From Streptomyces sulfonofaciens (GTDB lineage: Bacteria > Actinomycetota > Actinomycetes > Streptomycetales > Streptomycetaceae), in assembly GCF_014656295.1 (NCBI RefSeq), contig NZ_BNCD01000031.1, forward strand, positions 1 to 64,000: a DNA stretch of 64,000 bases. The letters run 5' to 3'. A model generated the notes under the pieces. The model had not been told where the DNA came from and made no database searches. It saw nothing but the letters and a program-made list of their open reading frames with translations. Below are positions 1 through 64,000 of the stretch, in pieces; position 1 is the stretch's first letter; every line of letters begins with the position of its first letter. The position numbers and the translations under genes were made by a program.

Positions 1-32
1 AGAGTAGGACGCCGCCGAACTCTTTGTGAGGG

Positions 33-63
33 AGACCCCCGTACCGTTCCGGTACGGGGGTCT
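33..63 (+). terminator. Rho-independent terminator
   Basis: A perfect 14-bp stem (33-46 with 50-63) closes a 3-nt loop and is followed by TTC. It probably ends a gene lying left of the window; read on the minus strand it could also form a hairpin, so direction is inferred. Confidence 0.8.
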
Positions 64-213
64 TTCGCATGCCCGGGGACAGAAGGCCGGTATGGGGGGA
101 CGGAAGGCCGGTGTGGAGGGCAGGCTACGGGAACAGACACACCGGGACGTGCGCCCCGGGGCAGGGACCGTAAAGGAATTGCGTCCCGGGTGCCCCACGG
201 GGACCATCACCGT

Positions 214-795
214 ATGGACCACGCCGTACGACCCGTCCGCGCCGAAGAGTGGCTCGCAGTGAAGGATCTGCGACTTGCCGCACTGCGGGACCCGATGGCA
301 CCGCTGGCCTTCCTGGAGAGCTACGAGGAGGCGTCCGCGAAGACGGACCTCTTCTGGCAGCGCCGCGTCCTGGACGCCGTCAAGGGGAAGACCTCGCGTC
401 AGTTCGTCGCCGAGGCACCCGACGCCGCGTTGAGCGGCACGGTCACCGTGCTGGTCGAGGAACCGGGCACGGCGGACCACTACGGAACCGTGGTGAAAGA
501 GCGTCAGGGCCATGTGGTCGGTGTGTTCGTACGGCCCGAGCGGCGCGGGCAAGGACTGATCCAGGCCCTCCTGGACGCCGCGCTGGAGTGGGCCTGGTCG
601 CTCGAAGGGCTCGACCGGATCCGGCTGTTCGTGGACGAGCGGAACACACATGCCGAGCGGGTGTACCTGAGAGCCGGGTTCGTGCACAGCGGGCACAGCG
701 CCGCGGCACCGGGAGGCGCCGACGCGCGCGATCTCGAAATGGTGCTGTACCGTCCCGGATCTCCGGGATCCCCCGGGTCGGCGGGCCCGGCCTAG
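214..795 (+). CDS. GNAT-family N-acetyltransferase
   Basis: Predicted acetyl-CoA-dependent N-acetyltransferase of about 193 residues; the substrate is unknown. The acetyl-CoA loop reads RPERRGQGLIQALLDAA, matching the R/Q-x-x-G-x-G/A motif, and the C-terminal NTHAERVYLRAGF block is the usual GNAT strand 5. The ATG at 214 has a GGGGA 10 nt upstream; an in-frame GTG at 190 would add eight residues. The stop overlaps the stop of the convergent coupling-protein gene by four bases. The C-terminus ends in a low-complexity PGSPGSPGSAGPA tail. Confidence 0.85.
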   Translation: MDHAVRPVRAEEWLAVKDLRLAALRDPMAPLAFLESYEEASAKTDLFWQRRVLDAVKGKTSRQFVAEAPDAALSGTVTVLVEEPGTADHYGTVVKERQGHVVGVFVRPERRGQGLIQALLDAALEWAWSLEGLDRIRLFVDERNTHAERVYLRAGFVHSGHSAAAPGGADARDLEMVLYRPGSPGSPGSAGPA

Positions 796-2660
796 ACGCG
801 GTCGGGGTCCGGCCCTGACGGGGCCTGGAAGGGCAGTGCGTCATGGGGCCAACGGGCGCGGGCCTGCTCCTGGGAGCGCATCAACGCGAGCGTCGGCATG
901 CCGCGGTCGGCACCGGTGGCGAGCAGGCCCGGCAGTTGGGGGAGCGGGGCGACCGCCGCGATGTCGTCGAGGACGAGCCGCAGTGGTGGGTCGAGCCGAC
1001 CGGAGGATGACCGTTCGGCCATGCGCCGGCCGTGCTCGACCACGCTTGATGCCAGTGCTGTGAGCAGTGGCATGGCTCCAGGGTGGGACTTGGGGTCCTC
1101 GACGGCCTCGCCCACCACATAGAGCGTGCCCCCTTCGGCGGCGAAGGAATCCAAGCTGACCGCATCAGTTCTGTTGGGTGTGCACGCATCGCGGATGTGT
1201 ACCGACGACAGGGCCGACAGCGCGCGTGCCGTGAGTTCCTGTGCGATGTCGCGGCGTTCGGGGTGGGCGGTCAGCGCGGCCTCCAGTTCGCCCGCGGTCC
1301 CCGAGGTGGCCCTGGGATGGCTGCGCAGTATCCGGACCGCGTCCTGCACCTGCGTGCCCTGCGCCCAGCGGTGCACATGGCGGACCTGGCGGCCGTCCAC
1401 CGCGGCGGCGTGCAGGAAGCAGCGCAGAAGGGTCTCCGCGGTGTCGGCGACCGCGCCGTCGATCCTCGCCGCGGGCCGTACGGGCGCGAGCAGCGCCCTG
1501 GCCCGCTCCGCCGCGGTGCCGCGGTCCTCGCAGCCCGCGGTCGGCGACCAGTGCAGACGGGCCGGGGTCTCGCAGCGGTGGTCGGGGTCGTAGAGCAGGA
1601 CCGGACCCAGCTTGGCGCGGGCGTCCTTCGTCTCCGCCCACACGGCAGGGTCGGAGGTCACGACCAGTGCGGGACCCTCGGCGTCCCGTACGGCCCGTAC
1701 GGCGAGGGGACGGCGGGTGCCGGCCGGGCCGAGGACGAGGCCCTGTGCGGGGCGTCCTGGGGCCTCCTCGGCGCGCAGCGGGGCGCCGTCGGCCAGCAGC
1801 GGGGCACCGCCGCTCGGCAGCGAGGTCTCCTGCGCGGCGGACGGCGCCTGGGGCACGGCGGCGACGGCGGTGTGCGCGGGCGCACCGCGCGCGGGGACGC
1901 CGGTGGCCTCCGTGGACGGTCCCTCGGCGATGGGCTGTCCCGCGCCCTGGACCGGCCCCTCCTTGAACGGCACCTTGCCGGCCGGTCCGCCCTGGCCGGG
2001 CACGGGCGGCGCGGCCGCGCCCGCGTCGTGGACGCCCTTCGCGAGGAGGACCGTCTCCTGCGTACCGGACCCGGCCGCCGCCCGCGGAGCCGGAAGCGGA
2101 ACGTCGTCCATGGAGGACGATGGCGAAGGAGCCGCCCGCCGTGCCCTCCTGAGGGACCCGGGCCGCCCCGCCGTGCCCTGTCTGCGCTCCAGCGCCCTGC
2201 GGGCCCGCCATCTGGCCACCGTGCCGAGGGCGAACACCAGGAGGACGAGCAGGACCATCAACTGGCCGATGAACAGCCCCCAGAACAGGCCGTAGCCCGA
2301 CACCTGGTCCTTCGGGGTGTGCGGCCAGGCGCCCGCCACGTCATGGGGCTGCCCCATGAGGTGGCGCATGGCCAGGGGGGTCTGGGAGAACGTGACGCCG
2401 GTGGGCCAGGAGCCGTGCGCGAGGAGGCCGGCGAGACCGGTCGCGGTCCAGACGAGCAGCGTGATGCCGAGCAGGAAGACCAGGAAGCCCACCAGCAGGC
2501 CGTCGGAGACGCCGCGGCCGCCCGCCGGTGTGCTGCGGCCCCGCTGTGCCGCGCCGCGCGCCGACGGCTGCACGGGGCCGCCGTACGGCTGATCCCCGTA
2601 CCCGCCGGCGCCTGCCCCGTACTCGTCGTCGTGGCCGTGGTCGCCGTGGTGCGGCCGCAT
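792..2660 (-). CDS. VirD4/TraG-like coupling protein, degenerate ATPase
   Basis: Membrane protein of 622 residues resembling the type IV coupling protein of conjugation systems. Two transmembrane segments lie at about residues 52-80 and 123-148, followed by a Pro/Ala-rich linker to about residue 300 and a TraG-like domain. Near the C-terminus LRLVLDDIAAVAPLP matches Walker B plus the following TraG block. Where Walker A (GPPRSGKT in active actinobacterial relatives) is expected, this protein has GPAGTRRP at about 311-318, so the P-loop Lys and Thr are missing. It is the last gene of a seven-gene minus-strand cluster. It probably keeps a scaffold role without ATP hydrolysis; that is inference. 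Confidence 0.75.
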   Translation of the reverse strand: MRPHHGDHGHDDEYGAGAGGYGDQPYGGPVQPSARGAAQRGRSTPAGGRGVSDGLLVGFLVFLLGITLLVWTATGLAGLLAHGSWPTGVTFSQTPLAMRHLMGQPHDVAGAWPHTPKDQVSGYGLFWGLFIGQLMVLLVLLVFALGTVARWRARRALERRQGTAGRPGSLRRARRAAPSPSSSMDDVPLPAPRAAAGSGTQETVLLAKGVHDAGAAAPPVPGQGGPAGKVPFKEGPVQGAGQPIAEGPSTEATGVPARGAPAHTAVAAVPQAPSAAQETSLPSGGAPLLADGAPLRAEEAPGRPAQGLVLGPAGTRRPLAVRAVRDAEGPALVVTSDPAVWAETKDARAKLGPVLLYDPDHRCETPARLHWSPTAGCEDRGTAAERARALLAPVRPAARIDGAVADTAETLLRCFLHAAAVDGRQVRHVHRWAQGTQVQDAVRILRSHPRATSGTAGELEAALTAHPERRDIAQELTARALSALSSVHIRDACTPNRTDAVSLDSFAAEGGTLYVVGEAVEDPKSHPGAMPLLTALASSVVEHGRRMAERSSSGRLDPPLRLVLDDIAAVAPLPQLPGLLATGADRGMPTLALMRSQEQARARWPHDALPFQAPSGPDPDRV

Positions 2661-2703
2661 GTCAGGACACCGTCGTTTCCGGCCGGGCCACCGTCGCCTC
2701 CAT

Positions 2704-4128
2704 TCAGGCCACCGTGGATTCCGACGAGTCGCCCAGTTGCTGTTCGACGAAGGCGGCGGCCCGCTCCTCCGCTTCCCGTTCCGCGGCGCGCAGGGCGTCG
2801 TCGTCGGCGGTGCTCGACGACTCCGTCATGGCGCGGTCGGTGAAGACCAGTGGGCGCTCGGTCTCGGTGACGAGGTGTTTGACGACCTGCACGTTGCCGT
2901 TGACGTCCCAGACGGCGATGCCCGGGGTGAGGGTGGGGATGATCTCGACGGCCCACCGGGGCAGTCCGAGCACCTGGCCGGTGGCGCGGGCCTCGTCGGC
3001 CTTCTGGGCGTAGATCGTGCGGGTCGACGCCATCTTGAGGATCGCCGCGGCCTCCTTGGCCGCAGCGCCGTCCACGACGTCGGACAGGTGGTGCACCACC
3101 GCCACGAACGACAGACCGAGCCGGCGGCCGAACTTCAGCAGGCGCTGGAAGAGCTGTGCGACGAAGGGCGAGTTGATGATGTGCCAGGCCTCTTCCACCA
3201 GGAAGATGCGCTTCCTGCGGTCCGGCCGGATCCAGGTGTGCTCCAGCCAGACGCCGACGATCGCCATCAGGATGGGCATGGCGATGGAGTTGCGGTCGAT
3301 GTGGGAGAGGTCGAAGACGATCAGCGGGGCGTCCAGGTCGATGCCGACGGTCGTCGGGCCGTCGAACATGCCGCGCAGGTCGCCGTCGACGAGACGGTCG
3401 AGGACCAGCGCCACGTCCAGGCCCCAGGCGCGGACGTCGTCCAGGGCGACGTTCATGGCCTGGGCGGACTCGGGCTCGGGGTGGCGCAGTTGCTCGACGA
3501 TGTCGGTGAGGACGGGCTGCCGCTCGGTGATGGTCTCGTTGACGTACGCGTGGGCGACCTTCAGGGCGAAGCCGGAGCGCTCGTCCAGGCCGTGCCCCAT
3601 GGCGACCTCGATGATGGTGCGCAGCAGGGCGAGCTGGCCGGTGGAGGTGATCGCCGGGTCGAGGGGGTTGAGGCGGATGCCGTCGTCCAGTGCGGCCGTC
3701 GGGTCGAGCCGGATGGGGGTGATGCCCATCTCCTGGGCGACGAGGTTCCACTCGCCGACGCCGTCCTCGCCCTGCGCGTCGAGCACCACGACCTGGCGGT
3801 CGCGGAACCTCAGTTGGCGCAGCACGTAGGTCTTCTCCAGCGCCGACTTGCCGTTCCCGGACTCGCCGAGGACCAGCCAGTGCGGGGCCGGCAACTGCTG
3901 GCCGTAGAGCTGGAAGGGGTCGTAGATGTAGCCCTTGCCGGAGTAGACCTCGCGGCCGATGATCACGCCGGAGTCGCCGAGGCCGGGCGCGGCCGTCGGC
4001 AGGTAGACGGCCTGGGCCTGACCGGTGGAGGTGCGCACCGGAAGCCGGGTCGTCTCCACCTTCCCGAACAGGAAGGCGGTGAACGCGTCCGTGAGGACCG
4101 AGAGCGGATCCCGCATCGCCATCACCAC
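2704..4128 (-). CDS. VirB4-like ATPase of the conjugation-type cluster
   Basis: Cytoplasmic or membrane-associated ATPase of 474 residues, the motor half of a VirB4-like protein. Walker A is GESGNGKS, and RIFLVEEAWHI is a Walker B with the VirB4 EEAWH signature. It lacks the N-terminal membrane part of VirB4, which is encoded separately by the next upstream gene, so VirB4 is split in two. Starts are clustered: GTG at 4128 and 4125, ATG at 4122 and 4116, with GCAGGGG just upstream of the first. In contrast to the downstream coupling protein, its P-loop is intact, so it is probably the only working energiser of the apparatus. Confidence 0.85.
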   Translation of the reverse strand: MVMAMRDPLSVLTDAFTAFLFGKVETTRLPVRTSTGQAQAVYLPTAAPGLGDSGVIIGREVYSGKGYIYDPFQLYGQQLPAPHWLVLGESGNGKSALEKTYVLRQLRFRDRQVVVLDAQGEDGVGEWNLVAQEMGITPIRLDPTAALDDGIRLNPLDPAITSTGQLALLRTIIEVAMGHGLDERSGFALKVAHAYVNETITERQPVLTDIVEQLRHPEPESAQAMNVALDDVRAWGLDVALVLDRLVDGDLRGMFDGPTTVGIDLDAPLIVFDLSHIDRNSIAMPILMAIVGVWLEHTWIRPDRRKRIFLVEEAWHIINSPFVAQLFQRLLKFGRRLGLSFVAVVHHLSDVVDGAAAKEAAAILKMASTRTIYAQKADEARATGQVLGLPRWAVEIIPTLTPGIAVWDVNGNVQVVKHLVTETERPLVFTDRAMTESSSTADDDALRAAEREAEERAAAFVEQQLGDSSESTVA

Positions 4129-4247
4129 ATCAGCCCCTGCCCACCTCTACCCACCTCTTCCTGCCTGTTCGGCCGTGTGCCGTGCGCGGGCGTCCGCTCG
4201 CCTGCCGTGCCGTGCCGTCCCCGGCTCCTTGCCCGTTCGCCGTCCGG

Positions 4248-5825
4248 CTACCGTCGAATTCCGGTCGCGAACGGGAGCGTGTTGACGAACGCCCGGTGGT
4301 GCTCGCGGTCGCACCACTCCAGCTTCAGGTACGACTTGCCCGCCGAGGCCCTGATGGTGCGCTTGTCGCGGGCCAGTGCCTCCGGGGAACGCGCGGAGAC
4401 GGTGATGTAGCCGACCAGGTTGACGCCGGCCGCGCCGCTCGCGAGGTCCTCGCCGCGCTGGTCGAGGCGTGAGTGCGCGGCTATGTCACGCGGGTCGACC
4501 GTGCGGTTCATCTTCGCGGCGCGGCTTGCCTCCGCGACGTCGTTCGTCTTCTCCGTGAGCATCCTCTCGATGGCGATCTCGGTGGGTTCCAGGTCCATTG
4601 TGACAGCGACGGTCCTGATCACGTCGGGGGTGTGGACAAGGAGCGGGGCGAGGAAGTTGACCCCGACCGGCGTCATCGGCCACTCCTTGATCCAGGCCGT
4701 GGCGTGGCACCAGGGCGCACGCGTGGGGGACTCCCGGGTCTTGGCCTGGAGGTAGGTGGGTTCGACGGCGTCGAGCTCGGCGGGCCAGGCGTTGCGCTGC
4801 GACATCGCCTGTATGTGGTCGATGGGGTGGTCCGGGTCGTACATCGAGTGCACCAGGGAGGCCAGGCGGCTCTGCCCGAGGGGCTGGCGCACCCGGATGT
4901 CGGCCTCCTGGAGGCGCGAGCAGATGTCGGTCAGCTCACGTGCCATGACGATCGCGAGGCCGCCGTCACGGTCGATCCTGCGGGTCCCCCTGGGGCGGGC
5001 GGCCCGGGCCAGCGCCTGGGCCTCGGCGGCCAGTTCGCGCGTGTAGTGCATGCAGGCGACCAGGTAGGCGCGGTGCTGCTCGCTGCTCGTCGACACCATC
5101 GACTGGAGTTGGTCGTAGGAGTTCTGGAGCCATCCGGGCGCCTTCTCGTCGCCGCGCAGGGAGACGTCCTTGGCGTGGGCGTCGGGGTCGGCGGGCAGTG
5201 TCCGGGCCAGCATCTGGAGGCGGGTCACGAAGCCGTCGCCGTTGGCGACGTGCTTCAGGAGGGTGCCGAACCGGTCGACCAGGGCCTCCTGGTCCTCGGA
5301 GTCGCGCAGCCCGACGCCGGGGCCCTCGATCTCGATGGCGGCGGTGACGGTGCGCCGGTCCGCGTGCAGCAGGACGGCGATCTCGTCGGGGCCGAACGGG
5401 GCGGCGAGCCAGTTGATGCGGCCGATCCCGGGAGGCGGGCCGACCTCCACCTCACGGCCGTCGAGCGCGATGCCGGCCTCCATGGCTGCGGAGCGGTAGA
5501 CGGTGCCGCGCTTCAACTGCCTTTTGTAACTTCGGTTGATCTCGAACCACCTGTAGAAGGTGCGCCGCCGGTAGGGCACGTACACGGCGGCGAGGGCGAG
5601 CAGGGGGAAGCCCATGAGGAGCACGATCCGCATCGACAGCACGGGGACGAGCAGTCCGCACATCATGCCGAGGAAGGCGCCGCCGATGATCAGCGCGATC
5701 TCGCCGGTCTCCCGGTTGCGCCCCACGATGGCGTTGGGGCGTGCGCGTCCGATGAGGTACGTGCGACGGGGTGCGACCGAATGGGACATATGGGATACGT
5801 GTGCGACATGGGAGTCGGTTGTCAA
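4248..5825 (-). CDS. SCO6880-family membrane protein (PrgI/VirB4 N-terminal-like)
   Basis: Protein of 525 residues with two hydrophobic segments at about residues 44-90 and a long cytoplasmic domain lacking a P-loop. It matches the SCO6880 family found beside VirB4-like ATPases in actinobacterial type IV systems. The start appears to be TTG at 5825. AGGAGGTGA sits five bases upstream, and TTGA overlaps the TGA of the upstream VirB6-like gene, a translational coupling arrangement. A downstream ATG at 5789 has no comparable ribosome site. The N-terminus is His/Ser-rich. Confidence 0.8.
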   Translation of the reverse strand: MTTDSHVAHVSHMSHSVAPRRTYLIGRARPNAIVGRNRETGEIALIIGGAFLGMMCGLLVPVLSMRIVLLMGFPLLALAAVYVPYRRRTFYRWFEINRSYKRQLKRGTVYRSAAMEAGIALDGREVEVGPPPGIGRINWLAAPFGPDEIAVLLHADRRTVTAAIEIEGPGVGLRDSEDQEALVDRFGTLLKHVANGDGFVTRLQMLARTLPADPDAHAKDVSLRGDEKAPGWLQNSYDQLQSMVSTSSEQHRAYLVACMHYTRELAAEAQALARAARPRGTRRIDRDGGLAIVMARELTDICSRLQEADIRVRQPLGQSRLASLVHSMYDPDHPIDHIQAMSQRNAWPAELDAVEPTYLQAKTRESPTRAPWCHATAWIKEWPMTPVGVNFLAPLLVHTPDVIRTVAVTMDLEPTEIAIERMLTEKTNDVAEASRAAKMNRTVDPRDIAAHSRLDQRGEDLASGAAGVNLVGYITVSARSPEALARDKRTIRASAGKSYLKLEWCDREHHRAFVNTLPFATGIRR

Positions 5826-7168
5826 CGCCCGTCACCTCCTGCTGTGCGATTGCTGCCTCCGCCGCCGGCGGAGCCGCCCCGGTTGGTGGCCGCGTGCGGG
5901 CTGTTGACGGGGCTGCTGCGGGGCACGGGCGGCGCGGCGGGCACGGAGCCGCCTGCGGCCTGCCCGCCGCCGTCGGAGGGGCGGGTGCTGTGCGCGGCGA
6001 CACCGCCGCTCGCCGGGTTCGCGGGCGCCGGGCCCTGTCCGCCGCCCCCGCCGCCCGCGGAGCCCTCGCCGGCTCGGGTGCTGTGCGTCTTGATGCCCTG
6101 GGAGACGAGCGCGGCGGGCGAGCTGATGACGGCGGCGGCGCGGTTCTCGGCGCCCTGGTGGATGCGGTTGTTGCGGGTGTGGGCGATCTCGTCGCCGAAG
6201 CCCGGCACGAACCGGTAGATCACGGCGCTGGCGAAGATGGCGAGCAGGATGATGGCGAGCCCGGAGACCACGGCGGAGAAGGCGCCGGGGCCGTCGTCGG
6301 AGGCGCTCAGGGCGCCCGCCAGGCCCAGGACGATCACGATGATCGGTTTGACGAGGATGACGGCGATCATGATGCCGGCCCAGCGGCGGACGTGTCCCCA
6401 CAGGTTCTTGTCGACGAGCCCGGCGTAGACGACGGTGCCCAGCAGGGCACCCACGTAGAGCAGCGCGGCCCTGATGACGAGTTCCAGCCAGAGAACGCCG
6501 GCGGCGAGGATGGAGACCAGGGAGACGACGATCAGCATGATGGGGCCGCCGCCGATGTCGTCGCCCTTGCTGAGCGCGGCGGAGAAGGAGCCGAAGAAGA
6601 CGTCCGTCTGGCCGCCGGTGGTCTTGGCGAGCACATCGGTGACGCCGTCTGCCGCCGACACCACCGTGTAGAGGATCAGCGGGGTGAAGGCGGAGGCGAG
6701 CACCGTCAGCCACAGGAACCCGATCGCCTCGGACAGCGCGGTCGTCAGCGGTACGCCGCGCACGGCGCGCTTGGCGACGGCCAGCAGCCACAGGAGGAGC
6801 GTCAGGATCGTCGAGGCGGCGAAGACGACGGCGTACTGCTTGAGGAACGTGGCGTTGGTGAAGTCGACGTTGGCGGTCGCCTTCACCGTGTCGCTGAGCT
6901 GGTTGATGGTCCAGGAGGCGGCGTCGGCGCAGCCTTTGGCCAGGGAGGAGAGGGGGTCGAGCGGGTTGGAGAGGTTGTCGGGCGGCTTGGGGCCCCCGCT
7001 CCTGCCGCTGTCGCAGTAGTCCCTGGCGGGTCCGTGGATGTTCGCGCAGGGATCGCCGCTCTTGTCCGGATCGGGTGCGGCGACGGCGCGTGTGGCCAGC
7101 AGCACGGCCGTGCTCTGCACGGCCGCGATCACTGCGGTGAGCCTGAGTGCACGGGCGTTAGCGGGCAT
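5822..7168 (-). CDS. VirB6/TrbL-like polytopic membrane protein
   Basis: Membrane protein of 448 residues. An N-terminal signal-like helix ends near AVAAPDP and is followed by a short Cys-containing extracytoplasmic stretch. About six to seven transmembrane helices then span residues 100-320, and a Gly/Ser/Ala-rich tail ends the protein. This layout is typical of VirB6/TrbL channel components of Gram-positive conjugation systems. GGAGGC lies eight bases before the ATG. Its start overlaps the upstream VirB8-like gene by 11 bases and its stop overlaps the next start, so the genes are co-translated. Confidence 0.75.
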   Translation of the reverse strand: MPANARALRLTAVIAAVQSTAVLLATRAVAAPDPDKSGDPCANIHGPARDYCDSGRSGGPKPPDNLSNPLDPLSSLAKGCADAASWTINQLSDTVKATANVDFTNATFLKQYAVVFAASTILTLLLWLLAVAKRAVRGVPLTTALSEAIGFLWLTVLASAFTPLILYTVVSAADGVTDVLAKTTGGQTDVFFGSFSAALSKGDDIGGGPIMLIVVSLVSILAAGVLWLELVIRAALLYVGALLGTVVYAGLVDKNLWGHVRRWAGIMIAVILVKPIIVIVLGLAGALSASDDGPGAFSAVVSGLAIILLAIFASAVIYRFVPGFGDEIAHTRNNRIHQGAENRAAAVISSPAALVSQGIKTHSTRAGEGSAGGGGGGQGPAPANPASGGVAAHSTRPSDGGGQAAGGSVPAAPPVPRSSPVNSPHAATNRGGSAGGGGSNRTAGGDGR

Positions 7169-8030
7169 ACGTGAAGCCTCCGTACCCTTCGACCGCCTTG
7201 GCGATCTCGTCGGCGCTGGACGCCCGGTTGTCTCCCGGGACCGGTGAGGGGCCGTCCTTCTGCGAGTGCGTGACGATCTTCCAGTCGTTCGCGGTCCACT
7301 GCAGGGTCATGGTGATCGTGAACCAACTGTCGGTGACGGGAGTGATGGAGTCCTCGCCGGCCAGCCCCAGCAGGCCGCCGCACCAGACGGACACGGTCGC
7401 TCGGTCGCTGGAGAAGGCCGTGGTTCTGCTGCCGATCGGGCTGGTGCGGGAGACGAACGTGTAGCCCTCGGGGGCCGAACCGTCCTCGTGGAGGCCGACG
7501 CTCCTGTCGAGCTCGGGGGAGTACGCCTTGTCGAATCTGCTCTTGAACTCCTCGATCCGGGAGGGCGCGACGATCGCCTCCAGGATGGTGTCACGCCGGG
7601 ACTTTCCGAACATGTCCGCGGAGCCCAGTGCGACGGCGTAGTTGGCCGCCGCACTCTGCGCCCCCTGCTCGTCATGTGCGAAGCCGGACGGGATTCCGCT
7701 CTGGGACGTGGTGCTCACGGGGCGCTTGCCGGTGGCCGAGGTGGGGGACGTGCCGGGTTTCCTGTCGTCGGCCGTGGAACCGGAACCGCCGCTACCGCGG
7801 TTCGCGAACGCGATGGCGGCGATCAGGAGGACGACGACGCCGACGATGGTGACCAGGCTGCGGGAGCCGCGCCCGGCCGGGCGGCCGGGCCGCCGGGGGC
7901 CGCCGTAGGGGGAGCTGTCGCCCTCCGGCAGCCGGGTGCGGGTCTGGCCCGCGCGGCCCCTGCCGCGGCCGGGATCACCGCCGTATCCGCGCTCGCCGGA
8001 TCCGTAGCCGTGGTCGTCACCGAGACTCAT
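7158..8030 (-). CDS. VirB8/TcpC-like bitopic membrane protein
   Basis: Protein of 290 residues. An Arg/Gly-rich cytoplasmic segment precedes one transmembrane helix (SLVTIVGVVVLLIAAIAFA, about residues 58-77) and an extracytoplasmic domain of about 210 residues. The order and domain layout fit the TcpC/VirB8 class, whose outer domain has an NTF2-like fold; sequence similarity alone is weak, so the call rests largely on architecture and context. It overlaps the downstream VirB6-like gene by 11 bases. A GAAGG ribosome site lies upstream of the ATG. Confidence 0.65.
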   Translation of the reverse strand: MSLGDDHGYGSGERGYGGDPGRGRGRAGQTRTRLPEGDSSPYGGPRRPGRPAGRGSRSLVTIVGVVVLLIAAIAFANRGSGGSGSTADDRKPGTSPTSATGKRPVSTTSQSGIPSGFAHDEQGAQSAAANYAVALGSADMFGKSRRDTILEAIVAPSRIEEFKSRFDKAYSPELDRSVGLHEDGSAPEGYTFVSRTSPIGSRTTAFSSDRATVSVWCGGLLGLAGEDSITPVTDSWFTITMTLQWTANDWKIVTHSQKDGPSPVPGDNRASSADEIAKAVEGYGGFTYAR

Positions 8031-8399
8031 GCCGCCTTCGCTCCCTCACCGTTGAGCTGGACCCCGCTGTACGACGGTAGTCGCCGTGGTAGCCGTGCTG
8101 CATGCCGCGTGGAAGCGGTGTGGTGACTCGACATCAGGGAGACGCAACCTCAGTCGGTGGGCACGGCGGGTGGATCGGACGAACGGGACAAGAAAGAGAC
8201 GAAAAGAACAGAAAGGACGGAAAGGATGGAAGGGGTGGGCGGGTCGGAACGGAGTGACGGGAGGACGGGGGTCAACCGGCGGGAACGGGATGTACGGGCG
8301 GACGCGTACGGGGAGCGGCCGTCCGGTCCGGGTTCTCGGGGGCCGGCGAACCGCCCGGAGGTCGGGCGGGGCGCGGGCCCGGGCTCCGGGCTGCCGCGG
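8031..8399. other. Intergenic, purine-rich tract
   Basis: No gene is seen here. Between about 8170 and 8250 the plus strand is strongly purine-rich (runs of GAAAGGA-type sequence), which is unusual for this G+C-rich genome; on the minus strand it would give a pyrimidine-rich mRNA spacer between two operon genes. Confidence 0.5.
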
Positions 8400-8717
8400 C
8401 TACACGGCCATGCCGTACACGATCGTGAAGAGCGTGCCGAGTGAACCGATGATGAAGACACCGGTCAGGCCCGCGATGATGAGGCCCTTGCCCTGCTCCG
8501 CGCTGAAGGTGTCGCGCAGCGCCGTGGCGCCGATGCGCTGCTTGGCCGCGCCCCAGATCGCAATGCCGAGGCAGAGGAGGATGGCGACCGCCATCACGAC
8601 CTCGATCATCACCCGCGCCTCGTTGCCCAGGCTCCCGAAGGGCCCCCAGTCCGGGGCGATTCCGCCGATGATGGTGGAGATATCGCCCTTGTCGGCTGCC
8701 AGAAGCATGTAACTCAC
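8400..8717 (-). CDS. Small two-helix membrane protein of the conjugation-type cluster
   Basis: Protein of 105 residues with two hydrophobic helices (about residues 36-58 and 78-102) separated by a short basic loop. Size and topology resemble VirB2/TrbC-like pilin or channel subunits. No cleavable signal is obvious, so the function is inferred from position as first gene of the cluster. The start is probably GTG at 8717, behind a CAGGGGGCG ribosome site; ATG at 8708 is the alternative. Confidence 0.6.
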   Translation of the reverse strand: MSYMLLAADKGDISTIIGGIAPDWGPFGSLGNEARVMIEVVMAVAILLCLGIAIWGAAKQRIGATALRDTFSAEQGKGLIIAGLTGVFIIGSLGTLFTIVYGMAV

Positions 8718-8763
8718 CGCCCCCTGTTGGGTAGTTCCGCACCCTCTGCCGCTGTGCAGAGGT

Positions 8764-8794
8764 CAGGCATCATTCTCGCTGACAATGATGCCTG
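8764..8794 (-). promoter_or_regulatory. Inverted repeat upstream of the conjugation-type cluster
   Basis: CAGGCATCATT (8764-8774) and its exact complement (8784-8794) are separated by nine bases. The repeat lies 47 bp upstream of the first cluster gene and downstream of the terminator at 8988. It looks like an operator for a dimeric repressor controlling the cluster; the regulator is unknown. Confidence 0.5.
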
Positions 8795-8987
8795 TGGATG
8801 GCGGCCTCGCGTCATCGGTTGGCGTGTTTCGTGCGGATCTACAACCGCTTGTCGTACGCATGTTCCTGCGCGCCGGTCGGTCGGGGCCGCCGGGCGGGGC
8901 GGCGGTCGCCGCTCTCCCGGGAGCCCGCAGCAGGCTGCCGGATGGAGCCCGGCGCTGGGGCGGGCTACCGGGAACTGCTCCCCGCCG

Positions 8988-9025
8988 GGACAGTTCCCGG
9001 GAGCCGTACCTCCCGGGAACTGTCC
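8988..9025 (-). terminator. Strong terminator separating two minus-strand units
   Basis: A perfect 16-bp stem (8988-9003 with 9010-9025) closes a 6-nt loop, 18 bp after the stop of the upstream minus-strand gene. It separates that gene from the conjugation-type cluster and implies a new promoter between 8718 and 8987. Confidence 0.85.
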
Positions 9026-9042
9026 GCCGACCGCTGTATCCG

Positions 9043-11064
9043 CTAGGAGCTGTACCCGCTGCCGAAGCTCTGCACGACGTAGGCGCACTCCGTGTAGACG
9101 TACCCGGGGTCGATCTTGGCGGTGTCCGTACCGACGCTGGTCGAGCCGTCCGTCGGCTTGTGGAGGAAGTACGTGGTGCCGGCGGGCAGGTGGATCGTCT
9201 TCGACGGGTAGTGCCTGCCGCTGTCCTTGCACGCGGACAGCGATGCCGCGGCGTCACTGAAGTAGGTGGAGCAGCCGTGGCACGCGGGGATCTTGATGCT
9301 GCCGGTGACGGGGCCCGTGTAGAGGATCTCGATCTCGTCGGGGCTGTCGTTCTTGATGGTCACCGGGATGCTGCCGCCGGAGCCGCTGGAGGGCAGGTGC
9401 TTGCCCGCGGCCGGGATGCTCCGGGCGATCTCGGCGGCTATGGCGATCTTCTTGGCGCGGTCGCGGTTCCCGTCGTGCTTGTAGGTCCTGGTGAAGTCGT
9501 TCAGCGTGTCGAGCGCCTTGTCGAAGTCGCCGTCCTCGTACTGGTCCACGCCGCACGCGTACGTGCCGGACCGGACCTTCTCGCCGGCCCTGTCGGCGTC
9601 CTTGGAGAGCGCGTCGGCGATGCCTGCCCGGTCGCCGGGCAGGTCTGCGGCCTGTGTGCCCAGGGTGCGCAGCCGGTCGTTGGCCGCGCAGGGCTCGTCG
9701 CCGCCGAGGTCCTTGACGGCGGCGTCGATCCTGTCGCTGAGGACCGGCTCCACCTTGGCGGCCTGGGGTGAGCGGGGGAAGGTGGTCAGCAACCGGGCGA
9801 GTGTGCCGTTGCGGGTGCCGGTGCCGTCGCCGCTGCCCAGGTCGTCGATGCCGCACTCGTAGAAGGAGGTCGCCAGTCGGTCGTCGGGCCAGGCGGCCAG
9901 GTGGCCGAGGCGCTGCCTGCTGATGCTGTCGGGCACCTTGCGCAGGTATTCCAGGGGCTCGATCGCGTCGCAGTACTTCTTCCGGTCGTACGGAGTGGCC
10001 ACCGCCTCGTAGTACCTCTCCAGGCGGTCGGGCACGAGCTTTCCCGCGCGGGAGTCCGGGTACCTGCGGTCGAGGTCGCGGTAGGTGGCGAGGGCGTCGG
10101 TGAAGTCGGGCTCGGCCGCGCCGAATGGCTCGTTCTTTGCGTCCTGGACGAGGGTGTCGGCCTCGTGGAGCCGGTCGAGCAGGGCCTGTTCGACGGCTTC
10201 GTCCCGAGCGTTGCCGTACAGGAGGACGCCACCGGTGGGGACGGCGAGGAGGACCAGGCCGAGCAGGGCGGCCACGGGGGCCTGCGGCGGCCAGGCCAGG
10301 CGGGTGCGCAGACCGCGGACGGCGCCGTGGGCGGCGGCGAGCGCGAGGAGGACGAGGTAGCCGACCAGGGCTCCTCGGGGCACGCCGTCCGGGTCGGCCG
10401 GCAGTGCCACGAGCAGCAGGGCGGCGGTCGCGAGCCAGCAGACCGCCATGGCGAACCGGCGGCGTATCAGGGCGTAGCCGATGCCGAGTCCGCTCAGGTT
10501 GAGCAGGGCGACGGCGACGGCTCGCAGGGGATCGGCCGGCGCGGGCGGCGTCGGGGGCACGGAAGGCGCTGGGGGCGCGGGGGGCGCCGCAGGGAAGGCC
10601 GGTGCGGCCGGGGGCAGGGCGGGCGGCGGTGGGGCGCCGAAGGGTGCGCCGAACGCGTTCTCCGGCCCGGCGGGCGGGGCCGTCGGGGCGGCGGGGGGTA
10701 TGGCCGCCGGGGCGGAGGGCGCGGGTTTCGGTGCCTCGGGCGGGGCCTGCGGTGCCTCGGGTGGGAGTTTCGGTGCGGCGGACGGGACTTGGTGTGCGGA
10801 GGGCGGGACCTTTGGCGTCTCGGGTGGGGCCAATGGTGTCTCGGGTGGGGCCTGCGGCGCGGCTGGTGCGCCTGGTGCGGCGGGCGGGGCGGTGCCCGAG
10901 CGGTCGGCGGGGGCGGTGGGGCGGTCGGCCGGGGCCGAGCCCGAGCGGTCCCCGCTCTGCTCCGTGGGTCCTTCGGCGCTCTGTTCCGCGGGTCCTTCCG
11001 CGCTCTGTTCCGTGGGTCCTTCCGCGTTCCCGTCCGGCTCTTCCCGTGGCTGATCCCAGGCCAT
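9043..11064 (-). CDS. Proline-rich multi-pass membrane protein with extracytoplasmic domain
   Basis: Protein of about 673 residues. The first 200 or so residues are Pro/Ala-rich repeats (APPETPLAPPETPK type) and look disordered. About four transmembrane helices follow, then an extracytoplasmic region of about 400 residues with repeated helical blocks (LATYRDLDRRYPDSRAG resembles a TPR-like element) and conserved Cys residues. No enzymatic motif was recognised. ATG at 11064 is preferred because GGGGGAAT precedes it. The gene is upstream of, but terminator-separated from, the conjugation-type cluster. Confidence 0.7.
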   Translation of the reverse strand: MAWDQPREEPDGNAEGPTEQSAEGPAEQSAEGPTEQSGDRSGSAPADRPTAPADRSGTAPPAAPGAPAAPQAPPETPLAPPETPKVPPSAHQVPSAAPKLPPEAPQAPPEAPKPAPSAPAAIPPAAPTAPPAGPENAFGAPFGAPPPPALPPAAPAFPAAPPAPPAPSVPPTPPAPADPLRAVAVALLNLSGLGIGYALIRRRFAMAVCWLATAALLLVALPADPDGVPRGALVGYLVLLALAAAHGAVRGLRTRLAWPPQAPVAALLGLVLLAVPTGGVLLYGNARDEAVEQALLDRLHEADTLVQDAKNEPFGAAEPDFTDALATYRDLDRRYPDSRAGKLVPDRLERYYEAVATPYDRKKYCDAIEPLEYLRKVPDSISRQRLGHLAAWPDDRLATSFYECGIDDLGSGDGTGTRNGTLARLLTTFPRSPQAAKVEPVLSDRIDAAVKDLGGDEPCAANDRLRTLGTQAADLPGDRAGIADALSKDADRAGEKVRSGTYACGVDQYEDGDFDKALDTLNDFTRTYKHDGNRDRAKKIAIAAEIARSIPAAGKHLPSSGSGGSIPVTIKNDSPDEIEILYTGPVTGSIKIPACHGCSTYFSDAAASLSACKDSGRHYPSKTIHLPAGTTYFLHKPTDGSTSVGTDTAKIDPGYVYTECAYVVQSFGSGYSS

Positions 11065-11580
11065 CGCGATTCCCCCCGATCGTCGGACGGCGCTCGGCAC
11101 GCGTCCGCGTGCGCACCCCCGAGTCGTTCCTGTGGTGATTCTGCCCGGGTACAGGCGGGATCACAGCAATTCGACAGGTTCACCTTATCCACGCCGGCCC
11201 GGGCCGGGGCCGGGTTTCCGCGGTGCGGAAGCGTCCGTCCCCGACCGTGCGGCCTCCCCGCGGCTGACGGAGTCAGGAGTACCGGAAGCGGTGGGGGACC
11301 GGTCCCCGGTGTGAGGCCGTGGCCAGTGCCAGTGCCAGTGCCAGTGCCGGTGCTGTCGGCGGGGCGGGCGTCGCGGTGGGGGATGCGTGCGTCGACGCAC
11401 CGACAGGGGCACACGCCGATGCGCCTGCGGGGGCGCGCGCCGATTACGCCCGGCGGGGGCGGGCGGCGGTACGCCCGGCGGAGGCGTGCGGCGACGCGCC
11501 GTCCCCAGGCCCGCCGGTCGGGGCCCCTGCGGGTATGGTCTGCATGATCGAAAAGAAGGGTCGCGACGGAGGCAACCTCA
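11065..11580. other. Divergent intergenic region with short repeats
   Basis: No gene is supported. It contains a 14-bp palindrome at 11294-11307 and four perfect copies of the hexamer CCAGTG at 11323-11346 followed by a degenerate fifth. A GGAGG at about 11568 is the ribosome site of the isochorismatase-like gene. Confidence 0.5.
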
Positions 11581-12197
11581 TGACGACGTCCGTACCGGTG
11601 CCCGCGGCCGATCCGCGGCGCACCGCACTGCTCGTGATGGACTACCAGACGCCCATCGTGCGGCTCCTGCCGGAGACCGAGGGCGCCGCGCTGGTGCGCC
11701 GGGTGGCGGACGCGATCACCACGGTGCGCCGCGCCGGCGGCACCATCGCCTACGTGCGCGTGGGGTTCACCCCGGAAGAACTCGCCGCGATCCCGGCCGA
11801 GAACAAGATGTTCTCCGCCATCGCCGGACGGGGTGGCATGGACGCCGACGGGCCGGCCACCGCCGTCGTGGGGGAGCTGGCTCCGGCCGACGGCGACATC
11901 GTGGTGCGCAAGACCCGGGTCGGAAGCTTCTCGACCACCGACCTGCACGACCGGCTGACCCGGCGCGGCGTCACGACCCTGGCGCTGGCGGGCATCTCCA
12001 CGAGCGGCGTCGTCCTGTCCACCGTGCGGGACGCGGCGGACCGCGACTACCGGCTGCTGGTGCTCTCCGACGGCTGTGCGGATCCGGACGCGCAGGCGCA
12101 CGAGGTCCTGATGGAGCGGGTCTTCCCCCGTCAGGCGGACGTGCTGGGCATCGCGGAACTGCCGCATCTTCTGGAGCCGGCCGCGGCTGCCGGCTGA
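11581..12197 (+). CDS. Isochorismatase-like cysteine hydrolase family protein lacking the catalytic Cys
   Basis: Protein of 205 residues with the isochorismatase fold. The Asp (ALLVMDYQ) and Lys (VVRKTRVGSF) of the catalytic triad are present. The segment that normally reads GxxTxxCVxST is GISTSGVVLST, placing Val where the nucleophilic Cys belongs. It may therefore bind a ligand without hydrolysing it, or belong to a non-canonical subfamily. The ATG at 11581 follows GGAGGCAACCTC. It stands alone between two divergent or convergent genes, so context gives no pathway. Confidence 0.8.
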
Positions 12198-12317
12198 GCG
12201 GCGCGTTTCGCCGGGGCGGCCGCGTCGTGCGGTCGGCCGCGGGCCCGGTCGGCCGCCGCCTGGATCTGCTGCGCCGACCGCGCTTCCTGCTGGACCGGGA
12301 GACCGCGCTGACGCGCT

Positions 12318-12423
12318 GACCGCGCTTCCGGGTCGGCCCGAACGTCCGCGTCGACCGCGCTGACGGCGCTGACCGCGCCTCCCGGTGGGCCGAACGTCCG
12401 CGTCGACCGCGTCGATCGCGTCT
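12318..12423. repeat. Two-copy degenerate tandem repeat, about 53 bp unit
   Basis: The block beginning GACCGCGCTTCC at 12318 recurs as GACCGCGCCTCC at 12371; both contain GAACGTCCGCGTCGACCGCG. The gap between the isochorismatase-like and DUF397 genes (12198-12604) otherwise holds only GC-rich, repeat-like sequence with no supported gene. Confidence 0.5.
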
Positions 12424-12604
12424 GCCGGTCTGCCGCGGGTGCGGGCCGCCGCGTCGGCCGTGTCCGCGGGTCGGCGGAGTGCGCGGGCCGGCCGTGGCGG
12501 GCGGGGCGCCGGCCGTCGCCTGCCGCCCCCGCCCGCGCCGTCTGCTCCGTCCGGCCGGGCCCTCGCACCGGTGTCCTTGCGCCGGCGTTCTCCTACCGGC
12601 GTCC

Positions 12605-12985
12605 TCACATCTGGGTGTCCAGGCTGCCGGAGTGGTCCGCGAGCCCCGCGCCGTCGGCCGGATGACCGGTGCCGAGGGGCGGCGCGGCATCGAGGGGGTG
12701 ACCGCTGTCGCGGGGTCGTGCGGCGTCGAGGAGGTGGCCGCCGGCGCCTGGCCGCCTGTCGAGGCCGGCCACGAAGTGGTCGAACTCACCGGCCTGGACG
12801 CCGAGGACGAAGGCGTCCCATTTGCGGCGTGTGGTGGTGACGACGTTCTCGGGGTTGCTCGTCTCGCGTAGGTAGACGTGGTCGGCCGGGCCGAAGGCGA
12901 CCTCGATCCAGGGGCCGGGGCCGGCGGCGTCGTCGGGTGCGGCGCGGACCCAGTCGAGGTCGGCGGGGATGGTGTGCTCGGACAC
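12605..12985 (-). CDS. DUF397 domain protein
   Basis: Protein of 126 residues. The segment from about residue 40 (VAFGPADHVYLRETSNPE ... WDAFVLGVQAGEFD) matches DUF397, a small family abundant in Streptomyces and usually paired with an XRE-type regulator. No such partner is next to it here. The GTG at 12985 is preferred, with AGGAAC 10 bases upstream; longer reading upstream is not supported. The C-terminal 40 residues are low complexity (DSGHPLDAAPPLGTGHPADG). Function is unknown. Confidence 0.75.
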   Translation of the reverse strand: MSEHTIPADLDWVRAAPDDAAGPGPWIEVAFGPADHVYLRETSNPENVVTTTRRKWDAFVLGVQAGEFDHFVAGLDRRPGAGGHLLDAARPRDSGHPLDAAPPLGTGHPADGAGLADHSGSLDTQM

Positions 12986-13161
12986 GGGTGGTCGGTTCCT
13001 TGAGAGGTGTGGCAGACGGGGCGGGGGGTGGCGGGGCCCGGGGGTGCGAGCGGGCCGTGCCGCTCCGTGAGCGGTACTTCCGCCGCCACCGTATCGCCAC
13101 CGCGGGCCCGTGCCACGGGGTTGAAGGGGCCGGGCGGCGGTCTCTCCGGGACGCACCGGAG

Positions 13162-13185
13162 TTATCCACAGGCTCGTTGTCCACA
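13162..13185 (+). promoter_or_regulatory. Two DnaA-box-like sequences
   Basis: TTATCCACA (13162-13170) and TTGTCCACA (13177-13185) are directly repeated 15 bp apart, about 85 bp upstream of the lytic transglycosylase gene. Both match the Streptomyces DnaA-box consensus. There is no dnaA/dnaN context, so this is not an origin; titration or regulation is possible. Confidence 0.45.
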
Positions 13186-13270
13186 GGCTGCCGGAGGTCG
13201 GCCCCACGCCCGGCCCTGCCCGCTTACACTGGCGCTCGATGGATCACGTTGTGGCGAAGGGGGGTTGACG

Positions 13271-14281
13271 GTGCGTAAGGCATGGCTGGTCGCGGGGCTC
13301 GCCGGTGGTGGTGGCCTGTCGTTCGTCCTGTTGCTCGTCGTCGGTACGTACATGACGTCGGGGAACCTCGGGGGCGCGGCAGGAAGAGCGGTCGACCTGG
13401 CGGAAGGGTCCGTGCCCGCCGCCTACCAGGGCATCGTCCAGAACTGGGGGCGCCTGTGCCCGGCCATAAATCCCGCCCTGCTCGCGGCCCAGCTCTACCA
13501 GGAGAGCGGCTTCAATCCGAACGCGCGCAGCGGAGCGGACGCCGAGGGCATAGCCCAGTTCATCCCCGGCACCTGGGCCACCCACGGCCTGGACGGGAAC
13601 GGCGACGGCAGACGTGACGTCTACGACCCCGCGGACGCCATTCCCTCCGCCGCCTCGTACGACTGCAAGCTCGCCTCGTACGTGAAGGACGCCGCCGGCG
13701 ACCAGACGGAGAACATGCTCGCCGCCTACAACGCAGGCGCCTACGCGGTCATCAAGTACAACGGCGTCCCGCCCTACCGTGAGACGCAGAACTACGTCAA
13801 GACGATCACCACCCTGGAGAAGAGCTTCGCGAAGCCCGCCGCCAGGGTGGACCCCTCGGAGCAGGCGGCGGGGGCGATCTACTTCGCGCAGAAGAAGCTC
13901 GGCACCGAATACCTCTGGGGCGGGAACGGCACGGCGGACCAAGGCGGCCGCTTCGACTGCTCGGGCCTCACCAAGGCGGCCTACGAATCGGTGGGCGTCA
14001 CCCTGCCCCGGGTGGCGAACGACCAGTACAACGCGGGCCCGCACCCCCGCAGGAGTGAGCTCCTCCCCGGTGACCTGGTCTTCTTCTCGGACGATCTGAC
14101 GAATTCCCGAGCCATCCGGCATGTGGGCATATACGTGGGTGGGGGGTACATGATCGATGCACCACGACCGCACACGAAAATCCGGTTTGACCCCATCGAC
14201 ACACCCGACTATTTCGGGGCGACCCGGGTCACTCAGGACGGGGCGCGGGCCCTGCCCGAGGCATCGCCGGCGACGTCGTGA
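13271..14281 (+). CDS. Lytic transglycosylase / NlpC-P60 peptidoglycan hydrolase
   Basis: Secreted or membrane-anchored cell-wall hydrolase of 336 residues. One N-terminal hydrophobic segment is followed by an SLT-type transglycosylase domain (catalytic Glu in YQESGFNP, then GIAQFIPGTW and AAYNAGAYAV). A C-terminal NlpC/P60 endopeptidase domain has Cys in RFDCSGLT and His in IRHVGIYVGGG. Two-domain enzymes of this kind are the VirB1-like component of Gram-positive conjugation systems, which fits the neighbouring cluster. The GTG at 13271 follows GAAGGGGGG. Confidence 0.9.
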   Translation: MRKAWLVAGLAGGGGLSFVLLLVVGTYMTSGNLGGAAGRAVDLAEGSVPAAYQGIVQNWGRLCPAINPALLAAQLYQESGFNPNARSGADAEGIAQFIPGTWATHGLDGNGDGRRDVYDPADAIPSAASYDCKLASYVKDAAGDQTENMLAAYNAGAYAVIKYNGVPPYRETQNYVKTITTLEKSFAKPAARVDPSEQAAGAIYFAQKKLGTEYLWGGNGTADQGGRFDCSGLTKAAYESVGVTLPRVANDQYNAGPHPRRSELLPGDLVFFSDDLTNSRAIRHVGIYVGGGYMIDAPRPHTKIRFDPIDTPDYFGATRVTQDGARALPEASPATS

Positions 14282-14557
14282 CGGCGCCATGACTCTCCGT
14301 CAAAGCTGCCCCCTGAGCTGCGGCGATTGAGTCTCTCTTCGGTAACGTCTGCATGATCTTTCGATTGAGAGTGGAACGTGTGGACAGAGACTGTGCGTTC
14401 CTCGGAGGGGCGGGGGTCGGTGGACTTCCGAAGACGTGGGCTTCTGACTGACGCGGCTCCGCTGGAGCGGGTCCGCGGCCACGGGGGGTGGTGTAGAGCG
14501 GCGTACAGCGACGTGCGCCGGTGAGCAGACGAGAGAAGACGAAGGGGCCGCTGCGCG

Positions 14558-15667
14558 ATGGCTGGACTCGCAACGTCCGGGTCGAACCCCGATGTCAGCC
14601 TGCTCTACGAGATCAACGGCCTGGCCAAGGACTCGCCGGGCTGGGCGGACCGCACGCTGGAGTTCCTCGGGGAGTACGGTCTGCTGCTCGGCCTCGTCCT
14701 CCTGGTGCTGGCCTGCTGGTGGAGCCAGCGACGGCACGCCCCCTCGCTGGACGCCGCCGCCTCATCGGTCGCCGCGGTCGTCTGGACGCCCCTGGCGGCC
14801 GGAATCGCCGTCCTGGTCAACGTGCCGATCCGGGGCTTCGTCGGGCGCCCCCGGCCCTTTGTGGACCACGAGGGGATCGATGTCCTGATCCACGGCAAGA
14901 ACGACTACTCCTTCGTCAGCGACCACGCCACTCTCGCCATGGCCATGGCGGTGGGCCTCTTCGTGGCCAGCAGGAAGTTCGGGATCGCCGGCCTGGTGCT
15001 GGCGCTCGCGGAGGGCTTCTGCCGGGTCTTCATGGGGGTCCACTACCCGACCGACGTCATCGGGGGTTTCGCGCTCGGGACGGCGGTGGTCCTCCTGCTG
15101 TCGCCGCTCGCCTCGGCGGCGTTGACACCGCTGATGAAGGCGATCGGACGCTCGGCGCATGCCGGGTGGCTGGTCCGGTCCCGCGCGAGCGCGACGGACG
15201 CCGCCTCGGCCGGGCCGGGCGGTGCTGACTCGTCGTCGCACGTGCACGCGCGCGTGCTCGCTGACGCTGACGCCGGCGAGGATGAGGAGGGGGCGGCCGC
15301 GGATCCGGCCCCGTGGCCCGGTCGGCCTGCCGTCACGGCTCGCTCGGACGCGGCCGGTGCGGAGCCGGAAGCCGAGCTGCTCGCGGGGCGGCAGGGCGAG
15401 CGGCCCGCCCGGGTCCAGCAGTCGCGCACGGCGCCGCAGGACAGGGGCCGCGCCGTGGCGCGGGACGCGGAGCGCTCGCCCCGGCGGGATCCGGAAGCGG
15501 CGTTACGGACGGGGGCCGAGCGAACGCGGCGGTCCGACACGGACACGACGCGGCGTCCGGGCCCGGACGCGGACGAGGAGGCGGCGATGAGCGGGGCCCC
15601 GCAGGACCCGTCGGAGTCGGGACCACGGGACCCGCAGGGGCCGCGGGAGCCGGACCTGGCGGCATAG
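14558..15667 (+). CDS. PAP2-family membrane phosphatase with long charged tail
   Basis: Protein of 369 residues. Residues 1-205 form a PAP2 (phosphatidic acid phosphatase type 2) domain with several transmembrane helices. It has an RGFVGRPRP motif, SDHAT in place of the usual PSGH, and CRVFMGVHYPTDVIGG containing the catalytic Arg and His. It probably dephosphorylates lipid phosphates such as undecaprenyl or phosphatidyl phosphates. The last 160 residues are Arg/Glu/Asp/Pro-rich and probably disordered. An in-frame TTA Leu codon at 15503-15505 makes translation potentially dependent on bldA t[10 protein letters not shown] precedes the ATG. Confidence 0.88.
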   Translation: MAGLATSGSNPDVSLLYEINGLAKDSPGWADRTLEFLGEYGLLLGLVLLVLACWWSQRRHAPSLDAAASSVAAVVWTPLAAGIAVLVNVPIRGFVGRPRPFVDHEGIDVLIHGKNDYSFVSDHATLAMAMAVGLFVASRKFGIAGLVLALAEGFCRVFMGVHYPTDVIGGFALGTAVVLLLSPLASAALTPLMKAIGRSAHAGWLVRSRASATDAASAGPGGADSSSHVHARVLADADAGEDEEGAAADPAPWPGRPAVTARSDAAGAEPEAELLAGRQGERPARVQQSRTAPQDRGRAVARDAERSPRRDPEAALRTGAERTRRSDTDTTRRPGPDADEEAAMSGAPQDPSESGPRDPQGPREPDLAA

Positions 15668-15776
15668 CGCACCGCTCTGGGAGCCGGTCCGCACGGACCC
15701 GGCGTGCCGTCCGGGGCGGGTTACCGCACGGGGCGGGCACCGCTCGGGGCCGGTACTGGAGAGGGCCGGTACCGCG

Positions 15777-15827
15777 CACAGGCGGTACCGCTCGGCCGCG
15801 GGCCCGCCGAGCCCCGTACCGCCTGTG
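15777..15827. terminator. Bidirectional terminator candidate
   Basis: A 12-bp perfect stem (15777-15788 with 15816-15827) encloses a 27-nt GC-rich loop between the convergent PAP2 and flavoenzyme genes. Two DnaA-box-like sequences on the minus strand (15824-15832 and 15846-15854) overlap or follow it. Confidence 0.6.
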
Positions 15828-15835
15828 GACAGTCG

Positions 15836-17404
15836 CTACACGGCCTGTGGATAACTGAAGAAGCCTTCGGGGTCGTACTGCTTCTTCACCTTGCCGAGCC
15901 GGTCCGCCGACTGGCCGAAGTAGGCGGAGCGCCAGTCCTTCAGCGTGGGGTCGGTGTAGTTCTGGTAGGCCGCTCCGGAGGCGTGGGGGCGCATGGCGGA
16001 GTGGACGTGGTCCAGCCAGGACTGTGCGGAGCTGCCCGACGTGCCCGCAGGCCAGGACACGAGGTACTGGGCCAGCATCCGCGAACGGCGGTGCACGAAC
16101 GCGGTCGCCGTGGGGTCGACGCGGTTCACGGCACCGCCGAGGGCGGTCAGTGCCACGCTGCCGGAGCCCGCCGGGACCGACCGCATCTGCCTCAGCAGCG
16201 TCTGGATGCCCGCCTCGGACAGCGAGCGGTCGAAGAAGTCGGAGCGCGCCGCATACGTTTCACGCCCCAGCGCGCCTTCGGGCGCCCTCCCGGGAGTCGG
16301 CCCCGGAAGGTGACACTGAGTATCGGTGTACGTGGAGCACCCCGCGTACACCTCCATGGACGCCTCGTAGGAGCGCCGCCGCAGCGAGACGCTGCGCGCG
16401 GAGGAGCCGACGCGATCGGCCAGGCGGTCGACGGCGTTCTGCAGTTCGCCGTAGGTACCGAGGGAGAAGGCGGAGATGGAGACGGTGGGCGTACTGCCCG
16501 CGGCGTCGTCGATGTGCGCCGCGGACCAGATCTCGTCCGGCTGGTCGGGACCCCACTCCTGCCAGGCGCTGATGACCTGGGCGGCCATGCTCCACGGCCA
16601 CGTCATATAGGCGGCCACGCCCTGCGGCGCCGCGTGCGTGCGGAAGCGGAGTTCGGTGACGACGCCGAAGTTGCCGTTGCCCGCCCCGCGCAGCGCCCAG
16701 AAGAGTTCGCTGTTCTCGGACCTGCTGGCGGTGAGCTGCTTGCCGTCGGCGGTGATCAGGGTGGCCTGGGTGAGGTTGTCACAGGTCAGGCCGTAGGCAC
16801 GGGAGACGACGCCGTGACCGCCGCCGAGAGTGAGACCCGAGACGCCGACCGTGGGGCAGGAGCCGGCGGGAATGGTCACGCCCTTGGCGGCCAGGGTGCG
16901 GTAGACGTCGATGAGCTTGGCTCCCGCGCCGACCACCGCCTCCGAGCCGCTCGCCCGGATGCGCGCCATCTTCGACACGTCGATGACCAGGCGGCCGTCG
17001 CCGGAGGACCAGCCCGCGTACGAGTGGCCGCCGTTGCGGATGGAGACCCTGACCCGGCGGGCGCGGGCGTAGGAGAGGGCCGTGCGGATGTCGTCGGGAC
17101 CGGAGACATAGGCGACGGCGGCCGGCTTCAGCGTGTCGTAGCGGGTGTTGTAGAGCTGGTGGGCGGCCGTCCAGGAAGCGTCACCCGGCCGGACGAGGGT
17201 GCCGTCCAGGTCGGTGGCGAGCGCCTTCAGGTCGGCCGGGGCCGCCTGCTGGGGCGCGCCGCCGCCCGAGGAGGGACGGGCACCGCCGGCTCCCCCCTTG
17301 CCGCTGGTGCCGGTCCCACCGCTCGACGTGCCACCCTTGCATCCGGTCGTGACCGCGGCGGCGAGCACCGCGGCCCCCGTACCGACGAACGTGCGCCTCT
17401 CCAT
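15836..17404 (-). CDS. FAD-linked oxidoreductase (BBE-type), lipoprotein
   Basis: Extracytoplasmic flavoenzyme of about 522 residues. The N-terminus MERRTFVGTGAAVLAAAVTTGC carries a twin-Arg-like start and a lipobox (VTTGC). A PCMH FAD-binding domain follows: RNGGHSYAG supplies the His, and GLTCDNL the Cys, of bicovalent FAD attachment. The C-terminal berberine-bridge element reads YQNYTDPTLKDW. Relatives oxidise sugars or natural-product alcohols; the substrate is unknown here. ATG 17404 has GGAGG 11 bases upstream, so the 14-residue extension to 17446 is rejected. Confidence 0.9.
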   Translation of the reverse strand: MERRTFVGTGAAVLAAAVTTGCKGGTSSGGTGTSGKGGAGGARPSSGGGAPQQAAPADLKALATDLDGTLVRPGDASWTAAHQLYNTRYDTLKPAAVAYVSGPDDIRTALSYARARRVRVSIRNGGHSYAGWSSGDGRLVIDVSKMARIRASGSEAVVGAGAKLIDVYRTLAAKGVTIPAGSCPTVGVSGLTLGGGHGVVSRAYGLTCDNLTQATLITADGKQLTASRSENSELFWALRGAGNGNFGVVTELRFRTHAAPQGVAAYMTWPWSMAAQVISAWQEWGPDQPDEIWSAAHIDDAAGSTPTVSISAFSLGTYGELQNAVDRLADRVGSSARSVSLRRRSYEASMEVYAGCSTYTDTQCHLPGPTPGRAPEGALGRETYAARSDFFDRSLSEAGIQTLLRQMRSVPAGSGSVALTALGGAVNRVDPTATAFVHRRSRMLAQYLVSWPAGTSGSSAQSWLDHVHSAMRPHASGAAYQNYTDPTLKDWRSAYFGQSADRLGKVKKQYDPEGFFSYPQAV

Positions 17405-18359
17405 GTACCGTCCTGCCTCCTGTCGTTCTCCCGGCGGTCGTCCCACCGGGCGTCTCGTCGCCTGCCCTGCCGGTCAGGGCCGAAGCCTGCCGCACGCGCA
17501 GGCGGATATCGCGCACGCTCGCGTGTGCCACGACCGTCGTAGTGCACCGGCGCGGCCGGTGTACCCCGATGGACGAGCCGGCCGGCGCCCCCGGCGCCCA
17601 CTGCCTTCCCCGGCGCCGCGCTGCCTCCCCGCCGTCGCCTTGCCTCCCCCCGGCGGGCTGGTCGGCGCATCCGGCGGACGGTGGCCTCCCCGGCCGGTGA
17701 CCAGTGGAGTGCCGCGTCCGCAGTGGAGCGCCGCGTCCGCAGTGGAGTGCCGTGGCGGCCCTGACCACCGTGGCCGCCGTGTGCGTACCCGTGCGCCGCA
17801 CGCCCCGTCACCGGGTCGGACCCGGCCGGTCCCCTTGGAAGGACCAGACGGTGGGAAGGGGGTGGGGGTTCCGCTACCGGGCGCCGTACACGGGGAGATC
17901 GCGGACGGACGTGCGAAATGGTGCACTGTGCCCGTACGGAGGGGCATGCGCCGCGCGTGCGGAGGGGCACGGGCGCCGCGCGTGCCCTTCGCACACGCGG
18001 CATCGGCGGCCCTCGTGGCGGGGCGTCAGCCGAGGCCGTCCGGCGGGGCGGTGCCGGACGCGCCGTCGGTCCGCAGCGCCGTCGCGTGCTCCGCCGCGTC
18101 CGAGCGTGCCCGGCTGCGCGCTCTGCGGGCGGGGCCGCGCCAGCCGCAACTGCACCGGGCCGCGCAGAAGCGGCCCTGCTCGACGGTGGTCGTCCGATGG
18201 TCGTCCGGAGCGGGCTCCGCTGGTCGCTGCTGCCACACCACGCAGGGGACGGTACCCGGCCCGGGTGGACGGCAGACGCGTGACAAGAGCCCTTACCGTT
18301 CGTTAACCGGACAGCGAGGGGGGCCACACCGACGGACGGGTTCTGGGGGTTGGCAGGCG
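17405..18359. other. 955-bp intergenic region with tandem repeats, no supported gene
   Basis: Open frames here lack ribosome sites and are compositional. At 17704-17758 the 19-bp unit GTGGAGTGCCGCGTCCGCA occurs twice (one mismatch) plus a partial third copy. Around 17930-17985 a GGAGGGGCAYGCGCCGCGCGTGC-like motif is repeated. GGGGGT at 18345-18350 is the ribosome site of the next gene. Confidence 0.5.
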
Positions 18360-19199
18360 ATGGTGGTGCAGCACGGGCAGGTCGGCAGGGTGGTCGTGGC
18401 GGCCGCCGCGGTGGCGGTTCTGGTCTGCGCCACCGCCGGGTGTTCGGGCGGCGGGGCCGCCGCCGACAGCCGGCGCGCCGCCCACCCGGTCGACGCCGTG
18501 CGCGACGCTGCCCGTGTGCTGGTCGGCCAGGGCAGTTCGCGGGCCAGTACGGCGATGGAGATGGCCGCCGGCGGCACCCGGGTCACCATCCGCGGCGAGG
18601 GCGTCTACGACTACCGGGCACGGCTCGGCAGGCTCCGGGTGGTGCTGCCGCCGGACCCCGCAGGCACGGAGGAGCACCGGCCCATCACCGAACTCCTCGC
18701 GCCCGGCGCCCTCTACATGAAGAACCGCGGCGCGGGAGTGCCGGTGGACAAGTGGGTGCGGGTCGACACCGCGTCGCTCTCGGACGGGAACCTGGTCACC
18801 GGCGGCGCCACGGACCCGCTGACCGCCGCGCAGATCCTGGCGGGCGCGCGGCGGGTGGCGTACCTGGGCGAAGCGGTGGTCGCGGGCACGCCGGTGCGGC
18901 ACTACCGGGGCGTCGCGGATCTCGTGCGGGCGGCCCGTGCAGCCGACTCCGGTACGCAGGCGCGGGTGCTGGCGGCGGCGGCGCACGGACTGTCCGTGCA
19001 GCGGGTGCCGTTCGACGCGTACCTCGACGACGACGGCAGGATCCGCAAGCTGCGGCACCGCTTCAGCTACGACAACGGCCGCACCGACCGCCCCGTCGCG
19101 GTCACCTCGGTCACGCTCCTGTACGACTTCGGCGCCCCCGTGGTCGTACGGCTGCCGGATCCGCAGGACATCTACGCCGGGAAGATCGCGGAGTCGTAG
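18360..19199 (+). CDS. LppX/LolA-like lipoprotein
   Basis: Lipoprotein of 279 residues. A signal peptide ends in the lipobox ATAGC, and a domain with the beta-rich pattern of actinobacterial LppX/LprG- or LolA-like lipid carriers follows (ITELLAPGALYMKNRG, then KWVRVDTAS). The family is thought to hold hydrophobic ligands in the cell envelope. ATG 18360 is supported by GGGGGT nine bases upstream and by being the first codon of the signal peptide. It faces away from the flavoenzyme gene, and no operon partner is evident. Confidence 0.75.
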   Translation: MVVQHGQVGRVVVAAAAVAVLVCATAGCSGGGAAADSRRAAHPVDAVRDAARVLVGQGSSRASTAMEMAAGGTRVTIRGEGVYDYRARLGRLRVVLPPDPAGTEEHRPITELLAPGALYMKNRGAGVPVDKWVRVDTASLSDGNLVTGGATDPLTAAQILAGARRVAYLGEAVVAGTPVRHYRGVADLVRAARAADSGTQARVLAAAAHGLSVQRVPFDAYLDDDGRIRKLRHRFSYDNGRTDRPVAVTSVTLLYDFGAPVVVRLPDPQDIYAGKIAES

Positions 19200-19415
19200 C
19201 GGAATCGGAGCGGACGGATCGTGGCGGCTGCGGCGGTACGCCGGGGGCCCCTGCGGGGTGGGGGAGGGATGGGGGAGGTGGGAATTGAGGGGCGCGCGTG
19301 GGGGGTGCGGGTGGGGGGTGTGCGAGGGGCCGGAAATGGTCCGTCCGTGCCATGCGCGGTGTGTAGACCACTACCTACGCTAGGAAGCCGGTAACGGCAG
19401 GAAGAGGTGGTGTGC

Positions 19416-19658
19416 ATGGCTCTGGTGCGTGAAATGGCCGTCCAGGACCACATCGCCCTCGCCGAGATCGAGATGTGCGGCGAACTGATCATCGCGGCGT
19501 CGGCCGCACATGAGGAGCGGCTCAGCCCGGACCGCATCGACGAGGTGCTGAGGGTGGCCGAAGAACGCCCCCGGGGCGGGCCCGCGGACGTCACCGGGTG
19601 GGCTCGGCAAGCGACCGCGGACGACGTCTGCGGTGGTGCGCCGCGCTGCTCCCGGTGA
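19416..19658 (+). CDS. Small conserved hypothetical protein
   Basis: Protein of 80 residues. The first 53 form a plausible amphipathic helical protein (ALAEIEMCGELIIAASAAHEERLSPDRIDEVL split by a turn at SPDR), while the tail is basic and probably variable. AGGAAGAGG seven bases before the ATG and codon bias support translation. The function is not recognised; the gene sits alone upstream of the 18-bp minisatellite and csoR. Confidence 0.6.
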   Translation: MALVREMAVQDHIALAEIEMCGELIIAASAAHEERLSPDRIDEVLRVAEERPRGGPADVTGWARQATADDVCGGAPRCSR

Positions 19659-19734
19659 GATGGCCGGGCGCCGCCTGGACGGGGGAAGCAGGGCCCTGCC
19701 GCCCGTAAGCGGAAGCCCTGCGGTGGGCCGGAGC

Positions 19735-19914
19735 CGGGATGGTGGGCCGAGACCGGGTGGTGGGCCGAGACGGCTGGGCGGGTCGAGTCCGGGTCGGGGT
19801 TCGAAACCGGGTGGCGGCTCGGAGCCGGGTGGTGGGCCGAGATCGAGTGAGGGCCCGGAGTCGGGTGGTGGCTCGGTGCCGGGTGGTGGGTCGAGACCGG
19901 CTGGTGGACCGGGC
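19735..19914 (+). repeat. 18-bp minisatellite, about ten degenerate copies
   Basis: Consecutive 18-bp units related to CCGGGTGGTGGGCCGAGA run for ten copies. Because the unit is a multiple of three, one open frame reads as Pro-Gly-Gly-Gly-Pro/Ser-Arg/Glu hexapeptides, but no ribosome site or gene start was found. The rest of 19659-20201 holds no supported gene. Confidence 0.7.
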
Positions 19915-20201
19915 CGGGCGGTTGCCCGGAGCCGGGTGGCGGGCCGCGCCTGCCGGCGGGGGCCGTGGCACCGACAGCGCCCCGGCCCGGCAGCACCCCG
20001 GCGCCGGCGGTGTCCGCTGCGGTGCCGCGTCCGAGGGGCTTTCCCGTACCAGGGCGCCGGTGGCCGGGAAGTGCTGCGGCGCCGGATCCGAGGGGCTTTG
20101 CCCAATGGGCGGGGGTGGTCGGGAAGTGCTGGGGCGCGGGGATCGGGGCAGGGCGCCTTCCGGACCGCCTCCCCCGATCCCACCGCAGCCGACAGGAGCG
20201 G

Positions 20202-20705
20202 TCAGGTGCGCAGCAGCCGGCCGATCGCCTTGGTCGCCTCCTCCACCTTCGCGTCGATCTCGTCGCCGCCCTTGAGCGCGGCGTCCGCGACGCAGTGCCT
20301 CAGGTGCTCCTCAAGCAGTTGGAGGGCGAAGGACTGCAGGGCCTTGGTGGACGCGGAGACCTGGGTGAGTATGTCGATGCAGTACACGTCCTCGTCGACC
20401 ATCCGCTGGAGGCCCCGGATCTGCCCCTCGATGCGGCGCAGCCGCTTCAGGTGCTCGTCCTTCTGCTTGTGGTAGCCGTGCACCCCGCGGTCGTGGTCCG
20501 TGACCACATCCTGCGGCCCATCGGCAACCGCACCCGCACCAGTCGGCACGCCCGCGCCGGGCACCGCACCCGCACCAGTTGCCGCGGCCGTCCCGCCGAC
20601 CCCATCGGAATCGGCCACCGCTCCCGCACCCGTACCGGCCGCCGTGCCGGCCCCTGCGCCCGCGCCGGCGGCCCCTGCCCCCGCGCCGGCCCCTGTGGTC
20701 GTCAT
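20202..20705 (-). CDS. csoR: CsoR-type copper-sensing repressor
   Basis: Cytoplasmic Cu(I)-responsive repressor of 167 residues. The C-terminal 90 residues are the all-helical CsoR/DUF156 fold. C109, H134 and C138 are spaced exactly as Cys-x24-His-x3-Cys, the Cu(I) site. The first 62 residues are an Ala/Gly-rich low-complexity extension (AGAGAAGAGAGAGT type) absent from typical CsoR proteins of about 90-130 residues. ATG 20705 has GGGAGGA at optimal distance; GTG 20798 does not. A matching operator lies 225 bp upstream. From memory, the S. lividans/S. coelicolor CsoR maps next to the same DUF47-pit operon. Confidence 0.9.
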   Translation of the reverse strand: MTTTGAGAGAGAAGAGAGAGTAAGTGAGAVADSDGVGGTAAATGAGAVPGAGVPTGAGAVADGPQDVVTDHDRGVHGYHKQKDEHLKRLRRIEGQIRGLQRMVDEDVYCIDILTQVSASTKALQSFALQLLEEHLRHCVADAALKGGDEIDAKVEEATKAIGRLLRT

Positions 20706-20929
20706 AGCGTCCTCCCGCTGCTGGTCTTCCTGACTGTGCCTGTCCGCCGGACCCGGCCCCGCCGCACCCGGCGGCGTGCGAAATCCCACATTTTCCACCT
20801 TGCCGAAGCCGCGCCCACCACCGCGACGGGCTTGCTGGAATCAGCCGCGGCCGCTGCGAGCCAGGCCGAAAACAATCGCAATAAAGAGGGGTGGACGTCC
20901 TGAATTGCCCGGGCGACGGCCCGAATTCT

Positions 20930-20948
20930 TATACCCCCGATGGGTATA
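20930..20948. promoter_or_regulatory. CsoR operator
   Basis: TATACCCCCGATGGGTATA is a 7-5-7 inverted repeat matching the CsoR operator pattern (AT-rich ends flanking C- and G-tracts). It overlaps possible -10 elements on both strands (TATACT on plus at 20945, TATAAG on minus at 20933), so it could control csoR, the DUF47-pit operon or both. Confidence 0.8.
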
Positions 20949-21101
20949 CTGTACCGAATTTTCCCGGGTATGCGAGGGTGGACCAGACCACGTGCTGCTC
21001 GCAGTTTCCTATGGGCGACACTGGTGGACGCCGGACAGCCGTGGCCGGATGATGTGCCTAGCATCAGCCTGACCGACTACCAGAGCACCCGAGGACCCTA
21101 C

Positions 21102-21722
21102 GTGCGCTTTCGTCTGACCCCCAGGGAGACGAGCTTCTACGACATGTTCGCCGCGTCCGCGGACAACATCGTCACGGGCTCGAAGCTCCTGATGGAACTG
21201 CTCGGCGCCGACTCCTCGGCCCGGGCCGAGATCGCAGAGCGGATGCGGGCCGCGGAGCACGCGGGGGACGACGCCACCCACGCGATCTTCCACCAGCTCA
21301 ACTCCTCCTTCATCACCCCGTTCGACCGCGAGGACATCTACGCGCTGGCCTCGTCGCTCGACGACATCATGGACTTCATGGAGGAGGCCGTCGACCTGGT
21401 GGTGCTCTACCAGATAGAGGAACTGCCGAAGGGCGTCGAGCAGCAGATCGAGGTGCTGGCCAGAGCCGCGGACCTGACCGCGGAGGCCATGCCGAACCTG
21501 CGCACCATGGACAACCTCACCGAGTACTGGATCGAGGTCAACCGCCTGGAGAACCAGGCCGACCAGATCCACCGCAAGCTGCTCGCGCACCTCTTCAACG
21601 GCAAGTACGACGCGATCGAGGTGCTGAAGCTCAAGCAGATCGTGGATGTGCTGGAGGAGGCGGCCGACGCTTTCGAGCACGTAGCCAACACGGTGGAGAC
21701 CATCGCGGTCAAGGAGTCCTGA
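21102..21722 (+). CDS. DUF47 (PhoU-like) protein
   Basis: Cytoplasmic all-helical protein of 206 residues in the DUF47/PhoU-like family, which accompanies Pit phosphate transporters and probably modulates their activity. Typical acidic metal-binding helix motifs are present (FITPFDREDIYALASSLDDIMDFMEEA and the repeat around NRLENQADQIHRKLL, given here in parts). The GTG at 21102 has GAGGA six bases upstream. The pit gene begins six bases after its stop, so they form one operon. Confidence 0.9.
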   Translation: MRFRLTPRETSFYDMFAASADNIVTGSKLLMELLGADSSARAEIAERMRAAEHAGDDATHAIFHQLNSSFITPFDREDIYALASSLDDIMDFMEEAVDLVVLYQIEELPKGVEQQIEVLARAADLTAEAMPNLRTMDNLTEYWIEVNRLENQADQIHRKLLAHLFNGKYDAIEVLKLKQIVDVLEEAADAFEHVANTVETIAVKES

Positions 21723-21728
21723 GGCTTC

Positions 21729-22727
21729 GTGGACACCTTCGCCCTGATCGTCACGATCCTCGTCGCGCTCCTCTTCACCTACACCAACGGCTTCCACGAC
21801 TCGGCGAACGCGATCGCGACCTCGGTGTCCACCCGGGCGCTGACGCCGCGGGCCGCGCTCGCGATGGCCGCGGTGATGAACCTGGCCGGTGCGTTCCTCG
21901 GCAACCAGGTGGCCGAGACCGTCAGCAAGGGCCTCATCTCGACACCGCACGGCAGCAAGGGCATGGCCATCCTCTTCGCCGGGCTGGTCGGGGCGATCAT
22001 CTGGAACCTGGTCACCTGGTACTTCGGACTCCCGTCGTCGTCCTCGCACGCGCTGTTCGGCGGCCTGGTGGGGGCGGCGCTCGCGGGTGGCACGACGGTC
22101 ATCTGGTCAGGGGTGATCGACAAGATCGTCGTCCCGATGTTCGTGTCGCCCGTCATCGGCCTGGTCGTCGGCTTCCTGGTGATGCTGTTGATCCTCTGGC
22201 TCTTCCGGCACTCCAACCCGCACAAGGCCAAGCGGGGCTTCCGGGTGGCGCAGACGGTGTCGGCGGCGGCCATGGCGCTGGGCCACGGTCTCCAGGACGC
22301 GCAGAAGACCATCGGCGTCATGGTGATGGCGCTGGTCATCGCCGGTGTGCAGGGCAGCGACGACCAGATTCCGGTGTGGGTCAAGCTGGTCTGCGCGATG
22401 ATGCTGTCCCTGGGGACGTACGCGGGCGGCTGGCGGATCATGCGGACACTGGGCCGCAAGATCATCGAGCTTGATCCGCCGCAGGGGTTCGCGGCGGAGA
22501 GCACGGGGGCGGCGATCATGTTCGGGTCGGCGTTCCTGTTCCACGCGCCGATCTCCACGACACACGTGATCACTTCGGCGATCATGGGGGTGGGGGCCAC
22601 CAAGCGGGTCAACGCGGTGCGGTGGGGCGTCGCGAAGAACATCGTCATGGGCTGGTTCATCACCATGCCGGCCGCCGCGGCGATGGCCGCCGCCTGCTAC
22701 GGCGTGGTCTGGCTGCTGTTCGGCTGA
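21729..22727 (+). CDS. pit: Low-affinity inorganic phosphate transporter
   Basis: PiT-family (TC 2.A.20) phosphate-cation symporter of 332 residues with about ten transmembrane helices. The duplicated signature appears as NGFHDSANAIATSVSTRAL near the N-terminus and GHGLQDAQKTIGVMVMAL near the middle. The GTG start at 21729 lies six bases after the DUF47 stop. A bidirectional terminator follows. Whether copper influences this operon through the upstream CsoR site is open. Confidence 0.93.
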   Translation: MDTFALIVTILVALLFTYTNGFHDSANAIATSVSTRALTPRAALAMAAVMNLAGAFLGNQVAETVSKGLISTPHGSKGMAILFAGLVGAIIWNLVTWYFGLPSSSSHALFGGLVGAALAGGTTVIWSGVIDKIVVPMFVSPVIGLVVGFLVMLLILWLFRHSNPHKAKRGFRVAQTVSAAAMALGHGLQDAQKTIGVMVMALVIAGVQGSDDQIPVWVKLVCAMMLSLGTYAGGWRIMRTLGRKIIELDPPQGFAAESTGAAIMFGSAFLFHAPISTTHVITSAIMGVGATKRVNAVRWGVAKNIVMGWFITMPAAAAMAAACYGVVWLLFG

Positions 22728-22780
22728 TCGCCGACGCCCGGGGGACGGACGCTCCGCCGCCCTCGCAAGACGGACGGCCC

Positions 22781-22857
22781 GCCGACCCGGTAAGACGGGC
22801 GGGCCCGGCGGCCCCGTAAGACGGAAGACCGCCGACCCGGTAAGACGGGCGGGCCCG
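22781..22857. repeat. 27-bp direct repeat
   Basis: A 27-bp block beginning GCCGACCCGGTAAGACGGGC occurs at 22781-22807 and 22831-22857, 50 bp apart, in the convergent gap between pit and pstB; part of a third copy (GTAAGACGG) lies between. Confidence 0.7.
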
Positions 22858-22886
22858 CCCCCTCGGGAGCCGAAGGGGGCGGGCCC
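22851..22886. terminator. Bidirectional terminator between pit and pstB
   Basis: A 13-bp perfect stem (22851-22863 with 22874-22886) closes a 10-nt loop; TT follows on the plus strand. It serves the convergent pit and pst operons. Confidence 0.8.
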
Positions 22887-22932
22887 TTGTGGCCTCGCGG
22901 TGGCACCGCCATGCAGCACCGCGAGGGGTTGT

Positions 22933-23718
22933 TCAGCCGAACCGGCCCGAGATGTAGTCCTCGGTGGCCTGGACCGACGGGTTGGAGAAGATCCGTTCCG
23001 TCTCGTCGATCTCTATGAGCCTGCCGGGCTGACCGACCGCGGAGAGGTTGAAGAACGCGGTGCGGTCGGAGACCCGGGCCGCCTGCTGCATGTTGTGCGT
23101 GACGATGACGATCGTGAAGCGCTCCTTCAGCTCCCCGATCAGGTCCTCGATGGCGAGCGTGGAGATCGGGTCGAGGGCCGAGCAGGGCTCGTCCATCAGC
23201 AGCACGTCCGGCTCGACGGCGATCGCCCGTGCGATGCACAGCCGCTGCTGCTGGCCGCCGGAGAGACCGGAACCGGGCTTGTTCAGCCGGTCCTTGACCT
23301 CGTTCCAGAGGTTGGCGCCCTTGAGGGACTTCTCGACGATGTCGCCAAGCTCGCTCTTCTTGTACGAGCCGTTGAGCCTGAGCCCGGCCGCCACGTTGTC
23401 GTAGATCGACATGGTGGGGAACGGGTTCGGCCGCTGGAAGACCATGCCGACCGTGCGGCGCACCGCCACCGGATCGACGTGCGTGCCGTACAGGTCCTCG
23501 TCGTCCAGCAGCACCTTGCCCTCCACGCGGCCGCCCGTGGTGACCTCGTGCATCCGGTTGAGGGTGCGCAGGAACGTGGACTTGCCGCAGCCGGACGGGC
23601 CGATGAAGGCGGTCACGGAGCGGGGCTCCACCGTCATCGAGATGTCCTCGATGGCCTTGTGGGAGCCGTAGTAGGCGGTGAGTCCGCTGACGTCGATTCG
23701 CTTGGCCATGTGAATCAC
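22933..23718 (-). CDS. pstB: Phosphate ABC transporter ATPase
   Basis: ATP-binding subunit of the high-affinity Pst phosphate importer, 261 residues. Walker A is GPSGCGKST, the ABC signature [14 protein letters not shown] and Walker [14 protein letters not shown]. It is the last gene of pstSCAB. The GTG at 23718 is favoured because GGAAG lies five bases upstream; ATG 23709 (MAKRIDV) is possible but 14 bases from that site. A 64-bp gap separates it from pstA. Confidence 0.96.
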
Positions 23719-23782
23719 TGCTTCTTCCGGGGGTCTTCGGTGATGCCGCGGCAGCGGTCGGCCGCGCGGCGGAGCCGCATGG

Positions 23783-24847
23783 TCAGTGCCGCGGTGCCTT
23801 CCAGCGGGCGATGCCCCTGGCCACCAGGTTGAGGATCATGACGAAGGCGATCAGGGCGAGCGCCGCGGCCCAGGCGCGGTCGTACGCCGCGTTGGATCCG
23901 GCGCTGTTCGCGTACTGCTGGTAGATGTACAGCGGCAGCGACGCCTGGGCGCCCTCGAAGGGGTTGTTGTTGATGAAGCCGGTGCCCCACACGAGCAGCA
24001 GCACGGGCGCGGTCTCGCCGGTGATGCGGGCGATGGCGAGCATCACACCGGTCGTGATGCCGCCGACGGAGGTCGGCAGGACCACCTTGAGGATGGTGCG
24101 CCACTTGGGCACGCCCAGGGCGAGGGACGCCTCGCGGAGCTCGTTCGGGACGAGTTTGAGCATCTCCTCGGTGGAGCGCACCACGACCGGCATCATCAGG
24201 ATCGACAGGGCGAGCGAGCCCGCGAAGCCCGACGGGCCGAGGTCCAGGATGAGGATCCAGAAGCTGAGGATGAACAGGCCCGCGACGATCGACGGGATGC
24301 CCGTCATGACGTCGACGAAGAAGGTGACCGCGGCGGCCAGCTTGCCGCGCCCGTACTCGACGAGGTAGATCGCGGTCAGTGCACCGATCGGCACGGAGAT
24401 CAGGGTGGCGATGCCGACCTGCTCCAGGGTGCCGATGATCGCGTGGTAGATGCCGCCGCCCGGCTCGGTGTCGGCGACCACGCCCATCGAGTGGCTGAGG
24501 AAGTAGCCGTTGAAGACCTTCACACCGCGCTTGACGGTCGCGTAGAGCAGCGAGGCCAGCGGGATGACGGCGACGACGAAGGCGACCCATACGACGCTGG
24601 TGGCCACCCGGTCCCTGGCCTGGCGCCGGCCCTCCGTACGGGCCGCGATGGCGTAGGTGCCGAGGACGAAGAGGAGGGCGGCGATCAGGCCCCACTGGAT
24701 CCTGCTGTCCAGTCCCGCGCCGAGGCCGACGGCGACGGCGGCGACGACGGAGCCGCCGGCGATCGCCCAGGGCGACCAGCGGGGCAGGCGGGCGCCCTGC
24801 AGGGTGCTGCGGCGGGCCTGGGCCGCCCTGGCTGCTGCGTGTGTCAT
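23783..24847 (-). CDS. pstA: Phosphate ABC transporter permease PstA
   Basis: Inner-membrane permease of 354 residues, with an N-terminal extension of about 60 residues and two helices before the canonical six-helix PstA core. The EAA-loop motif reads [17 protein letters not shown]. Its ATG overlaps the pstC stop as ATGA, indicating translational coupling. It pairs with PstC to form the phosphate channel. Confidence 0.95.
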
Positions 24848-25848
24848 GCGCTTGCCCCCGAGTACTCCTTGCGGCGGGCGATGATCGCGCGTGCCGCGCC
24901 GTTGACCAGCAGGGTGATGAGGAAGAGCACCAGACCGGAGGCGATCAGCGCGTCCCGGCCCTGCTCGTTGGCCTCGCCGAACTTGCTGGCGATGTTCTGC
25001 GCGAAGGTGCCGCCGCCCGGGTCGAGCAGGCTGGCGTGGATCTCGAAGGTGGGCGAGAGGACCGTGGCCACGGCCATGGTCTCGCCCAGTGCGCGGCCGA
25101 GGCCGAGCATGCTCGCGGAGATCACGCCGGAGCGCCCGAAGGGCAGCACCGACATGCGGATGACCTCCCAGCGGGTGGCGCCCAGGGCGAGGGCCGCCTC
25201 CTCCTGCATCTTCGGGACCTGCCGGAAGACCTCGCGGCTCACGTTCGTGATGATCGGCAGGATCATGATCGCGAGCAGGACGCTGGCGGTGAGCAGGGAG
25301 CGCGGGGCGCCGCCCTGCCACTCGAAGATGCCGGTCCAGCCGAGGTAGCTGTCGAGCCAGCCGAAGAGGCCGTTCATGTGCGGGACGAGGACCAGCGCGC
25401 CCCACAGGCCGTAGACGATCGACGGCACGGCGGCCAGCAGGTCGATCACGTAGGCGATCGGACCGCCGAGCTTGCGGGGCGCGTAGTGCGTGATGAACAG
25501 CGCGATGCTGACGGCCACCGGGACCGCGAGGGCCATGGCGATCACCGAGGAGACCACCGTGCCGAAGGCGAGGACCGCGATGCCGAAGACGGGCGGGTCC
25601 ATCGTCGGGTTCCACTCGAAGGTGGTGAAGAAGTTGCCCTGGTCCTTGGTGAGGACGATGGCGGCGCGGTAGGTCAGGAAGGCCGCGATGGCTGCCATGA
25701 TCAGCAGCAGGAGGATGCCGGAGCCCCGGGACAGACCGAGGAATATCCGGTCACCGGGGCGGGTGGCGCCGCGTGCGGCCCGCTTCTGCTCGGCGCCGAG
25801 GGGGCCGGGCACGGGTGGCGCGGTCGGGTTCTTGGTGGTTGTGTCCAT
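24844..25848 (-). CDS. pstC: Phosphate ABC transporter permease PstC
   Basis: Permease of 334 residues with six main transmembrane helices. The EAA loop reads MQEEAALALGATRWEVI, and the GLGRALGETMAVATVL block is typical of PstC. The start is ATG at 25848, 103 bp after pstS. Expression is expected from the PhoP-controlled pstS promoter. Confidence 0.95.
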   Translation of the reverse strand: MDTTTKNPTAPPVPGPLGAEQKRAARGATRPGDRIFLGLSRGSGILLLLIMAAIAAFLTYRAAIVLTKDQGNFFTTFEWNPTMDPPVFGIAVLAFGTVVSSVIAMALAVPVAVSIALFITHYAPRKLGGPIAYVIDLLAAVPSIVYGLWGALVLVPHMNGLFGWLDSYLGWTGIFEWQGGAPRSLLTASVLLAIMILPIITNVSREVFRQVPKMQEEAALALGATRWEVIRMSVLPFGRSGVISASMLGLGRALGETMAVATVLSPTFEIHASLLDPGGGTFAQNIASKFGEANEQGRDALIASGLVLFLITLLVNGAARAIIARRKEYSGASA

Positions 25849-25951
25849 GAGGTTCTCCGGTCTGCGGGGCCGCTGCGGTGCGGCTCCGGGCGGCGGTGCA
25901 CCGGACGGTGCGGGCGGAGCTCGTGGGCATGTGCTCCGCCCGCACGCTGGG

Positions 25952-27076
25952 TCAGCTCAGGCTCGCGATGGTGCTGCGGACCTTGGTGGCGATCTCGTCG
26001 GGCAGCGGGGCGTAGCTGGCCTTCTTCAGCAGGGCCTGGCCGTCCTCGCCGGCGATGTAGGTGAGGAAGGACTTGGTGGCGGCCAGGGTGTCCGCCTTGT
26101 TGCCCTTCTCGCAGGCGATCTCGTAGGTGACGAGGGTGATCGGGTACGCACCCTCGGCGCTGGGCGTGTAGTTCAGGTCCAGGGCGAGGTCCTTGCCCTG
26201 GCCGGCGATCTTGGCCTCGGCGATCGCCTTGGAGGCGTTGTCGACGGTGGCCTGGACCGGCTGGGATGCCTTGGTCTTGAGCTGGACCGTGGGGATGCCG
26301 GTGCCCGCGTAGGACAGCTCGAAGTAGGAGATGGCGCCCGCGGTCTGCTTGACCTGCTGGGCGAGGCCGGAGGAGCCGGTGGCCGACTGGCCGCCCTTGG
26401 CCTGCCAGGACTTGCCGCCCGAGTACTTCCAGTCGCTCGGCGCCGCGGCCTTCAGGTACTTGGTGAAGTTGTCCGTGGTGCCGGACTCGTCCGAGCGGTG
26501 GAACGCCTGGATCTTCGTGCTCGGCAGCTTGGCGTCGGGGTTGAGCGCCTTGATCGCCTGGTCGTTCCAGGTCTTGATCTTGTTGTCGAAGATCTTGGCG
26601 AGGGTCGGCGCGTCCAGGACCAGGTTGTCGACGCCCGGGACGTTGTAGCCGACCGCGATCGGGCCGCCCACCATCGGCAGGTCGATGGCCTGGCTGTCCT
26701 TGCAGACCTTCGAGGACTGCTGGATCTCCTCGGGCTTCAGCGCCGAGTCGGAGCCGGAGAACGCGGTCTGGCCCTGGAGGAACGCGGTCACGCCGGCGCC
26801 GGAGCCGTTCGGGTTGTAGTTGATCCGCACGTCCTTGCAGGACGCGGTGTAGTTCTTCACCCAGGCGTCGATGGCGTTCTTCTGGGCCGAGGAACCCGCG
26901 GCCAGCAGCTCGCCCTTGGCGTTGTCGCACTTGATCGAGCTGCTCTGGGTGGCATCGCCGCTGCCGGTGCCGCCGCCGGTGTCGTCCGAGCCGCACGCCG
27001 TGAGGGCCAGGGCGCCGGAGACGGCGACGGCACCGAGAGACAGGGCGCGAAGCCGGTTCTTGCGCTGAAGCTTCAC
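25952..27076 (-). CDS. pstS: Phosphate-binding lipoprotein PstS
   Basis: Extracytoplasmic phosphate receptor of 374 residues. A signal peptide with the lipobox ALTAC is followed by a PBP fold with phosphate-contact motifs AAGSSAQ, FSGSDSAL and RSDESGTT. The GTG at 27076 is chosen because the signal peptide begins there and GGAAGGAA precedes it. It is the first gene of pstSCAB and is preceded by four 11-bp PHO units. Confidence 0.96.
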   Translation of the reverse strand: MKLQRKNRLRALSLGAVAVSGALALTACGSDDTGGGTGSGDATQSSSIKCDNAKGELLAAGSSAQKNAIDAWVKNYTASCKDVRINYNPNGSGAGVTAFLQGQTAFSGSDSALKPEEIQQSSKVCKDSQAIDLPMVGGPIAVGYNVPGVDNLVLDAPTLAKIFDNKIKTWNDQAIKALNPDAKLPSTKIQAFHRSDESGTTDNFTKYLKAAAPSDWKYSGGKSWQAKGGQSATGSSGLAQQVKQTAGAISYFELSYAGTGIPTVQLKTKASQPVQATVDNASKAIAEAKIAGQGKDLALDLNYTPSAEGAYPITLVTYEIACEKGNKADTLAATKSFLTYIAGEDGQALLKKASYAPLPDEIATKVRSTIASLS

Positions 27077-27207
27077 TTGAGGGAGTTCCTTCCGGGAGCC
27101 GCCTCCCGTGGGCGGCGTGCCAAGTCGGTCTGCGTGTCGTGACTGTGAGGCGGTGAGAGGCCGCCTGTGGGGTGCGGCGCGCACCGTGTAAGGCCGAAAT
27201 TAGGCAG

Positions 27208-27251
27208 ATGAGGTGAAGCGCCCAATGGACGGAGGTGAACGGAGGGTGAAC
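27208..27251 (-). promoter_or_regulatory. PHO box (four contiguous 11-bp direct repeat units) and -10 of pstS
   Basis: On the minus strand the units are GTTCACCCTCC (27251-27241), GTTCACCTCCG (27240-27230), TCCATTGGGCG (27229-27219, weak) and CTTCACCTCAT (27218-27208), matching the PhoP direct-repeat consensus of Streptomyces. TAATTT at 27200-27195 is a candidate -10, so the boxes occupy the -35 position as expected for activation. Confidence 0.88.
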
Positions 27252-27720
27252 CTCGGCGGGCGGCCTGGTTAGGTCACGGAATGCTTACGGAGGCGGGCGG
27301 CCACCGGGAAACGGGCCTTTTATGGGCAGTGACCTGCGGTTTTCATCTTCTGTGGACGAGTGTTCGTGCGGCGCCTGCCGGAGCGCGCGGGGAGCGGCGG
27401 TGGAGCACGGAGCGGTGCGTGCCCACGGAAGGGTGACTTCCGTTTCGGCCCTGAGGTGGTGGGGTGGCCGGGATGTGCGAGTCCGCGAGGTTCGCGAGGT
27501 GCGCGTGAGCCTTCGGGCGCCGCCCGGAAGGCACACCCGGCGCGCGGGTGGCCGGCTCGTCGTGGGCCGGGGGAGCGCCCGGGCAAGCTGCCGCGCGGTG
27601 GAGCCGCCGGGGCAGCTCCACCGCGCGAGGGCCGGGATCAGGGGGACGCAGTTCTTTCGGGGGCCGTGATCAGTGGTCGACCTTGGTCAGAGGTCGACCT
27701 TGGTAGGAGGTCGACCGCGA
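27252..27720. other. Intergenic region upstream of pstS
   Basis: No supported gene; open frames in all directions reflect GC bias. Its distal end carries the 17-bp tandem repeat described separately. Confidence 0.5.
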
Positions 27721-27725
27721 TCAGA
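27675..27725. repeat. 17-bp tandem repeat, three copies
   Basis: GGTCGACCTTGGTCAGA, GGTCGACCTTGGTAGGA and GGTCGACCGCGATCAGA follow each other without gaps. Each contains the palindrome GGTCGACC. The array runs into the last codons of the oxidoreductase gene and marks the left edge of the oxidoreductase/TetR module. Confidence 0.75.
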
Positions 27726-28644
27726 GCTTGACCACGATCTTTCCGTGGACGTGGCGTCCGGCCTGCAACCGCACGGCTTCCCGGATCCGCTCGACGGGGT
27801 AGGTGGCCGCGATCGGCACGGTGATCTCGCCGGCGACGATGGCTTCGGTGATCCGCTCCAGATCCTCGGGCCGTGCGTCGACGCCTCCGGTCGCGCGCAC
27901 GCCCCCGGGCGGGTTGGGTCCGGCGGCGACCGTGGAGATCCGCTGCGCGGGGACGTCGAGCGCGAGCGCCGCCTCGGCCGTCTCCGTGCCGAACAGGTCG
28001 ATCGCCGCGCTCACTCCGTCGGGAGCCGTCCCGCGCACCCGGTCCGCCAGGCCGGGACCGTAGGTGACGGGTTCGGCGCCGAACCGCCGCAGGAAGTCGT
28101 GGGTGCCTTCGGAGGCGGTTCCGATCACTCGCGCGCCGGCGAGCTTGGCGAGCTGGACGGCGAACACGCCGACACCGCCGGCGGCGCCCCCGATCAGGAC
28201 GGTGTCGCCGGCTTTCACGTCCACCGCCGCGAGGGCCGCCGAGGCGGTCCGTCCGGCCACCGCGAGCGTGCCGGCGACCTCGTCGCCGATCTCCGCCGGA
28301 GTGTGCTGGAGGGCGTTCGCGCCAAAGGGGTCGACCACCACGAAGTCGGCGGCCGCCCGGCCCGTCGCGGCTCCGTGGACGCGATCGCCCACCGCGAAGC
28401 CCGGGACGCCCTCGCCCACCTCGTCCACGGTGCCGGCGAAGTCGGTGGCGAAGCCGGACGGCAGGGTGATGCCGAACCGCTCCGCCACCTCCGGCATCGA
28501 GGACAGGATCCAGTCCATGGGGTTGAGGCCGACGGCGGCCACGCGCACGCGCACCTCGTGCGCCCCCGCGTGCGGCTCCGGCACCTCGCGCAGTTCCAGG
28601 ACCTCAGGCCCTCCGAACGTCTCGTACACGACGGCTCGACTCAT
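27721..28644 (-). CDS. NADP-dependent quinone-oxidoreductase-type (MDR) enzyme
   Basis: Zinc-independent medium-chain reductase of 307 residues. The N-terminal GroES-like half is followed by a Rossmann domain with the nucleotide motif GGAAGGVGVFAVQLAK. Zn-ligand Cys residues are absent, as in quinone oxidoreductases. ATG 28644 (MSRAVVYETFGG) has TGGAGG six bases upstream, so the five-residue extension is rejected. It is divergent from a TetR gene with two palindromic operators between them, so it is probably repressed by that regulator and induced by its own substrate. Confidence 0.9.
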   Translation of the reverse strand: MSRAVVYETFGGPEVLELREVPEPHAGAHEVRVRVAAVGLNPMDWILSSMPEVAERFGITLPSGFATDFAGTVDEVGEGVPGFAVGDRVHGAATGRAAADFVVVDPFGANALQHTPAEIGDEVAGTLAVAGRTASAALAAVDVKAGDTVLIGGAAGGVGVFAVQLAKLAGARVIGTASEGTHDFLRRFGAEPVTYGPGLADRVRGTAPDGVSAAIDLFGTETAEAALALDVPAQRISTVAAGPNPPGGVRATGGVDARPEDLERITEAIVAGEITVPIAATYPVERIREAVRLQAGRHVHGKIVVKL

Positions 28645-28663
28645 GGCGTGCCTCCACACCTAG

Positions 28664-28714
28664 TGATGGGACCAAGTCCCATCACTGTACAGCGGTGACG
28701 GGACCGAGTCCCGT
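28664..28714. promoter_or_regulatory. Paired TetR operators in the divergent promoter
   Basis: Operator 1 at 28664-28684 is TGATGGGAC-N3-GTCCCATCA. Operator 2 at 28698-28714 is ACGGGAC-N3-GTCCCGT. They share the core GGGAC-N3-GTCCC, and their centres are 32 bp apart, about three helical turns. They almost certainly bind the adjacent TetR protein. Confidence 0.82.
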
Positions 28715-28725
28715 AGGCTGAGTTC

Positions 28726-29325
28726 ATGGCCCGCTGGGAACCCAACGCACCACAACGGCTCGCCGACGCCGCGCTCGAACTGTTCGCGGAGCGCGGTTAC
28801 GAGAACACGACCGTGCTCGACATCGCGCAACGCGCCGGACTCGCCAAGAGCACCTTCTTCCGGCACTTCCAGGACAAGCGAGAGGTGCTCTTCGGCGAGA
28901 ACGCGCTGGCCGGGCCGCTCGTCGCCGCGATCGCCGCCGCGCCCGCCGAAGCGGCCCCGCTCGACGCGGTGGCGTGCGGCTTCGACGCGCTCGCACGGGA
29001 CGTCTTCACTCCGGCCCGCCGTGCGTTCACCGTCCGCAGGCGGGCGGTGATCGATGCCCACCCCGACCTCCAGGAGCGCGAAGCCCTCAAGGGCGTGAGC
29101 CTCACCGCTTCGATGACCCGGGCCATGGCGGACCGCGGTCTGCCCGACCTCGTCGCCCGGGTGACGGCGGAACTGGGGGCCCTCGCCCTGAGGATCGCCT
29201 ACCGGCGTTGGAGCGACTCGGGCAACACCGACGAGTTCGGTGCTCTTGCCCGGCGGGCCCTCGGCGAGGTGCAGGCCGCCGCCCTGACCGTCGAAGGGGG
29301 CCCGGGCCGCTTCCCGCGCCCGTGA
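28726..29325 (+). CDS. TetR-family repressor
   Basis: Regulator of 199 residues. The N-terminal helix-turn-helix (AALELFAERGYENTTVLDIA ... STFFRHFQDKREVLF) is classical TetR; the C-terminal ligand domain is not assignable. It is divergent from the oxidoreductase with a pair of palindromes between them. Its helix-turn-helix is strikingly similar to that of the TetR at 58681, which has the same reductase-regulator arrangement. Confidence 0.92.
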   Translation: MARWEPNAPQRLADAALELFAERGYENTTVLDIAQRAGLAKSTFFRHFQDKREVLFGENALAGPLVAAIAAAPAEAAPLDAVACGFDALARDVFTPARRAFTVRRRAVIDAHPDLQEREALKGVSLTASMTRAMADRGLPDLVARVTAELGALALRIAYRRWSDSGNTDEFGALARRALGEVQAAALTVEGGPGRFPRP

Positions 29326-29421
29326 TCCACGGGAGGTCCGCCGCCCCGGCCCGGTGGACGTCGAGCCGTGGCGCGCCGGTCCTCACGGCGCGAGGACGGC
29401 GAGGCGTCGGAGGCGTCCGGC

Positions 29422-30057
29422 TCAGTGCTCGCCGACGTCTCCGTGCGCCCCGTGCGTCCCGTCCGTCCCGTCCGCCCCGTGCCTCCCGTGCGTCGGGCGC
29501 AACGCGCCGAGCAGGGCGTCGACGAGGATCCGGTCCCGGTCCTGGGTGAGGCGGGCGCGGGCCTCGGCGGGCGGCAGCCACAGGACGCGGTCCACCTCGC
29601 GGTTCGGTGTGAAGGAACCGCCGGTGGCCTCGGCGGCCCAGTAGCGGACCCGCTTGGGGCGGTCCTCCACGCGGTACTCGACCGCCGGCAGCTCGGTGCC
29701 CGGCGCACAGCTCATGCCGGTCTCCTCCAGCACCTCCCGCACCGCCGCGTGACGGGCGTCCTCCCGGTGCTTGAGCTTGCCCTTCGGATGCGACCAGTCC
29801 CGGTACTTCGGTCGGTGCACGAGGGCCAGCTCGATGCCGGTGCCGCCGGGCGCGTGCCGCCACAGGACGCAGCCCGCCGCGTGCACGGTCCGGCCGGTGC
29901 GGCTCCCGTCGGTGCGGGCCTCGTCGGTGCGGGCTTCCTCGGGACGGTCCTCCTCGGGACGGGCCTCGTCCGCGGGGGCGGTGGAGCGGTCGCGTTCGGG
30001 GCCGGCCGGGCGGTGCGCTGCACGGCCGGTTCCCCGCTCTCCGCCGGGCGTCCTCAT
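29422..30057 (-). CDS. NUDIX hydrolase (MutT1-like)
   Basis: Hydrolase of 211 residues for nucleoside-diphosphate-linked substrates, possibly oxidised nucleotides. The NUDIX box GKLKHREDARHAAVREVLEETGM (split: GKLKHRED then REVLEETG) is intact. An unusual Glu/Arg/Thr-rich low-complexity N-terminus of about 55 residues precedes the domain, and the last 20 residues are GADGTDGTHGAHG. The ATG overlaps the CHAD stop as ATGA. It is co-transcribed with the CHAD protein and ppk, suggesting a role in phosphate metabolism. Confidence 0.9.
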   Translation of the reverse strand: MRTPGGERGTGRAAHRPAGPERDRSTAPADEARPEEDRPEEARTDEARTDGSRTGRTVHAAGCVLWRHAPGGTGIELALVHRPKYRDWSHPKGKLKHREDARHAAVREVLEETGMSCAPGTELPAVEYRVEDRPKRVRYWAAEATGGSFTPNREVDRVLWLPPAEARARLTQDRDRILVDALLGALRPTHGRHGADGTDGTHGAHGDVGEH

Positions 30058-31514
30058 CGTGGGCCCACCGCCTCCCGGAGCCAGATGTCCTGGAAGGCGA
30101 ACCGTGCCGCCTCCACCTCCTGCCGCTGGTCCGCGTGCAGCACCCCGAGGGCATAGGCGGTCGCCGGTGCGATGCGCGGCGTACGGGCCGCGGCTGCCGC
30201 CGCGGCGGCAGCCTCCGCGGCGTCGCGGTGCCGGTCGAGCGCCCGGCCGGCCTCGGCGAGCCGCAGGCCGGTGACCTCGTCCGCGTAGCGCCCGGATTCC
30301 CCGGGGCGGTCCACGGCACGGCCCTGGACCGCCTCGCGCCCGGGCCGCGGGACCCCGCGCAGCGCCGCCGTGCCTCCGGCCGCCTCGCCGGGGCCGCCGA
30401 GCAGCACCTCCCGGGCGTAGCGGTGCAGCCGCAGCAGCAGCCGCACATGGTGCCAGGGGGCGTCCTGGGACTGGGGGGCCGGTTCGGCGGCGAGGCCGTG
30501 CATCAGACCTTCGGCGTTGTACGGGTGTCCCGCGCGCTGCAACGGCAGTGCGGCGACCGCCTCGGCCAGCCGTGCCTCGGCCTCCGCGGCCAGTGGCGCA
30601 AGGTCCTGGCCGACGGCGCCGGGCGCCAGCGGCACCTCGCTGGCCAGCACCGCGACCCGGTCCGCGACCGCGTGGAACCGTGCGGAGCCGAGCGCCTGGA
30701 GCGCGGTGGAGTGCGCGCGGGTGCGGGCCAGTGTCAGTTGCCGCTCCAGCAGCGCACCGGCCTTGGCCGCGCCGACGGTGAGGGTGCCGGACGGCAGGGG
30801 CGCGGACGGTGGGCCCTGCGGGCCGCCGCCCGTGGCGGGCCGCGGCGCCGCCGACACCGCCGAGGCCCGGGCAGCGGCACCGCCCGCGCGCCCGGCCGCC
30901 GTGCGCAGCGCGGTCGCCGTGGCGTCGACGGCCGCCCCGACCGGGCCCGCCGTGTGCTCCAGCGGGAGCGCGGCCACGCCGGAGAGGCGGTGCAGGGCGC
31001 CCAGGAGGCGTTCGAGGCGGGCCGCGCTGGCGTGCTCGCGGCCCAGGGTGCCGGACAGCCACGCCAACTCGGTGCGGAGCACGTCGGACCACTCGGGGTC
31101 GAGCAGTGGCCGGAAGGTGTGCAGGGCGCCGCCGATCCGCCGGGCGGCACGGCGCAGGGCGCGCGCGGCCTGAGCGGACTCCTCGCCGCCGCTGCCCGCG
31201 CCCCCGCTCTCGCGGTGCAGCCGCAGCGCACGGAGGAACTCCGTGGCGTGCTTGTGCAGGTGTTCCGTCAGTACGTCGCCGCCCATGGCACGCCCCCCGA
31301 AGCCGCGCGTCTCGTCCGGTGCGGCCGGCGCGGCGTCCGCGCCCCGGCCGTTTACCTCCGGTGGCCCGGCCGTCCCCCGTGCACCGTCTGCCACCGGGGC
31401 CCGCACCGCGCCCCGGGCTCCTTCCGCGCCCCCGGCCCGGTCGTGTTCCGTGTGTCCCGTGCGGTCCCTGGTTCCCGTGCCGCCCCCGGCGGGATCATGG
31501 TGTTGCTGTGCCAC
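30054..31514 (-). CDS. CHAD-domain polyphosphate-binding protein
   Basis: Protein of 486 residues with a CHAD domain, a helical fold rich in conserved His, Arg and Lys that binds inorganic polyphosphate. The core begins near [25 protein letters not shown], and [20 protein letters not shown] is the typical basic helix. The GTG at 31514 lies inside the 3' end of ppk (20-bp overlap) with GGAGGC six bases upstream. The N-terminal 70 residues are low complexity. Position directly after ppk supports a polyphosphate-handling role. Confidence 0.88.
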
Positions 31515-33762
31515 GCCGGCGCCTCCGGGCGTCTATGAGCATCTCCTGGACGTTGCGCAGGGGACGGCCGGCGGCCGCTGCGTCTGCCGTGTCGGTGGTG
31601 TCGGCCGTCGTGGCGTGGCGGGTCCAGGTGCCGTCCGGGCCCAGGTGCCACGAGGCGGTGCTGTCGCTCATGCCCAGGTCCATCAGCCGGTTCAGGGCCG
31701 TACGGTGGACCGGGTCGGTCACCCTGACCAGCGCCTCGATCCGGCGGTCCAGGTTGCGGTGCATCATGTCGGCGCTGCCGATCCACACCTCGGGCTCGCC
31801 GCCGTTGCCGAAGCAGAAGATCCGGGAGTGCTCCAGGAAGCGGCCCAGCACGGACCTGACCCGGATGTTCTCGGACAGGCCCGGGACGCCGGGCCGCACC
31901 GCGCATATCCCGCGCACCCAGACGTCCACCGGCACGCCCGCCTGCGAGGCGCGGTACAGCGCGTCGATGACGGCCTCGTCCACCATGGAGTTGACCTTGA
32001 TGCGGACCGCGGCGGGCCGTCCCGCGCGGTGGTGCTGGGCCTCCTTCTCGATCCGTGCGACCAGCCCGTCACGCAGCGACTTCGGCGCCACCAGCAGCCG
32101 CCGGTACGTCTCCCGGCGCGAGTAGCCGGACAGGCGGTTGAAGAGGTCGGACAGGTCGGCGCCCACCTGGGCGTCCGCCGTCAGCAGACCGAGGTCCTCG
32201 TAGAGCCGGGCGGTCTTCGGGTGGTAGTTGCCGGTGCCGACGTGGGAGTAGCGGCGCAGCGTCTCGCCCTCCTGGCGCACCACCAGCGACAGCTTGCAGT
32301 GCGTCTTCAGGCCGACGAGGCCGTACACGACGTGGCAGCCCGCCTCCTCCAGCTTCCGCGCCCACTTGATGTTGGCGACCTCGTCGAAACGGGCCTTCAG
32401 CTCGACCAGTACGAGCACCTGCTTGCCGGACTCGGCCGCGTCTATGAGCGCGTCCACGATGGGCGAGTCACCCGAGGTGCGGTACAGCGTCTGCTTGATC
32501 GCCAGCACGTCCGGGTCGGCGGCGGCCTGCTCTAGGAACGCCTGGACGGAGGTGGAGAACGAGTCGTAGGGATGGTGCAGGAGGACGTCACGCTCGCGCA
32601 GCGCCGCGAAGATGTCGGGCGCCGAGGCGGACTCCACCTCGGCGAGGTCGCGGTGGGTGCCCGCGATGAACCTGGGGTACTTCAGGTCGGGCCGGTCGAG
32701 CGAGGCGATCCCGAAGAGGCCGGTGAGGTCCAGCGGCCCCGGCAGCGGGTAGACCTCGGCCTCGCTGATCTTCAGCTCCCGCACCAGCAGGTCGAGGACG
32801 TACCGGTCGATGGTCTCCTCCACCTCCAGGCGGACCGGCGGCCCGAAGCGGCGCCGCATCAGTTCCTTCTCCAGCGCCTGGAGGAGGTTCTCGGCGTCGT
32901 CCTCCTCCACCTCCAGGTCCTCGTTCCTGGTCAGCCGGAACATGTGGTGCTCCAGCACCTCCATGCCCGGGAACAGCTCCTCCAGGTGCGCCGCTATCAC
33001 GTCCTCCACGGGGACGTACCGCTGCGGCGACGCCTCCAGGAAGCGGGAGAGCAGCGGGGGCACCTTCACGCGCGCGAAGTGCCGGTGCCCGCTGACCGGG
33101 TTGCGCACCACCACGGCGAGGTTCAGCGAGAGGCCGGAGATGTACGGGAAGGGGTGCGCGGGGTCGACGGCCAGGGGGGTGAGGACCGGGAAGATCTTGT
33201 TCCGGAACAGCGTGAAGAGCCCCGCCTGCTCCTTCTCCGTCAGTTCACCCCAGCGGACCAGGTGGATGCCCTCGTCGCCGAGGGCCGGGGAGACGTCCTC
33301 CTGGAAGCAGGCGGCGTGCCGGGCCATCAACTCGCGGGCCCTGGCCCAGATCATCTCCAGCACCTCGCGGGGCTGGAGCCCGGAGGCCGAGCGGGTGGCC
33401 ACACCGGTGGCGATGCGCCGCTTCAGGCCCGCCACCCGGACCATGAAGAACTCGTCCAGATTGCTGGCGAAGATCGCCAGGAAGTTCGCACGCTCGAGCA
33501 GCGGGGTGCGCGGGTCCTCGGCCAGCTCCAGGACGCGCTCGTTGAACGCCAGCCAACTGCGCTCCCGGTCCAGGAAGCGCCCCGGCGGCAGCTCCGCGCT
33601 CTCGCCGGCCTCCTCCTCGTAGACGTCGAGATCGGCGTCGAGGTCCGGTTCCAGACCCGAACTGGCGGCGCTCACCGTGTGCGGCCGGTGCGCCGCGAGG
33701 GACCCCACGGAGGGCTGCGCGTGCTTGACCGGGGCCTGTGCCTGGGCGTCGGACTGGTTCAT
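31495..33762 (-). CDS. ppk: Polyphosphate kinase 1
   Basis: Enzyme of 755 residues that reversibly transfers ATP gamma-phosphate to polyphosphate. The usual PPK1 domains are present: N-terminal [20 protein letters not shown], head domain, then the catalytic C1/C2 domains. The conserved His block reads [19 protein letters not shown], and [14 protein letters not shown] is the second. The first 60 residues are poorly conserved. ATG 33762 has a GGAAGA site at moderate distance. I could not find a convincing PHO box upstream. It heads the ppk-CHAD-NUDIX operon. Confidence 0.96.
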
Positions 33763-34234
33763 AGCACCATTCTTCCGCGCAGCACGCCTTTCGGGCGCGT
33801 CGGACCATGAGTCTGTCGGGCGGGGCTTCCCGTTCGGTGGCAGGTCAGGCACAGCGGGCTGCATTCCGTGAGCGTCGCAAGCCTGTCTGAATCGTTGGTT
33901 ACGGCGATATGACGTGCAGGACATCGTGGGACGACTCCCGGGCGTCCCTATGTATGACCGGCCGTGCCGTCCGCGGCCCCGCGCACCGGCCGCCCTGGTC
34001 CGTCGCGGCACCCTTTCCGGGTCGGGGTGGACGCGGTGTACGAGTGCGCCGGCGCGCGCTGCGACGTCGGGTCCGCACTGTGCGCGGGGCCGCGATTCCG
34101 TGCGGTGCGGGGGGTGCGAGAGCGTGCGGTGCGGCGGGGGTGTTAGCGCCTGCGGTGCGGGGGTGTGAGCGCGCGTCGTGCGGGATGTGAGCGCGTGTCG
34201 TGCGCGGGGGCGGTGGCTCCGCCCCCGCCGGGGG
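33763..34234. other. Intergenic region upstream of ppk with G-rich repeats
   Basis: No supported gene. The ppk promoter should lie at 33770-33960 but no clear -35/-10 or PHO box could be assigned. Between 34095 and 34205 short degenerate repeats of GTGCGG and GTGAGCGCG occur downstream of mshD. Confidence 0.4.
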
Positions 34235-35272
34235 TCACGACTCCGTGCGGTACATCAGATCCGTCTCGTGGGTGGTGAAGCCGAGGCGTTCGTAGACGCG
34301 GACCGCGGCGGTGTTGTCGGCGTCGACGTAGAGCATGGCGGTCGGCAGGCCGAGGGCGGCCAGATGGCGCAGCCCGACGGTGGTCAGCGCCCTGCCCAGG
34401 CCACCGCCCTGCGCGCCGGGCAGCACCCCGACCACGTAGACCTCGCCCAGCCCCTCCTCGGCGTGCACCTTGGTCCAGTGGAAGCCGATGATCCGGCCAC
34501 CCGCCGTGTCCGAGGCCCCGGCCCCGGCCCCGCCCGCGGTGCTTTCGCCGGTACCGCTTGTCCCGGCGGTGCCGGCGGTGCCGTCGGCCCCGTCGGTCCC
34601 GTCGGCCCTGGCTCCGGTCCGCTCGGCGAGGAAGAACCCCGCGGGGTCGAACCACGGCTCCGCCTTGCGGTCGTCCAGGTCGCGCTGGGTGAGCGAGCCC
34701 TGCTCGGGGTGGTGCGCGAAGGCCGCGGCGTTCACGGCGAGCCAGTCGGCGTCGTCCTCGCCGGGCACGAAGGTGCGCACCCGCACGCCGTGCGGCAGGA
34801 CCGGCTCGGGCAGGTCCAGGCCGGTCAGCGGGCGGCGCATCTGGCGCAGTTCGCGGAACAGGGTGAGCCCGAGGACCTGCGCGAGGTGCCGGGCCGCCGA
34901 GTGCCCGCCGTGCGCCCAGACGCGCAGCCGCTTGCCGGTCTCGGCGAGCAGCGCGGAGCCGAGCGCCCGGCCGTGGCCGCGGCCGCGGTACGCCGGGTGG
35001 ACGACGAGTTCGGCGGCCGGGGCCTCGACCGGGTCGGTCTCCTCCAACTGGGCGTAGCCGAGGAGTTCGCCGTTCGTGGTGAGAAGCAGGTGCCGCACGC
35101 CCTCGCGTGGCCCGCCGCGCAGGCGCAGCCGGCCCTGCTCGGACACCGCCTGCTGGCCGTCGCTCCGTGCGGCCTCCGCGATCAGCGCGTGCACGGCGTC
35201 GGCCTGCTCGGCGGTGAGCTCGTCCAGGGTCTCGATACGGCGGAGGGGAAGGGAGCCCGAGTCGCTGGTCAT
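34235..35272 (-). CDS. mshD: Mycothiol acetyltransferase
   Basis: Enzyme of 345 residues catalysing the last step of mycothiol synthesis, acetylation of Cys-GlcN-Ins. Two tandem GNAT domains are visible: the N-terminal acetyl-CoA loop [15 protein letters not shown] and the C-terminal [18 protein letters not shown]. The end matches MshD ([18 protein letters not shown]). An Ala/Gly/Thr/Asp low-complexity insertion of about 40 residues ([18 protein letters not shown]) interrupts the C-terminal domain and makes the protein longer than the usual 300-315 residues. It stands alone between ppk and the nucleotidase. Confidence 0.93.
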
Positions 35273-35441
35273 GGCTACGAGGGTAAGGTCACGGCCTGCC
35301 CGGCGGGCGGCGGCCCGGGGCCGGTGTCCCTGGCCCGCTGGTCCGGGGCCGTCGATCTGCGCGCGGGGCCCGCTTCACCGGCGCGGTGCCGGGCAAACGC
35401 GCCGGCCGGTTCGTCAGGCGAAAGGGTGAGCGCCGTGCACG

Positions 35442-35463
35442 GTTACCCGTCCGTCATCCACAA
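35442..35463 (+). promoter_or_regulatory. Possible PHO box of the 5'-nucleotidase gene
   Basis: GTTACCCGTCC (35442-35452) and GTCATCCACAA (35453-35463) are contiguous 11-bp units partly matching the PhoP repeat seen upstream of pstS. They lie about 110 bp before the nucleotidase start. Conservation is weaker than in pstS, so this is a suggestion. Confidence 0.4.
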
Positions 35464-35574
35464 CCCCCTGTTGCGCTACGCGCGTTGACCTTAAGCTGCG
35501 GCTCGAACAGGGAATCGGTCCGGGCGGTGTGCGCCGCGGGCCGGAGCGGCAACCGGGGAACCACAGGGGGGCAT

Positions 35575-37407
35575 GTGTCAGCCACAGTCCATCGGCAGCG
35601 GCGGCGGCCGGGGCGCCGCGCGCAGCGACTGCTCACGGCCGTCGCCGGCCTCGCCACGGCCGGCGCGCTGATCGCGGCACTCCCCGCGGGCGCCGCGGCC
35701 CGACCCGCGGGCCACGGCGCTCCCGGCGGCCACGGCCACGGCCCGTCCTCGACGGTCGACGTGCAACTCCTGTCCTTCAACGACTTCCACGGCAACCTCG
35801 AACCCCCCACCGGCTCCTCCGGGCAGGTCACCGAGACCGAGCCGGACGGGACGACGAAGCAGGTCGCCGCGGGCGGCGCGGAGTACCTGGCCGGATCGCT
35901 GCGCACCGCCCGCAAGGGCCACCCGTACAGCGTCACGGCCGCAGCGGGCGACCTGATCGGCGCCAGTCCGCTGCTGTCCGGGCTCTTCCACGACGAGCCC
36001 ACCATCGAGGCGATGAACGCCCTGGACCTCGATGTCACCAGCGTCGGCAACCACGAGTTCGACGAGGGCGCCACCGAGCTGGCCCGTATGCAGAACGGCG
36101 GCTGCCACCCCGAGGACGGCTGCTTCGAGCAGGGCAGGACCTTCGAGGGCGCCGACTTCCCCTACCTCGCCGCCAACGTCACCGACGAGAAGACCGGCAA
36201 GCCCGTCCTCAAGCCCTACTGGGTCTGGAAGCACAAGGGCGTCAAGATCGGTTTCATCGGCGTGACCCTGAAGGGCACTCCGGACGTCGTCACCGCCGAG
36301 GGAGTCAAGGGACTCGCGTTCCACGACGAGGTGGAGACGGTCGACAAGTACGCCGACGAGCTGGACCGGCAGGGCGTGAAGTCGATCGTGGCGCTGATCC
36401 ACGAGGGCGGCATGCCCGCCTCGCAGTCCTACGACTACGACTGCGACTCGCCGGGCGCCGGCGACGGCATCTCGGGCCCGATCGTCGACATCGCCAAGGG
36501 CATCTCGCCCAAGGTCGACGCGCTGGTCACCGGCCACACCCACCAGGCGTACGTGTGCACCGTCCCCGACCCGTCCGGCAGGCCGCGCATGGTGACCTCG
36601 GCCGCGTCCTTCGGCCGGCTCTACACGGACACCACGCTGACGTACGACCGCCGCACCCGCGACATCGTGCGCACCCGTGTCGCCTCCGCGAACCACGTCG
36701 TCACCCGGGACCAGCCCAAGGCCGCCGACATGACGGACCTCATCGCGCGCTGGAACAGGCTGGCGGCGCCGGTCGCCGGCCGTCCCGTCGGCTACATCTC
36801 CGCCGACATCGGCGGGAGCGACGCGCCCGAGGAGCCGCTCGGCGACCTGATAGCGGACGCCCAGCTCGAGCACGGCAGGTCGCTCGACCCGAAGACGGTG
36901 CTCGCCCTCATGAACCCGGGCGGCATCCGCGCCGACCTGACGTACGCGGCGGGCGGCGGCGAGGGCGACGGCGTGGTGACCTACGGCGAGGCGTTCACGG
37001 TCCAGCCGTTCAGCAACACGGTCAACCTCGCCGACCTCACCGGAGCCCAGTTGATCAAGGTCCTCCAGCAGCAGGTCAGCGGGGCCAACGAGGCCGCTCC
37101 GAAGATCCTCCAGATCTCCGAGGGCCTGACGTACACGCTCGACATGACCAAGTCGGGCGCGGACCGCGTGGCAGCCGACTCCGTCCGCCTCGACGGCCGG
37201 CCGATCGACCCGTCCGCCACCTACCGGGTCGCGATGAACAACTTCCTGGCGGGCGGCGGCGACGGCTTCCCCGAGCTGGCCAAGGGCACCGACCCGCTGG
37301 TCGGCAGCGATGACCTGAAGGCATTCGCCGACTACCTGACGGCGCACTCGTCCGCGGCCGCGCCCCTCGCGCCGCCGAAGGCGGACCGGATCACGGTGCT
37401 GCGCTAG
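35575..37407 (+). CDS. Secreted 5'-nucleotidase / UshA-type phosphoesterase
   Basis: Secreted enzyme of 610 residues that releases phosphate from nucleotides. The signal peptide ends near AGAAARPA. The metallophosphatase domain has LSFNDFHGNL, GNHEFD and GHTHQ metal-binding motifs. The C-terminal 5'-nucleotidase domain contains NPGGIRADL and the substrate-stacking NNFLAGGGDGF. The GTG at 35575 follows a CAGGGGGG site. In this phosphate-rich neighbourhood it most likely scavenges phosphate outside the cell. Confidence 0.93.
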   Translation: MSATVHRQRRRPGRRAQRLLTAVAGLATAGALIAALPAGAAARPAGHGAPGGHGHGPSSTVDVQLLSFNDFHGNLEPPTGSSGQVTETEPDGTTKQVAAGGAEYLAGSLRTARKGHPYSVTAAAGDLIGASPLLSGLFHDEPTIEAMNALDLDVTSVGNHEFDEGATELARMQNGGCHPEDGCFEQGRTFEGADFPYLAANVTDEKTGKPVLKPYWVWKHKGVKIGFIGVTLKGTPDVVTAEGVKGLAFHDEVETVDKYADELDRQGVKSIVALIHEGGMPASQSYDYDCDSPGAGDGISGPIVDIAKGISPKVDALVTGHTHQAYVCTVPDPSGRPRMVTSAASFGRLYTDTTLTYDRRTRDIVRTRVASANHVVTRDQPKAADMTDLIARWNRLAAPVAGRPVGYISADIGGSDAPEEPLGDLIADAQLEHGRSLDPKTVLALMNPGGIRADLTYAAGGGEGDGVVTYGEAFTVQPFSNTVNLADLTGAQLIKVLQQQVSGANEAAPKILQISEGLTYTLDMTKSGADRVAADSVRLDGRPIDPSATYRVAMNNFLAGGGDGFPELAKGTDPLVGSDDLKAFADYLTAHSSAAAPLAPPKADRITVLR

Positions 37408-37416
37408 GAGCGGCGG

Positions 37417-37455
37417 GCGCCGCGCCCGCACCTCGACGAGGCGCGGGCGCGGCGC
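37417..37455 (+). terminator. Terminator after the 5'-nucleotidase gene
   Basis: A 13-bp perfect G/C stem (37417-37429 with 37443-37455) closes a 13-nt loop, starting 10 bp after the stop codon. Confidence 0.7.
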
Positions 37456-37552
37456 GCCCCTGGGGCGGCCCTGGGCAGGCGTGCCGGGGCCGGGCCTCGC
37501 CGTCCGCCGGCGGTTGCGGGGGCCGGCGGGGAGCGGTGCGTACGATCCGGGC

Positions 37553-38104
37553 ATGGGAAACCGTGAAGCCCTGCTGGCCGGGGCGAGGCGCTGCCTGGAG
37601 GAGAAGGGGTACGCCGCCAGCACCGCACGGGACGTCGCCTCGGCCGCGCGGCTTCCCGAAGCGGCCGTCGCCGAGCACTTCGGTTCATGTGCCGCGCTGC
37701 TCCACGAGGCGCTGTTCGCGGCGATGCGGGAGCGCGGCGCGGAGACGGGCGGCGCGGCGGGCGACGACTACGAGGACCTGTGGTCCCGTACCGCCGAGTC
37801 GTTCCGTGCCCACCGGTGGCTGTGGGCGGCGACCCTGGAGGCCCTGGTGCACGCCCAGCGCTCGCCCGAGCTGCTGCGGACCCTGGCGGCGGGCCAGGAC
37901 GACGCACGGCGGGCACTGGCCGCGCGGCTCACGGGCGTGGCGGGCGCCGAGGTCGCGGCCCATGACGTACGCACCGTCGGCACCGTCCAGCTCGCCCTGC
38001 TCACCGGCGTGCTCGTCCAGTGGCTCGCCGATCCCGAGCACGCGCCGGACGGCCGGGAGATCGGGGAGGGCCTGCGCGCGCTGGCGGCACGCACGGCGGG
38101 CTGA
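37553..38104 (+). CDS. TetR-family regulator
   Basis: Regulator of 183 residues with an N-terminal TetR helix-turn-helix (RCLEEKGYAASTARDVA ... AAVAEHFGSCAALLHEA) and an unassigned ligand domain. It stands alone between the nucleotidase terminator and a convergent histidine kinase gene, so its target is unknown. The first ATG with a plausible upstream -10 (TACGAT at about 37541) suggests a very short leader or leaderless mRNA. Confidence 0.85.
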   Translation: MGNREALLAGARRCLEEKGYAASTARDVASAARLPEAAVAEHFGSCAALLHEALFAAMRERGAETGGAAGDDYEDLWSRTAESFRAHRWLWAATLEALVHAQRSPELLRTLAAGQDDARRALAARLTGVAGAEVAAHDVRTVGTVQLALLTGVLVQWLADPEHAPDGREIGEGLRALAARTAG

Positions 38105-38320
38105 CGGGTGCCGAGCGGGCCGGTGGGCCGGTGGGCCGATGGGCCGAGAAAGCACAGCGGGTCTGCGGGCTGCGGGTCCGCGGTCGTCGGGGCGGCGGGT
38201 CTGCGGTCGTCGGGTCTGCGGGCGGTGAGCCTGCGGTGCGGTGGGCCGGCGGGTCGGCGGGCTGAGCGGGCACGGGCTCGGTGCGTCCGGCACCTTCTTC
38301 TTCGGCGCGCTTCTTCGGCG

Positions 38321-38413
38321 CGTCCGACACGTCCCCCGCCTGTCCGGCACGTCCCCCGCCTGCGCGTCCGGCACGTTCCCCGCCTGCTGCGCCCGGCACC
38401 TTCTCCGCCTGCG
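38321..38413. repeat. Tandem repeats of about 21 bp in the convergent gap
   Basis: Four degenerate copies of a unit like CGTCCGGCACGTCCCCCGCC run up to the end of the kinase gene. Nearer the TetR gene (38105-38250) GGGCCGGTG and TCTGCGG-type repeats occur. No gene is supported in this 314-bp gap. Confidence 0.6.
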
Positions 38414-38418
38414 TGCGC

Positions 38419-39945
38419 CTATCCCAGCTCCGGTGGCCGCGGCGGCGGGGTGGCGGCGCCCGGCAGGCGGACGGTCGCCACCGTGCCGCCGCCGGTGGCG
38501 GGCCGCAGGGTCACCTCGCCGCCGCTCTGCTGGACGGTGCGGGCGACGATCGAAAGACCGAGCCCCGAGCCGGGCAGGCTGCGCGCGGACGGGGAACGCC
38601 AGAAGCGGTCGAAGACGTGGGGCAGGTCCTCCGGGGCGATGCCCGGGCCGTGGTCGCGCACGGTCAGCTCACCCCCGCGCAGGGCCACCTCGACGGCGCC
38701 GCCGGACGGGCTGAACTTGACCGCGTTGTCGAGGATGTTGACCAGAGCGCGCTCCAGGGCGGCGGGCTCCGCGCGGACGTACCAGGGCGCCAGGTCGGCG
38801 GTGAACGTCAGCTCGGGGCCGCGCAGCCGGGCCCGGCCGAGCGCCGTCTCCACGAGGTCGTGCAGCGCGAGCACCCGCACCTTGTCGGTGTGCTGGCCGG
38901 TGTCGGGCCGGGCGAGCTCCTGGAGGTCGCCGATCAGCGTGGCCAGCTCGGTCATCTGCGCCCGCACCGAGGCGAGCAGCGCCCTGCGGTCCTCGGGCGG
39001 GATGGCGCGTCCGGTCTCCTCGCTGCGCACCAGCAGGTCGATGTTGGTGCGCAGCGAGGTGAGCGGGGTGCGCAGCTCGTGGCCCGCGTCGGCGATCAAC
39101 TGCGCCTGCCGGTCGCGTGAGGACGCCAGCGCGGCCGTCATCGAGTTGAACGACCGCGACAGCCGTGCGATCTCGTCCTCGCCGTCGACGGGGATCCGCA
39201 CCGTCAGGTCCTCGGTCACCGCGATGTGCTCCACGGCCCCGGTCAGCTCGTTGACGGGAGTGAGTCCGGCGCGGGCGATCCACAGCCCGGCCGCGCCCGC
39301 GCCGACGACACCGATCCCGGCCACGGCGGTGAGCAGCAGTGCCAGCCGGTTGAGGGACTTGTCGATCTCGTCCAGCGGGCGGGAGATGGAGACCGTGAGC
39401 ACTCCGTCGGTGGCGCGGGTGCGCTGCGTGTAGACGCGGACCGCTCGGCCGTCGACGGTGGTGGCGTCGTGCAGCGCGCTGTCCCGCACCCCGAGCGCCA
39501 CCTCCTGGTCGGAGCGTTGCACGGGCACGGCCTGCGAGCCCGGCGCGACGCAGCGCGTGCCGTCCGGCTGCACCAACTGGACGTAGGCGAACGCGGGTGC
39601 GGTGTTCTGGCCGGTCTGCGAGGCGCTGTGGCAGTTGGCGAGGAGCAGCCCGGGAAACTCGGGGGAGACGGCGGCGTTCCGCAGTGAGCTGTCCAGTTCG
39701 TCCCGCACCTGGGTACGGGTGAGCAGCCAGCACGCCACCGCGGCGGCCGCCACCGCGATCGCCACGGCCGCGGCGACGAGCAGTGCGAGCCTCGAACGCA
39801 GGGGGAGCGCGTGGAACCAGCGCACGCCGCCCGGGCCTGCTGCCGAGCCGCCGCCCGGCCCGCCGAACCCCGTCTCTCGCTCCGCGTCGGTCGCGCCCCA
39901 GGGAGCGGTACCGCCCTGCCGTGCCCCCGGCTGCGTACCGCTCAC
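38419..39945 (-). CDS. Sensor histidine kinase
   Basis: Membrane kinase of 508 residues. The first transmembrane helix is at about residues 50-75 and the second near 200-225; they flank an extracytoplasmic domain of about 125 residues. HAMP, HisKA ([16 protein letters not shown], phospho-accepting His) and HATPase ([44 protein letters not shown]) domains follow. The GTG start overlaps the response-regulator stop as GTGA. With the adjacent HtrA-like protease it resembles MprAB-type envelope-stress systems of actinobacteria; the signal is unknown. Confidence 0.93.
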
Positions 39946-40667
39946 TCCGCGCCGCCCGCGCGCAGCACGTACCCGACCCCGCGCACGGTGTGCACGAGGC
40001 GCGGTTCGCCGGCCGCCTCGGTCTTGCGGCGCAGGTACATGACGTAGACGTCCAGGGAGTTCGACGAGGGCTCGAAGTCGAAGCCCCAGACGGCCTTGAG
40101 GATCTGCTCGCGGGTGAGCACCTGGCGCGGGTGCGCGAGGAACATCTCCAGCAGGGTGAACTCCGTACGGGTCAGCTCCACGCGCCGGGCGCCCCGGGTG
40201 ACCTCGCGGGTGGCGAGGTCCATGCGCAGGTCGGCGAAGGACAGCACGTCGTCCTCGTCGGCCTGGCCCGCGGCCGCCGCGTAGGAGCTGCGGCGCAGCA
40301 GTGCCCGGATCCGGGCGAACAGCTCGTCGAGCTCGAAGGGCTTCACCAGGTAGTCGTCCGCACCGGCGTCGAGACCGGTGACGCGGTCGCCGACCGTGTC
40401 GCGGGCGGTGAGCATCAGCACCGGCACCGTGCTGCCGGACGCCCGCAGGCGGCGGGCCGCGGTCAGGCCGTCCATGCGCGGCATCTGGATGTCCAGCACG
40501 AGGAGGTCGGGACGGTACGCCGCCGCCTTGTCGAGCGCGTCCGCGCCGTCCACGGCGACCTCCGTGCCGTACCCCTCGAAGGCGAGGCTGCGTTGCAGCG
40601 CCTCCCGGACGGCGGGCTCGTCGTCGACGATCAGGATGCGCTGCGGTTCGCCGTCGGCGGGGCTCAT
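39942..40667 (-). CDS. OmpR/MprA-type response regulator
   Basis: Regulator of 241 residues. The receiver domain has the acidic pair in IVDDEP, phospho-acceptor Asp in [13 protein letters not shown] and Lys in YLVKPFE; the C-terminal winged helix ends with [18 protein letters not shown] and [14 protein letters not shown] 40667 is the first good start; upstream in-frame sequence is GC-rich and unsupported. It is translationally coupled to the kinase. Confidence 0.94.
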
Positions 40668-41461
40668 GGGCGGGGTCCTCGGGGTCGTGGGAGTGGGGAG
40701 TGGGGGAACGGTGGGAGGGCCGGACGAGGCGGTGGCCCAGCGCGTTACGGGTGCGCGACGGCCGCCACCGGTGACCGGCCGCCGTGCGTGTACGCGGCCG
40801 CGGTGCTCGTACGTGGCGCGGTGCGGTATGCGTACGTGGCGCGGTGCGCCGGTCCCGCCGGTCCGGCAGATACCCGCCGGACCGGCGGATACCAGCCTCG
40901 CACGCCGGGGGTGGGCCATGGCGCGCGGGAAGCGCTGTGCGCCGTCTTCCGCTCCCTGCCCCCTGCTCGCCCTGCTCGCCCTGCCCGCCTCAGCCCGCTT
41001 TCCCCGCCTGGCCCCTGCCCGCCTCAGCCCGCCTCCGGTGCCTGCCCGGGGGCGTGCGCCGTGGTCCGGGCGCTGCTCGCCGGTGCGGTGGAACCGGGGA
41101 ACCGGGCCTTGGCGAAGGGCACCGGGGCTCCGGACAGGGGAAACGCCTCCGGCCGCAGCCGCAGCCGCAGTCGCAGCCGCTGCCGCGCGTCGCGCCGTCG
41201 TGGCGACAGGGCCGGGCGGATCGGAGCCGGGCTGATCGGGACCGGGCGGATCGGGACCGGGCGGATCGGGACCGAGCGGAACGGGAACGAGCGGATCAGG
41301 ATCGAGCGGATCGGGGACGGGCGGAACGGGGTCGGGCGGAACGGGGTCGCGACGGACGCCCCGTGGGCTCCGCGACCCCGCAACCCCGGGGGCCCCGCCG
41401 CACGGCGGGGGCCGGCCCGCGGTCCGGGGGCGGGCGGGCCGGCCCGTGGCGGTCGCGGCGG
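40668..41461. other. 794-bp intergenic region between protease and response regulator
   Basis: No supported gene. It contains the 15-bp minisatellite at 41217-41351, a CGCAGC hexamer run at about 41154-41182 and degenerate GTACGTGGCGCGGTG repeats near 40810-40850. The response-regulator promoter is expected near 40670-40760. Confidence 0.5.
41217..41351. repeat. 15-bp minisatellite, nine copies
   Basis: Nine consecutive units related to CGGATCGGGACCGGG run from 41217 to 41351, ending 110 bp from the protease stop codon. Read on the minus strand the frame gives pentapeptide repeats (IRPVP type), but no gene start is present. Confidence 0.75.
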
Positions 41462-42544
41462 TCAGCCGTCCGCTCCGCCGCTCCTGAGCTGGTCGAGGTC
41501 GGCCTTGACGGTGTTGATCGGGATGGCGAAGCCGAGGCCGACGCTGCCGGCGTCCGACGAGGAACTGCTGTCCGCCGAGGCCGGCGAGTACATCGCGGAG
41601 TTGATGCCGACGATCTGGCCGCTCATGTTGATCAGCGCACCGCCCGAGTTTCCGGGGTTGAGGGAGGCGTCGGTCTGGATGGCCTTGTAGGTGGTCTTGG
41701 ACGAGCCCGTGTCGCCGTTGAACTGCTGCCCGCCGAACTCGAACGGCCAGCTCCCGCCGCCGCCCTGCTGCCAGGGCGCCCCCTGCCCCTGCCCCTGCTG
41801 CTGGTCCTCGACGGGCACGGTCACGTCGCGGTCGAGCGCGGAGACGATACCGCTGGTCACGGTGCCGGTCAGGCCCTCGGGCGAGCCTATGGCGACGACC
41901 TGGTCGCCGACCTTGAGCCCGTTCGAGTCGCCGAGGGTCGCGGCCTTCAGGCCGGTGGCGCCGTCCAGTTTGACGAGTGCCAGGTCCTTCTTCGGGTCGG
42001 TGCCCACCACCTCGGCGTTGTACGACTTCCCGTTGCTTGTCCTCGCTCTCACCTGCGAGGCACCGGAGACGACGTGGTTGTTGGTGAGGATCTCGCCGTC
42101 CCCGGTGAGGATCACGCCGGAGCCGGTGGACTGCCCGCCCGGCACCGAGGCGCTCACCTCGACGATGCTCGGGCTGACCGCCGCGGCCACCCCGGAGACC
42201 GTGCCCCTGCTGTCCGCGGCGACGGGCGTGCCGCTGACGGCCGTCTGCGCCGTGTCGTGCCCACCGGTGGCCGCCTGCACGGCGTACGCGGCACCGCCGC
42301 CGACCACACCGGCCGCCAGTGCCACGGCTGCGAGCAGCGCGAACGGCGTCCTGGTGCGGCGGCGCGCCGGCGGAGCGTGGTGCGCGCCCGGCACCGGCTC
42401 GTATCCCGGAGGCGGGGGGTAGGCCCCGCCGGCAGCCCCGTACGAAGAGGACTGCTGCTGCCCCGGGTGCACATACGCCGGCCCCTGGTACGGGGACTGC
42501 GTGTCGTCGGAGTACTCGCCACTGTTCGGGAAGCTCTCGGTCAT
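41462..42544 (-). CDS. HtrA/DegP-like serine protease without PDZ domain
   Basis: Membrane-anchored trypsin-like protease of 360 residues. A Pro/Tyr/Gln-rich cytoplasmic segment, one transmembrane helix at about residues 66-90 and an extracytoplasmic protease domain are visible. The triad is His (ILTNNHVV), Asp ([10 protein letters not shown]) and Ser (NPGNSGGAL). The sequence ends after the protease domain, so the C-terminal PDZ domain of standard HtrA is absent; a Gln/Gly-rich loop is inserted before the Ser motif. It lies upstream of, and in the same direction as, an MprAB-like two-component system. Confidence 0.9.
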
Positions 42545-42803
42545 GGCGTCAAGACTGTGCGCCCATGATGAGAGGACCGTGAGGGCTGCCTGAGAAGCCC
42601 GGCAGAAGTGCGTTTGCCGGAAATAAAGACCGGGCGCCGGGGCCCGGGCAGAGCGGAGCGGAGCGCGGGGCGCGCCCCGCGGGTCCAGGCGCAGTCCGAC
42701 CCCCGGACCGGGCTCGCCCCAGGACCGGGCTCGCCCCAGGGCGCGGGGGAGTCGGACGGGCCCGGTGCCGGTAGGCGTCCGGGTCAGCGACGGCCCGCGG
42801 GGC

Positions 42804-43835
42804 TCAACCGCGCACGGGGCAACCGCAGGAGCGGCGGACCACCAGCCGCGAGGGGAACAGCTTCAGGCGTTCGCGGCGCGAGCCGGCCACCCGCAGGCCG
42901 TCGTCCAGGACGAGGTCCACCGCGGCCCGGGCCATCGCCGGCCGGTCGGATGCCACGGTGGTCAGCGGCGGATCGGTGAGCGCCGCCTCCTTCACGTCGT
43001 CGAAGCCGGCCACCGCCAGCTCGCCGGGGACGTCGATGCGCAGCTCGCGGGCCGCCCGCAGCACCCCGATCGCCTGGTCGTCGGTGGCGCAGACGATCGC
43101 GGGCGGACGGTGCGGTCCGGCGAGCAGGGCGAGGGCGACCTGGTAGGCGTCGTAGCGGTTGTAGGGGGCCTGGAAGAGGCGGCCCTCCGTCGACCTGCCT
43201 GCGTCGTCCATCGCCCGGCGCCAGCCGGTGACGTGGTCGGCCACCGGGTCGCCGATCGCGGGCGTCGTCTCGATGCCGCCGAGGCAGGCGACGTACGCGT
43301 GGCCGTGCTCCAGCAGGTGGCGGGTGGCGAGCTGGGCGCCGCCGACGTCGTCCGTGACGACGGCGACGTCCTCGATGGCCTCGGGGCGGCGGTGCAGCAG
43401 CACCACGCGGGCGTCCCAGGCGTCGATCTCCACGGCCGCGGTCTCGCTCGGGCCCTGGCTGACCAGGATCAGCCCGGAGACCCGCATGCCCAGGAAGGCG
43501 CGGAGGTAGTGCACCTCGCGCTCGTCGAGGTAGTCGGAGTTGCCGACCAGGACCATCTTCCCGCGCTCGGCCGCGGCCTGCTCGACCGCGTGCGCCATCT
43601 CCGCGAAGAACGGCTGGCGGGCGTCGGGCACGATCATGCCTATGAGGTCGGTCCGTCTGGACGCCATGGCCTGCGCGACCCGGTCGGGCCGGTAACCCAG
43701 CTCCTTGATCGCCGCGAGCACGCGCTCACGGGTGGCCGGGGCGACCGGCCGGGGTCCGTTGTTGATCACGTAACTCACGACCGCGGTCGAAGTACCCGCC
43801 AGTCGCGCCACGTCGTCCCGCGTCACCTTGGCCAC
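42804..43835 (-). CDS. LacI-family regulator
   Basis: Regulator of 343 residues. The N-terminal helix-turn-helix and hinge are clear ([28 protein letters not shown]), followed by a periplasmic-binding-like effector domain. The C-terminus RRSCGCP adds two Cys residues typical of some Streptomyces LacI proteins. No sugar operon is adjacent, so target and effector cannot be inferred. Confidence 0.92.
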
Positions 43836-43941
43836 GCGCGAAGTCTACGCGGATGGAACGAGCGGCTGTCCTCAGGTGGGCACGCGCACGAAACGACCCG
43901 GCGGCACGCTCCGGTGCGCGTGGCGCGAACCTGGTCGCGGC

Positions 43942-44091
43942 GGCATGCTCCGGTGCGGAGGGAGCCGGTCGGTCACGGCGGCGCGCTCCGGTGCGGGTGG
44001 CGCGGACGGATCCGTTGGCATGCTCCGGTGCGGAGGGAGCCGGTCGGTCACGGTGGCACGGTCCGGTGCGGGTGGCGCGGACGGACAAGGC
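43942..44091. repeat. 75-bp tandem duplication
   Basis: A unit starting GGCATGCTCCGGTGCGGAGG at 43942 repeats at 44017 with few differences; a diverged part-copy precedes it. It lies in the 313-bp gap between the LacI gene and glnR, which holds no supported gene apart from the glnR terminator. Confidence 0.75.
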
Positions 44092-44112
44092 GCGCGGAAC
44101 CGGGGAGGCGCA

Positions 44113-44148
44113 CCCCGGCCCCGCCTCCCGCGGGAGCGCGGGCCGGGG
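44113..44148 (-). terminator. glnR terminator
   Basis: A stem CCCCGGCCC (44113-44121) with GGGCCGGGG (44140-44148) encloses an inner CTCCCG/CGGGAG hairpin, immediately after the glnR stop codon. Confidence 0.7.
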
Positions 44149-45006
44149 CTAGCGCTTCGCGGAGCGGGCGGCCGCGTGGTCGGCCCCGGCCTGGCGGGTG
44201 GGGCGGGCGTGCACGCGGGCGTCGGACTCGTCGGACGCGGGGCGCGACCGGGCGCCGGCGGCACGCGGAGCGGCCTCCTTCGCACGGGCGGGCGCGGTTC
44301 CGGCGGACTCCTGCGCGCCCGCGGCACGCTCGCCCTTCTCCGGCACCACGAACCGGTATCCCACGTTCCGGACGGTTCCGATCAGCGACTCGTGCTCCGG
44401 CCCGAGCTTGGCGCGCAGCCGCCGGACGTGCACGTCGACGGTACGGGTGCCGCCGAAGTAGTCGTAGCCCCAGACCTCCTGGAGGAGCTGGGCGCGGGTG
44501 AACACCCGGCCGGGGTGCTGCGCCAGGTACTTCAGGAGCTCGAACTCCTTGAAGGTGAGGTCGAGCACCCGGCCCTTCAATTTCGCGCTGTAGGTCGCCT
44601 CGTCCACCGACAGGTCGCCGTTGCGGATCTCCATCGGGGAGTCGTCGCTGACGATCTGCTGGCGGCCCATGGCCAGCCGCAGCCGCGCCTCGACCTCGGC
44701 GGGTCCCGCGGTGTCGAGCAGGACGTCGTCGATGCCCCAGTCGGCGGTGACGGCGGCGAGGCCGCCTTCCGTCACGACCAGGACCAGCGGGCAGCCGGGG
44801 CCGGTGGAGCGCAGCAACTGGCACAGGCTGCGCACCTGCGGCAGGTCCCGCCTGCCGTCCACGAGGATGACGTCGGCACCGGGGGTGTCGACCAGCGCGG
44901 GGCCCTCCGCGGGGGCCACCCGGACCTGGTGCAGCAGCAGTCCGAGGGCGGGCAGCACCTCGGTGGACGGCTGGAGCGCGTTGGTGAGCAGCAGCAGCGA
45001 ACTCAT
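44149..45006 (-). CDS. glnR: Global nitrogen regulator GlnR
   Basis: Orphan OmpR-type regulator of 285 residues controlling nitrogen assimilation genes. The N-terminus [21 protein letters not shown] and the receiver segment [13 protein letters not shown] are characteristic of GlnR, an atypical receiver keeping only part of the acidic pocket and not phosphorylated in the classical way. The DNA-binding winged helix reads [20 protein letters not shown] and [17 protein letters not shown]. The C-terminal 55 residues are Ala/Arg-rich and longer than in S. coelicolor. ATG 45006 is preceded by AGGTGGGG. No kinase gene is adjacent, as expected. Confidence 0.95.
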
Positions 45007-45171
45007 CGCGCCCCACCTGCCCCGGTGGTCGGGCCGCCTTGCCTTGTTCGGTCGCCCATGACGTCGGTTCCTCCTCGGTCCCTGCGTGGGGGTACCTCTG
45101 CGGCTTGCGCAAAGCACAAAAGGACCCGGGGGCGTCGCTGCCCGGATCCTCATGCCAGCAGAATAGCCCAC

Positions 45172-46305
45172 ATGAATCCAGGCCGGGCGGATCGAACGGT
45201 GCCGAGCGCTCCTCGGACCCCTGCTCCACGTGCCGGGGAGCCTTCCCCGCGAACGGTGCGCCGTACCGTATGCCGCGCGCTGTTGCGCACCGCCGACGGG
45301 GTGACGATCGACGCACGGTACGAGGCGGGCGCCGCGGCGCCCGCCTGTGCGCCGCGTGCGCCGGGGGCGGACGACGCCGCGGCCGAGGGCGCGAGCGAGG
45401 GCGCGCGGGCGGGCCGGGCCGGGGTCGCCCTCGTGGTCGCGCACGGCTTCACGGGAGATCTCCAGCGGCCGCACATCCGCCGGATCGCGCAGGTGTTCGC
45501 CCAGTACGCGGATGTGATCACCTTCTCCTTCCGCGGCCACGGCCGCTCCGGCGGGCACTCCACGGTCGGCGACCGCGAGGTGCTCGACCTGGCGGCCGCG
45601 GTGGGCTGGGCGCGCCGGCTGGGGTACCGGCGGGTGGCCACGGTCGGGTTCTCGATGGGCGGCTCGGTGGTGCTGCGGCACGCGGCGCTGCACCGGGCCG
45701 AGGCGTGCGCCGTGGACGGTGCGCAGGTCGTGCGGGCCGCGGAGCCGGGGCGTGAGGGGCGCACGGATGCGTGGGCGGATGCCGCGGTCTCGGTGAGCGG
45801 GCCGGCCCGGTGGTACTACCGCGGGACGGCACCGATGCGGCGGCTGCACTGGCTGGTGACGCGTCCGGTGGGGCGGGCGGTGGGCCGCTACGGGTTCCGC
45901 ACCCGGATCCATCCGCACGACTGGGACCCCGTGCCGCTGTCCCCGGTCGCTGCGGTGCCGCTCATCGCGCCCACGCCGTTGCTGGTCGTGCACGGGGACC
46001 AGGACCCCTACTTCCCGCTGGACCACCCGCGGATGCTGGCGGAAGCATCCCGGGGGGCGGCCGAGTTGTGGGTGGAGCGGGGGATGGGGCACGCGGAGCA
46101 CGCGGCCGGCGCGGACCTGCTCGAAAGGATCGCCCGGTGGGCGGTGGCCGCGGCGGACCGGGCGCCCGGTGTTCAGAACGGCCCGAACGGCCCGAACGGC
46201 CCGGGTGGCCCGGGTGGCCCGGGGGGTCCCAGCGGCCGGGGCGGCCCGGGTGGTGCTGGTGGTCCTGGTGGTCCGGAAGTTTCCGCTGTCGAGGAGGAAG
46301 TCTGA
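45172..46305 (+). CDS. Alpha/beta hydrolase
   Basis: Hydrolase of 377 residues. The alpha/beta-hydrolase core starts at about residue 80 ([12 protein letters not shown]) with nucleophile Ser in GFSMGGSV, Asp in [11 protein letters not shown] and His in GMGHAEH. The substrate is unknown. The last 40 residues are Asn-Gly-Pro and Gly-Gly-Pro repeats encoded by repetitive DNA. Its stop overlaps the MoaD-like start by one base, and it is divergent from glnR. Confidence 0.9.
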
Positions 46306-46559
46306 TGGCGCGTGGCACGGTGCGGTACTGGGCGGCGGCCAAGGCCGCCGCGGGCGCGGCCGAGGAGCCGTACGATGCGGTGACCCTGGCGGAGGCCCTG
46401 GAGGCGCTGCGCTCCCGGCATCCCGGCGAGCTGGTCCGGGTGCTCCAGCGCAGTTCGTTCCTGGTCGACGGAGATCCCGTGGGGGCCCGTGGACATGAGA
46501 CGGTACGGCTGGCAGAGGGCGGCACAGTCGAGGTGCTTCCGCCGTTCGCAGGAGGGTGA
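46305..46559 (+). CDS. MoaD/ThiS-family sulfur carrier protein
   Basis: Small ubiquitin-like protein of 84 residues ending in the Gly-Gly (PPFAGG) needed for adenylation and thiocarboxylation. It could serve molybdopterin or another sulfur-transfer pathway. GAGGAGGAAG precedes the ATG within the end of the hydrolase gene, and the genes overlap by one base. No moaE or activating enzyme is adjacent. Confidence 0.88.
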
Positions 46560-46568
46560 CTCTCTTAC

Positions 46569-47486
46569 ATGAGCGATCAGTCGTACCGGCCAGGAGAGCT
46601 CGCGGGCCCGGCCCCCGCGGGTGCGGCCCCCGCGGCACCGCCCGCGCCCGCGTCCGCATCCGCGCCCGCATTCGCATCCGCGCCCGCATCCGCACCGGCA
46701 CCCGAGTCCGCGCGCGGCCACGCCCGGCCGACCGCGGCGCAGCGGGCCCGCGCCGAGGGCCGCTCACCGGTGATCGAACCGGGTATCGTGCCCGCGCTGC
46801 TGACGGCCGTACTGGGCCTGCTGCTGGCCGGCGCGGCCACGGCGGGCCAGTACGTGCTGCTGGCACCGCTGGTCGTGCTCCAGGCCGTGACCGCCGCCGG
46901 GTGGTTCCGGCTGAACGGGATGTGGCCCGCCCGGCAGGGCATCGCTCTCGCCTTCCTCGGCGCGCTCGCCGCGGACGGCGCCCTGCTGGCCCTGGACCGC
47001 ACGCACGCCCCCGGCGCCCTGCTCGGCACCCTGGCCGTCTGGGTCCTGCTGTCCCTCGCGCTGCAACTGCGCAGCCACGCCTCCGCAGACGAGCGCATGT
47101 ACGGCCTGATGGCGACGGTCGTCTCGGCGGCGCTCGCGATCGCCGCGGCCGGACACCTCGCCGCCGACCCGGACGCGGTCACGGTCGGCGGGATCGCGGT
47201 GGCCGCGGCGGTCGTGGTCCGCGCGGTGCCGCTGCCGACAGCGCTGTCCGTGCTGGTCGCGCTCGCCGCCGCGGGCGGCGCCGGGTACGCCGCGGCCCGG
47301 TTCACCGACTACGGCACGCGCGAGGCTGCGCTGCTCGCCCTCGGCGCGGGCGTCTGCGCACTGATCGGCCACCGCGCCGCCGGTTACGACTATCCGTCCC
47401 GCTTCGTCCATATGACCGCGGGCATCGCCCTGCCCCTGGCCGCCGCGGCCCCGGCGGTCTACGCGCTGGGCCGCACGCTCGGCTGA
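46569..47486 (+). CDS. Polytopic membrane protein of unknown function
   Basis: Protein of 305 residues. An Ala/Pro-rich N-terminal segment of 65 residues ([16 protein letters not shown]) is followed by about eight transmembrane helices with no recognised motif. It starts 10 bp after the MoaD-like gene, so it is the third gene of that operon. The family appears conserved in Streptomyces; the function is not known. Confidence 0.8.
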
Positions 47487-47509
47487 CGTCCGGGCCCTGT
47501 ACGTCCGGC

Positions 47510-47551
47510 CGCCAGACGCCAGACGCCAGACGCCAGACGCCAGACGCCAGA
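47510..47551. repeat. Heptanucleotide tandem repeat, six perfect copies
   Basis: CGCCAGA is repeated six times without interruption at 47510-47551; related GGACAGCGGACAGCGG and GCCAGACGCCAGA follow to 47586. The 442-bp gap between the membrane protein and DUF2993 genes has no supported gene. Confidence 0.85.
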
Positions 47552-47928
47552 CGGCGGACAGCGGACAGCGGGCGCCAGACGCCAGAAGGCGGGCGGCCGC
47601 CGGCAGGCGGGAAACGACAGCCGGCACCGGCGGGCAGGATCCGCAAGAGGGGCAGCCGGAAGGCGGCAGCCGAGAGGCGGCGGCCGGAAGGCGACTGGGA
47701 AGGGCGGGGAAAGGCGGGAAACGGGCGGCGCGTGAGGCCGGCGGAGGTGGGCGGGAGGCGGCCGGCACCGGGGTTGGCCGGAAAACCGTCACAGCTTCTC
47801 GACAAGACCGCCACGTCACCGGCATCACACCCGCACCCGTACCCCCGCGCGTTAGGCTCCCCGCGGGCCCGGGACGTCCCCGGGTGGTGATGCGGCGGGC
47901 GCCGCCGAGTCGGGGGGAAACTCCAAGC

Positions 47929-48678
47929 ATGCGCGCACTGCGAATACTTCTGATCCTCGTCGTGGTCCTCGGCGGCCTCTTCGTGGCCGCCGACCGCGTC
48001 GCGGTGGGCTTCGCCGAGGGCAAGGCCGCCGACGAGCTGCGCAGCAACGAGAACCTGTCGGAGAAGCCGGAGGTCTCGATCGAGGGGTTCCCGTTCCTCA
48101 CCCAGGTCGTCGGCGGGCAGCTCGACGACGTGGAGATCAAGATCAAGGAGTACGAGGCGTCCGCGGGCGGGGCCACCGGCGGGGGAGCCGGCACCCTCCG
48201 GATCCAGGACCTCGACGCGCGGATGCAGGGCGTCCGGTTCTCCAACGGCTACACCTCCGCGACCGCCGACTCGGCCACCGGCACCGCCCACGTCTCGTAC
48301 GCGGAGCTGCTGAGGGCCGCGCAGGTCGAGCCCGTGGAGGTGGCGCCCGGTGCGACCGCCAAGGTGATCCGGCTCTCGGACGGCGGCAACGGCAAGATGA
48401 AAGTCACCGTGGAGGCGACCGTGCTCGGCCGGAAGCTGCCCGATCCGATCACGGTCACGAGCAGCATGCGGGTCGAGGGCGACGTCGTGAAGGTGCACGC
48501 GGACAACCTCCCCTCGTTCGGCGGCGTGCCGACGCCGGAGAGCACGGTCCGGCAGATCACCGACTTCCAGCAGTCGATCACGGGACTGCCGGCCGGTATC
48601 AAGATCGACAAGGTGGAGCCGGCCCCGGACGGCGTCCACATCACGGTCGCGGGTTCACACGTCAGCCTCGTCGGGTGA
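47929..48678 (+). CDS. DUF2993 (LmeA-like) secreted/anchored protein
   Basis: Protein of 249 residues. An uncleaved signal-anchor (RILLILVVVLGGLFVAADRVAV) precedes a DUF2993 domain with SIEGFPFLTQVVGGQLDDVEI, the family's most recognisable segment. The family includes mycobacterial LmeA, a phospholipid-binding protein; in Streptomyces the role is unknown. The ATG at 47929 with CGGGGGGAAA upstream is preferred to the earlier in-frame start at 47884. Confidence 0.85.
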   Translation: MRALRILLILVVVLGGLFVAADRVAVGFAEGKAADELRSNENLSEKPEVSIEGFPFLTQVVGGQLDDVEIKIKEYEASAGGATGGGAGTLRIQDLDARMQGVRFSNGYTSATADSATGTAHVSYAELLRAAQVEPVEVAPGATAKVIRLSDGGNGKMKVTVEATVLGRKLPDPITVTSSMRVEGDVVKVHADNLPSFGGVPTPESTVRQITDFQQSITGLPAGIKIDKVEPAPDGVHITVAGSHVSLVG

Positions 48679-48995
48679 ACGTCGACTTCGGCAGGTGGAC
48701 GTGGGCCCGTCGGGTGGACGTGGACCTCGTCGGGTGAACGCGGGGCTCGTCGGATATTCATCGGGCTCGCCGGGTAGGCGTCGGCCTTTTCGGGTAAGCA
48801 TCATCTGATCGGATGGATTCGATCATCTGGTCAGGCGGGCCCCACCGGTCGGCGGGGCCACCGGATCCCGGGCAACCCCGGGACCACCAGGGACCCCCAG
48901 GGACCCTCAAGGAACCCCGGGACCCCCGGGAACCGAGGGGTCCCGGAACCGCCGGACCCAGGGACTCCGGGACGGTCTGCCGCGCGGCGGGTGTG
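48679..48995. repeat. Degenerate tandem repeats downstream of DUF2993
   Basis: From 48660 to 48800 a 20-28 bp unit containing CGTCGGGTGAACGT recurs about six times with drift. From 48865 to 48990 runs of GGGACCCCCAGGGACC-type sequence form overlapping hairpins that may end transcription. No gene is supported. Confidence 0.55.
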
Positions 48996-49182
48996 CCGCG
49001 AGGGCCGGTCGGCGTCCACAGAGCGAGACAGCGGCGTCCGCACAGCAGATACGGCGGCGTCGTACCCGGCTTCCCGCCGCCCCGGAAGTGCACAGGTATG
49101 CCCCCGGTTCCCCGTTCCGTGATTCGGTATCGGCCCGTCGTCTCAAATAATGGACGATAGCTTCTCGCCATATGAGAAAACG

Positions 49183-49212
49183 GTGACATGTCCGTCTCTG
49201 GCTCCCTACGAT
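49183..49212 (+). promoter_or_regulatory. Promoter of the cysA leader
   Basis: GTGACA (49183-49188) and TACGAT (49207-49212) are 18 bp apart. Transcription should begin about seven bases after the -10, at or next to the ATG at 49220, giving a leaderless mRNA. Confidence 0.65.
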
Positions 49213-49219
49213 CGCACTC

Positions 49220-49327
49220 ATGCGGTGCTATATGAGCGGTCCCCGTTCACGGGGACAGGCGGACCTGACGAAGCGGCGGGCAGTAGACCTGTGCCGTATG
49301 GCCGCCATGCTCTGTCGCACGGTCTGA
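49220..49327 (+). CDS. Putative regulatory leader peptide upstream of cysA
   Basis: A 35-codon open frame that begins at or near the predicted transcription start. It encodes MRCYMSGPRSRGQADLTK followed by RRAVDLCRMAAMLCRTV. Three Cys codons and the pattern LTxRRxVDLxRxxxxxC match the putative leader peptides found upstream of actinobacterial sulfur and cysteine genes. It lies 289 bp before cysA, and hairpin-forming sequences separate them (49423-49436, 49457-49471). Translation of the Cys codons could therefore sense Cys-tRNA supply and set read-through into cysA; this is inference from layout. Confidence 0.7.
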   Translation: MRCYMSGPRSRGQADLTKRRAVDLCRMAAMLCRTV

Positions 49328-49422
49328 GCGGGCACCCGAGCGGGACACGGACACCGCGGCCCGCCCCGGAAGCCGCCGCACACAGCGCGCAGCAGCGTCG
49401 CGAGCGCGCCCGCGGCCGACAG

Positions 49423-49471
49423 GGCCGGATCCGGCCGCACCACTCCGCCCCGTCCCGTACCCGGCGGGTAC
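49423..49471 (+). promoter_or_regulatory. Hairpins in the cysA leader
   Basis: GGCCGGATCCGGCC (49423-49436) is a perfect palindrome, and GTACCC-GGC-GGGTAC (49457-49471) is a perfect hairpin. Both lie between the leader peptide and cysA and could form part of an attenuator. Confidence 0.45.
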
Positions 49472-49616
49472 CGACCCGGTATCCCGCGTGACCGCCACGA
49501 TGCACGGCCCGACGCGCCGGCGGACACCGTCCCCGACGCATCGGCGCAGCACCCGGTGCACCCGTGCACCACAGGAAGCAGCACAGTCCCGCCGCAACTG
49601 CCCCGGAGGAGAAAGC

Positions 49617-50462
49617 ATGAGCCGCAGTGACGTCCTGGTAGACGCCGACTGGGTCGAGGCCAACCTCGACAACGCCAAGGTCGTCATCGTCGAGGTCGAC
49701 GAGGACACCTCCGCGTACGACAAGAACCACATCAGGAACGCCGTCAAGATCGACTGGAAGACGGACCTCCAGGACCCGGTCCGCCGTGACTTCGTCGACC
49801 AGGCCGGCTTCGAGAAGCTGCTCTCCGAGCGCGGCATCGCCAACGACGACACCGTGGTCCTCTACGGCGGCAACAACAACTGGTTCGCCTCGTACGCCTA
49901 CTGGTACTTCAAGCTGTACGGCCACGACAGCGTCAAGCTGCTGGACGGCGGCCGCAAGAAGTGGGAGCTGGACTCCCGCGACCTGGTGGACGGCTCCGAG
50001 GTGCCGAACCGCCCGGCCACCGAGTACAAGGCCAAGGCCCAGGACACCTCGATCCGCGCCTTCCGCGACGACGTGGTCGCCGCGATCGGCGCCCAGAACC
50101 TGGTCGACGTGCGCTCGCCCGACGAGTTCGCCGGCCGGCTGCTCGCCCCGGCCCACCTGCCGCAGGAGCAGTCCCAGCGTCCCGGCCACGTGCCGAGCGC
50201 CCGGAACATCCCGTGGTCCAAGAACGCCAACGACGACGGCACCTTCAAGTCGGACGACGAGCTGAAGGAGCTGTACGCCGAGGAGCAGGTGGACCTCGCC
50301 AAGGACACCATCGCCTACTGCCGCATCGGCGAGCGTTCCGCGCTGACCTGGTTCGTGCTGCACGAGCTGCTGGGCGTCAGCAACGTCAAGAACTACGACG
50401 GCTCCTGGACCGAGTACGGCTCCCTGGTGGGCGTGCCGATCGAGCTCGGCGCGGGCAAGTGA
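49617..50462 (+). CDS. cysA: Thiosulfate sulfurtransferase (rhodanese)
   Basis: Enzyme of 281 residues with two rhodanese domains. It transfers sulfane sulfur from thiosulfate to an acceptor. The C-terminal active-site loop is AYCRIGERSA with the catalytic Cys; the N-terminal domain is the inactive structural one. CCGGAGGAGAAAGC precedes the ATG. It forms an operon with the DUF1416 gene 112 bp downstream and is preceded by a long leader with a Cys-rich peptide. Strong codon bias suggests high expression. Confidence 0.95.
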   Translation: MSRSDVLVDADWVEANLDNAKVVIVEVDEDTSAYDKNHIRNAVKIDWKTDLQDPVRRDFVDQAGFEKLLSERGIANDDTVVLYGGNNNWFASYAYWYFKLYGHDSVKLLDGGRKKWELDSRDLVDGSEVPNRPATEYKAKAQDTSIRAFRDDVVAAIGAQNLVDVRSPDEFAGRLLAPAHLPQEQSQRPGHVPSARNIPWSKNANDDGTFKSDDELKELYAEEQVDLAKDTIAYCRIGERSALTWFVLHELLGVSNVKNYDGSWTEYGSLVGVPIELGAGK

Positions 50463-50573
50463 GCCGCCGGTAGGCGGACGTCACACCCGGTAGGCGGCAC
50501 GGCACCGCGCGGCAGTCGGTGCAGGGCAGTCAGCAATCAACGCACCACCACCCTCGACCATAAGGACTGACGT

Positions 50574-50861
50574 ATGTGTGGAGCTAAGGTCGGCGGACCC
50601 GATGCCTCGACGATCAAGCCCGGTGAGACCACCATCCAGGGTCAGGTGACCCGCAACGGCGAGCCCGTCACCGGGTACGTCCGGCTGCTGGACGCCACCG
50701 GGGAGTTCACCGCCGAGGTGCCCACCTCGGCCACCGGCCAGTTCCGGTTCTACGCCCGCGAGGGCACCTGGACCGTGCGCGCCCTGGTACCGGGCGCCAC
50801 CGCGGACCGTACGGTGGTCGCGCAGACGGGCGGCCTCGCGGAGGTCGCGATCGCCGTCTGA
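50574..50861 (+). CDS. DUF1416 protein
   Basis: Protein of 95 residues, beginning MCGAKVGGPDAS with a conserved Cys at position 2, and a beta-sandwich-like pattern (GQVTRNGEPVTGYVRLLD). DUF1416 genes nearly always follow the cysA-type sulfurtransferase in actinobacteria, suggesting a shared role in sulfur transfer; the biochemical function is unknown. Confidence 0.9.
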   Translation: MCGAKVGGPDASTIKPGETTIQGQVTRNGEPVTGYVRLLDATGEFTAEVPTSATGQFRFYAREGTWTVRALVPGATADRTVVAQTGGLAEVAIAV

Positions 50862-50885
50862 GCGACTGCCCGGCAGGGCTCGTCG

Positions 50886-50950
50886 ACGGCCGGAGGGCCG
50901 CACCCCGCACGCCGGAGAACCGGCGGACGGCGGTGCGGCCCTCCGGCCGT
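50886..50950 (+). terminator. Terminator of the cysA operon
   Basis: A perfect 19-bp stem (50886-50904 with 50932-50950) encloses 27 nt, beginning 24 bp after the DUF1416 stop. Confidence 0.75.
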
Positions 50951-51163
50951 GCGCGGCGGAACACCCCGGAACACCCCGGGCACGCCGGAGCATGCCGGAG
51001 CACGCGGGAAAACAGCACGGAAAGCGCCCGGGACCCCGCCCGGGCCCGAGTCGGGGACCGCGCCGGGACCGCGTCAGGGACCGCGTCAGGACCCTGCCGG
51101 GGACCGCGGAAATCGGCCGCCCGGGGCGGGCATGGATGGCGCCGTACGGCCTACTCTGAGGGT

Positions 51164-51421
51164 ATGTACGCGCGCCGGCGCCGTCTCTACTTCACCATGA
51201 TGGGCATCTGCATCGCGTTGTTCGTCCTGGCGTGGGGCGTCGTGCGCATCTGGTCCATTCCGGCCGCCGTGGGCATGTGCGTGGTGGCCATGGTGCTGCC
51301 GCCGCTCGCTGCGATCGTCGCCAACCGCCGCGGCCCCGAGGACCGCTGGTGGGACGACCCGTCGGGAGACCCGAAGTCCGACGAGTGGTGGGACGAGCTG
51401 GACGGCAGGAAGCGCCGCTGA
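51164..51421 (+). CDS. DUF3099 membrane protein
   Basis: Protein of 85 residues with two transmembrane helices (YFTMMGICIALFVLAWGVV and IPAAVGMCVVAMVLPPLAAI) and an acidic, Trp-rich tail (RWWDDPSGDPKSDEWWDELD). The start ATG 51164 follows GAGGG. It is a conserved actinobacterial protein of unknown function and no operon partner is evident. Confidence 0.85.
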   Translation: MYARRRRLYFTMMGICIALFVLAWGVVRIWSIPAAVGMCVVAMVLPPLAAIVANRRGPEDRWWDDPSGDPKSDEWWDELDGRKRR

Positions 51422-51670
51422 CCGGCCGCGGCCCCGCCGGTTCCGGCGACCGCGGGCCCTCGCCGGAGCCGGCCCCCCACCGCGGCAGCCGTGTCATCCG
51501 GCACCCCCCGGCACCCCGGCGGACGGGAGACGCGGACCGGGGCCCGGGGACATCGGCGGGCCGGCACAGCGGTGGTCCGGATGACAGCGGTGGTCCGGGG
51601 GACAACGGTGGCCCGGGGGCAGCCATGGATCGGGGGAAAGCGGTGTCCCGGGGACAGCGGCGGTGCGGGA

Positions 51671-52033
51671 TCAGTAGACGAGGGCCTGGGTGTCCTCCGC
51701 GAGCGCCTCCTGGACGAAGAGCTGCGAACCCGCGATGCGCACTCCCGGGATCACGTCGTCCTCCGTGATGCCGCGGCGGGCCGCGCACTGGGTGCACAGC
51801 GTGATGCGCCCGCCCGTCTGGATCCCCTCGATCAGCTCGGGCAGCGGTGCCGCGTGCGGCAGCTCGAACCCGGCCGCCCTGCCGGGCAGCGCGAACCACG
51901 CCGACTCGCCGGTCAGCCAGAGCGACACGCTCACCCCGCTGGCCGCGGCCACCGCCGCCACCGTGAACGCCTGCGAGCAGCGCTCCGGCGCGTCCGACCC
52001 CGCCGTCACCTTGATCACCAGGTTCTTCGCCAT
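51671..52033 (-). CDS. DsrE-like protein
   Basis: Protein of 120 residues resembling the DsrE/DsrF sulfur-relay fold. The segment GGRITLCTQCAARRGITEDDVI holds two Cys residues in the position of the DsrE active Cys (split: LCTQCAARRG). It may carry sulfur, in keeping with the nearby rhodanese. ATG 52033 (MAKNLVIKVTAG) is the natural start. Confidence 0.82.
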   Translation of the reverse strand: MAKNLVIKVTAGSDAPERCSQAFTVAAVAAASGVSVSLWLTGESAWFALPGRAAGFELPHAAPLPELIEGIQTGGRITLCTQCAARRGITEDDVIPGVRIAGSQLFVQEALAEDTQALVY

Positions 52034-52123
52034 GGCCGCATCGTATGCGCCCGGCCGCGGCCGTCTAAGCTGGAGTCCGGCCTCGTGCCGCTCGTACCGT
52101 CCCCCGACCGCCGAGGAGCCGCC

Positions 52124-52225
52124 GTGCTTGAGGCACTCTACGAGGCACTGCTCGCGCTGGTCTGCGTCGCCGTCGTGGCGTTCACCTGGCTGGCCGTGAG
52201 CAAGCTGTACGAGGGGCAGCGCTGA
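52124..52225 (+). CDS. Single-helix membrane microprotein
   Basis: A 33-residue peptide beginning MLEALYEALLALVCVA and continuing VVAFTWLAVSKLYEGQR. It is one transmembrane helix with a basic C-terminus. GAGGAG sits five bases before the GTG at 52124. It lies between the divergent DsrE-like gene and the nitrobindin-like gene 69 bp downstream, possibly in one transcript with it. Function unknown. Confidence 0.6.
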   Translation: MLEALYEALLALVCVAVVAFTWLAVSKLYEGQR

Positions 52226-52294
52226 GCCGGCCGCAGAGCCGAGCCCGTGCCGAGGCCCCAGCCCGCCCCCAGAGAGAGACCGACTGAGCACCCG

Positions 52295-52867
52295 ATGATC
52301 GAGATTCCGTCCGACCTCCACAAGGACCTCGTCCCCCTCGCCTTCCTGCTCGGCACCTGGGCCGGAGCCGGTGTGTCCGACTTCCCCGGCGCCGAGAAGT
52401 GCAACTTCGGCCAGGAGGTCACCTTCACCCACGACGGGCGCGACTTCCTGGAGTACCACTCGCACACCTGGGTGCTGGACGCCGACGGCGGGAAGGTCAG
52501 GCCGCTGGAGTCGGAGTCCGGCTTCTGGCGCATCGACGCCGAGCGGAAGATCGAGACCGTGATGGTCCGCGACGGCGGTGTGGCCGAGGTCTGGTACGGC
52601 GAGCTGGCCGACCGCAAGCCGCAGATCGACCTGGCCACCGACGCCGTCGCCCGCACCGCCGCCTCCGGGCCCTACTCCGGCGGCAAGCGGCTGTACGGCT
52701 ATGTGAAGGGCGACCTGATGTGGGTCGGCGAGAAGCAGACCCCCGAGGTGCCGCTGCGGCCGTACATGTCCGCGCAGCTCAAGAAGGTGGTCAGCCCCGA
52801 GGAGGTGGCCTCCTGGGCGAAGGACCTCGGGGACCTGCCCGACGACGGGATCGCGTTCTTCAAGTGA
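52295..52867 (+). CDS. Ferric nitrobindin-like protein lacking the heme-ligand His
   Basis: Beta-barrel protein of 190 residues in the nitrobindin/FABP-like family. The signature LLGTWAGAGVSDFP (GTWxGxGxxxxP) is present. The axial heme His of true nitrobindins, expected near the last 40 residues in a segment like PHLxAxLxR, corresponds to RPYMSAQLKKV here, with Tyr in its place. Such members are known as ferric nitrobindin-like proteins and probably do not isomerise peroxynitrite. AGAGAGA lies upstream of the ATG. Confidence 0.82.
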   Translation: MIEIPSDLHKDLVPLAFLLGTWAGAGVSDFPGAEKCNFGQEVTFTHDGRDFLEYHSHTWVLDADGGKVRPLESESGFWRIDAERKIETVMVRDGGVAEVWYGELADRKPQIDLATDAVARTAASGPYSGGKRLYGYVKGDLMWVGEKQTPEVPLRPYMSAQLKKVVSPEEVASWAKDLGDLPDDGIAFFK

Positions 52868-53029
52868 GCGCCGCGGGCGCCGCGCGGGGCACCGCCCCGG
52901 GCACCCACGCCGTGCCGTCGGTGCGCGCCGTGCCGTCGGTCGCGCGGCACAGGGCCGCGCACGGTGCCCTCGCGGGTCCGCCGAGGCGGGCGTTTCGCCG
53001 CAGGACCCGTGAGTCGGGGGCCCGCCGCC

Positions 53030-53035
53030 TACACT
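53030..53035 (+). promoter_or_regulatory. -10 element of nur, probable leaderless mRNA
   Basis: TACACT is followed after six bases by the GTG start codon at 53042, and no ribosome site is present, so nur is probably translated from a leaderless transcript. Confidence 0.5.
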
Positions 53036-53041
53036 GGTTCC

Positions 53042-53521
53042 GTGGTGAGCACCGACTGGAAGAGCGACCTGCGGCAGCGCGGCTACCGGCTGACGCCGCA
53101 GCGGCAGCTCGTGCTCGAAGCCGTCGACGCGCTGGAGCACGGCACACCTGACGACATCCTGTGCGAGGTGCGCAAGACCGCCTCCGGCGTCAACATCTCC
53201 ACCGTCTACCGCACGCTGGAGCTGCTGGAGGAGCTGGGCCTGGTCAGCCACGCGCACCTCGGGCACGGTGCGCCGACGTACCACCTCGCCGACCGGCACC
53301 ACCACATCCACCTGGTGTGCCGGGACTGCACGGACGTCATCGAGGCGGACGTGGAGATCGCGGCCGAGTTCACCGAGAAGCTGCGGGAGACCTTCGGCTT
53401 CGAGACCGACATGAAGCACTTCGCGATCTTCGGCAGGTGCCGCACGTGCGTGGCGGACGCAGCCCGGCAGGGCGGGACCACGGCCGGTGAGGAAATAAAA
53501 ACGGTGAGCACACGGTCGTAG
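53042..53521 (+). CDS. nur: Nickel-responsive Fur-family repressor Nur
   Basis: Fur-family regulator of 159 residues; the family member Nur represses nickel uptake and sodF in the presence of Ni. Counting from the GTG at 53042, His33, His70, His72, His86, His88, His90 and His126 fall exactly on the known Nur metal-site positions, which supports both the start and the Nur assignment over Fur or Zur. C93/C96 and the FGRCRTC pair form the structural site. The DNA-binding helix is NISTVYRTLELLEELGL. A second GTG at 53045 is possible. Confidence 0.93.
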   Translation: MVSTDWKSDLRQRGYRLTPQRQLVLEAVDALEHGTPDDILCEVRKTASGVNISTVYRTLELLEELGLVSHAHLGHGAPTYHLADRHHHIHLVCRDCTDVIEADVEIAAEFTEKLRETFGFETDMKHFAIFGRCRTCVADAARQGGTTAGEEIKTVSTRS

Positions 53522-53532
53522 GCTGTGTGGAT

Positions 53533-54498
53533 ATGAAGAGCCCTCTGCTGTCCCTGCCAGGCGCCGTCCCCGCCGAGGGTGTGGACGAAGGCGTCGCCGC
53601 CCACTACGGCGATCTGTTCCGCGAGCAGCGCTCACTCGCCGACGGCACCGGATTCGTCGACCTGTCGCACCGCGGTGTCCTCACCGTCCACGGCGACGAC
53701 CGGCTGACGTGGCTGCACCTGCTGCTCACCCAGCACGTCAGCGACCTCCCCGCGGGCCGTGCCACCGAGTCGCTGATCCTCTCGGCGCACGGCCACATCG
53801 AGCACGCGCTCTACCTCGTCGACGACGGTGCCACCGTCTGGATGCACGTCGAGCCGGGCACCCAGGCGGCCCTGCTCGGCTACCTGGAGTCGATGAAGTT
53901 CTTCTACCGCGTGGAGGTGGCCGACAGGACGGGCGAGTTCGCCGTGGTGCACCTGCCCGCCGGGTCCATCGCGGAGCCGCCCGACGGCGCGGTCGTCCGC
54001 GAGACGGCACACGGACGCGACCTCTTCCTGCCGCGCGCCGACCTGCCCGCGTTCGCGGAGCGGCACGCCCCGGCGGCCGGCCTCCTCGCCTACGAGGCGC
54101 TGCGCATCGAGGCGCACCGCCCGCGGCTCGGCTTCGAGACCGACCACCGCACCATCCCGCACGAGGTGGGCTGGATCGGCGACGCGGTGCACCTGGACAA
54201 GGGCTGCTACCGGGGCCAGGAGACCGTGGCCCGGGTGCACAACCTGGGCAAGCCGCCGCGCCGGCTGGTCTTCCTGCACCTGGACGGCAGCGAGGTGCAC
54301 CTGCCGCCGCACGGCGCCCCGGTGCGGCTCGCTGACGAGGGGCCGGACGGCCGCAAGCTCGGCTTCGTCACCACCTCCGCCCGCCACCACGAGCTGGGCC
54401 CGATCGCGCTCGCGCTGGTCAAGCGGAGTGTTCCGCCGGACGCCCCGCTGATCGCCGAGACCACGGCGGCGGCGCAGGAGACCGTCGTCCAGCCGTGA
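53533..54498 (+). CDS. ygfZ: YgfZ/GcvT-like folate-binding protein
   Basis: Protein of 321 residues related to the glycine-cleavage T protein and involved in Fe-S cluster assembly or repair. The YgfZ signature K-G-C-Y-x-G-Q-E is present as DKGCYRGQETVARVHN with the redox-active Cys. ATG 53533 (MKSPLLSLPGA) is preferred; GTG 53527 would add two residues. No strong ribosome site is visible, suggesting another short-leader gene. It follows nur by 11 bases. Confidence 0.92.
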   Translation: MKSPLLSLPGAVPAEGVDEGVAAHYGDLFREQRSLADGTGFVDLSHRGVLTVHGDDRLTWLHLLLTQHVSDLPAGRATESLILSAHGHIEHALYLVDDGATVWMHVEPGTQAALLGYLESMKFFYRVEVADRTGEFAVVHLPAGSIAEPPDGAVVRETAHGRDLFLPRADLPAFAERHAPAAGLLAYEALRIEAHRPRLGFETDHRTIPHEVGWIGDAVHLDKGCYRGQETVARVHNLGKPPRRLVFLHLDGSEVHLPPHGAPVRLADEGPDGRKLGFVTTSARHHELGPIALALVKRSVPPDAPLIAETTAAAQETVVQP

Positions 54499-54651
54499 CG
54501 CACGCGCGGGCGTCCGGCCCACGGACCCCGCGCGACCCGTGCGCCCGCGCGACCGGTGTGCCCCGCCCCGGCGGGGCACACCCGCGGCACGTCCGGCCGC
54601 AGCGCACGTCCGTCCGCCGTCCGTCCGCCGTCCGTCCGCCGTCCGGCCGGG

Positions 54652-55197
54652 CTAGACCTCCAGCAGGACCGTGAACGGGCCGTCGTTCGTCAGGGACACC
54701 CGCATCCGCGCCCCGAAGCGGCCCGTGGCGACCGTCGCGCCCAGGGCCCTCAGCCGGGCCACCACCTCGTCCACCAGCGGCTCGGCCACCTCGCCGGGCG
54801 CCGCCGCGTTCCACGTCGGCCGCCGGCCCTTCCTGGCGTCCCCGTACAGCGTGAACTGGCTCACCACCAGCAGGGGGGCGCCGACGTCCGAGCACGACCT
54901 CTCGTCCCGCAGCATGCGGATCGACCAGAGCTTCCTGGCCAGTTGCGCGGCCTTCTCCCTGGTGTCGTCGTGGGTCACGCCCACCAGGACGAGCAGGCCC
55001 TCCCCGCTGATCTCGCCCACGGTCCGCGGGCCACCGCCGCCTGCGGCCCCCGCCGCCCCGTCCGGCCCCTGCGCGCCCGCCTCCCCGCCGTTGCCGTCGT
55101 TCCCGTGGTTCTCGTGGTTCTCGTTCCCGCCGTTCCGGTCGTTCCCGTCCTCCACGAGCACGCTCGCGCCGTCCACCCTCTGCACCACCGCACGCAT
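54652..55197 (-). CDS. dtd: D-aminoacyl-tRNA deacylase with low-complexity insertion
   Basis: Proofreading enzyme of 181 residues that removes D-amino acids from tRNA. The family motifs VSQFTLYGD and the C-terminal [16 protein letters not shown] (cross-subunit Gly-Pro motif equivalent NDGPFT) are intact. An insertion of about 40 residues, Asn/Gly/His-rich then Gly/Ala-rich ([17 protein letters not shown]), splits the N-terminal region after about residue 17, giving 181 rather than about 141 residues. ATG 55197 matches the family start MRAVVQRV; upstream ATGs at 55206 and 55209 are alternatives. Confidence 0.9.
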
Positions 55198-55367
55198 GCG
55201 GACCATCATGCCCTGCCGCCCCGTCCGTCCCACGCGCCGCCCGGGCGCCCCCCATCCGGGCCACCGATGAGCCCCCAAGCCCCCCATCCGGGGAGGATCA
55301 CGGCTTCTCGGTCACATGGCGCGCACCGGTGGTGGCACGATGAGCCTCACACGGGGGGAGCCCGGCG

Positions 55368-55994
55368 ATGCGAAGTGGAGCAAGCCGCATGTGCACAGCG
55401 AGTACCGGGGCCGGGCAGCCCCGCGGCACGGTGTCCGCCACCAGGATGACGTCCCGGCCCTCCCGGACGGGACCGGTGCGCGGCGAGTCCGGCGGCCCCC
55501 GGCTGCCCGCGCTGCCCGAGCCCGGCCTCGCCGACCTCAGCCTCGCCGAACTGCGGGAGCTGCGCCGTGCCGCCCAGCGCGAGGAGGCCGACCTGAGCTA
55601 TGTGCGGCGCCTCGTGCAGGGCCGGGTCGACATCCTGCGTGCCGAGCTGGCGCGCCGTGCGGAGCGCACGACTCCGCTGGTCGGCCGGCTCCCCGAGATC
55701 CTCGCGGACCAGCCGGCCCGGCAGCGCTCTTCCGCCCGGCACGTGACGCTCGGCCCGCCGCACAGCGAGGAGTACGGACGACTGGCCGCCGACATGCTCG
55801 CCGAGGTCGCCCTCTCCGACCTGGACGCCCGCACCGGCGACGAGTTGCGCGCGGCCATGGGCCGGCTCGTCGGGTACGAGCAGCAGGTCTCCCGGCGCCG
55901 CCAGCAGGTCCAGCACACGGCGGACGGGTGCAGTGCCGAGATCGCCCGCAGGTACCGTGAGGGCGAAGCGCAAGTAGACGACCTGCTCGCCTGA
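55368..55994 (+). CDS. rsiG: RsiG, c-di-GMP-dependent anti-sigma factor for WhiG
   Basis: Protein of 208 residues with two long antiparallel helices. The c-di-GMP-binding motif E(X)3S(X)2R(X)3Q(X)3D occurs twice: EADLSYVRRLVQGRVD at 73-88 and EQQVSRRRQQVQHTAD at 171-186. That is the defining feature of Streptomyces RsiG, which with c-di-GMP holds sigma WhiG inactive and so delays sporulation. The first 50 residues are unstructured. The ATG at 55368 follows GGGGGAG by seven bases. whiG is not nearby, as in other Streptomyces. Confidence 0.95.
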   Translation: MRSGASRMCTASTGAGQPRGTVSATRMTSRPSRTGPVRGESGGPRLPALPEPGLADLSLAELRELRRAAQREEADLSYVRRLVQGRVDILRAELARRAERTTPLVGRLPEILADQPARQRSSARHVTLGPPHSEEYGRLAADMLAEVALSDLDARTGDELRAAMGRLVGYEQQVSRRRQQVQHTADGCSAEIARRYREGEAQVDDLLA

Positions 55995-56063
55995 CGCGGC
56001 ACCCGGCGACCCCGGCGCCCGTGCGGGTGGCAGGCCCCACCGCCACCCCGGAAGGCCGCACCC

Positions 56064-57131
56064 ATGCCCGCCGACATCCCCGCACCGCACTCCTCGGACG
56101 CTCCGGCGCACACGGCGCCGCGCGCCACGGGGGTCCCCGGCCCCGGCCCCCGGGCCAGGCCAGGGGCGCCCACGGCCTCCGCCGGCGCCACCGCGCACCC
56201 CGTGCTCGCCGAGGTGGTGCGCTCCGGGTTCGTCGAGGGGCTGCACCGCGGCAGTCTGGTGCTGCTGGCGCCGGACGGCGGCGTGGAGCTGGCGCTCGGA
56301 GAGGTGGCGGCGCCGGTGTTCCCCCGGTCGTCGAACAAGCCGATGCAGGCCGCCGCGGTGCTGCACGCCGGGGCCGAGCTGACCGGTGAGCGGCTCGCGA
56401 TGGCCGCGGCCAGCCACTCCGGCGAGGGCTTCCACCGTGCGCTCGTCCAGCAGGTGCTGGCCGAGCACGGGCTCACCGTGGACGATCTCCAGTGCCCGCC
56501 CGACCTGCCCCTCGACGCGACCGAGCGGGAGGCGCACCTCTTCGCGGGCGGCCGCCGGGAGCGGGTCACGATGAACTGCTCCGGCAAGCACGCCGCCATG
56601 CTCGCCGCCTGCGTACGCGCCGGCTGGCCCACGGCCTCCTACCTCGACCCCGCCCATCCGCTCCAGAAGCTGGTGCGCACCGTGGTCGAGGAGGCCGCGG
56701 ACGAGCCGGTGGCCGCCGTGGGGACGGACGGCTGCGGTGCGCCGCTGATGGCCATCAGTCTCACCGGTCTGGCGCGCGCCTTCCGCTGCTTCGTGCTTGC
56801 CGACCCCGGCAGCCCCGAGCGCCGGGTCGCCGACGCGATGCGCGCCCACCCCGAGTACGTCGCGGGGACGAACCGCTCCGACACCTGGCTGATGCGGGAG
56901 GTGCCCGGCGTGCTCGCCAAGGTGGGCGCGGAGGCGGTGCAGGCGGTGGCGCTGCCGGACGGCCGGGCCCTCGCGTTCAAGATCGATGACGGGGGTCAGC
57001 GCGCCCTGGGCCCGGTACTGGCCCGCGCCCTGACCCTCGCGGGCGTCCGTGCGGACGTCCTCACGCGGATCGGGCACGGCCCGCTGCTGGGCGGCGGCCG
57101 TGTGGTGGGCGAGGTGCGGACGGCGTTCTGA
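56064..57131 (+). CDS. Rhizobium-type (class 3) L-asparaginase
   Basis: Asparaginase of 355 residues of the R. etli AII type, unrelated to the common bacterial enzymes. The two Ser-Lys tandems are visible (S89-x2-K92 in RSSNKPMQ; Ser in ASHSGE with Lys in AFKIDDG), as are the metal ligands C172 and K175 (MNCSGKH) and C224 (DGCGAP). The first 45 residues are Ala/Pro-rich and not part of the family core. It lies 69 bp after rsiG in the same direction. The expected product is aspartate plus ammonia. Confidence 0.9.
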   Translation: MPADIPAPHSSDAPAHTAPRATGVPGPGPRARPGAPTASAGATAHPVLAEVVRSGFVEGLHRGSLVLLAPDGGVELALGEVAAPVFPRSSNKPMQAAAVLHAGAELTGERLAMAAASHSGEGFHRALVQQVLAEHGLTVDDLQCPPDLPLDATEREAHLFAGGRRERVTMNCSGKHAAMLAACVRAGWPTASYLDPAHPLQKLVRTVVEEAADEPVAAVGTDGCGAPLMAISLTGLARAFRCFVLADPGSPERRVADAMRAHPEYVAGTNRSDTWLMREVPGVLAKVGAEAVQAVALPDGRALAFKIDDGGQRALGPVLARALTLAGVRADVLTRIGHGPLLGGGRVVGEVRTAF

Positions 57132-57160
57132 GCCCGCCCCAGCCCCCGCCCGGGCTCCCG

Positions 57161-57208
57161 GCTCCTGTCCCCGCTCCTGTCCCCGCTCCTGTCCCCGCTC
57201 CTGTCCCG
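57161..57208. repeat. 12-bp tandem repeat, four copies
   Basis: GCTCCTGTCCCC occurs four times in a row (last copy ends CCCG), with part of a fifth, 30 bp after the asparaginase stop. Confidence 0.8.
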
Positions 57209-57255
57209 GCTCCTCATGACTACCGGTCGATGGCGGGGTACCGGCCCGGGTAGGC

Positions 57256-57300
57256 GGTAGCGCCGGGGCACGCCCACAAGCCGCCAGTACTCGATCCCGG
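57256..57300 (-). repeat. 45-bp inverted repeat, left copy
   Basis: Read on the minus strand this segment matches 59443-59487 on the plus strand at 38 of 45 positions, including a 14-bp identical core AGTACTGGCGGCTT. The two copies flank the pseudogene, SDR and TetR region in inverted orientation. Confidence 0.7.
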
Positions 57301-57522
57301 CGGGCGTGGTGCTCGGTCCGCTCGGTGCAGGCCGGCGGTCGGGAGTGCGTCGACGCGGTTCCCGTGCTCACGGCGGGCCTTGCGCGGGGCCGGGACTGCT
57401 GCGGTGCCGTCGGGGGGCGGGCAGCGGCCGAGGAGTGGGCGGTGGACCGCGGGTGCGGCGGTGACACGCAAGGTGCGGCCCTGGCCGCGTCGTACGGTCA
57501 CATCCTGGTCGAGCGTGGCGGG

Positions 57523-57800
57523 TTAGGCGGGTTCGGCGGGGTCCGGGGCGGTGGCGCGGAGGAAGTCGGCGATCTCGCCCGGCACGTGTCGACGGGCTTC
57601 TCCCCGTGGAGGTGTACGACGGCGCCTTCGGCCGCGTTGCAGGCGGTGGGCATCCGCTCGCCTCCCAGCCCGGACGCCGAGGCGGTCCGCACGATGCTGC
57701 CCCGGGTCTGCTTCAGGTGCGGCAGCGCCGCCTGCGCCCCGAAGAAACAACTGTCGACATCGGTGCTCATGACGAGCCGCCAGTCGTCAGGGCTCAGCGC
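57523..57800 (-). pseudogene. Decayed short-chain dehydrogenase gene
   Basis: A remnant of an SDR on the minus strand. From about 57800 the frame reads LSPDDWRLVMSTDVDSCFF then GAQAALPHLKQTRGSIVRTA SASGLGG, a well-conserved SDR centre. After that frame and sequence break up (TACNAAEGAVV keeps a trace of the YNAAKGAVV active-site region without its Tyr and Lys). A different frame ends GEIADFLRATAPDPAEPA. The N-terminal Rossmann half is missing and replaced by GCGCTGGGC repeats. Internal deletions and frameshifts make it non-functional. Confidence 0.75.
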
Positions 57801-57857
57801 CCAGCGCCCAGCGCTCGGGGCTCAGGGGTCAGGGGTCGTCGCAGGACAGTGAGCGGG

Positions 57858-58583
57858 CTAGCTCCCGGCGAGGACGGCGCCTCCGTCGACGGTGAGCACC
57901 GTTCCGGTGACGAAGCGGTTCTCCATCAGGTACAGGTGCGCCGCGGCGATCTCGTCCGCTCCGCCGATCGACTTGGTGAGCGTCCGATCAGCGAGGGTCG
58001 CGAACAGCGCGGCGCGCTGCGGCTCCGGAACCGGGTCCCACAGCGGCGTCCGAACCGCTCCCGGCCGGACCGCGTTGACGCGGACGGGGGCGAGCTCGGC
58101 AGCCAGCCCTCGCGTCAGGCCCTCCGTGGCGGCGGCGGCGCCGGCCGCGAGCGCTGTACCGGGTGCGGGGCGGACAGCGACCGTCCCGGACGTCAGCACG
58201 ATCGAGCCTCCCGGCCGGACGCGCCGCGCCGCGTGCTTGACCGTGGCGACCGCTCCCCAGAAGCGGACCTCGAACAGCTCCCGGGCGGCGTCGAGCGGCA
58301 GGTCTGCCAGCGGCTGCGGACGGACCGTGTCACCCGCTGTGTACACCACGTGGTCGAGCTCGCCGACGTGGTCGAACAGGGCAGCGACGTCAGCCTCGTC
58401 GCGGGTGTCGGCGACCGCCCCCTCGCAGGTGTCCGGCAACTGCGCGAGCGCGGCCTTCAGGCGCCCCTCGTCGCTCGACGCGATCGTGACTGCCGCCCCG
58501 GCGGCCGCTGCGGCGCGGGCCGTGGCCAGTCCCATCCCTGAACTGCCGCCGATGACGACGATGCGCTGACCTGAAAGCGCCAT
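57858..58583 (-). CDS. Atypical SDR-family oxidoreductase
   Basis: Rossmann-fold protein of 241 residues with the nucleotide loop GGSSGMG and C-terminal VDGGAVLAGS. The normal Tyr-x3-Lys catalytic pair is absent: the corresponding segment reads APGTALAAGAAAATEGL. Catalysis may use other residues or be lost. GAGGAG precedes the ATG. It is divergent from a TetR gene with two palindromes between, so probably repressed by it. Confidence 0.88.
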   Translation of the reverse strand: MALSGQRIVVIGGSSGMGLATARAAAAAGAAVTIASSDEGRLKAALAQLPDTCEGAVADTRDEADVAALFDHVGELDHVVYTAGDTVRPQPLADLPLDAARELFEVRFWGAVATVKHAARRVRPGGSIVLTSGTVAVRPAPGTALAAGAAAATEGLTRGLAAELAPVRVNAVRPGAVRTPLWDPVPEPQRAALFATLADRTLTKSIGGADEIAAAHLYLMENRFVTGTVLTVDGGAVLAGS

Positions 58584-58608
58584 GGTGCTGCTCCTCTGCC
58601 TCGCAAAA

Positions 58609-58662
58609 GTGATGACTCACTGCGTCATCACCATAGCAGTGGCGATGACGCACTGGGTCATC
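58609..58662. promoter_or_regulatory. Paired TetR operators between the SDR and TetR genes
   Basis: Operator 1 is GTGATGAC-N7-GTCATCAC (58609-58631). Operator 2 is GATGAC-N7-GTCATC (58644-58662). Both contain ATGACKCACTGSGTCAT, and their centres are 33 bp apart. Confidence 0.85.
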
Positions 58663-58680
58663 ACAGTTATGATGGTGGCC

Positions 58681-59271
58681 ATGCCACGATGGGACCCACG
58701 CGCCGAGGACCGGCTCCGCGAGGCAGCGCTGGAGCTGTTTCTTGAGCGCGGGTACGAAAACGTCACCGTCGCGGAAATCACCGAGCGGGCCGGGCTGACC
58801 CGGCGCACGTTCTCCCGTTACTTCACGGACAAGCGGGACGTGCTGTTCGCCGGATCCGATCAACTCCCGGTTGCCCTCGCCCACTCCGTCCGGCACGCCG
58901 ACGACGCCCTCTCGCCCTTCGAGGCCCTCCTGACCGCTCTCGTGGACGTCGCCGGCGGACTGACCGACCAGGCCCCGCTCGCCGTGCAACGGCGCGCGGT
59001 CGTCCGGGCCAGCCCGGAGCTGCAGGAACGGGGGCGGACCAAGTTCGCCGCCGCGACCGAGGCGGTGGCGGACGCGTTGCGGGACCGGGGCACCACCGAA
59101 TCGGAGGCGACGCTGCTCGCGCAGGTCGGTATCGCCGTCTTCCGCACCGCATTCGAGTACTGGACCGACCGGCCGGACGACATCGGCCTGCCGGCCCGCA
59201 TCCGGGAAGCGGCTGCCGAACTCGCCGCCGGCCTGGGCGCGGTGGACTTCGCCGCGCTGCCCCGCCCGTGA
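58681..59271 (+). CDS. TetR-family repressor
   Basis: Regulator of 196 residues with a TetR helix-turn-helix (AALELFLERGYENVTVAEIT ... RTFSRYFTDKRDVLF). ATG 58681 (MPRWDPRAED) is chosen; the 33 residues upstream would be encoded by the operators themselves. It is closely related to the TetR at 28726 and has the same divergent-reductase layout. A perfect 24-bp tandem duplication covers its stop codon region. Confidence 0.92.
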   Translation: MPRWDPRAEDRLREAALELFLERGYENVTVAEITERAGLTRRTFSRYFTDKRDVLFAGSDQLPVALAHSVRHADDALSPFEALLTALVDVAGGLTDQAPLAVQRRAVVRASPELQERGRTKFAAATEAVADALRDRGTTESEATLLAQVGIAVFRTAFEYWTDRPDDIGLPARIREAAAELAAGLGAVDFAALPRP

Positions 59272-59298
59272 AGCGCCGCGCTGCCCCGCCCGTGAAGC
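59251..59298. repeat. Perfect 24-bp tandem duplication over the TetR stop codon
   Basis: GCCGCGCTGCCCCGCCCGTGAAGC-type sequence at 59251-59274 is exactly repeated at 59275-59298; the first copy holds the TetR stop codon (TGA at 59269-59271), so the second copy is untranslated. It looks like a recent slippage event. Confidence 0.85.
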
Positions 59299-59442
59299 AA
59301 GGGCCGCGCACGGATGGGACGCTGCTTGCGGACCGCGCACCATAACGGCGCCACCGCCCCGCTGCGCTGCCACCATGTCGGCCGCCGCGACCAACCACCG
59401 CATCCGGAAGCAGACGCGCCACCGGACAGGCGCTGCCGAACC

Positions 59443-59487
59443 CCGAGATCAAGTACTGGCGGCTTCCGGGCTTGCCTCGGCGCTGCC
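59443..59487 (+). repeat. 45-bp inverted repeat, right copy
   Basis: Partner of the segment at 57256-57300 in opposite orientation (38 of 45 identical). It lies between the TetR gene and the convergent PhyH gene. Confidence 0.7.
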
Positions 59488-59492
59488 CCGAT

Positions 59493-60263
59493 CTACCGGC
59501 CCAGGCCGCGGCGGATGGCCTGTTCGACCGGCGAGGTCCCGTGGTCCACGTCGTACGGCTCTGCCGGGTACAGGGGCGGCTGGGCGAGGAACCGCGGCCG
59601 GGTGCCGCGGTGCGATTGGGCGGCGTGCACCAGGAACGGGTGGCACAGGTAGACGTCGCCGGGCCGGCCGGTGGCGAGGGCGACGGGGCGGTGCCCGGTC
59701 ACCGCCGCGGCCCGCGTCGAGATCTCCATCATCGTGAGGCCGCTGTCGCCGTGGGGCGCCAGCAGGCGGGCCGCGTCGAGGTGCGAGCCGACCCGGATGC
59801 GGGTGGGCGCGTCGCTCTCGCCGGTCTCGGAGAAGAGGAAGAGCATGAGCAGGGCCCGCCCTCTGGAGGCCACGTTGACGCGGTACCCGAAGTAGTCGCC
59901 CGGGTCGGCGTCGCCCTGGAAGCTCGCGTCGAGGTGCCATCCGTCGTCACCGGGCGGCACGGCGCTGGGGAAGCGGATCGGGAACGTGCCGAGGCCGTCG
60001 CGCGGCGCCCAGCGGCCCGGCCCGACCAGCCGGTCGAACGCCGCCGCCAGCCGCGGGCTGTTGGCGGCGGCCCGGAAGGGCTCCTCGGTGTGCGCGTCGA
60101 TCCTGATCACCGGCTCGGTCCAGGTGGCCGGGTCGTCGGGGTCGCGGCCGGTCGCCCTCCAGAGGATCGCCCGGCACTCCGCGGCCGTCTCCTCGGCGAA
60201 CGCCTGCTCGACCTTGACGAAACCGTCCTCGATGAACCGGGTGGCCTGGTAGTCCGTCAGCAC
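59493..60263 (-). CDS. Phytanoyl-CoA dioxygenase (PhyH) family enzyme
   Basis: Fe(II)/2-oxoglutarate-dependent dioxygenase of about 256 residues. The facial triad is His-x-Asp in WHLDASF and the distal His in HPFLVHAAQ; a downstream Arg (HRGTRPR) probably binds 2-oxoglutarate. The substrate is unknown. GTG 60263 (LTDYQATRFIEDGFVKVE) matches the family N-terminus; GTG 60293 would add ten residues with no better ribosome site. No biosynthetic partner is adjacent. Confidence 0.88.
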   Translation of the reverse strand: MLTDYQATRFIEDGFVKVEQAFAEETAAECRAILWRATGRDPDDPATWTEPVIRIDAHTEEPFRAAANSPRLAAAFDRLVGPGRWAPRDGLGTFPIRFPSAVPPGDDGWHLDASFQGDADPGDYFGYRVNVASRGRALLMLFLFSETGESDAPTRIRVGSHLDAARLLAPHGDSGLTMMEISTRAAAVTGHRPVALATGRPGDVYLCHPFLVHAAQSHRGTRPRFLAQPPLYPAEPYDVDHGTSPVEQAIRRGLGR

Positions 60264-60337
60264 GAGACCACACTGCCAAGAGCCGGCTGCCACCGGCGAA
60301 TGGTTTTCCGGCGTGCACCGGGCTCACAGCGGGCCCA

Positions 60338-60406
60338 CAGCGGGAGACCGGCCGGAGCGTCAGCGGGAGGCCGGCCGGCGTGTCATCGGGAGACCGGCCG
60401 GAGGAT
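60338..60406. repeat. 23-bp tandem repeat, three copies
   Basis: Units CAGCGGGAGACCGGCCGGAG-CGT (60338-60360), 60361-60383 and 60384-60406 are in register with a few substitutions. Each holds the palindrome CCGGCCGG. The gap 60294-60602 contains no supported gene. Confidence 0.75.
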
Positions 60407-60602
60407 CGGCGGGATCCTCGCCAAGGCTTCATCGGTGTTCCGTTCAGAGCGCCTTCGGCGTCCAGGACAGGGCCTCACCCGCCGGCGCGGCGGGAAGGGG
60501 CGGGGCCCCTTCGGCGGCCACGCGATCGGCGGCGAGGCTGGTCCCAGGCAATGCGGTGACTCCGGTGACGGCCGAACGGGTGAGCCCCCGGTACCGGAGC
60601 CG

Positions 60603-61019
60603 TCAACGCGGGAGGCGGACGCGGATGGTCTTGCCCCGGCCGGGGCCGGGGATGATGGCCACCTCGCTGGTGAGGCGGCGGACCATGGGCCACCCGAAGC
60701 CGCCGGTGCCGCCGCTCAGGTCGGGGGTGCGTTCCCTCGGGGGCGCGGGGTCGAGGTCGCTGACGGCGACCGTCACCTCCTCGGCGGTGACGCCGAGTTC
60801 GAGGGTGTAGTGGCCCCCGCCGTGCCGCACGGCGTTGGTGGTGAGTTCGGAGACCACGAGAGCGAGGGTTTCCGCCGTCTGGGGTGCCGCGGCGGGGTCG
60901 AGGTCCTCGACACAGGCGCGGGCGACGTCACGAGCGTGGGCGACGGCGGCGGGGCTGTCGCCCTTGACCATGACGGGTGTCCTAAGGGCCTCCTTGTGCG
61001 TCGTCTGCGTGCCAGTCAT
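60603..61019 (-). CDS. RsbW-like ATP-binding regulatory protein
   Basis: Serine-kinase-type anti-sigma-like protein of 138 residues with a HATPase_c fold. The N box is VVSELTTNAVRHGGG, the G1 region reads VSDLDPAPPRERTPDLSG and the G2-like end is GFGWPMVRRLTSEV. Streptomyces encodes many such proteins and partners cannot be told from sequence; no sigma or anti-anti-sigma gene is adjacent. GGAAGGGTG precedes the ATG. Confidence 0.88.
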   Translation of the reverse strand: MTGTQTTHKEALRTPVMVKGDSPAAVAHARDVARACVEDLDPAAAPQTAETLALVVSELTTNAVRHGGGHYTLELGVTAEEVTVAVSDLDPAPPRERTPDLSGGTGGFGWPMVRRLTSEVAIIPGPGRGKTIRVRLPR

Positions 61020-61166
61020 GCGCTACCACCCTTCCCCGGGTCGGTTGTACCGCCAAGCCCTACTTGTGCCCGCCGAGCGGGATACGACACGGGACGGCAC
61101 TCTTTCGCATGCGGGTGCGGCAGAACTGCACGCATGATCATCAGAGAAAAACTGTCACGGCCGCAG

Positions 61167-61195
61167 TAGACATTGGCACGCCGCTGGGCTACTGT
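61167..61195 (+). promoter_or_regulatory. Candidate promoter for the MerR-like gene leader
   Basis: TAGACA (61167-61172) and TACTGT (61190-61195) are separated by 17 bp, a good vegetative-sigma promoter, about 375 bp upstream of the coding region. Confidence 0.5.
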
Positions 61196-61570
61196 TTCCG
61201 TCGTAGCCAAGAAGTCGAAGTGAGCACGGCAGACATGAACTGCCGTGGGGCAAGTCGAGCAGGAAGCGGCCCGCAGGGCCGTGCGCAGTACCCGCGGTAT
61301 CCAGCAGTACAGCCGGAGTAATCGAAAGTAAGGAGCCGAACGCCATCAGGATCGCCCGGGCGAGGAACGAGTCCGCCCGGGTACCGCAGGCCCCGGATTG
61401 AGAGGTGGTCCCCGGTCACGCATCCGCGATCCCCGCAGCCCCGCCCTCGCAGGCGGTATCTGCGGACAAAGAAGACCGGCACTGTTTGCCGGTAGATGGT
61501 GTTGAAAGCTCGGGGCCCGGGTGCCATATGGCACCCGGGCCCCCCGACGCGTCCCTGAAAGAAGAGGTCT
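61196..61570 (+). promoter_or_regulatory. Long structured 5' leader
   Basis: The region holds a 6-bp hairpin (61476-61492) and a perfect 32-bp palindrome without loop (61512-61543) that ends 14 bp before the GAAAGAAGAGG ribosome site of the MerR-like gene. A 33-codon GTG frame (61220-61321) and a false start with AAGGAG but no start codon (61329-61333) also occur. The arrangement suggests attenuation or RNA-level control; alternatively the palindrome is a terminator of an unrecognised upstream RNA. Confidence 0.5.
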
Positions 61571-61909
61571 ATGCCCCCTGCCGGTTCCCGACCCGTCGAC
61601 AACCTCGACGATGACGACTACCCCGCCTACACCATGGGCCGGGCCGCCGAGATGCTCGGCACCACTCCCGCCTTCCTCCGCGCACTCGGCGAACACCGCC
61701 TGATCACCCCCCTGCGCTCGGAAGGCGGCCACCGCCGCTACTCCCGCTACCAGCTCCGCATCGCCGCCCGCGCCCGCGAACTCGCCGACCAGGGCACCCC
61801 CATCGAGGCCGCCTGCCGGATCGTCATCCTTGAGGACCAGCTCGAAGAGGCCCGGCGGATCAACGAGCAACTGCGCACCCGGGGCCACGACTCGAAGTCC
61901 TCGGCCTGA
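61571..61909 (+). CDS. Short MerR-family DNA-binding protein
   Basis: Protein of 112 residues with a MerR helix-turn-helix ([26 protein letters not shown], then [13 protein letters not shown]) and a short helical end. It lacks the C-terminal effector domain of full MerR regulators, so is probably constitutive or regulated by partner binding. A strong purine-rich ribosome site precedes the ATG, and a long structured leader suggests post-transcriptional control. Confidence 0.88.
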
Positions 61910-61929
61910 GAGGTCACCGGGCCGGAGGC

Positions 61930-62370
61930 GGACGCGGGCACGGACCCGCCGACGGACGAGGCCGACCCGCATCGGACCGTCGGCGGACGGGCTCCGGCGA
62001 CATCGGACCCGTCGGCGGACGACGTTGGTGGACATCGGACCCGTCGGCGGACGAGCGTCGGCGGGCAAGGACCCGCCGACGGACGAGGCCGCCGTCGCAG
62101 GTTCGCGCCGCCGCCCCGTGCCGACTCCCCGCACCAGGCGCGGGGCCGTGACGCGCGCGGTTCTTCGAGGGCTGCCGCGGCTCACCGAGAGCGCACCCGG
62201 CTCCAGCGCCAGCGCGGCGCCGACCCCGCACGGCATCGAACCCGCCGCATCGAACCAGCGCGGCACCGACCCCGCGGCACCGACCCCGCGGCACCGAACC
62301 CGCGACCGAAAGCGCGGCGCCGACCCCGCGCGGCACCGAAAGCGCGGCGCCGACCCCGCACGACACCGAG
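61930..62370. repeat. Repeat-rich intergenic region upstream of the MarR gene
   Basis: From 61930 to 62100 the motif GGACCCGCCGACGGACGA and its complement recur about six times, giving several hairpins that may end the MerR-like transcript. From 62215 to 62368 GCGCCGACCCCGC-type units recur, including a 30-bp tandem pair at 62309-62338 and 62339-62368. No gene is supported. Confidence 0.6.
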
Positions 62371-62506
62371 GACCCCGGCAGCCCGCCGGGGTCCTCCGTC
62401 ATGCAGGAGCAGCGCTCGTCCGTGCAGGGGCGGCGCTCGGCGTCCGCGGCCGTACCGGTGCTCCCCGAAGCGCGGTGCGGCCCCGAAGATCCCGCCCACC
62501 GAAATC

Positions 62507-62598
62507 TTCGGTACCCGAACTTTCTTGTGCGCGACCCCTTGCCGGGACCCGGAGGCGGGGGTAGTTTCCCCGTCAGCCGAAAGCTTCGGGTACCGGAA
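62507..62598. promoter_or_regulatory. Two related operators upstream of the MarR gene
   Basis: TTCGGTACCCGAA (62507-62519) and TTCGGGTACCGGAA (62585-62598) are palindromes sharing TTCGG-GTACC. The second overlaps the region just before the ribosome site. They probably bind the MarR protein itself. Confidence 0.7.
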
Positions 62599-62613
62599 AG
62601 TACGGAGGCCAAA

Positions 62614-63225
62614 GTGACAGCCAAGCGAGCTGCGGCCGCCCAGAGCGGTACGCGCGCCGGTGCCGGCAAGCAGGCCGGTGGCGGTGCGCAGGCCGGTACG
62701 CACGCCGGTGCCGGTACAGGTGCCGACGCTGATACCGGTACAGGCGCCGACGCGGTGGCGCCCGCCGCGGACACCACCGGGACGGCACCCGCGGCCGGTG
62801 AACTGGGCGAGGTGCTGCTTGCACTCGGCGGCCGTCTCACCCGGTTGCAGACGGAGATCCTGGCGGGTCTCGGCCAACCGCTGACCATCCGCCAGTACCG
62901 GATCCTGTCGCGGGTCGAAAGCGGGCACACCTCGCTGACGGCCCTGTGCAGGCTCGCCCACCGGGGCACGTCGACGATGTCGCAGAGCGTCGACAAGCTC
63001 GTCCAGCAGGGACTGCTGACCCGCGGCGTGTCGGACACCAGCCGCCGCACCATGCGGCTGGCCCTGACCGACGCGGGCCTCGCCGCCCTGGAGGCGGGCG
63101 ACCGGGCCCTGGGCAAGTTCACCGCGGAACTCACCGCGCGGCTGCCGGAGAAGACCAGAGAACTCCTGCGCCCCGCGCTCGACCAGCTCTACGCCGACAT
63201 CCAGGGACACCTGGAAAGCAGATAG
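62614..63225 (+). CDS. MarR-family regulator
   Basis: Regulator of 203 residues. About 65 residues of Ala/Gly/Thr-rich low complexity (AGAGTGADADTGTGADA) precede a MarR winged helix (LTIRQYRILSRVESGHTS, STMSQSVDKLVQQGLLTR, DTSRRTMRLALTDAG). GTG 62614 has ACGGAGG five bases upstream; longer frames upstream run through the operators. It probably regulates itself and the MFS transporter gene downstream. Confidence 0.88.
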   Translation: MTAKRAAAAQSGTRAGAGKQAGGGAQAGTHAGAGTGADADTGTGADAVAPAADTTGTAPAAGELGEVLLALGGRLTRLQTEILAGLGQPLTIRQYRILSRVESGHTSLTALCRLAHRGTSTMSQSVDKLVQQGLLTRGVSDTSRRTMRLALTDAGLAALEAGDRALGKFTAELTARLPEKTRELLRPALDQLYADIQGHLESR

Positions 63226-63726
63226 CCGAAGGACCGCGCCGGCACAGCGCTGCCGGCGCCTGCGCCCGGGGCACGCACGCCCCCGGGCCCCGTGGCCCGG
63301 GCCCACGCCCGGGACACCCGCACCGAGCCGCCCACCCGAGCCGATCACCAGCCCGACCACCCCGACGCCCGCACCGGCACCACGCCGACCGGCACCCCAG
63401 CCGACACCAGGGCGGACGGGCACCAGCGCCGACGGGCACCCCGGCACACCGCCGGGACCCGCGAGCGCACCCGCGGCCGTACGTGTGACCGCGTCCCGCG
63501 ACCGCATCCGGCCGCCCGGCCCCGCCGGTAGGCCGTACCCGCACCCGCACGCACCTGAACACCAGCCGCACGTCCACAGCCGACGCCCCCGGACACCGCA
63601 CAGAGCCGCACCGGGGCCGTCGCATCCAGCGCACCGGTTCTGCCGGCCGTCCGACGGTCGGGGACCGGAGGGACCTTCACTCCCGATCGGGGGACGGGGC
63701 GTCAGCCACGAGGAGGTGGCATCGTC
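63226..63726. other. Intergenic region before the MFS gene
   Basis: No supported gene. The plus strand is rich in CACCGGCACC/GACGGGCACC-type C-rich repeats. GAGGAGGT at 63710-63717 is the ribosome site of the MFS gene. Confidence 0.45.
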
Positions 63727-64000
63727 ATGCCACGCGACCGCGCGACCACCACCAGCCCGGCCCAGCTCCTGGGCCGGCTCGACCACTCAGCCTTCACCCG
63801 CCGGCACGGCGTCATCTACGGCACGGCACTCGTCGGGCACTTCCTGGACGGGTTCGCCATCAATCTGACCGGTGTCGTCCTGCCGGGCGTCATCCCGGCG
63901 TTCCACCTCAGCAGCAAGGAAGCCGGCTACCTGAGCTCCGTGCTCTTCGCCGGCATGCTCGTCGGCGCCGCCGTCGCCGGCGTGGTCTCCGACCGGCTCG
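63727..64000 (+). CDS. MFS transporter, N-terminal part (cut by window end)
   Basis: The first 91 residues of a major-facilitator transporter are present. Helix 1 is at about residues 29-50 (VIYGTALVGHFLDGFAINL) and helix 2 at 66-86 (YLSSVLFAGMLVGAAVAGVVSDRL), ending in the start of the loop 2-3 motif D-R-L-G. GAGGAGGT lies nine bases before the ATG. The substrate cannot be told from this fragment; adjacency to a MarR gene suggests regulated efflux or aromatic-acid uptake. Confidence 0.85.
   Translation, partial: MPRDRATTTSPAQLLGRLDHSAFTRRHGVIYGTALVGHFLDGFAINLTGVVLPGVIPAFHLSSKEAGYLSSVLFAGMLVGAAVAGVVSDRL

Follow-up and report, generated by a model that had tools for sequence, protein, structure and literature searches.

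The cmd cluster of Streptomyces: a chromosomal type IV secretion-like apparatus with a degenerate coupling ATPase

What does a type IV secretion system (T4SS)-like apparatus do on a Streptomyces chromosome when no relaxase gene is seen beside it? The window, that is, the whole stretch of 64,000 nucleotides from Streptomyces sulfonofaciens analysed here, begins at the contig edge (the contig ends 190 bases before a GNAT gene), and the reading frames named in a first-pass annotation of the sequence were open at their coordinates in an ORF check. That annotation described seven clustered minus-strand genes, some of them overlapping, with a lytic transglycosylase/NlpC-P60 gene nearby. Six of the seven (792–8717) hold up as one cluster with small gene overlaps at 5822–5825 and 7158–7168, and the SLT and NlpC/P60 domains of the neighbour at 13007–14281 are clear. 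The seventh minus-strand protein (9043–11100) was considered as a part of the system and dropped, as nothing ties it there: it gave only 25–41% matches, dispersed across other places of the loci.

From its gene order, the link between SCO6880 and cmdC and the adjacent transglycosylase gene, we identify the cluster with near certainty as cmdABCDEF (SCO4126–SCO4131) with tgdA (SCO4132). The S. coelicolor operon was compared by its published description, which gives six co-directional genes with an ATP/GTP-binding, VirB4-like second gene (cmdB), a cmdC resembling SCO6880 and an adjoining lytic transglycosylase gene (PMC2782261, PMC6585502). Homology of CmdB to VirB4 and a resemblance to the SLP2 transfer genes had already been noted, and in the available text of that account CmdB alone is named as a T4SS part (PMC2782261). 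Relative to it, the VirB8, VirB3/VirB4-N and degenerate VirD4 assignments, the plasmid relatives with all seven parts and the decay of CmdA are new.

CmdB (2704–4128, minus strand) is a VirB4 motor, corresponding to the C-terminal ATPase, and CmdC (4248–5825, minus strand) is a VirB3/VirB4-N-like protein. CmdB matches Pfam AAA_10 (1.3e-13) and P-loop_TraG (8.5e-8) as well as the PDB VirB4 chain 4ag5 (1.4e-6); its P-loop (ESGNGKSA, with K94) and VEEAWH motif are intact in the window, and the ATPase motifs are kept in 69/69 loci. CmdC scores 180 bits against the NCBIfam family SCO6880_fam (cut-off 60), and its AlphaFold model aligns with R388 TrwK/VirB4 at Z 24.1 across 329 residues. Two N-terminal membrane helices (VirB3/PrgI-like, the PrgI match being weak, in 4/36 members with a best E of 0.044) precede its VirB4 N-terminal domain. 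VirB4 is thus divided in two, as the first reading had it, but this is no peculiarity of the locus: a split is usual in the family, and 9/9 annotated plasmid relatives have it too. CmdC also bears a likeness to EccE of type VII (ESX) secretion, in that its relatives match EccE weakly (below the Pfam cut-off), hhalign gives a probability of 92% for CmdC against the genome's own EccE, and ESX-3 chains match the CmdC model at Z 18.3 and 13.4; we infer that the ESX-3 match 6umm_A is EccE. However, the Cmd cluster has no EccB, EccC or EccD genes. A PDB search that used the EccE of this genome as query retrieved no ESX chain, and sequence-profile searches of the PDB with the CmdC, CmdD, CmdE and CmdF profiles returned no credible match.

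In CmdE (7158–8030, minus strand), an NTF2-like domain of the VirB8 type follows a single membrane helix. In a fold comparison it matched the VirB8/DotI fold at Z 12.7 to 9.9, and the top 24 list entries were T4SS or conjugation proteins; the first unrelated NTF2 fold appears at Z 9.8, a small margin over general NTF2 folds. In Foldseek, the top hit was chloroplast ARC6, with an IcmL-like T4SS protein in fifth place, and a Pfam scan of CmdE members found no VirB8 family. Plasmid genes at the VirB8 place are homologous to CmdE. By numbering, CmdE is SCO4130, a glycoprotein, and this glycosylation fits an outside location of its domain. CmdD (5822–7168, minus strand) is a polytopic membrane protein, with about seven hydrophobic segments beyond the N-terminal one, and is weakly TrbL/VirB6-like: TrbL_4 was matched weakly by 7/38 aligned members (best E 0.0032), the window protein itself giving no match. 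CmdF (8400–8717, minus strand) is a strongly conserved two-helix membrane protein of 105 aa. The VirB8-like and two-helix components named in the first-pass annotation were therefore recovered, and its VirB6-like part corresponds to a polytopic protein with weak family matches; equivalence of CmdD to VirB6 and of CmdF to VirB2/VirB3 is not proven. TgdA (13007–14281, plus strand, with a true start probably near 13265) is a VirB1-like wall hydrolase, a component also found in the plasmid modules. One complete genome (G215) lacks CmdD, CmdE and TgdA and retains CmdB, CmdC and CmdF, so these three persist without the rest in that strain.

All seven parts are homologous to one module on Streptomyces plasmids, at 30–48% identity. 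On S. alboflavus pMDJK44.2 (MOBF-typed), the identities are 48% for TgdA, 42% for CmdF, 30% for CmdE, 40% for CmdD, 42% for CmdC, 40% for CmdB and 30% for CmdA, and the NBC_01244 plasmid has seven homologous parts likewise; on both, the parts were traced by homology. The transfer modules of these two plasmids, of NBC_00015 and of other large plasmids share the order wall hydrolase, CmdF, CmdE, CmdD, SCO6880, VirB4, VirD4, with an M23 peptidase replacing SLT-NlpC in most of the large linear ones. As first noted, no relaxase or integrase gene is visible at the locus: a Pfam scan of 40 of the 54 genes picked in the window found no family of the relaxase, integrase, transposase or FtsK type. A relaxase is typed in some plasmid modules, but none is typed in 8 of the 10 closest plasmid relatives, so its absence is a weak mark of the Cmd system and was dropped as a key argument. 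What sets this T4SS-like apparatus apart is instead its dismantled VirD4.

CmdA (792–2660, minus strand) is indeed VirD4-like, and degenerate. It reaches 21.9 bits against TraG-D_C as a protein (cut-off 22) and 24.5 bits in a genome search, and is the sole match above the cut-off in the window's own genome; as CmdB is also the sole AAA_10 match there, the genome showed no further VirD4 of that family in trans. GPAGTRRP stands at the P-loop place, LDD replaces LDE, and the sensor Q is an R. In a survey of 69 loci, CmdA was full-length in 41, a stub in 6, absent from 20 (in two clades) and not assessable in 2; Kitasatospora is a natural case without cmdA. Column by column, the catalytic Glu and the sensor Gln are replaced in 41/41 full-length orthologues and the P-loop GK is gone in 39/41, and in 6/6 loci of two genera, forming one clade, only a membrane stub is left. 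In contrast, GK and DE are retained in 10/10 chromosomal or element-borne cousins and in the 9/9 plasmid ones examined. A lysine-bearing P-loop remnant occurs in 9/40 full-length rows, TGKSS is kept in one row, the row of family f49 retains GPARSGKA, and nucleotide binding may survive in places. The state of CmdA changed on the tree at least three times without locus L078 (not recomputed) and four times with it, the DNA downstream of L078 being largely N; the starred branches alone force two changes, and the long branches L121, L113–L115 and L081 are possibly misplaced. Judged by its motif changes, stubs and absences, CmdA is a dismantled coupling ATPase rather than a catalytically competent VirD4, which would account for the finding that cmdA alone is dispensable in S. 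coelicolor (PMC2782261).

The locus is nonetheless kept. It is present in 198/199 genomes of the genus, CmdC is present in 197/197 genomes of the order, and the loci form one clade (100/99). The cluster lies at a fixed chromosomal site beside conserved neighbours, and an rRNA operon follows about 1–4.5 kb past cmdA in 6 of the 11 relatives' stretches scanned. Median dN/dS values of 0.07–0.46, not near 1 as under relaxed selection, indicate purifying selection (they were counted by the simple NG86 method from genes rich in GC, and only their ranking is trusted), in agreement with the earlier impression of maintained genes. A related cluster is carried by family f18, and one genome (G315, family f8, locus L081), with 6% contamination and a short contig, was left out as evidence for a wider range. 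Homology of the entire module to plasmid modules would be expected of a still or recently mobile conjugative element, but we rejected this reading, whose probability we put close to negligible, given the altered VirD4, the fixed site and the near-universal presence. Moreover, no plasmid copy of at least 60% identity was found among the 203 plasmid records with a match in the collection searched, and the scanned window genes include neither the integrase and TraB/FtsK transfer families of an ICE or AICE nor an adjoining mobile-element boundary.

Published genetics point to development. Deletion of cmd in S. coelicolor delays aerial growth, reduces spore numbers and disturbs chromosome segregation, a sporulation phenotype is also reported for S. 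lividans and S. avermitilis, and CmdB is membrane-located and requires its lysine 90 (PMC2782261). Together with the dismantled VirD4, this supports the non-conjugative job suggested at first pass. Of the two roles named there for SCO4126–SCO4131, sporulation is thus documented, and linear-plasmid stability does not feature in the available text of PMC2782261; DNA end maintenance, also put forward, found no support here. The operon's upstream region (8718–9042, minus strand) contains a BldD-box-like element in most relatives of the genus. The strict box was found in 20/22 loci of the genus, 0/37 other loci of the family, 0/1 of f8 and 4/8 of f49/f50, compared to 115/4000 random and 72/2040 shuffled stretches, and the looser form ATACN5GTNA was found in 49/68 upstream regions, which are related by descent, vs 24/4000. 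The window strain has neither form upstream of its operon, and BldD control, suggested by these motifs, is only a lead.

Three further readings of a retained apparatus were weighed. The VirB4/VirB8/VirB6-type complex might be a scaffold for wall remodelling that places or activates TgdA at growing tips and septa, with no translocated substrate. We regard this as unlikely but worth serious consideration, as tgdA and cmdF lie side by side in divergent orientation in 61/61 loci with both, tgdA mutants resemble cmdBCDEF mutants and share their antibiotic phenotype, with the authors pointing to the envelope (PMC6585502), and branching and septation are aberrant in cmd mutants (PMC2782261). However, the invariant ATPase motifs of CmdB and the published need for its lysines (PMC2782261) exceed what a passive scaffold would require, and G215 still has CmdB, CmdC and CmdF with no tgdA near the operon. 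The discoverers' suggestion, a translocator of chromosomal DNA that frees spore septa of DNA as they close (PMC2782261), draws on the 6–8% anucleate spores of the mutants, vs 0.1% (PMC2782261), and on the membership of VirB4 in the FtsK/HerA group. It appears improbable to us, considering that the coupling ATPase that would receive the DNA is altered, cut or absent and, in the published work, dispensable (PMC2782261), that no relaxase lies among the scanned window genes, and that the defect is mild and begins at aerial growth. Finally, close homologues on large plasmids of the same family would suit a plasmid-exclusion device, in which retained subunits would poison the transfer complex of related plasmids that enter the cell. 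Transfer of a linear plasmid derived from SLP2 was not significantly affected when the cluster was deleted (data not shown in PMC2782261), and the deletion gives developmental phenotypes, which makes this reading very improbable.

On balance, we lean towards a captured conjugation apparatus that now serves aerial development as an envelope or export machine independent of VirD4. The chromosome would have acquired the mating-pair-formation module of a Streptomycetales plasmid ahead of the diversification of the order, and vertical inheritance would have kept it there since. CmdB and CmdC would drive a membrane complex of CmdD, CmdE and CmdF, for which TgdA would open the wall. With no working VirD4, the complex would not pump DNA; it would export or place something needed by aerial hyphae, probably a protein or peptide that enters without a coupling protein. 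The existence of an exported substrate is the unproven step of this model, and the published 6–8% of anucleate spores could reflect a DNA role.

VirD4-less T4SSs are known in Gram-negative bacteria (Bordetella Ptl, Brucella VirB and Bartonella Trw; PMC12857230), which likewise keep VirB4 and lack a working coupling protein. The Cmd system differs in its monoderm host, its developmental role and its visible series of VirD4 decay. A 2025 review remarks with surprise that almost all functions known for Gram-positive T4SSs are confined to DNA transfer, and describes whether any became dedicated effector exporters as a long-standing question (PMC12857230). More tentatively, as a possibility that we hold short of probable, the Cmd system may be a Gram-positive T4SS turned into a vertically inherited developmental secretion organ, in which VirD4-independent export through a TgdA-opened wall builds aerial hyphae, switched by the c-di-GMP repressor BldD, while the coupling ATPase is being shed independently in several lineages. 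It is a candidate for such a change that is conserved throughout an order of antibiotic-producing bacteria and for which mutants exist. The CmdA decay series shows which part became dispensable, the plasmid relatives retain the original machine for comparison, and the question can be tested in S. coelicolor without new tools.

We found the cmd cluster to be homologous to known systems and conserved, with a decayed VirD4. The window's genes fit cmdABCDEF and tgdA of Streptomyces coelicolor, as set out in excerpts of two reports (PMC2782261, PMC6585502), in their gene order, an ATP/GTP-binding second gene, an SCO6880-like third gene and a transglycosylase neighbour. Read from the operon start on the minus strand, these are cmdF (8400–8717, two helices by hydropathy, as for all segments here), cmdE (7158–8030, one helix), cmdD (5822–7168, about eight hydrophobic segments), cmdC (4248–5825, two helices), cmdB (2704–4128) and cmdA (792–2660, two helices). 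Divergent from the operon and upstream of it lies tgdA (13007–14281, one helix), at a distance of 4.5 kb assuming a start near 13265. Of eight genes listed in the first-pass annotation, seven were borne out and one was not. The predicted CmdE model is VirB8-like by VIA-align, though Foldseek ranked ARC6 first; the predicted CmdC model matched R388 VirB4 (Z 24.1), and 14/14 Foldseek matches at E ≤0.001 were to the R388 system. Across the whole genome of the window strain, only CmdB matched AAA_10 and only CmdA matched TraG-D_C above the cut-off (a second site scored 16.6 bits).

According to the same excerpts (PMC2782261, PMC6585502), deleting the S. coelicolor cluster delays aerial growth, lowers spores per ml from about 10^8 to 10^6 and gives 6–8% anucleate spores, and actinorhodin is overproduced in cmdB, cmdD, cmdE and whole-cluster mutants. 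The cmdA deletion mutant sporulates without apparent difference, and transfer of an SLP2-derived plasmid is the same in the mutants. CmdB is located in the membrane and requires lysines 90 and 404; the P-loop lysine of the window's CmdB is K94, which is probably the published K90 because this ORF was called about four residues longer than in relatives. Part of another report (PMC6593405) includes SCO4130, which corresponds to CmdE by numbering, among glycosylated membrane proteins.

CmdA is a dismantled VirD4. The family set has 40 full-length CmdA rows, and all of them carry another residue (mostly D) in place of the catalytic Glu and R in place of the sensor Gln. Of these rows, 39 have lost the P-loop GK and L072 retains TGKSS; nine rows keep a lysine-bearing P-loop remnant (e.g., SDKGK). 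GK, LDE and Q are present in 10/10 cousins outside the clade; of nine plasmid VirD4s, all nine retain GK and DE and eight retain Q. One row only, L155 from family f49, retains GPARSGKA, yet LDD and R are already present, which suggests that Glu and Gln were lost first and the P-loop later. TraG-D_C coverage is limited to positions 1–49 of 126 in CmdA, versus 1–125 in the plasmid proteins. CmdA is a membrane stub of 138–162 aa in 6/6 loci of two sister genera and is absent from 13/13 loci of genus g14 and 7/7 of family f50; loci L078 and L081, where its state is not assessable, are outside these counts. Across 80 loci of named genomes, CmdA is full in 54, absent in 19 (including 13/13 Kitasatospora loci), cut by contig ends in 6 and short in 1, and none of the 54 full proteins contains GxxxxGK[ST]. 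Like Kitasatospora, six loci titled Streptomyces or Saccharothrix (L166, L168, L177, L178, L187, L203) have no CmdA; some of these records may be misnamed.

The other parts were kept across 69 loci (the window itself, 60 family-set loci, among them that of genome G315, and 8 from two other families). CmdB, with its ATPase motifs, and CmdC are present in 69/69, CmdD and CmdE in 68/69 (both missing in genome G215), CmdF in 68/69 (the remaining locus, L080, is cut) and TgdA in 61/69 (absent or outside the fetched stretch in the other 8). The tgdA and cmdF genes are divergent in 61/61 loci, separated by 175–500 bases outside the genus and 111–6589 within it. Median dN/dS in the genus was 0.07 for CmdF, 0.10 for CmdB, 0.14 for CmdC, 0.23 for TgdA, 0.39 for CmdA, 0.40 for CmdD, 0.46 for CmdE and 0.48 for the GNAT neighbour. 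The G215 cluster (L065, in a complete genome) is a natural reduction that keeps CmdB, CmdC, CmdF and a CmdA stub without CmdD and CmdE; an Rpf-like/LysM/M23 protein sits at the usual TgdA place.

Using the consensus TNACN5GTNA (PMC4151990, in part), a predicted BldD box, overlapping a second near-box, was found upstream of cmdF in 20/22 genus loci and was not present in the window strain (8718–9042). That stretch adjoins an inserted gene (9043–11100) and differs from genus relatives. As a lead, the predicted box would fit the rise of the cmdB transcript at aerial growth described in part of PMC2782261, although this box is missing from the window strain.

Among 80 named loci, those closest to the window's CmdB and CmdC belong to Streptomyces. 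CmdB searches matched 198/199 genomes of the genus, with G138 matched only at E 3.6e-5 and G126 not at all. On follow-up, G126 proved to carry CmdC at the edge of a contig and G138 (1010 contigs) showed no cmd locus, so the locus was seen in 198/199. CmdB is split, probably by a frameshift, in G176 and carries an in-frame insertion in G174. Matches covered 121/121 genomes and 17/17 genera of the family (counting G262, 76% complete and riddled with frame breaks); CmdC matched in 197/197 genomes of the order, and CmdB at 80–83% in 8/8 genomes of its two other families. In the class, 173/394 genomes matched at all, with identities of at least 78% confined to G315 and the window's family. The first locus set supplied 61 cmd CmdB proteins, all of which fall into a single clade (support 100/99). 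An rRNA operon lies about 1–4.5 kb past cmdA in 6/11 scanned stretches of relatives; the window's contig edge (position 1) fits this placement, and many genus assemblies also end a few kb from cmdB.

None of 203 plasmid records with a match reached 60% identity to CmdB, and the module is present on the ten best-matching plasmids. Seven of the nine annotated plasmids among these ten have a different layout upstream, and six carry an annotated M23 peptidase. On NBC_01244 and on pMDJK44.2 (MOBF-typed), homologues of SLT-C40, F, E, D, C, B and A all point the same way. A typed relaxase is missing in 8 of the ten. In the relatives L105 and L106 (47–49% identity), a giant methylase-helicase-like gene (1800–2000 aa) follows. 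Family f18 loci L109–L112 hold a related cluster of VirB8-, TrbL-, SCO6880- and VirB4-like genes, with a TgdA-like gene nearby in L110 and no VirD4 match in the cluster; within the class sample, many genomes of f18 carry a cluster of this type.

A T4SS pattern without a working VirD4 is plausible for cmd, because VirD4-less T4SSs are known from Gram-negative bacteria and VirB4 is named the signature subunit in a T4SS review (PMC12857230). That review nowhere uses the word "sporulation". The Cmd machine would assemble, open the wall and export. CmdC and the SCO6880 family (window 4248–5825; loci L242, L110 and L112) also look related to type VII EccE: Pfam EccE matched 4/36 CmdC/SCO6880 members (best 3.1e-4, below the cut-off), hhalign gave 92% for CmdC against EccE, and the CmdC model matched an ESX-3 chain (Z 18.3). 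This link between T4SS and T7SS via CmdC/EccE merits separate study.
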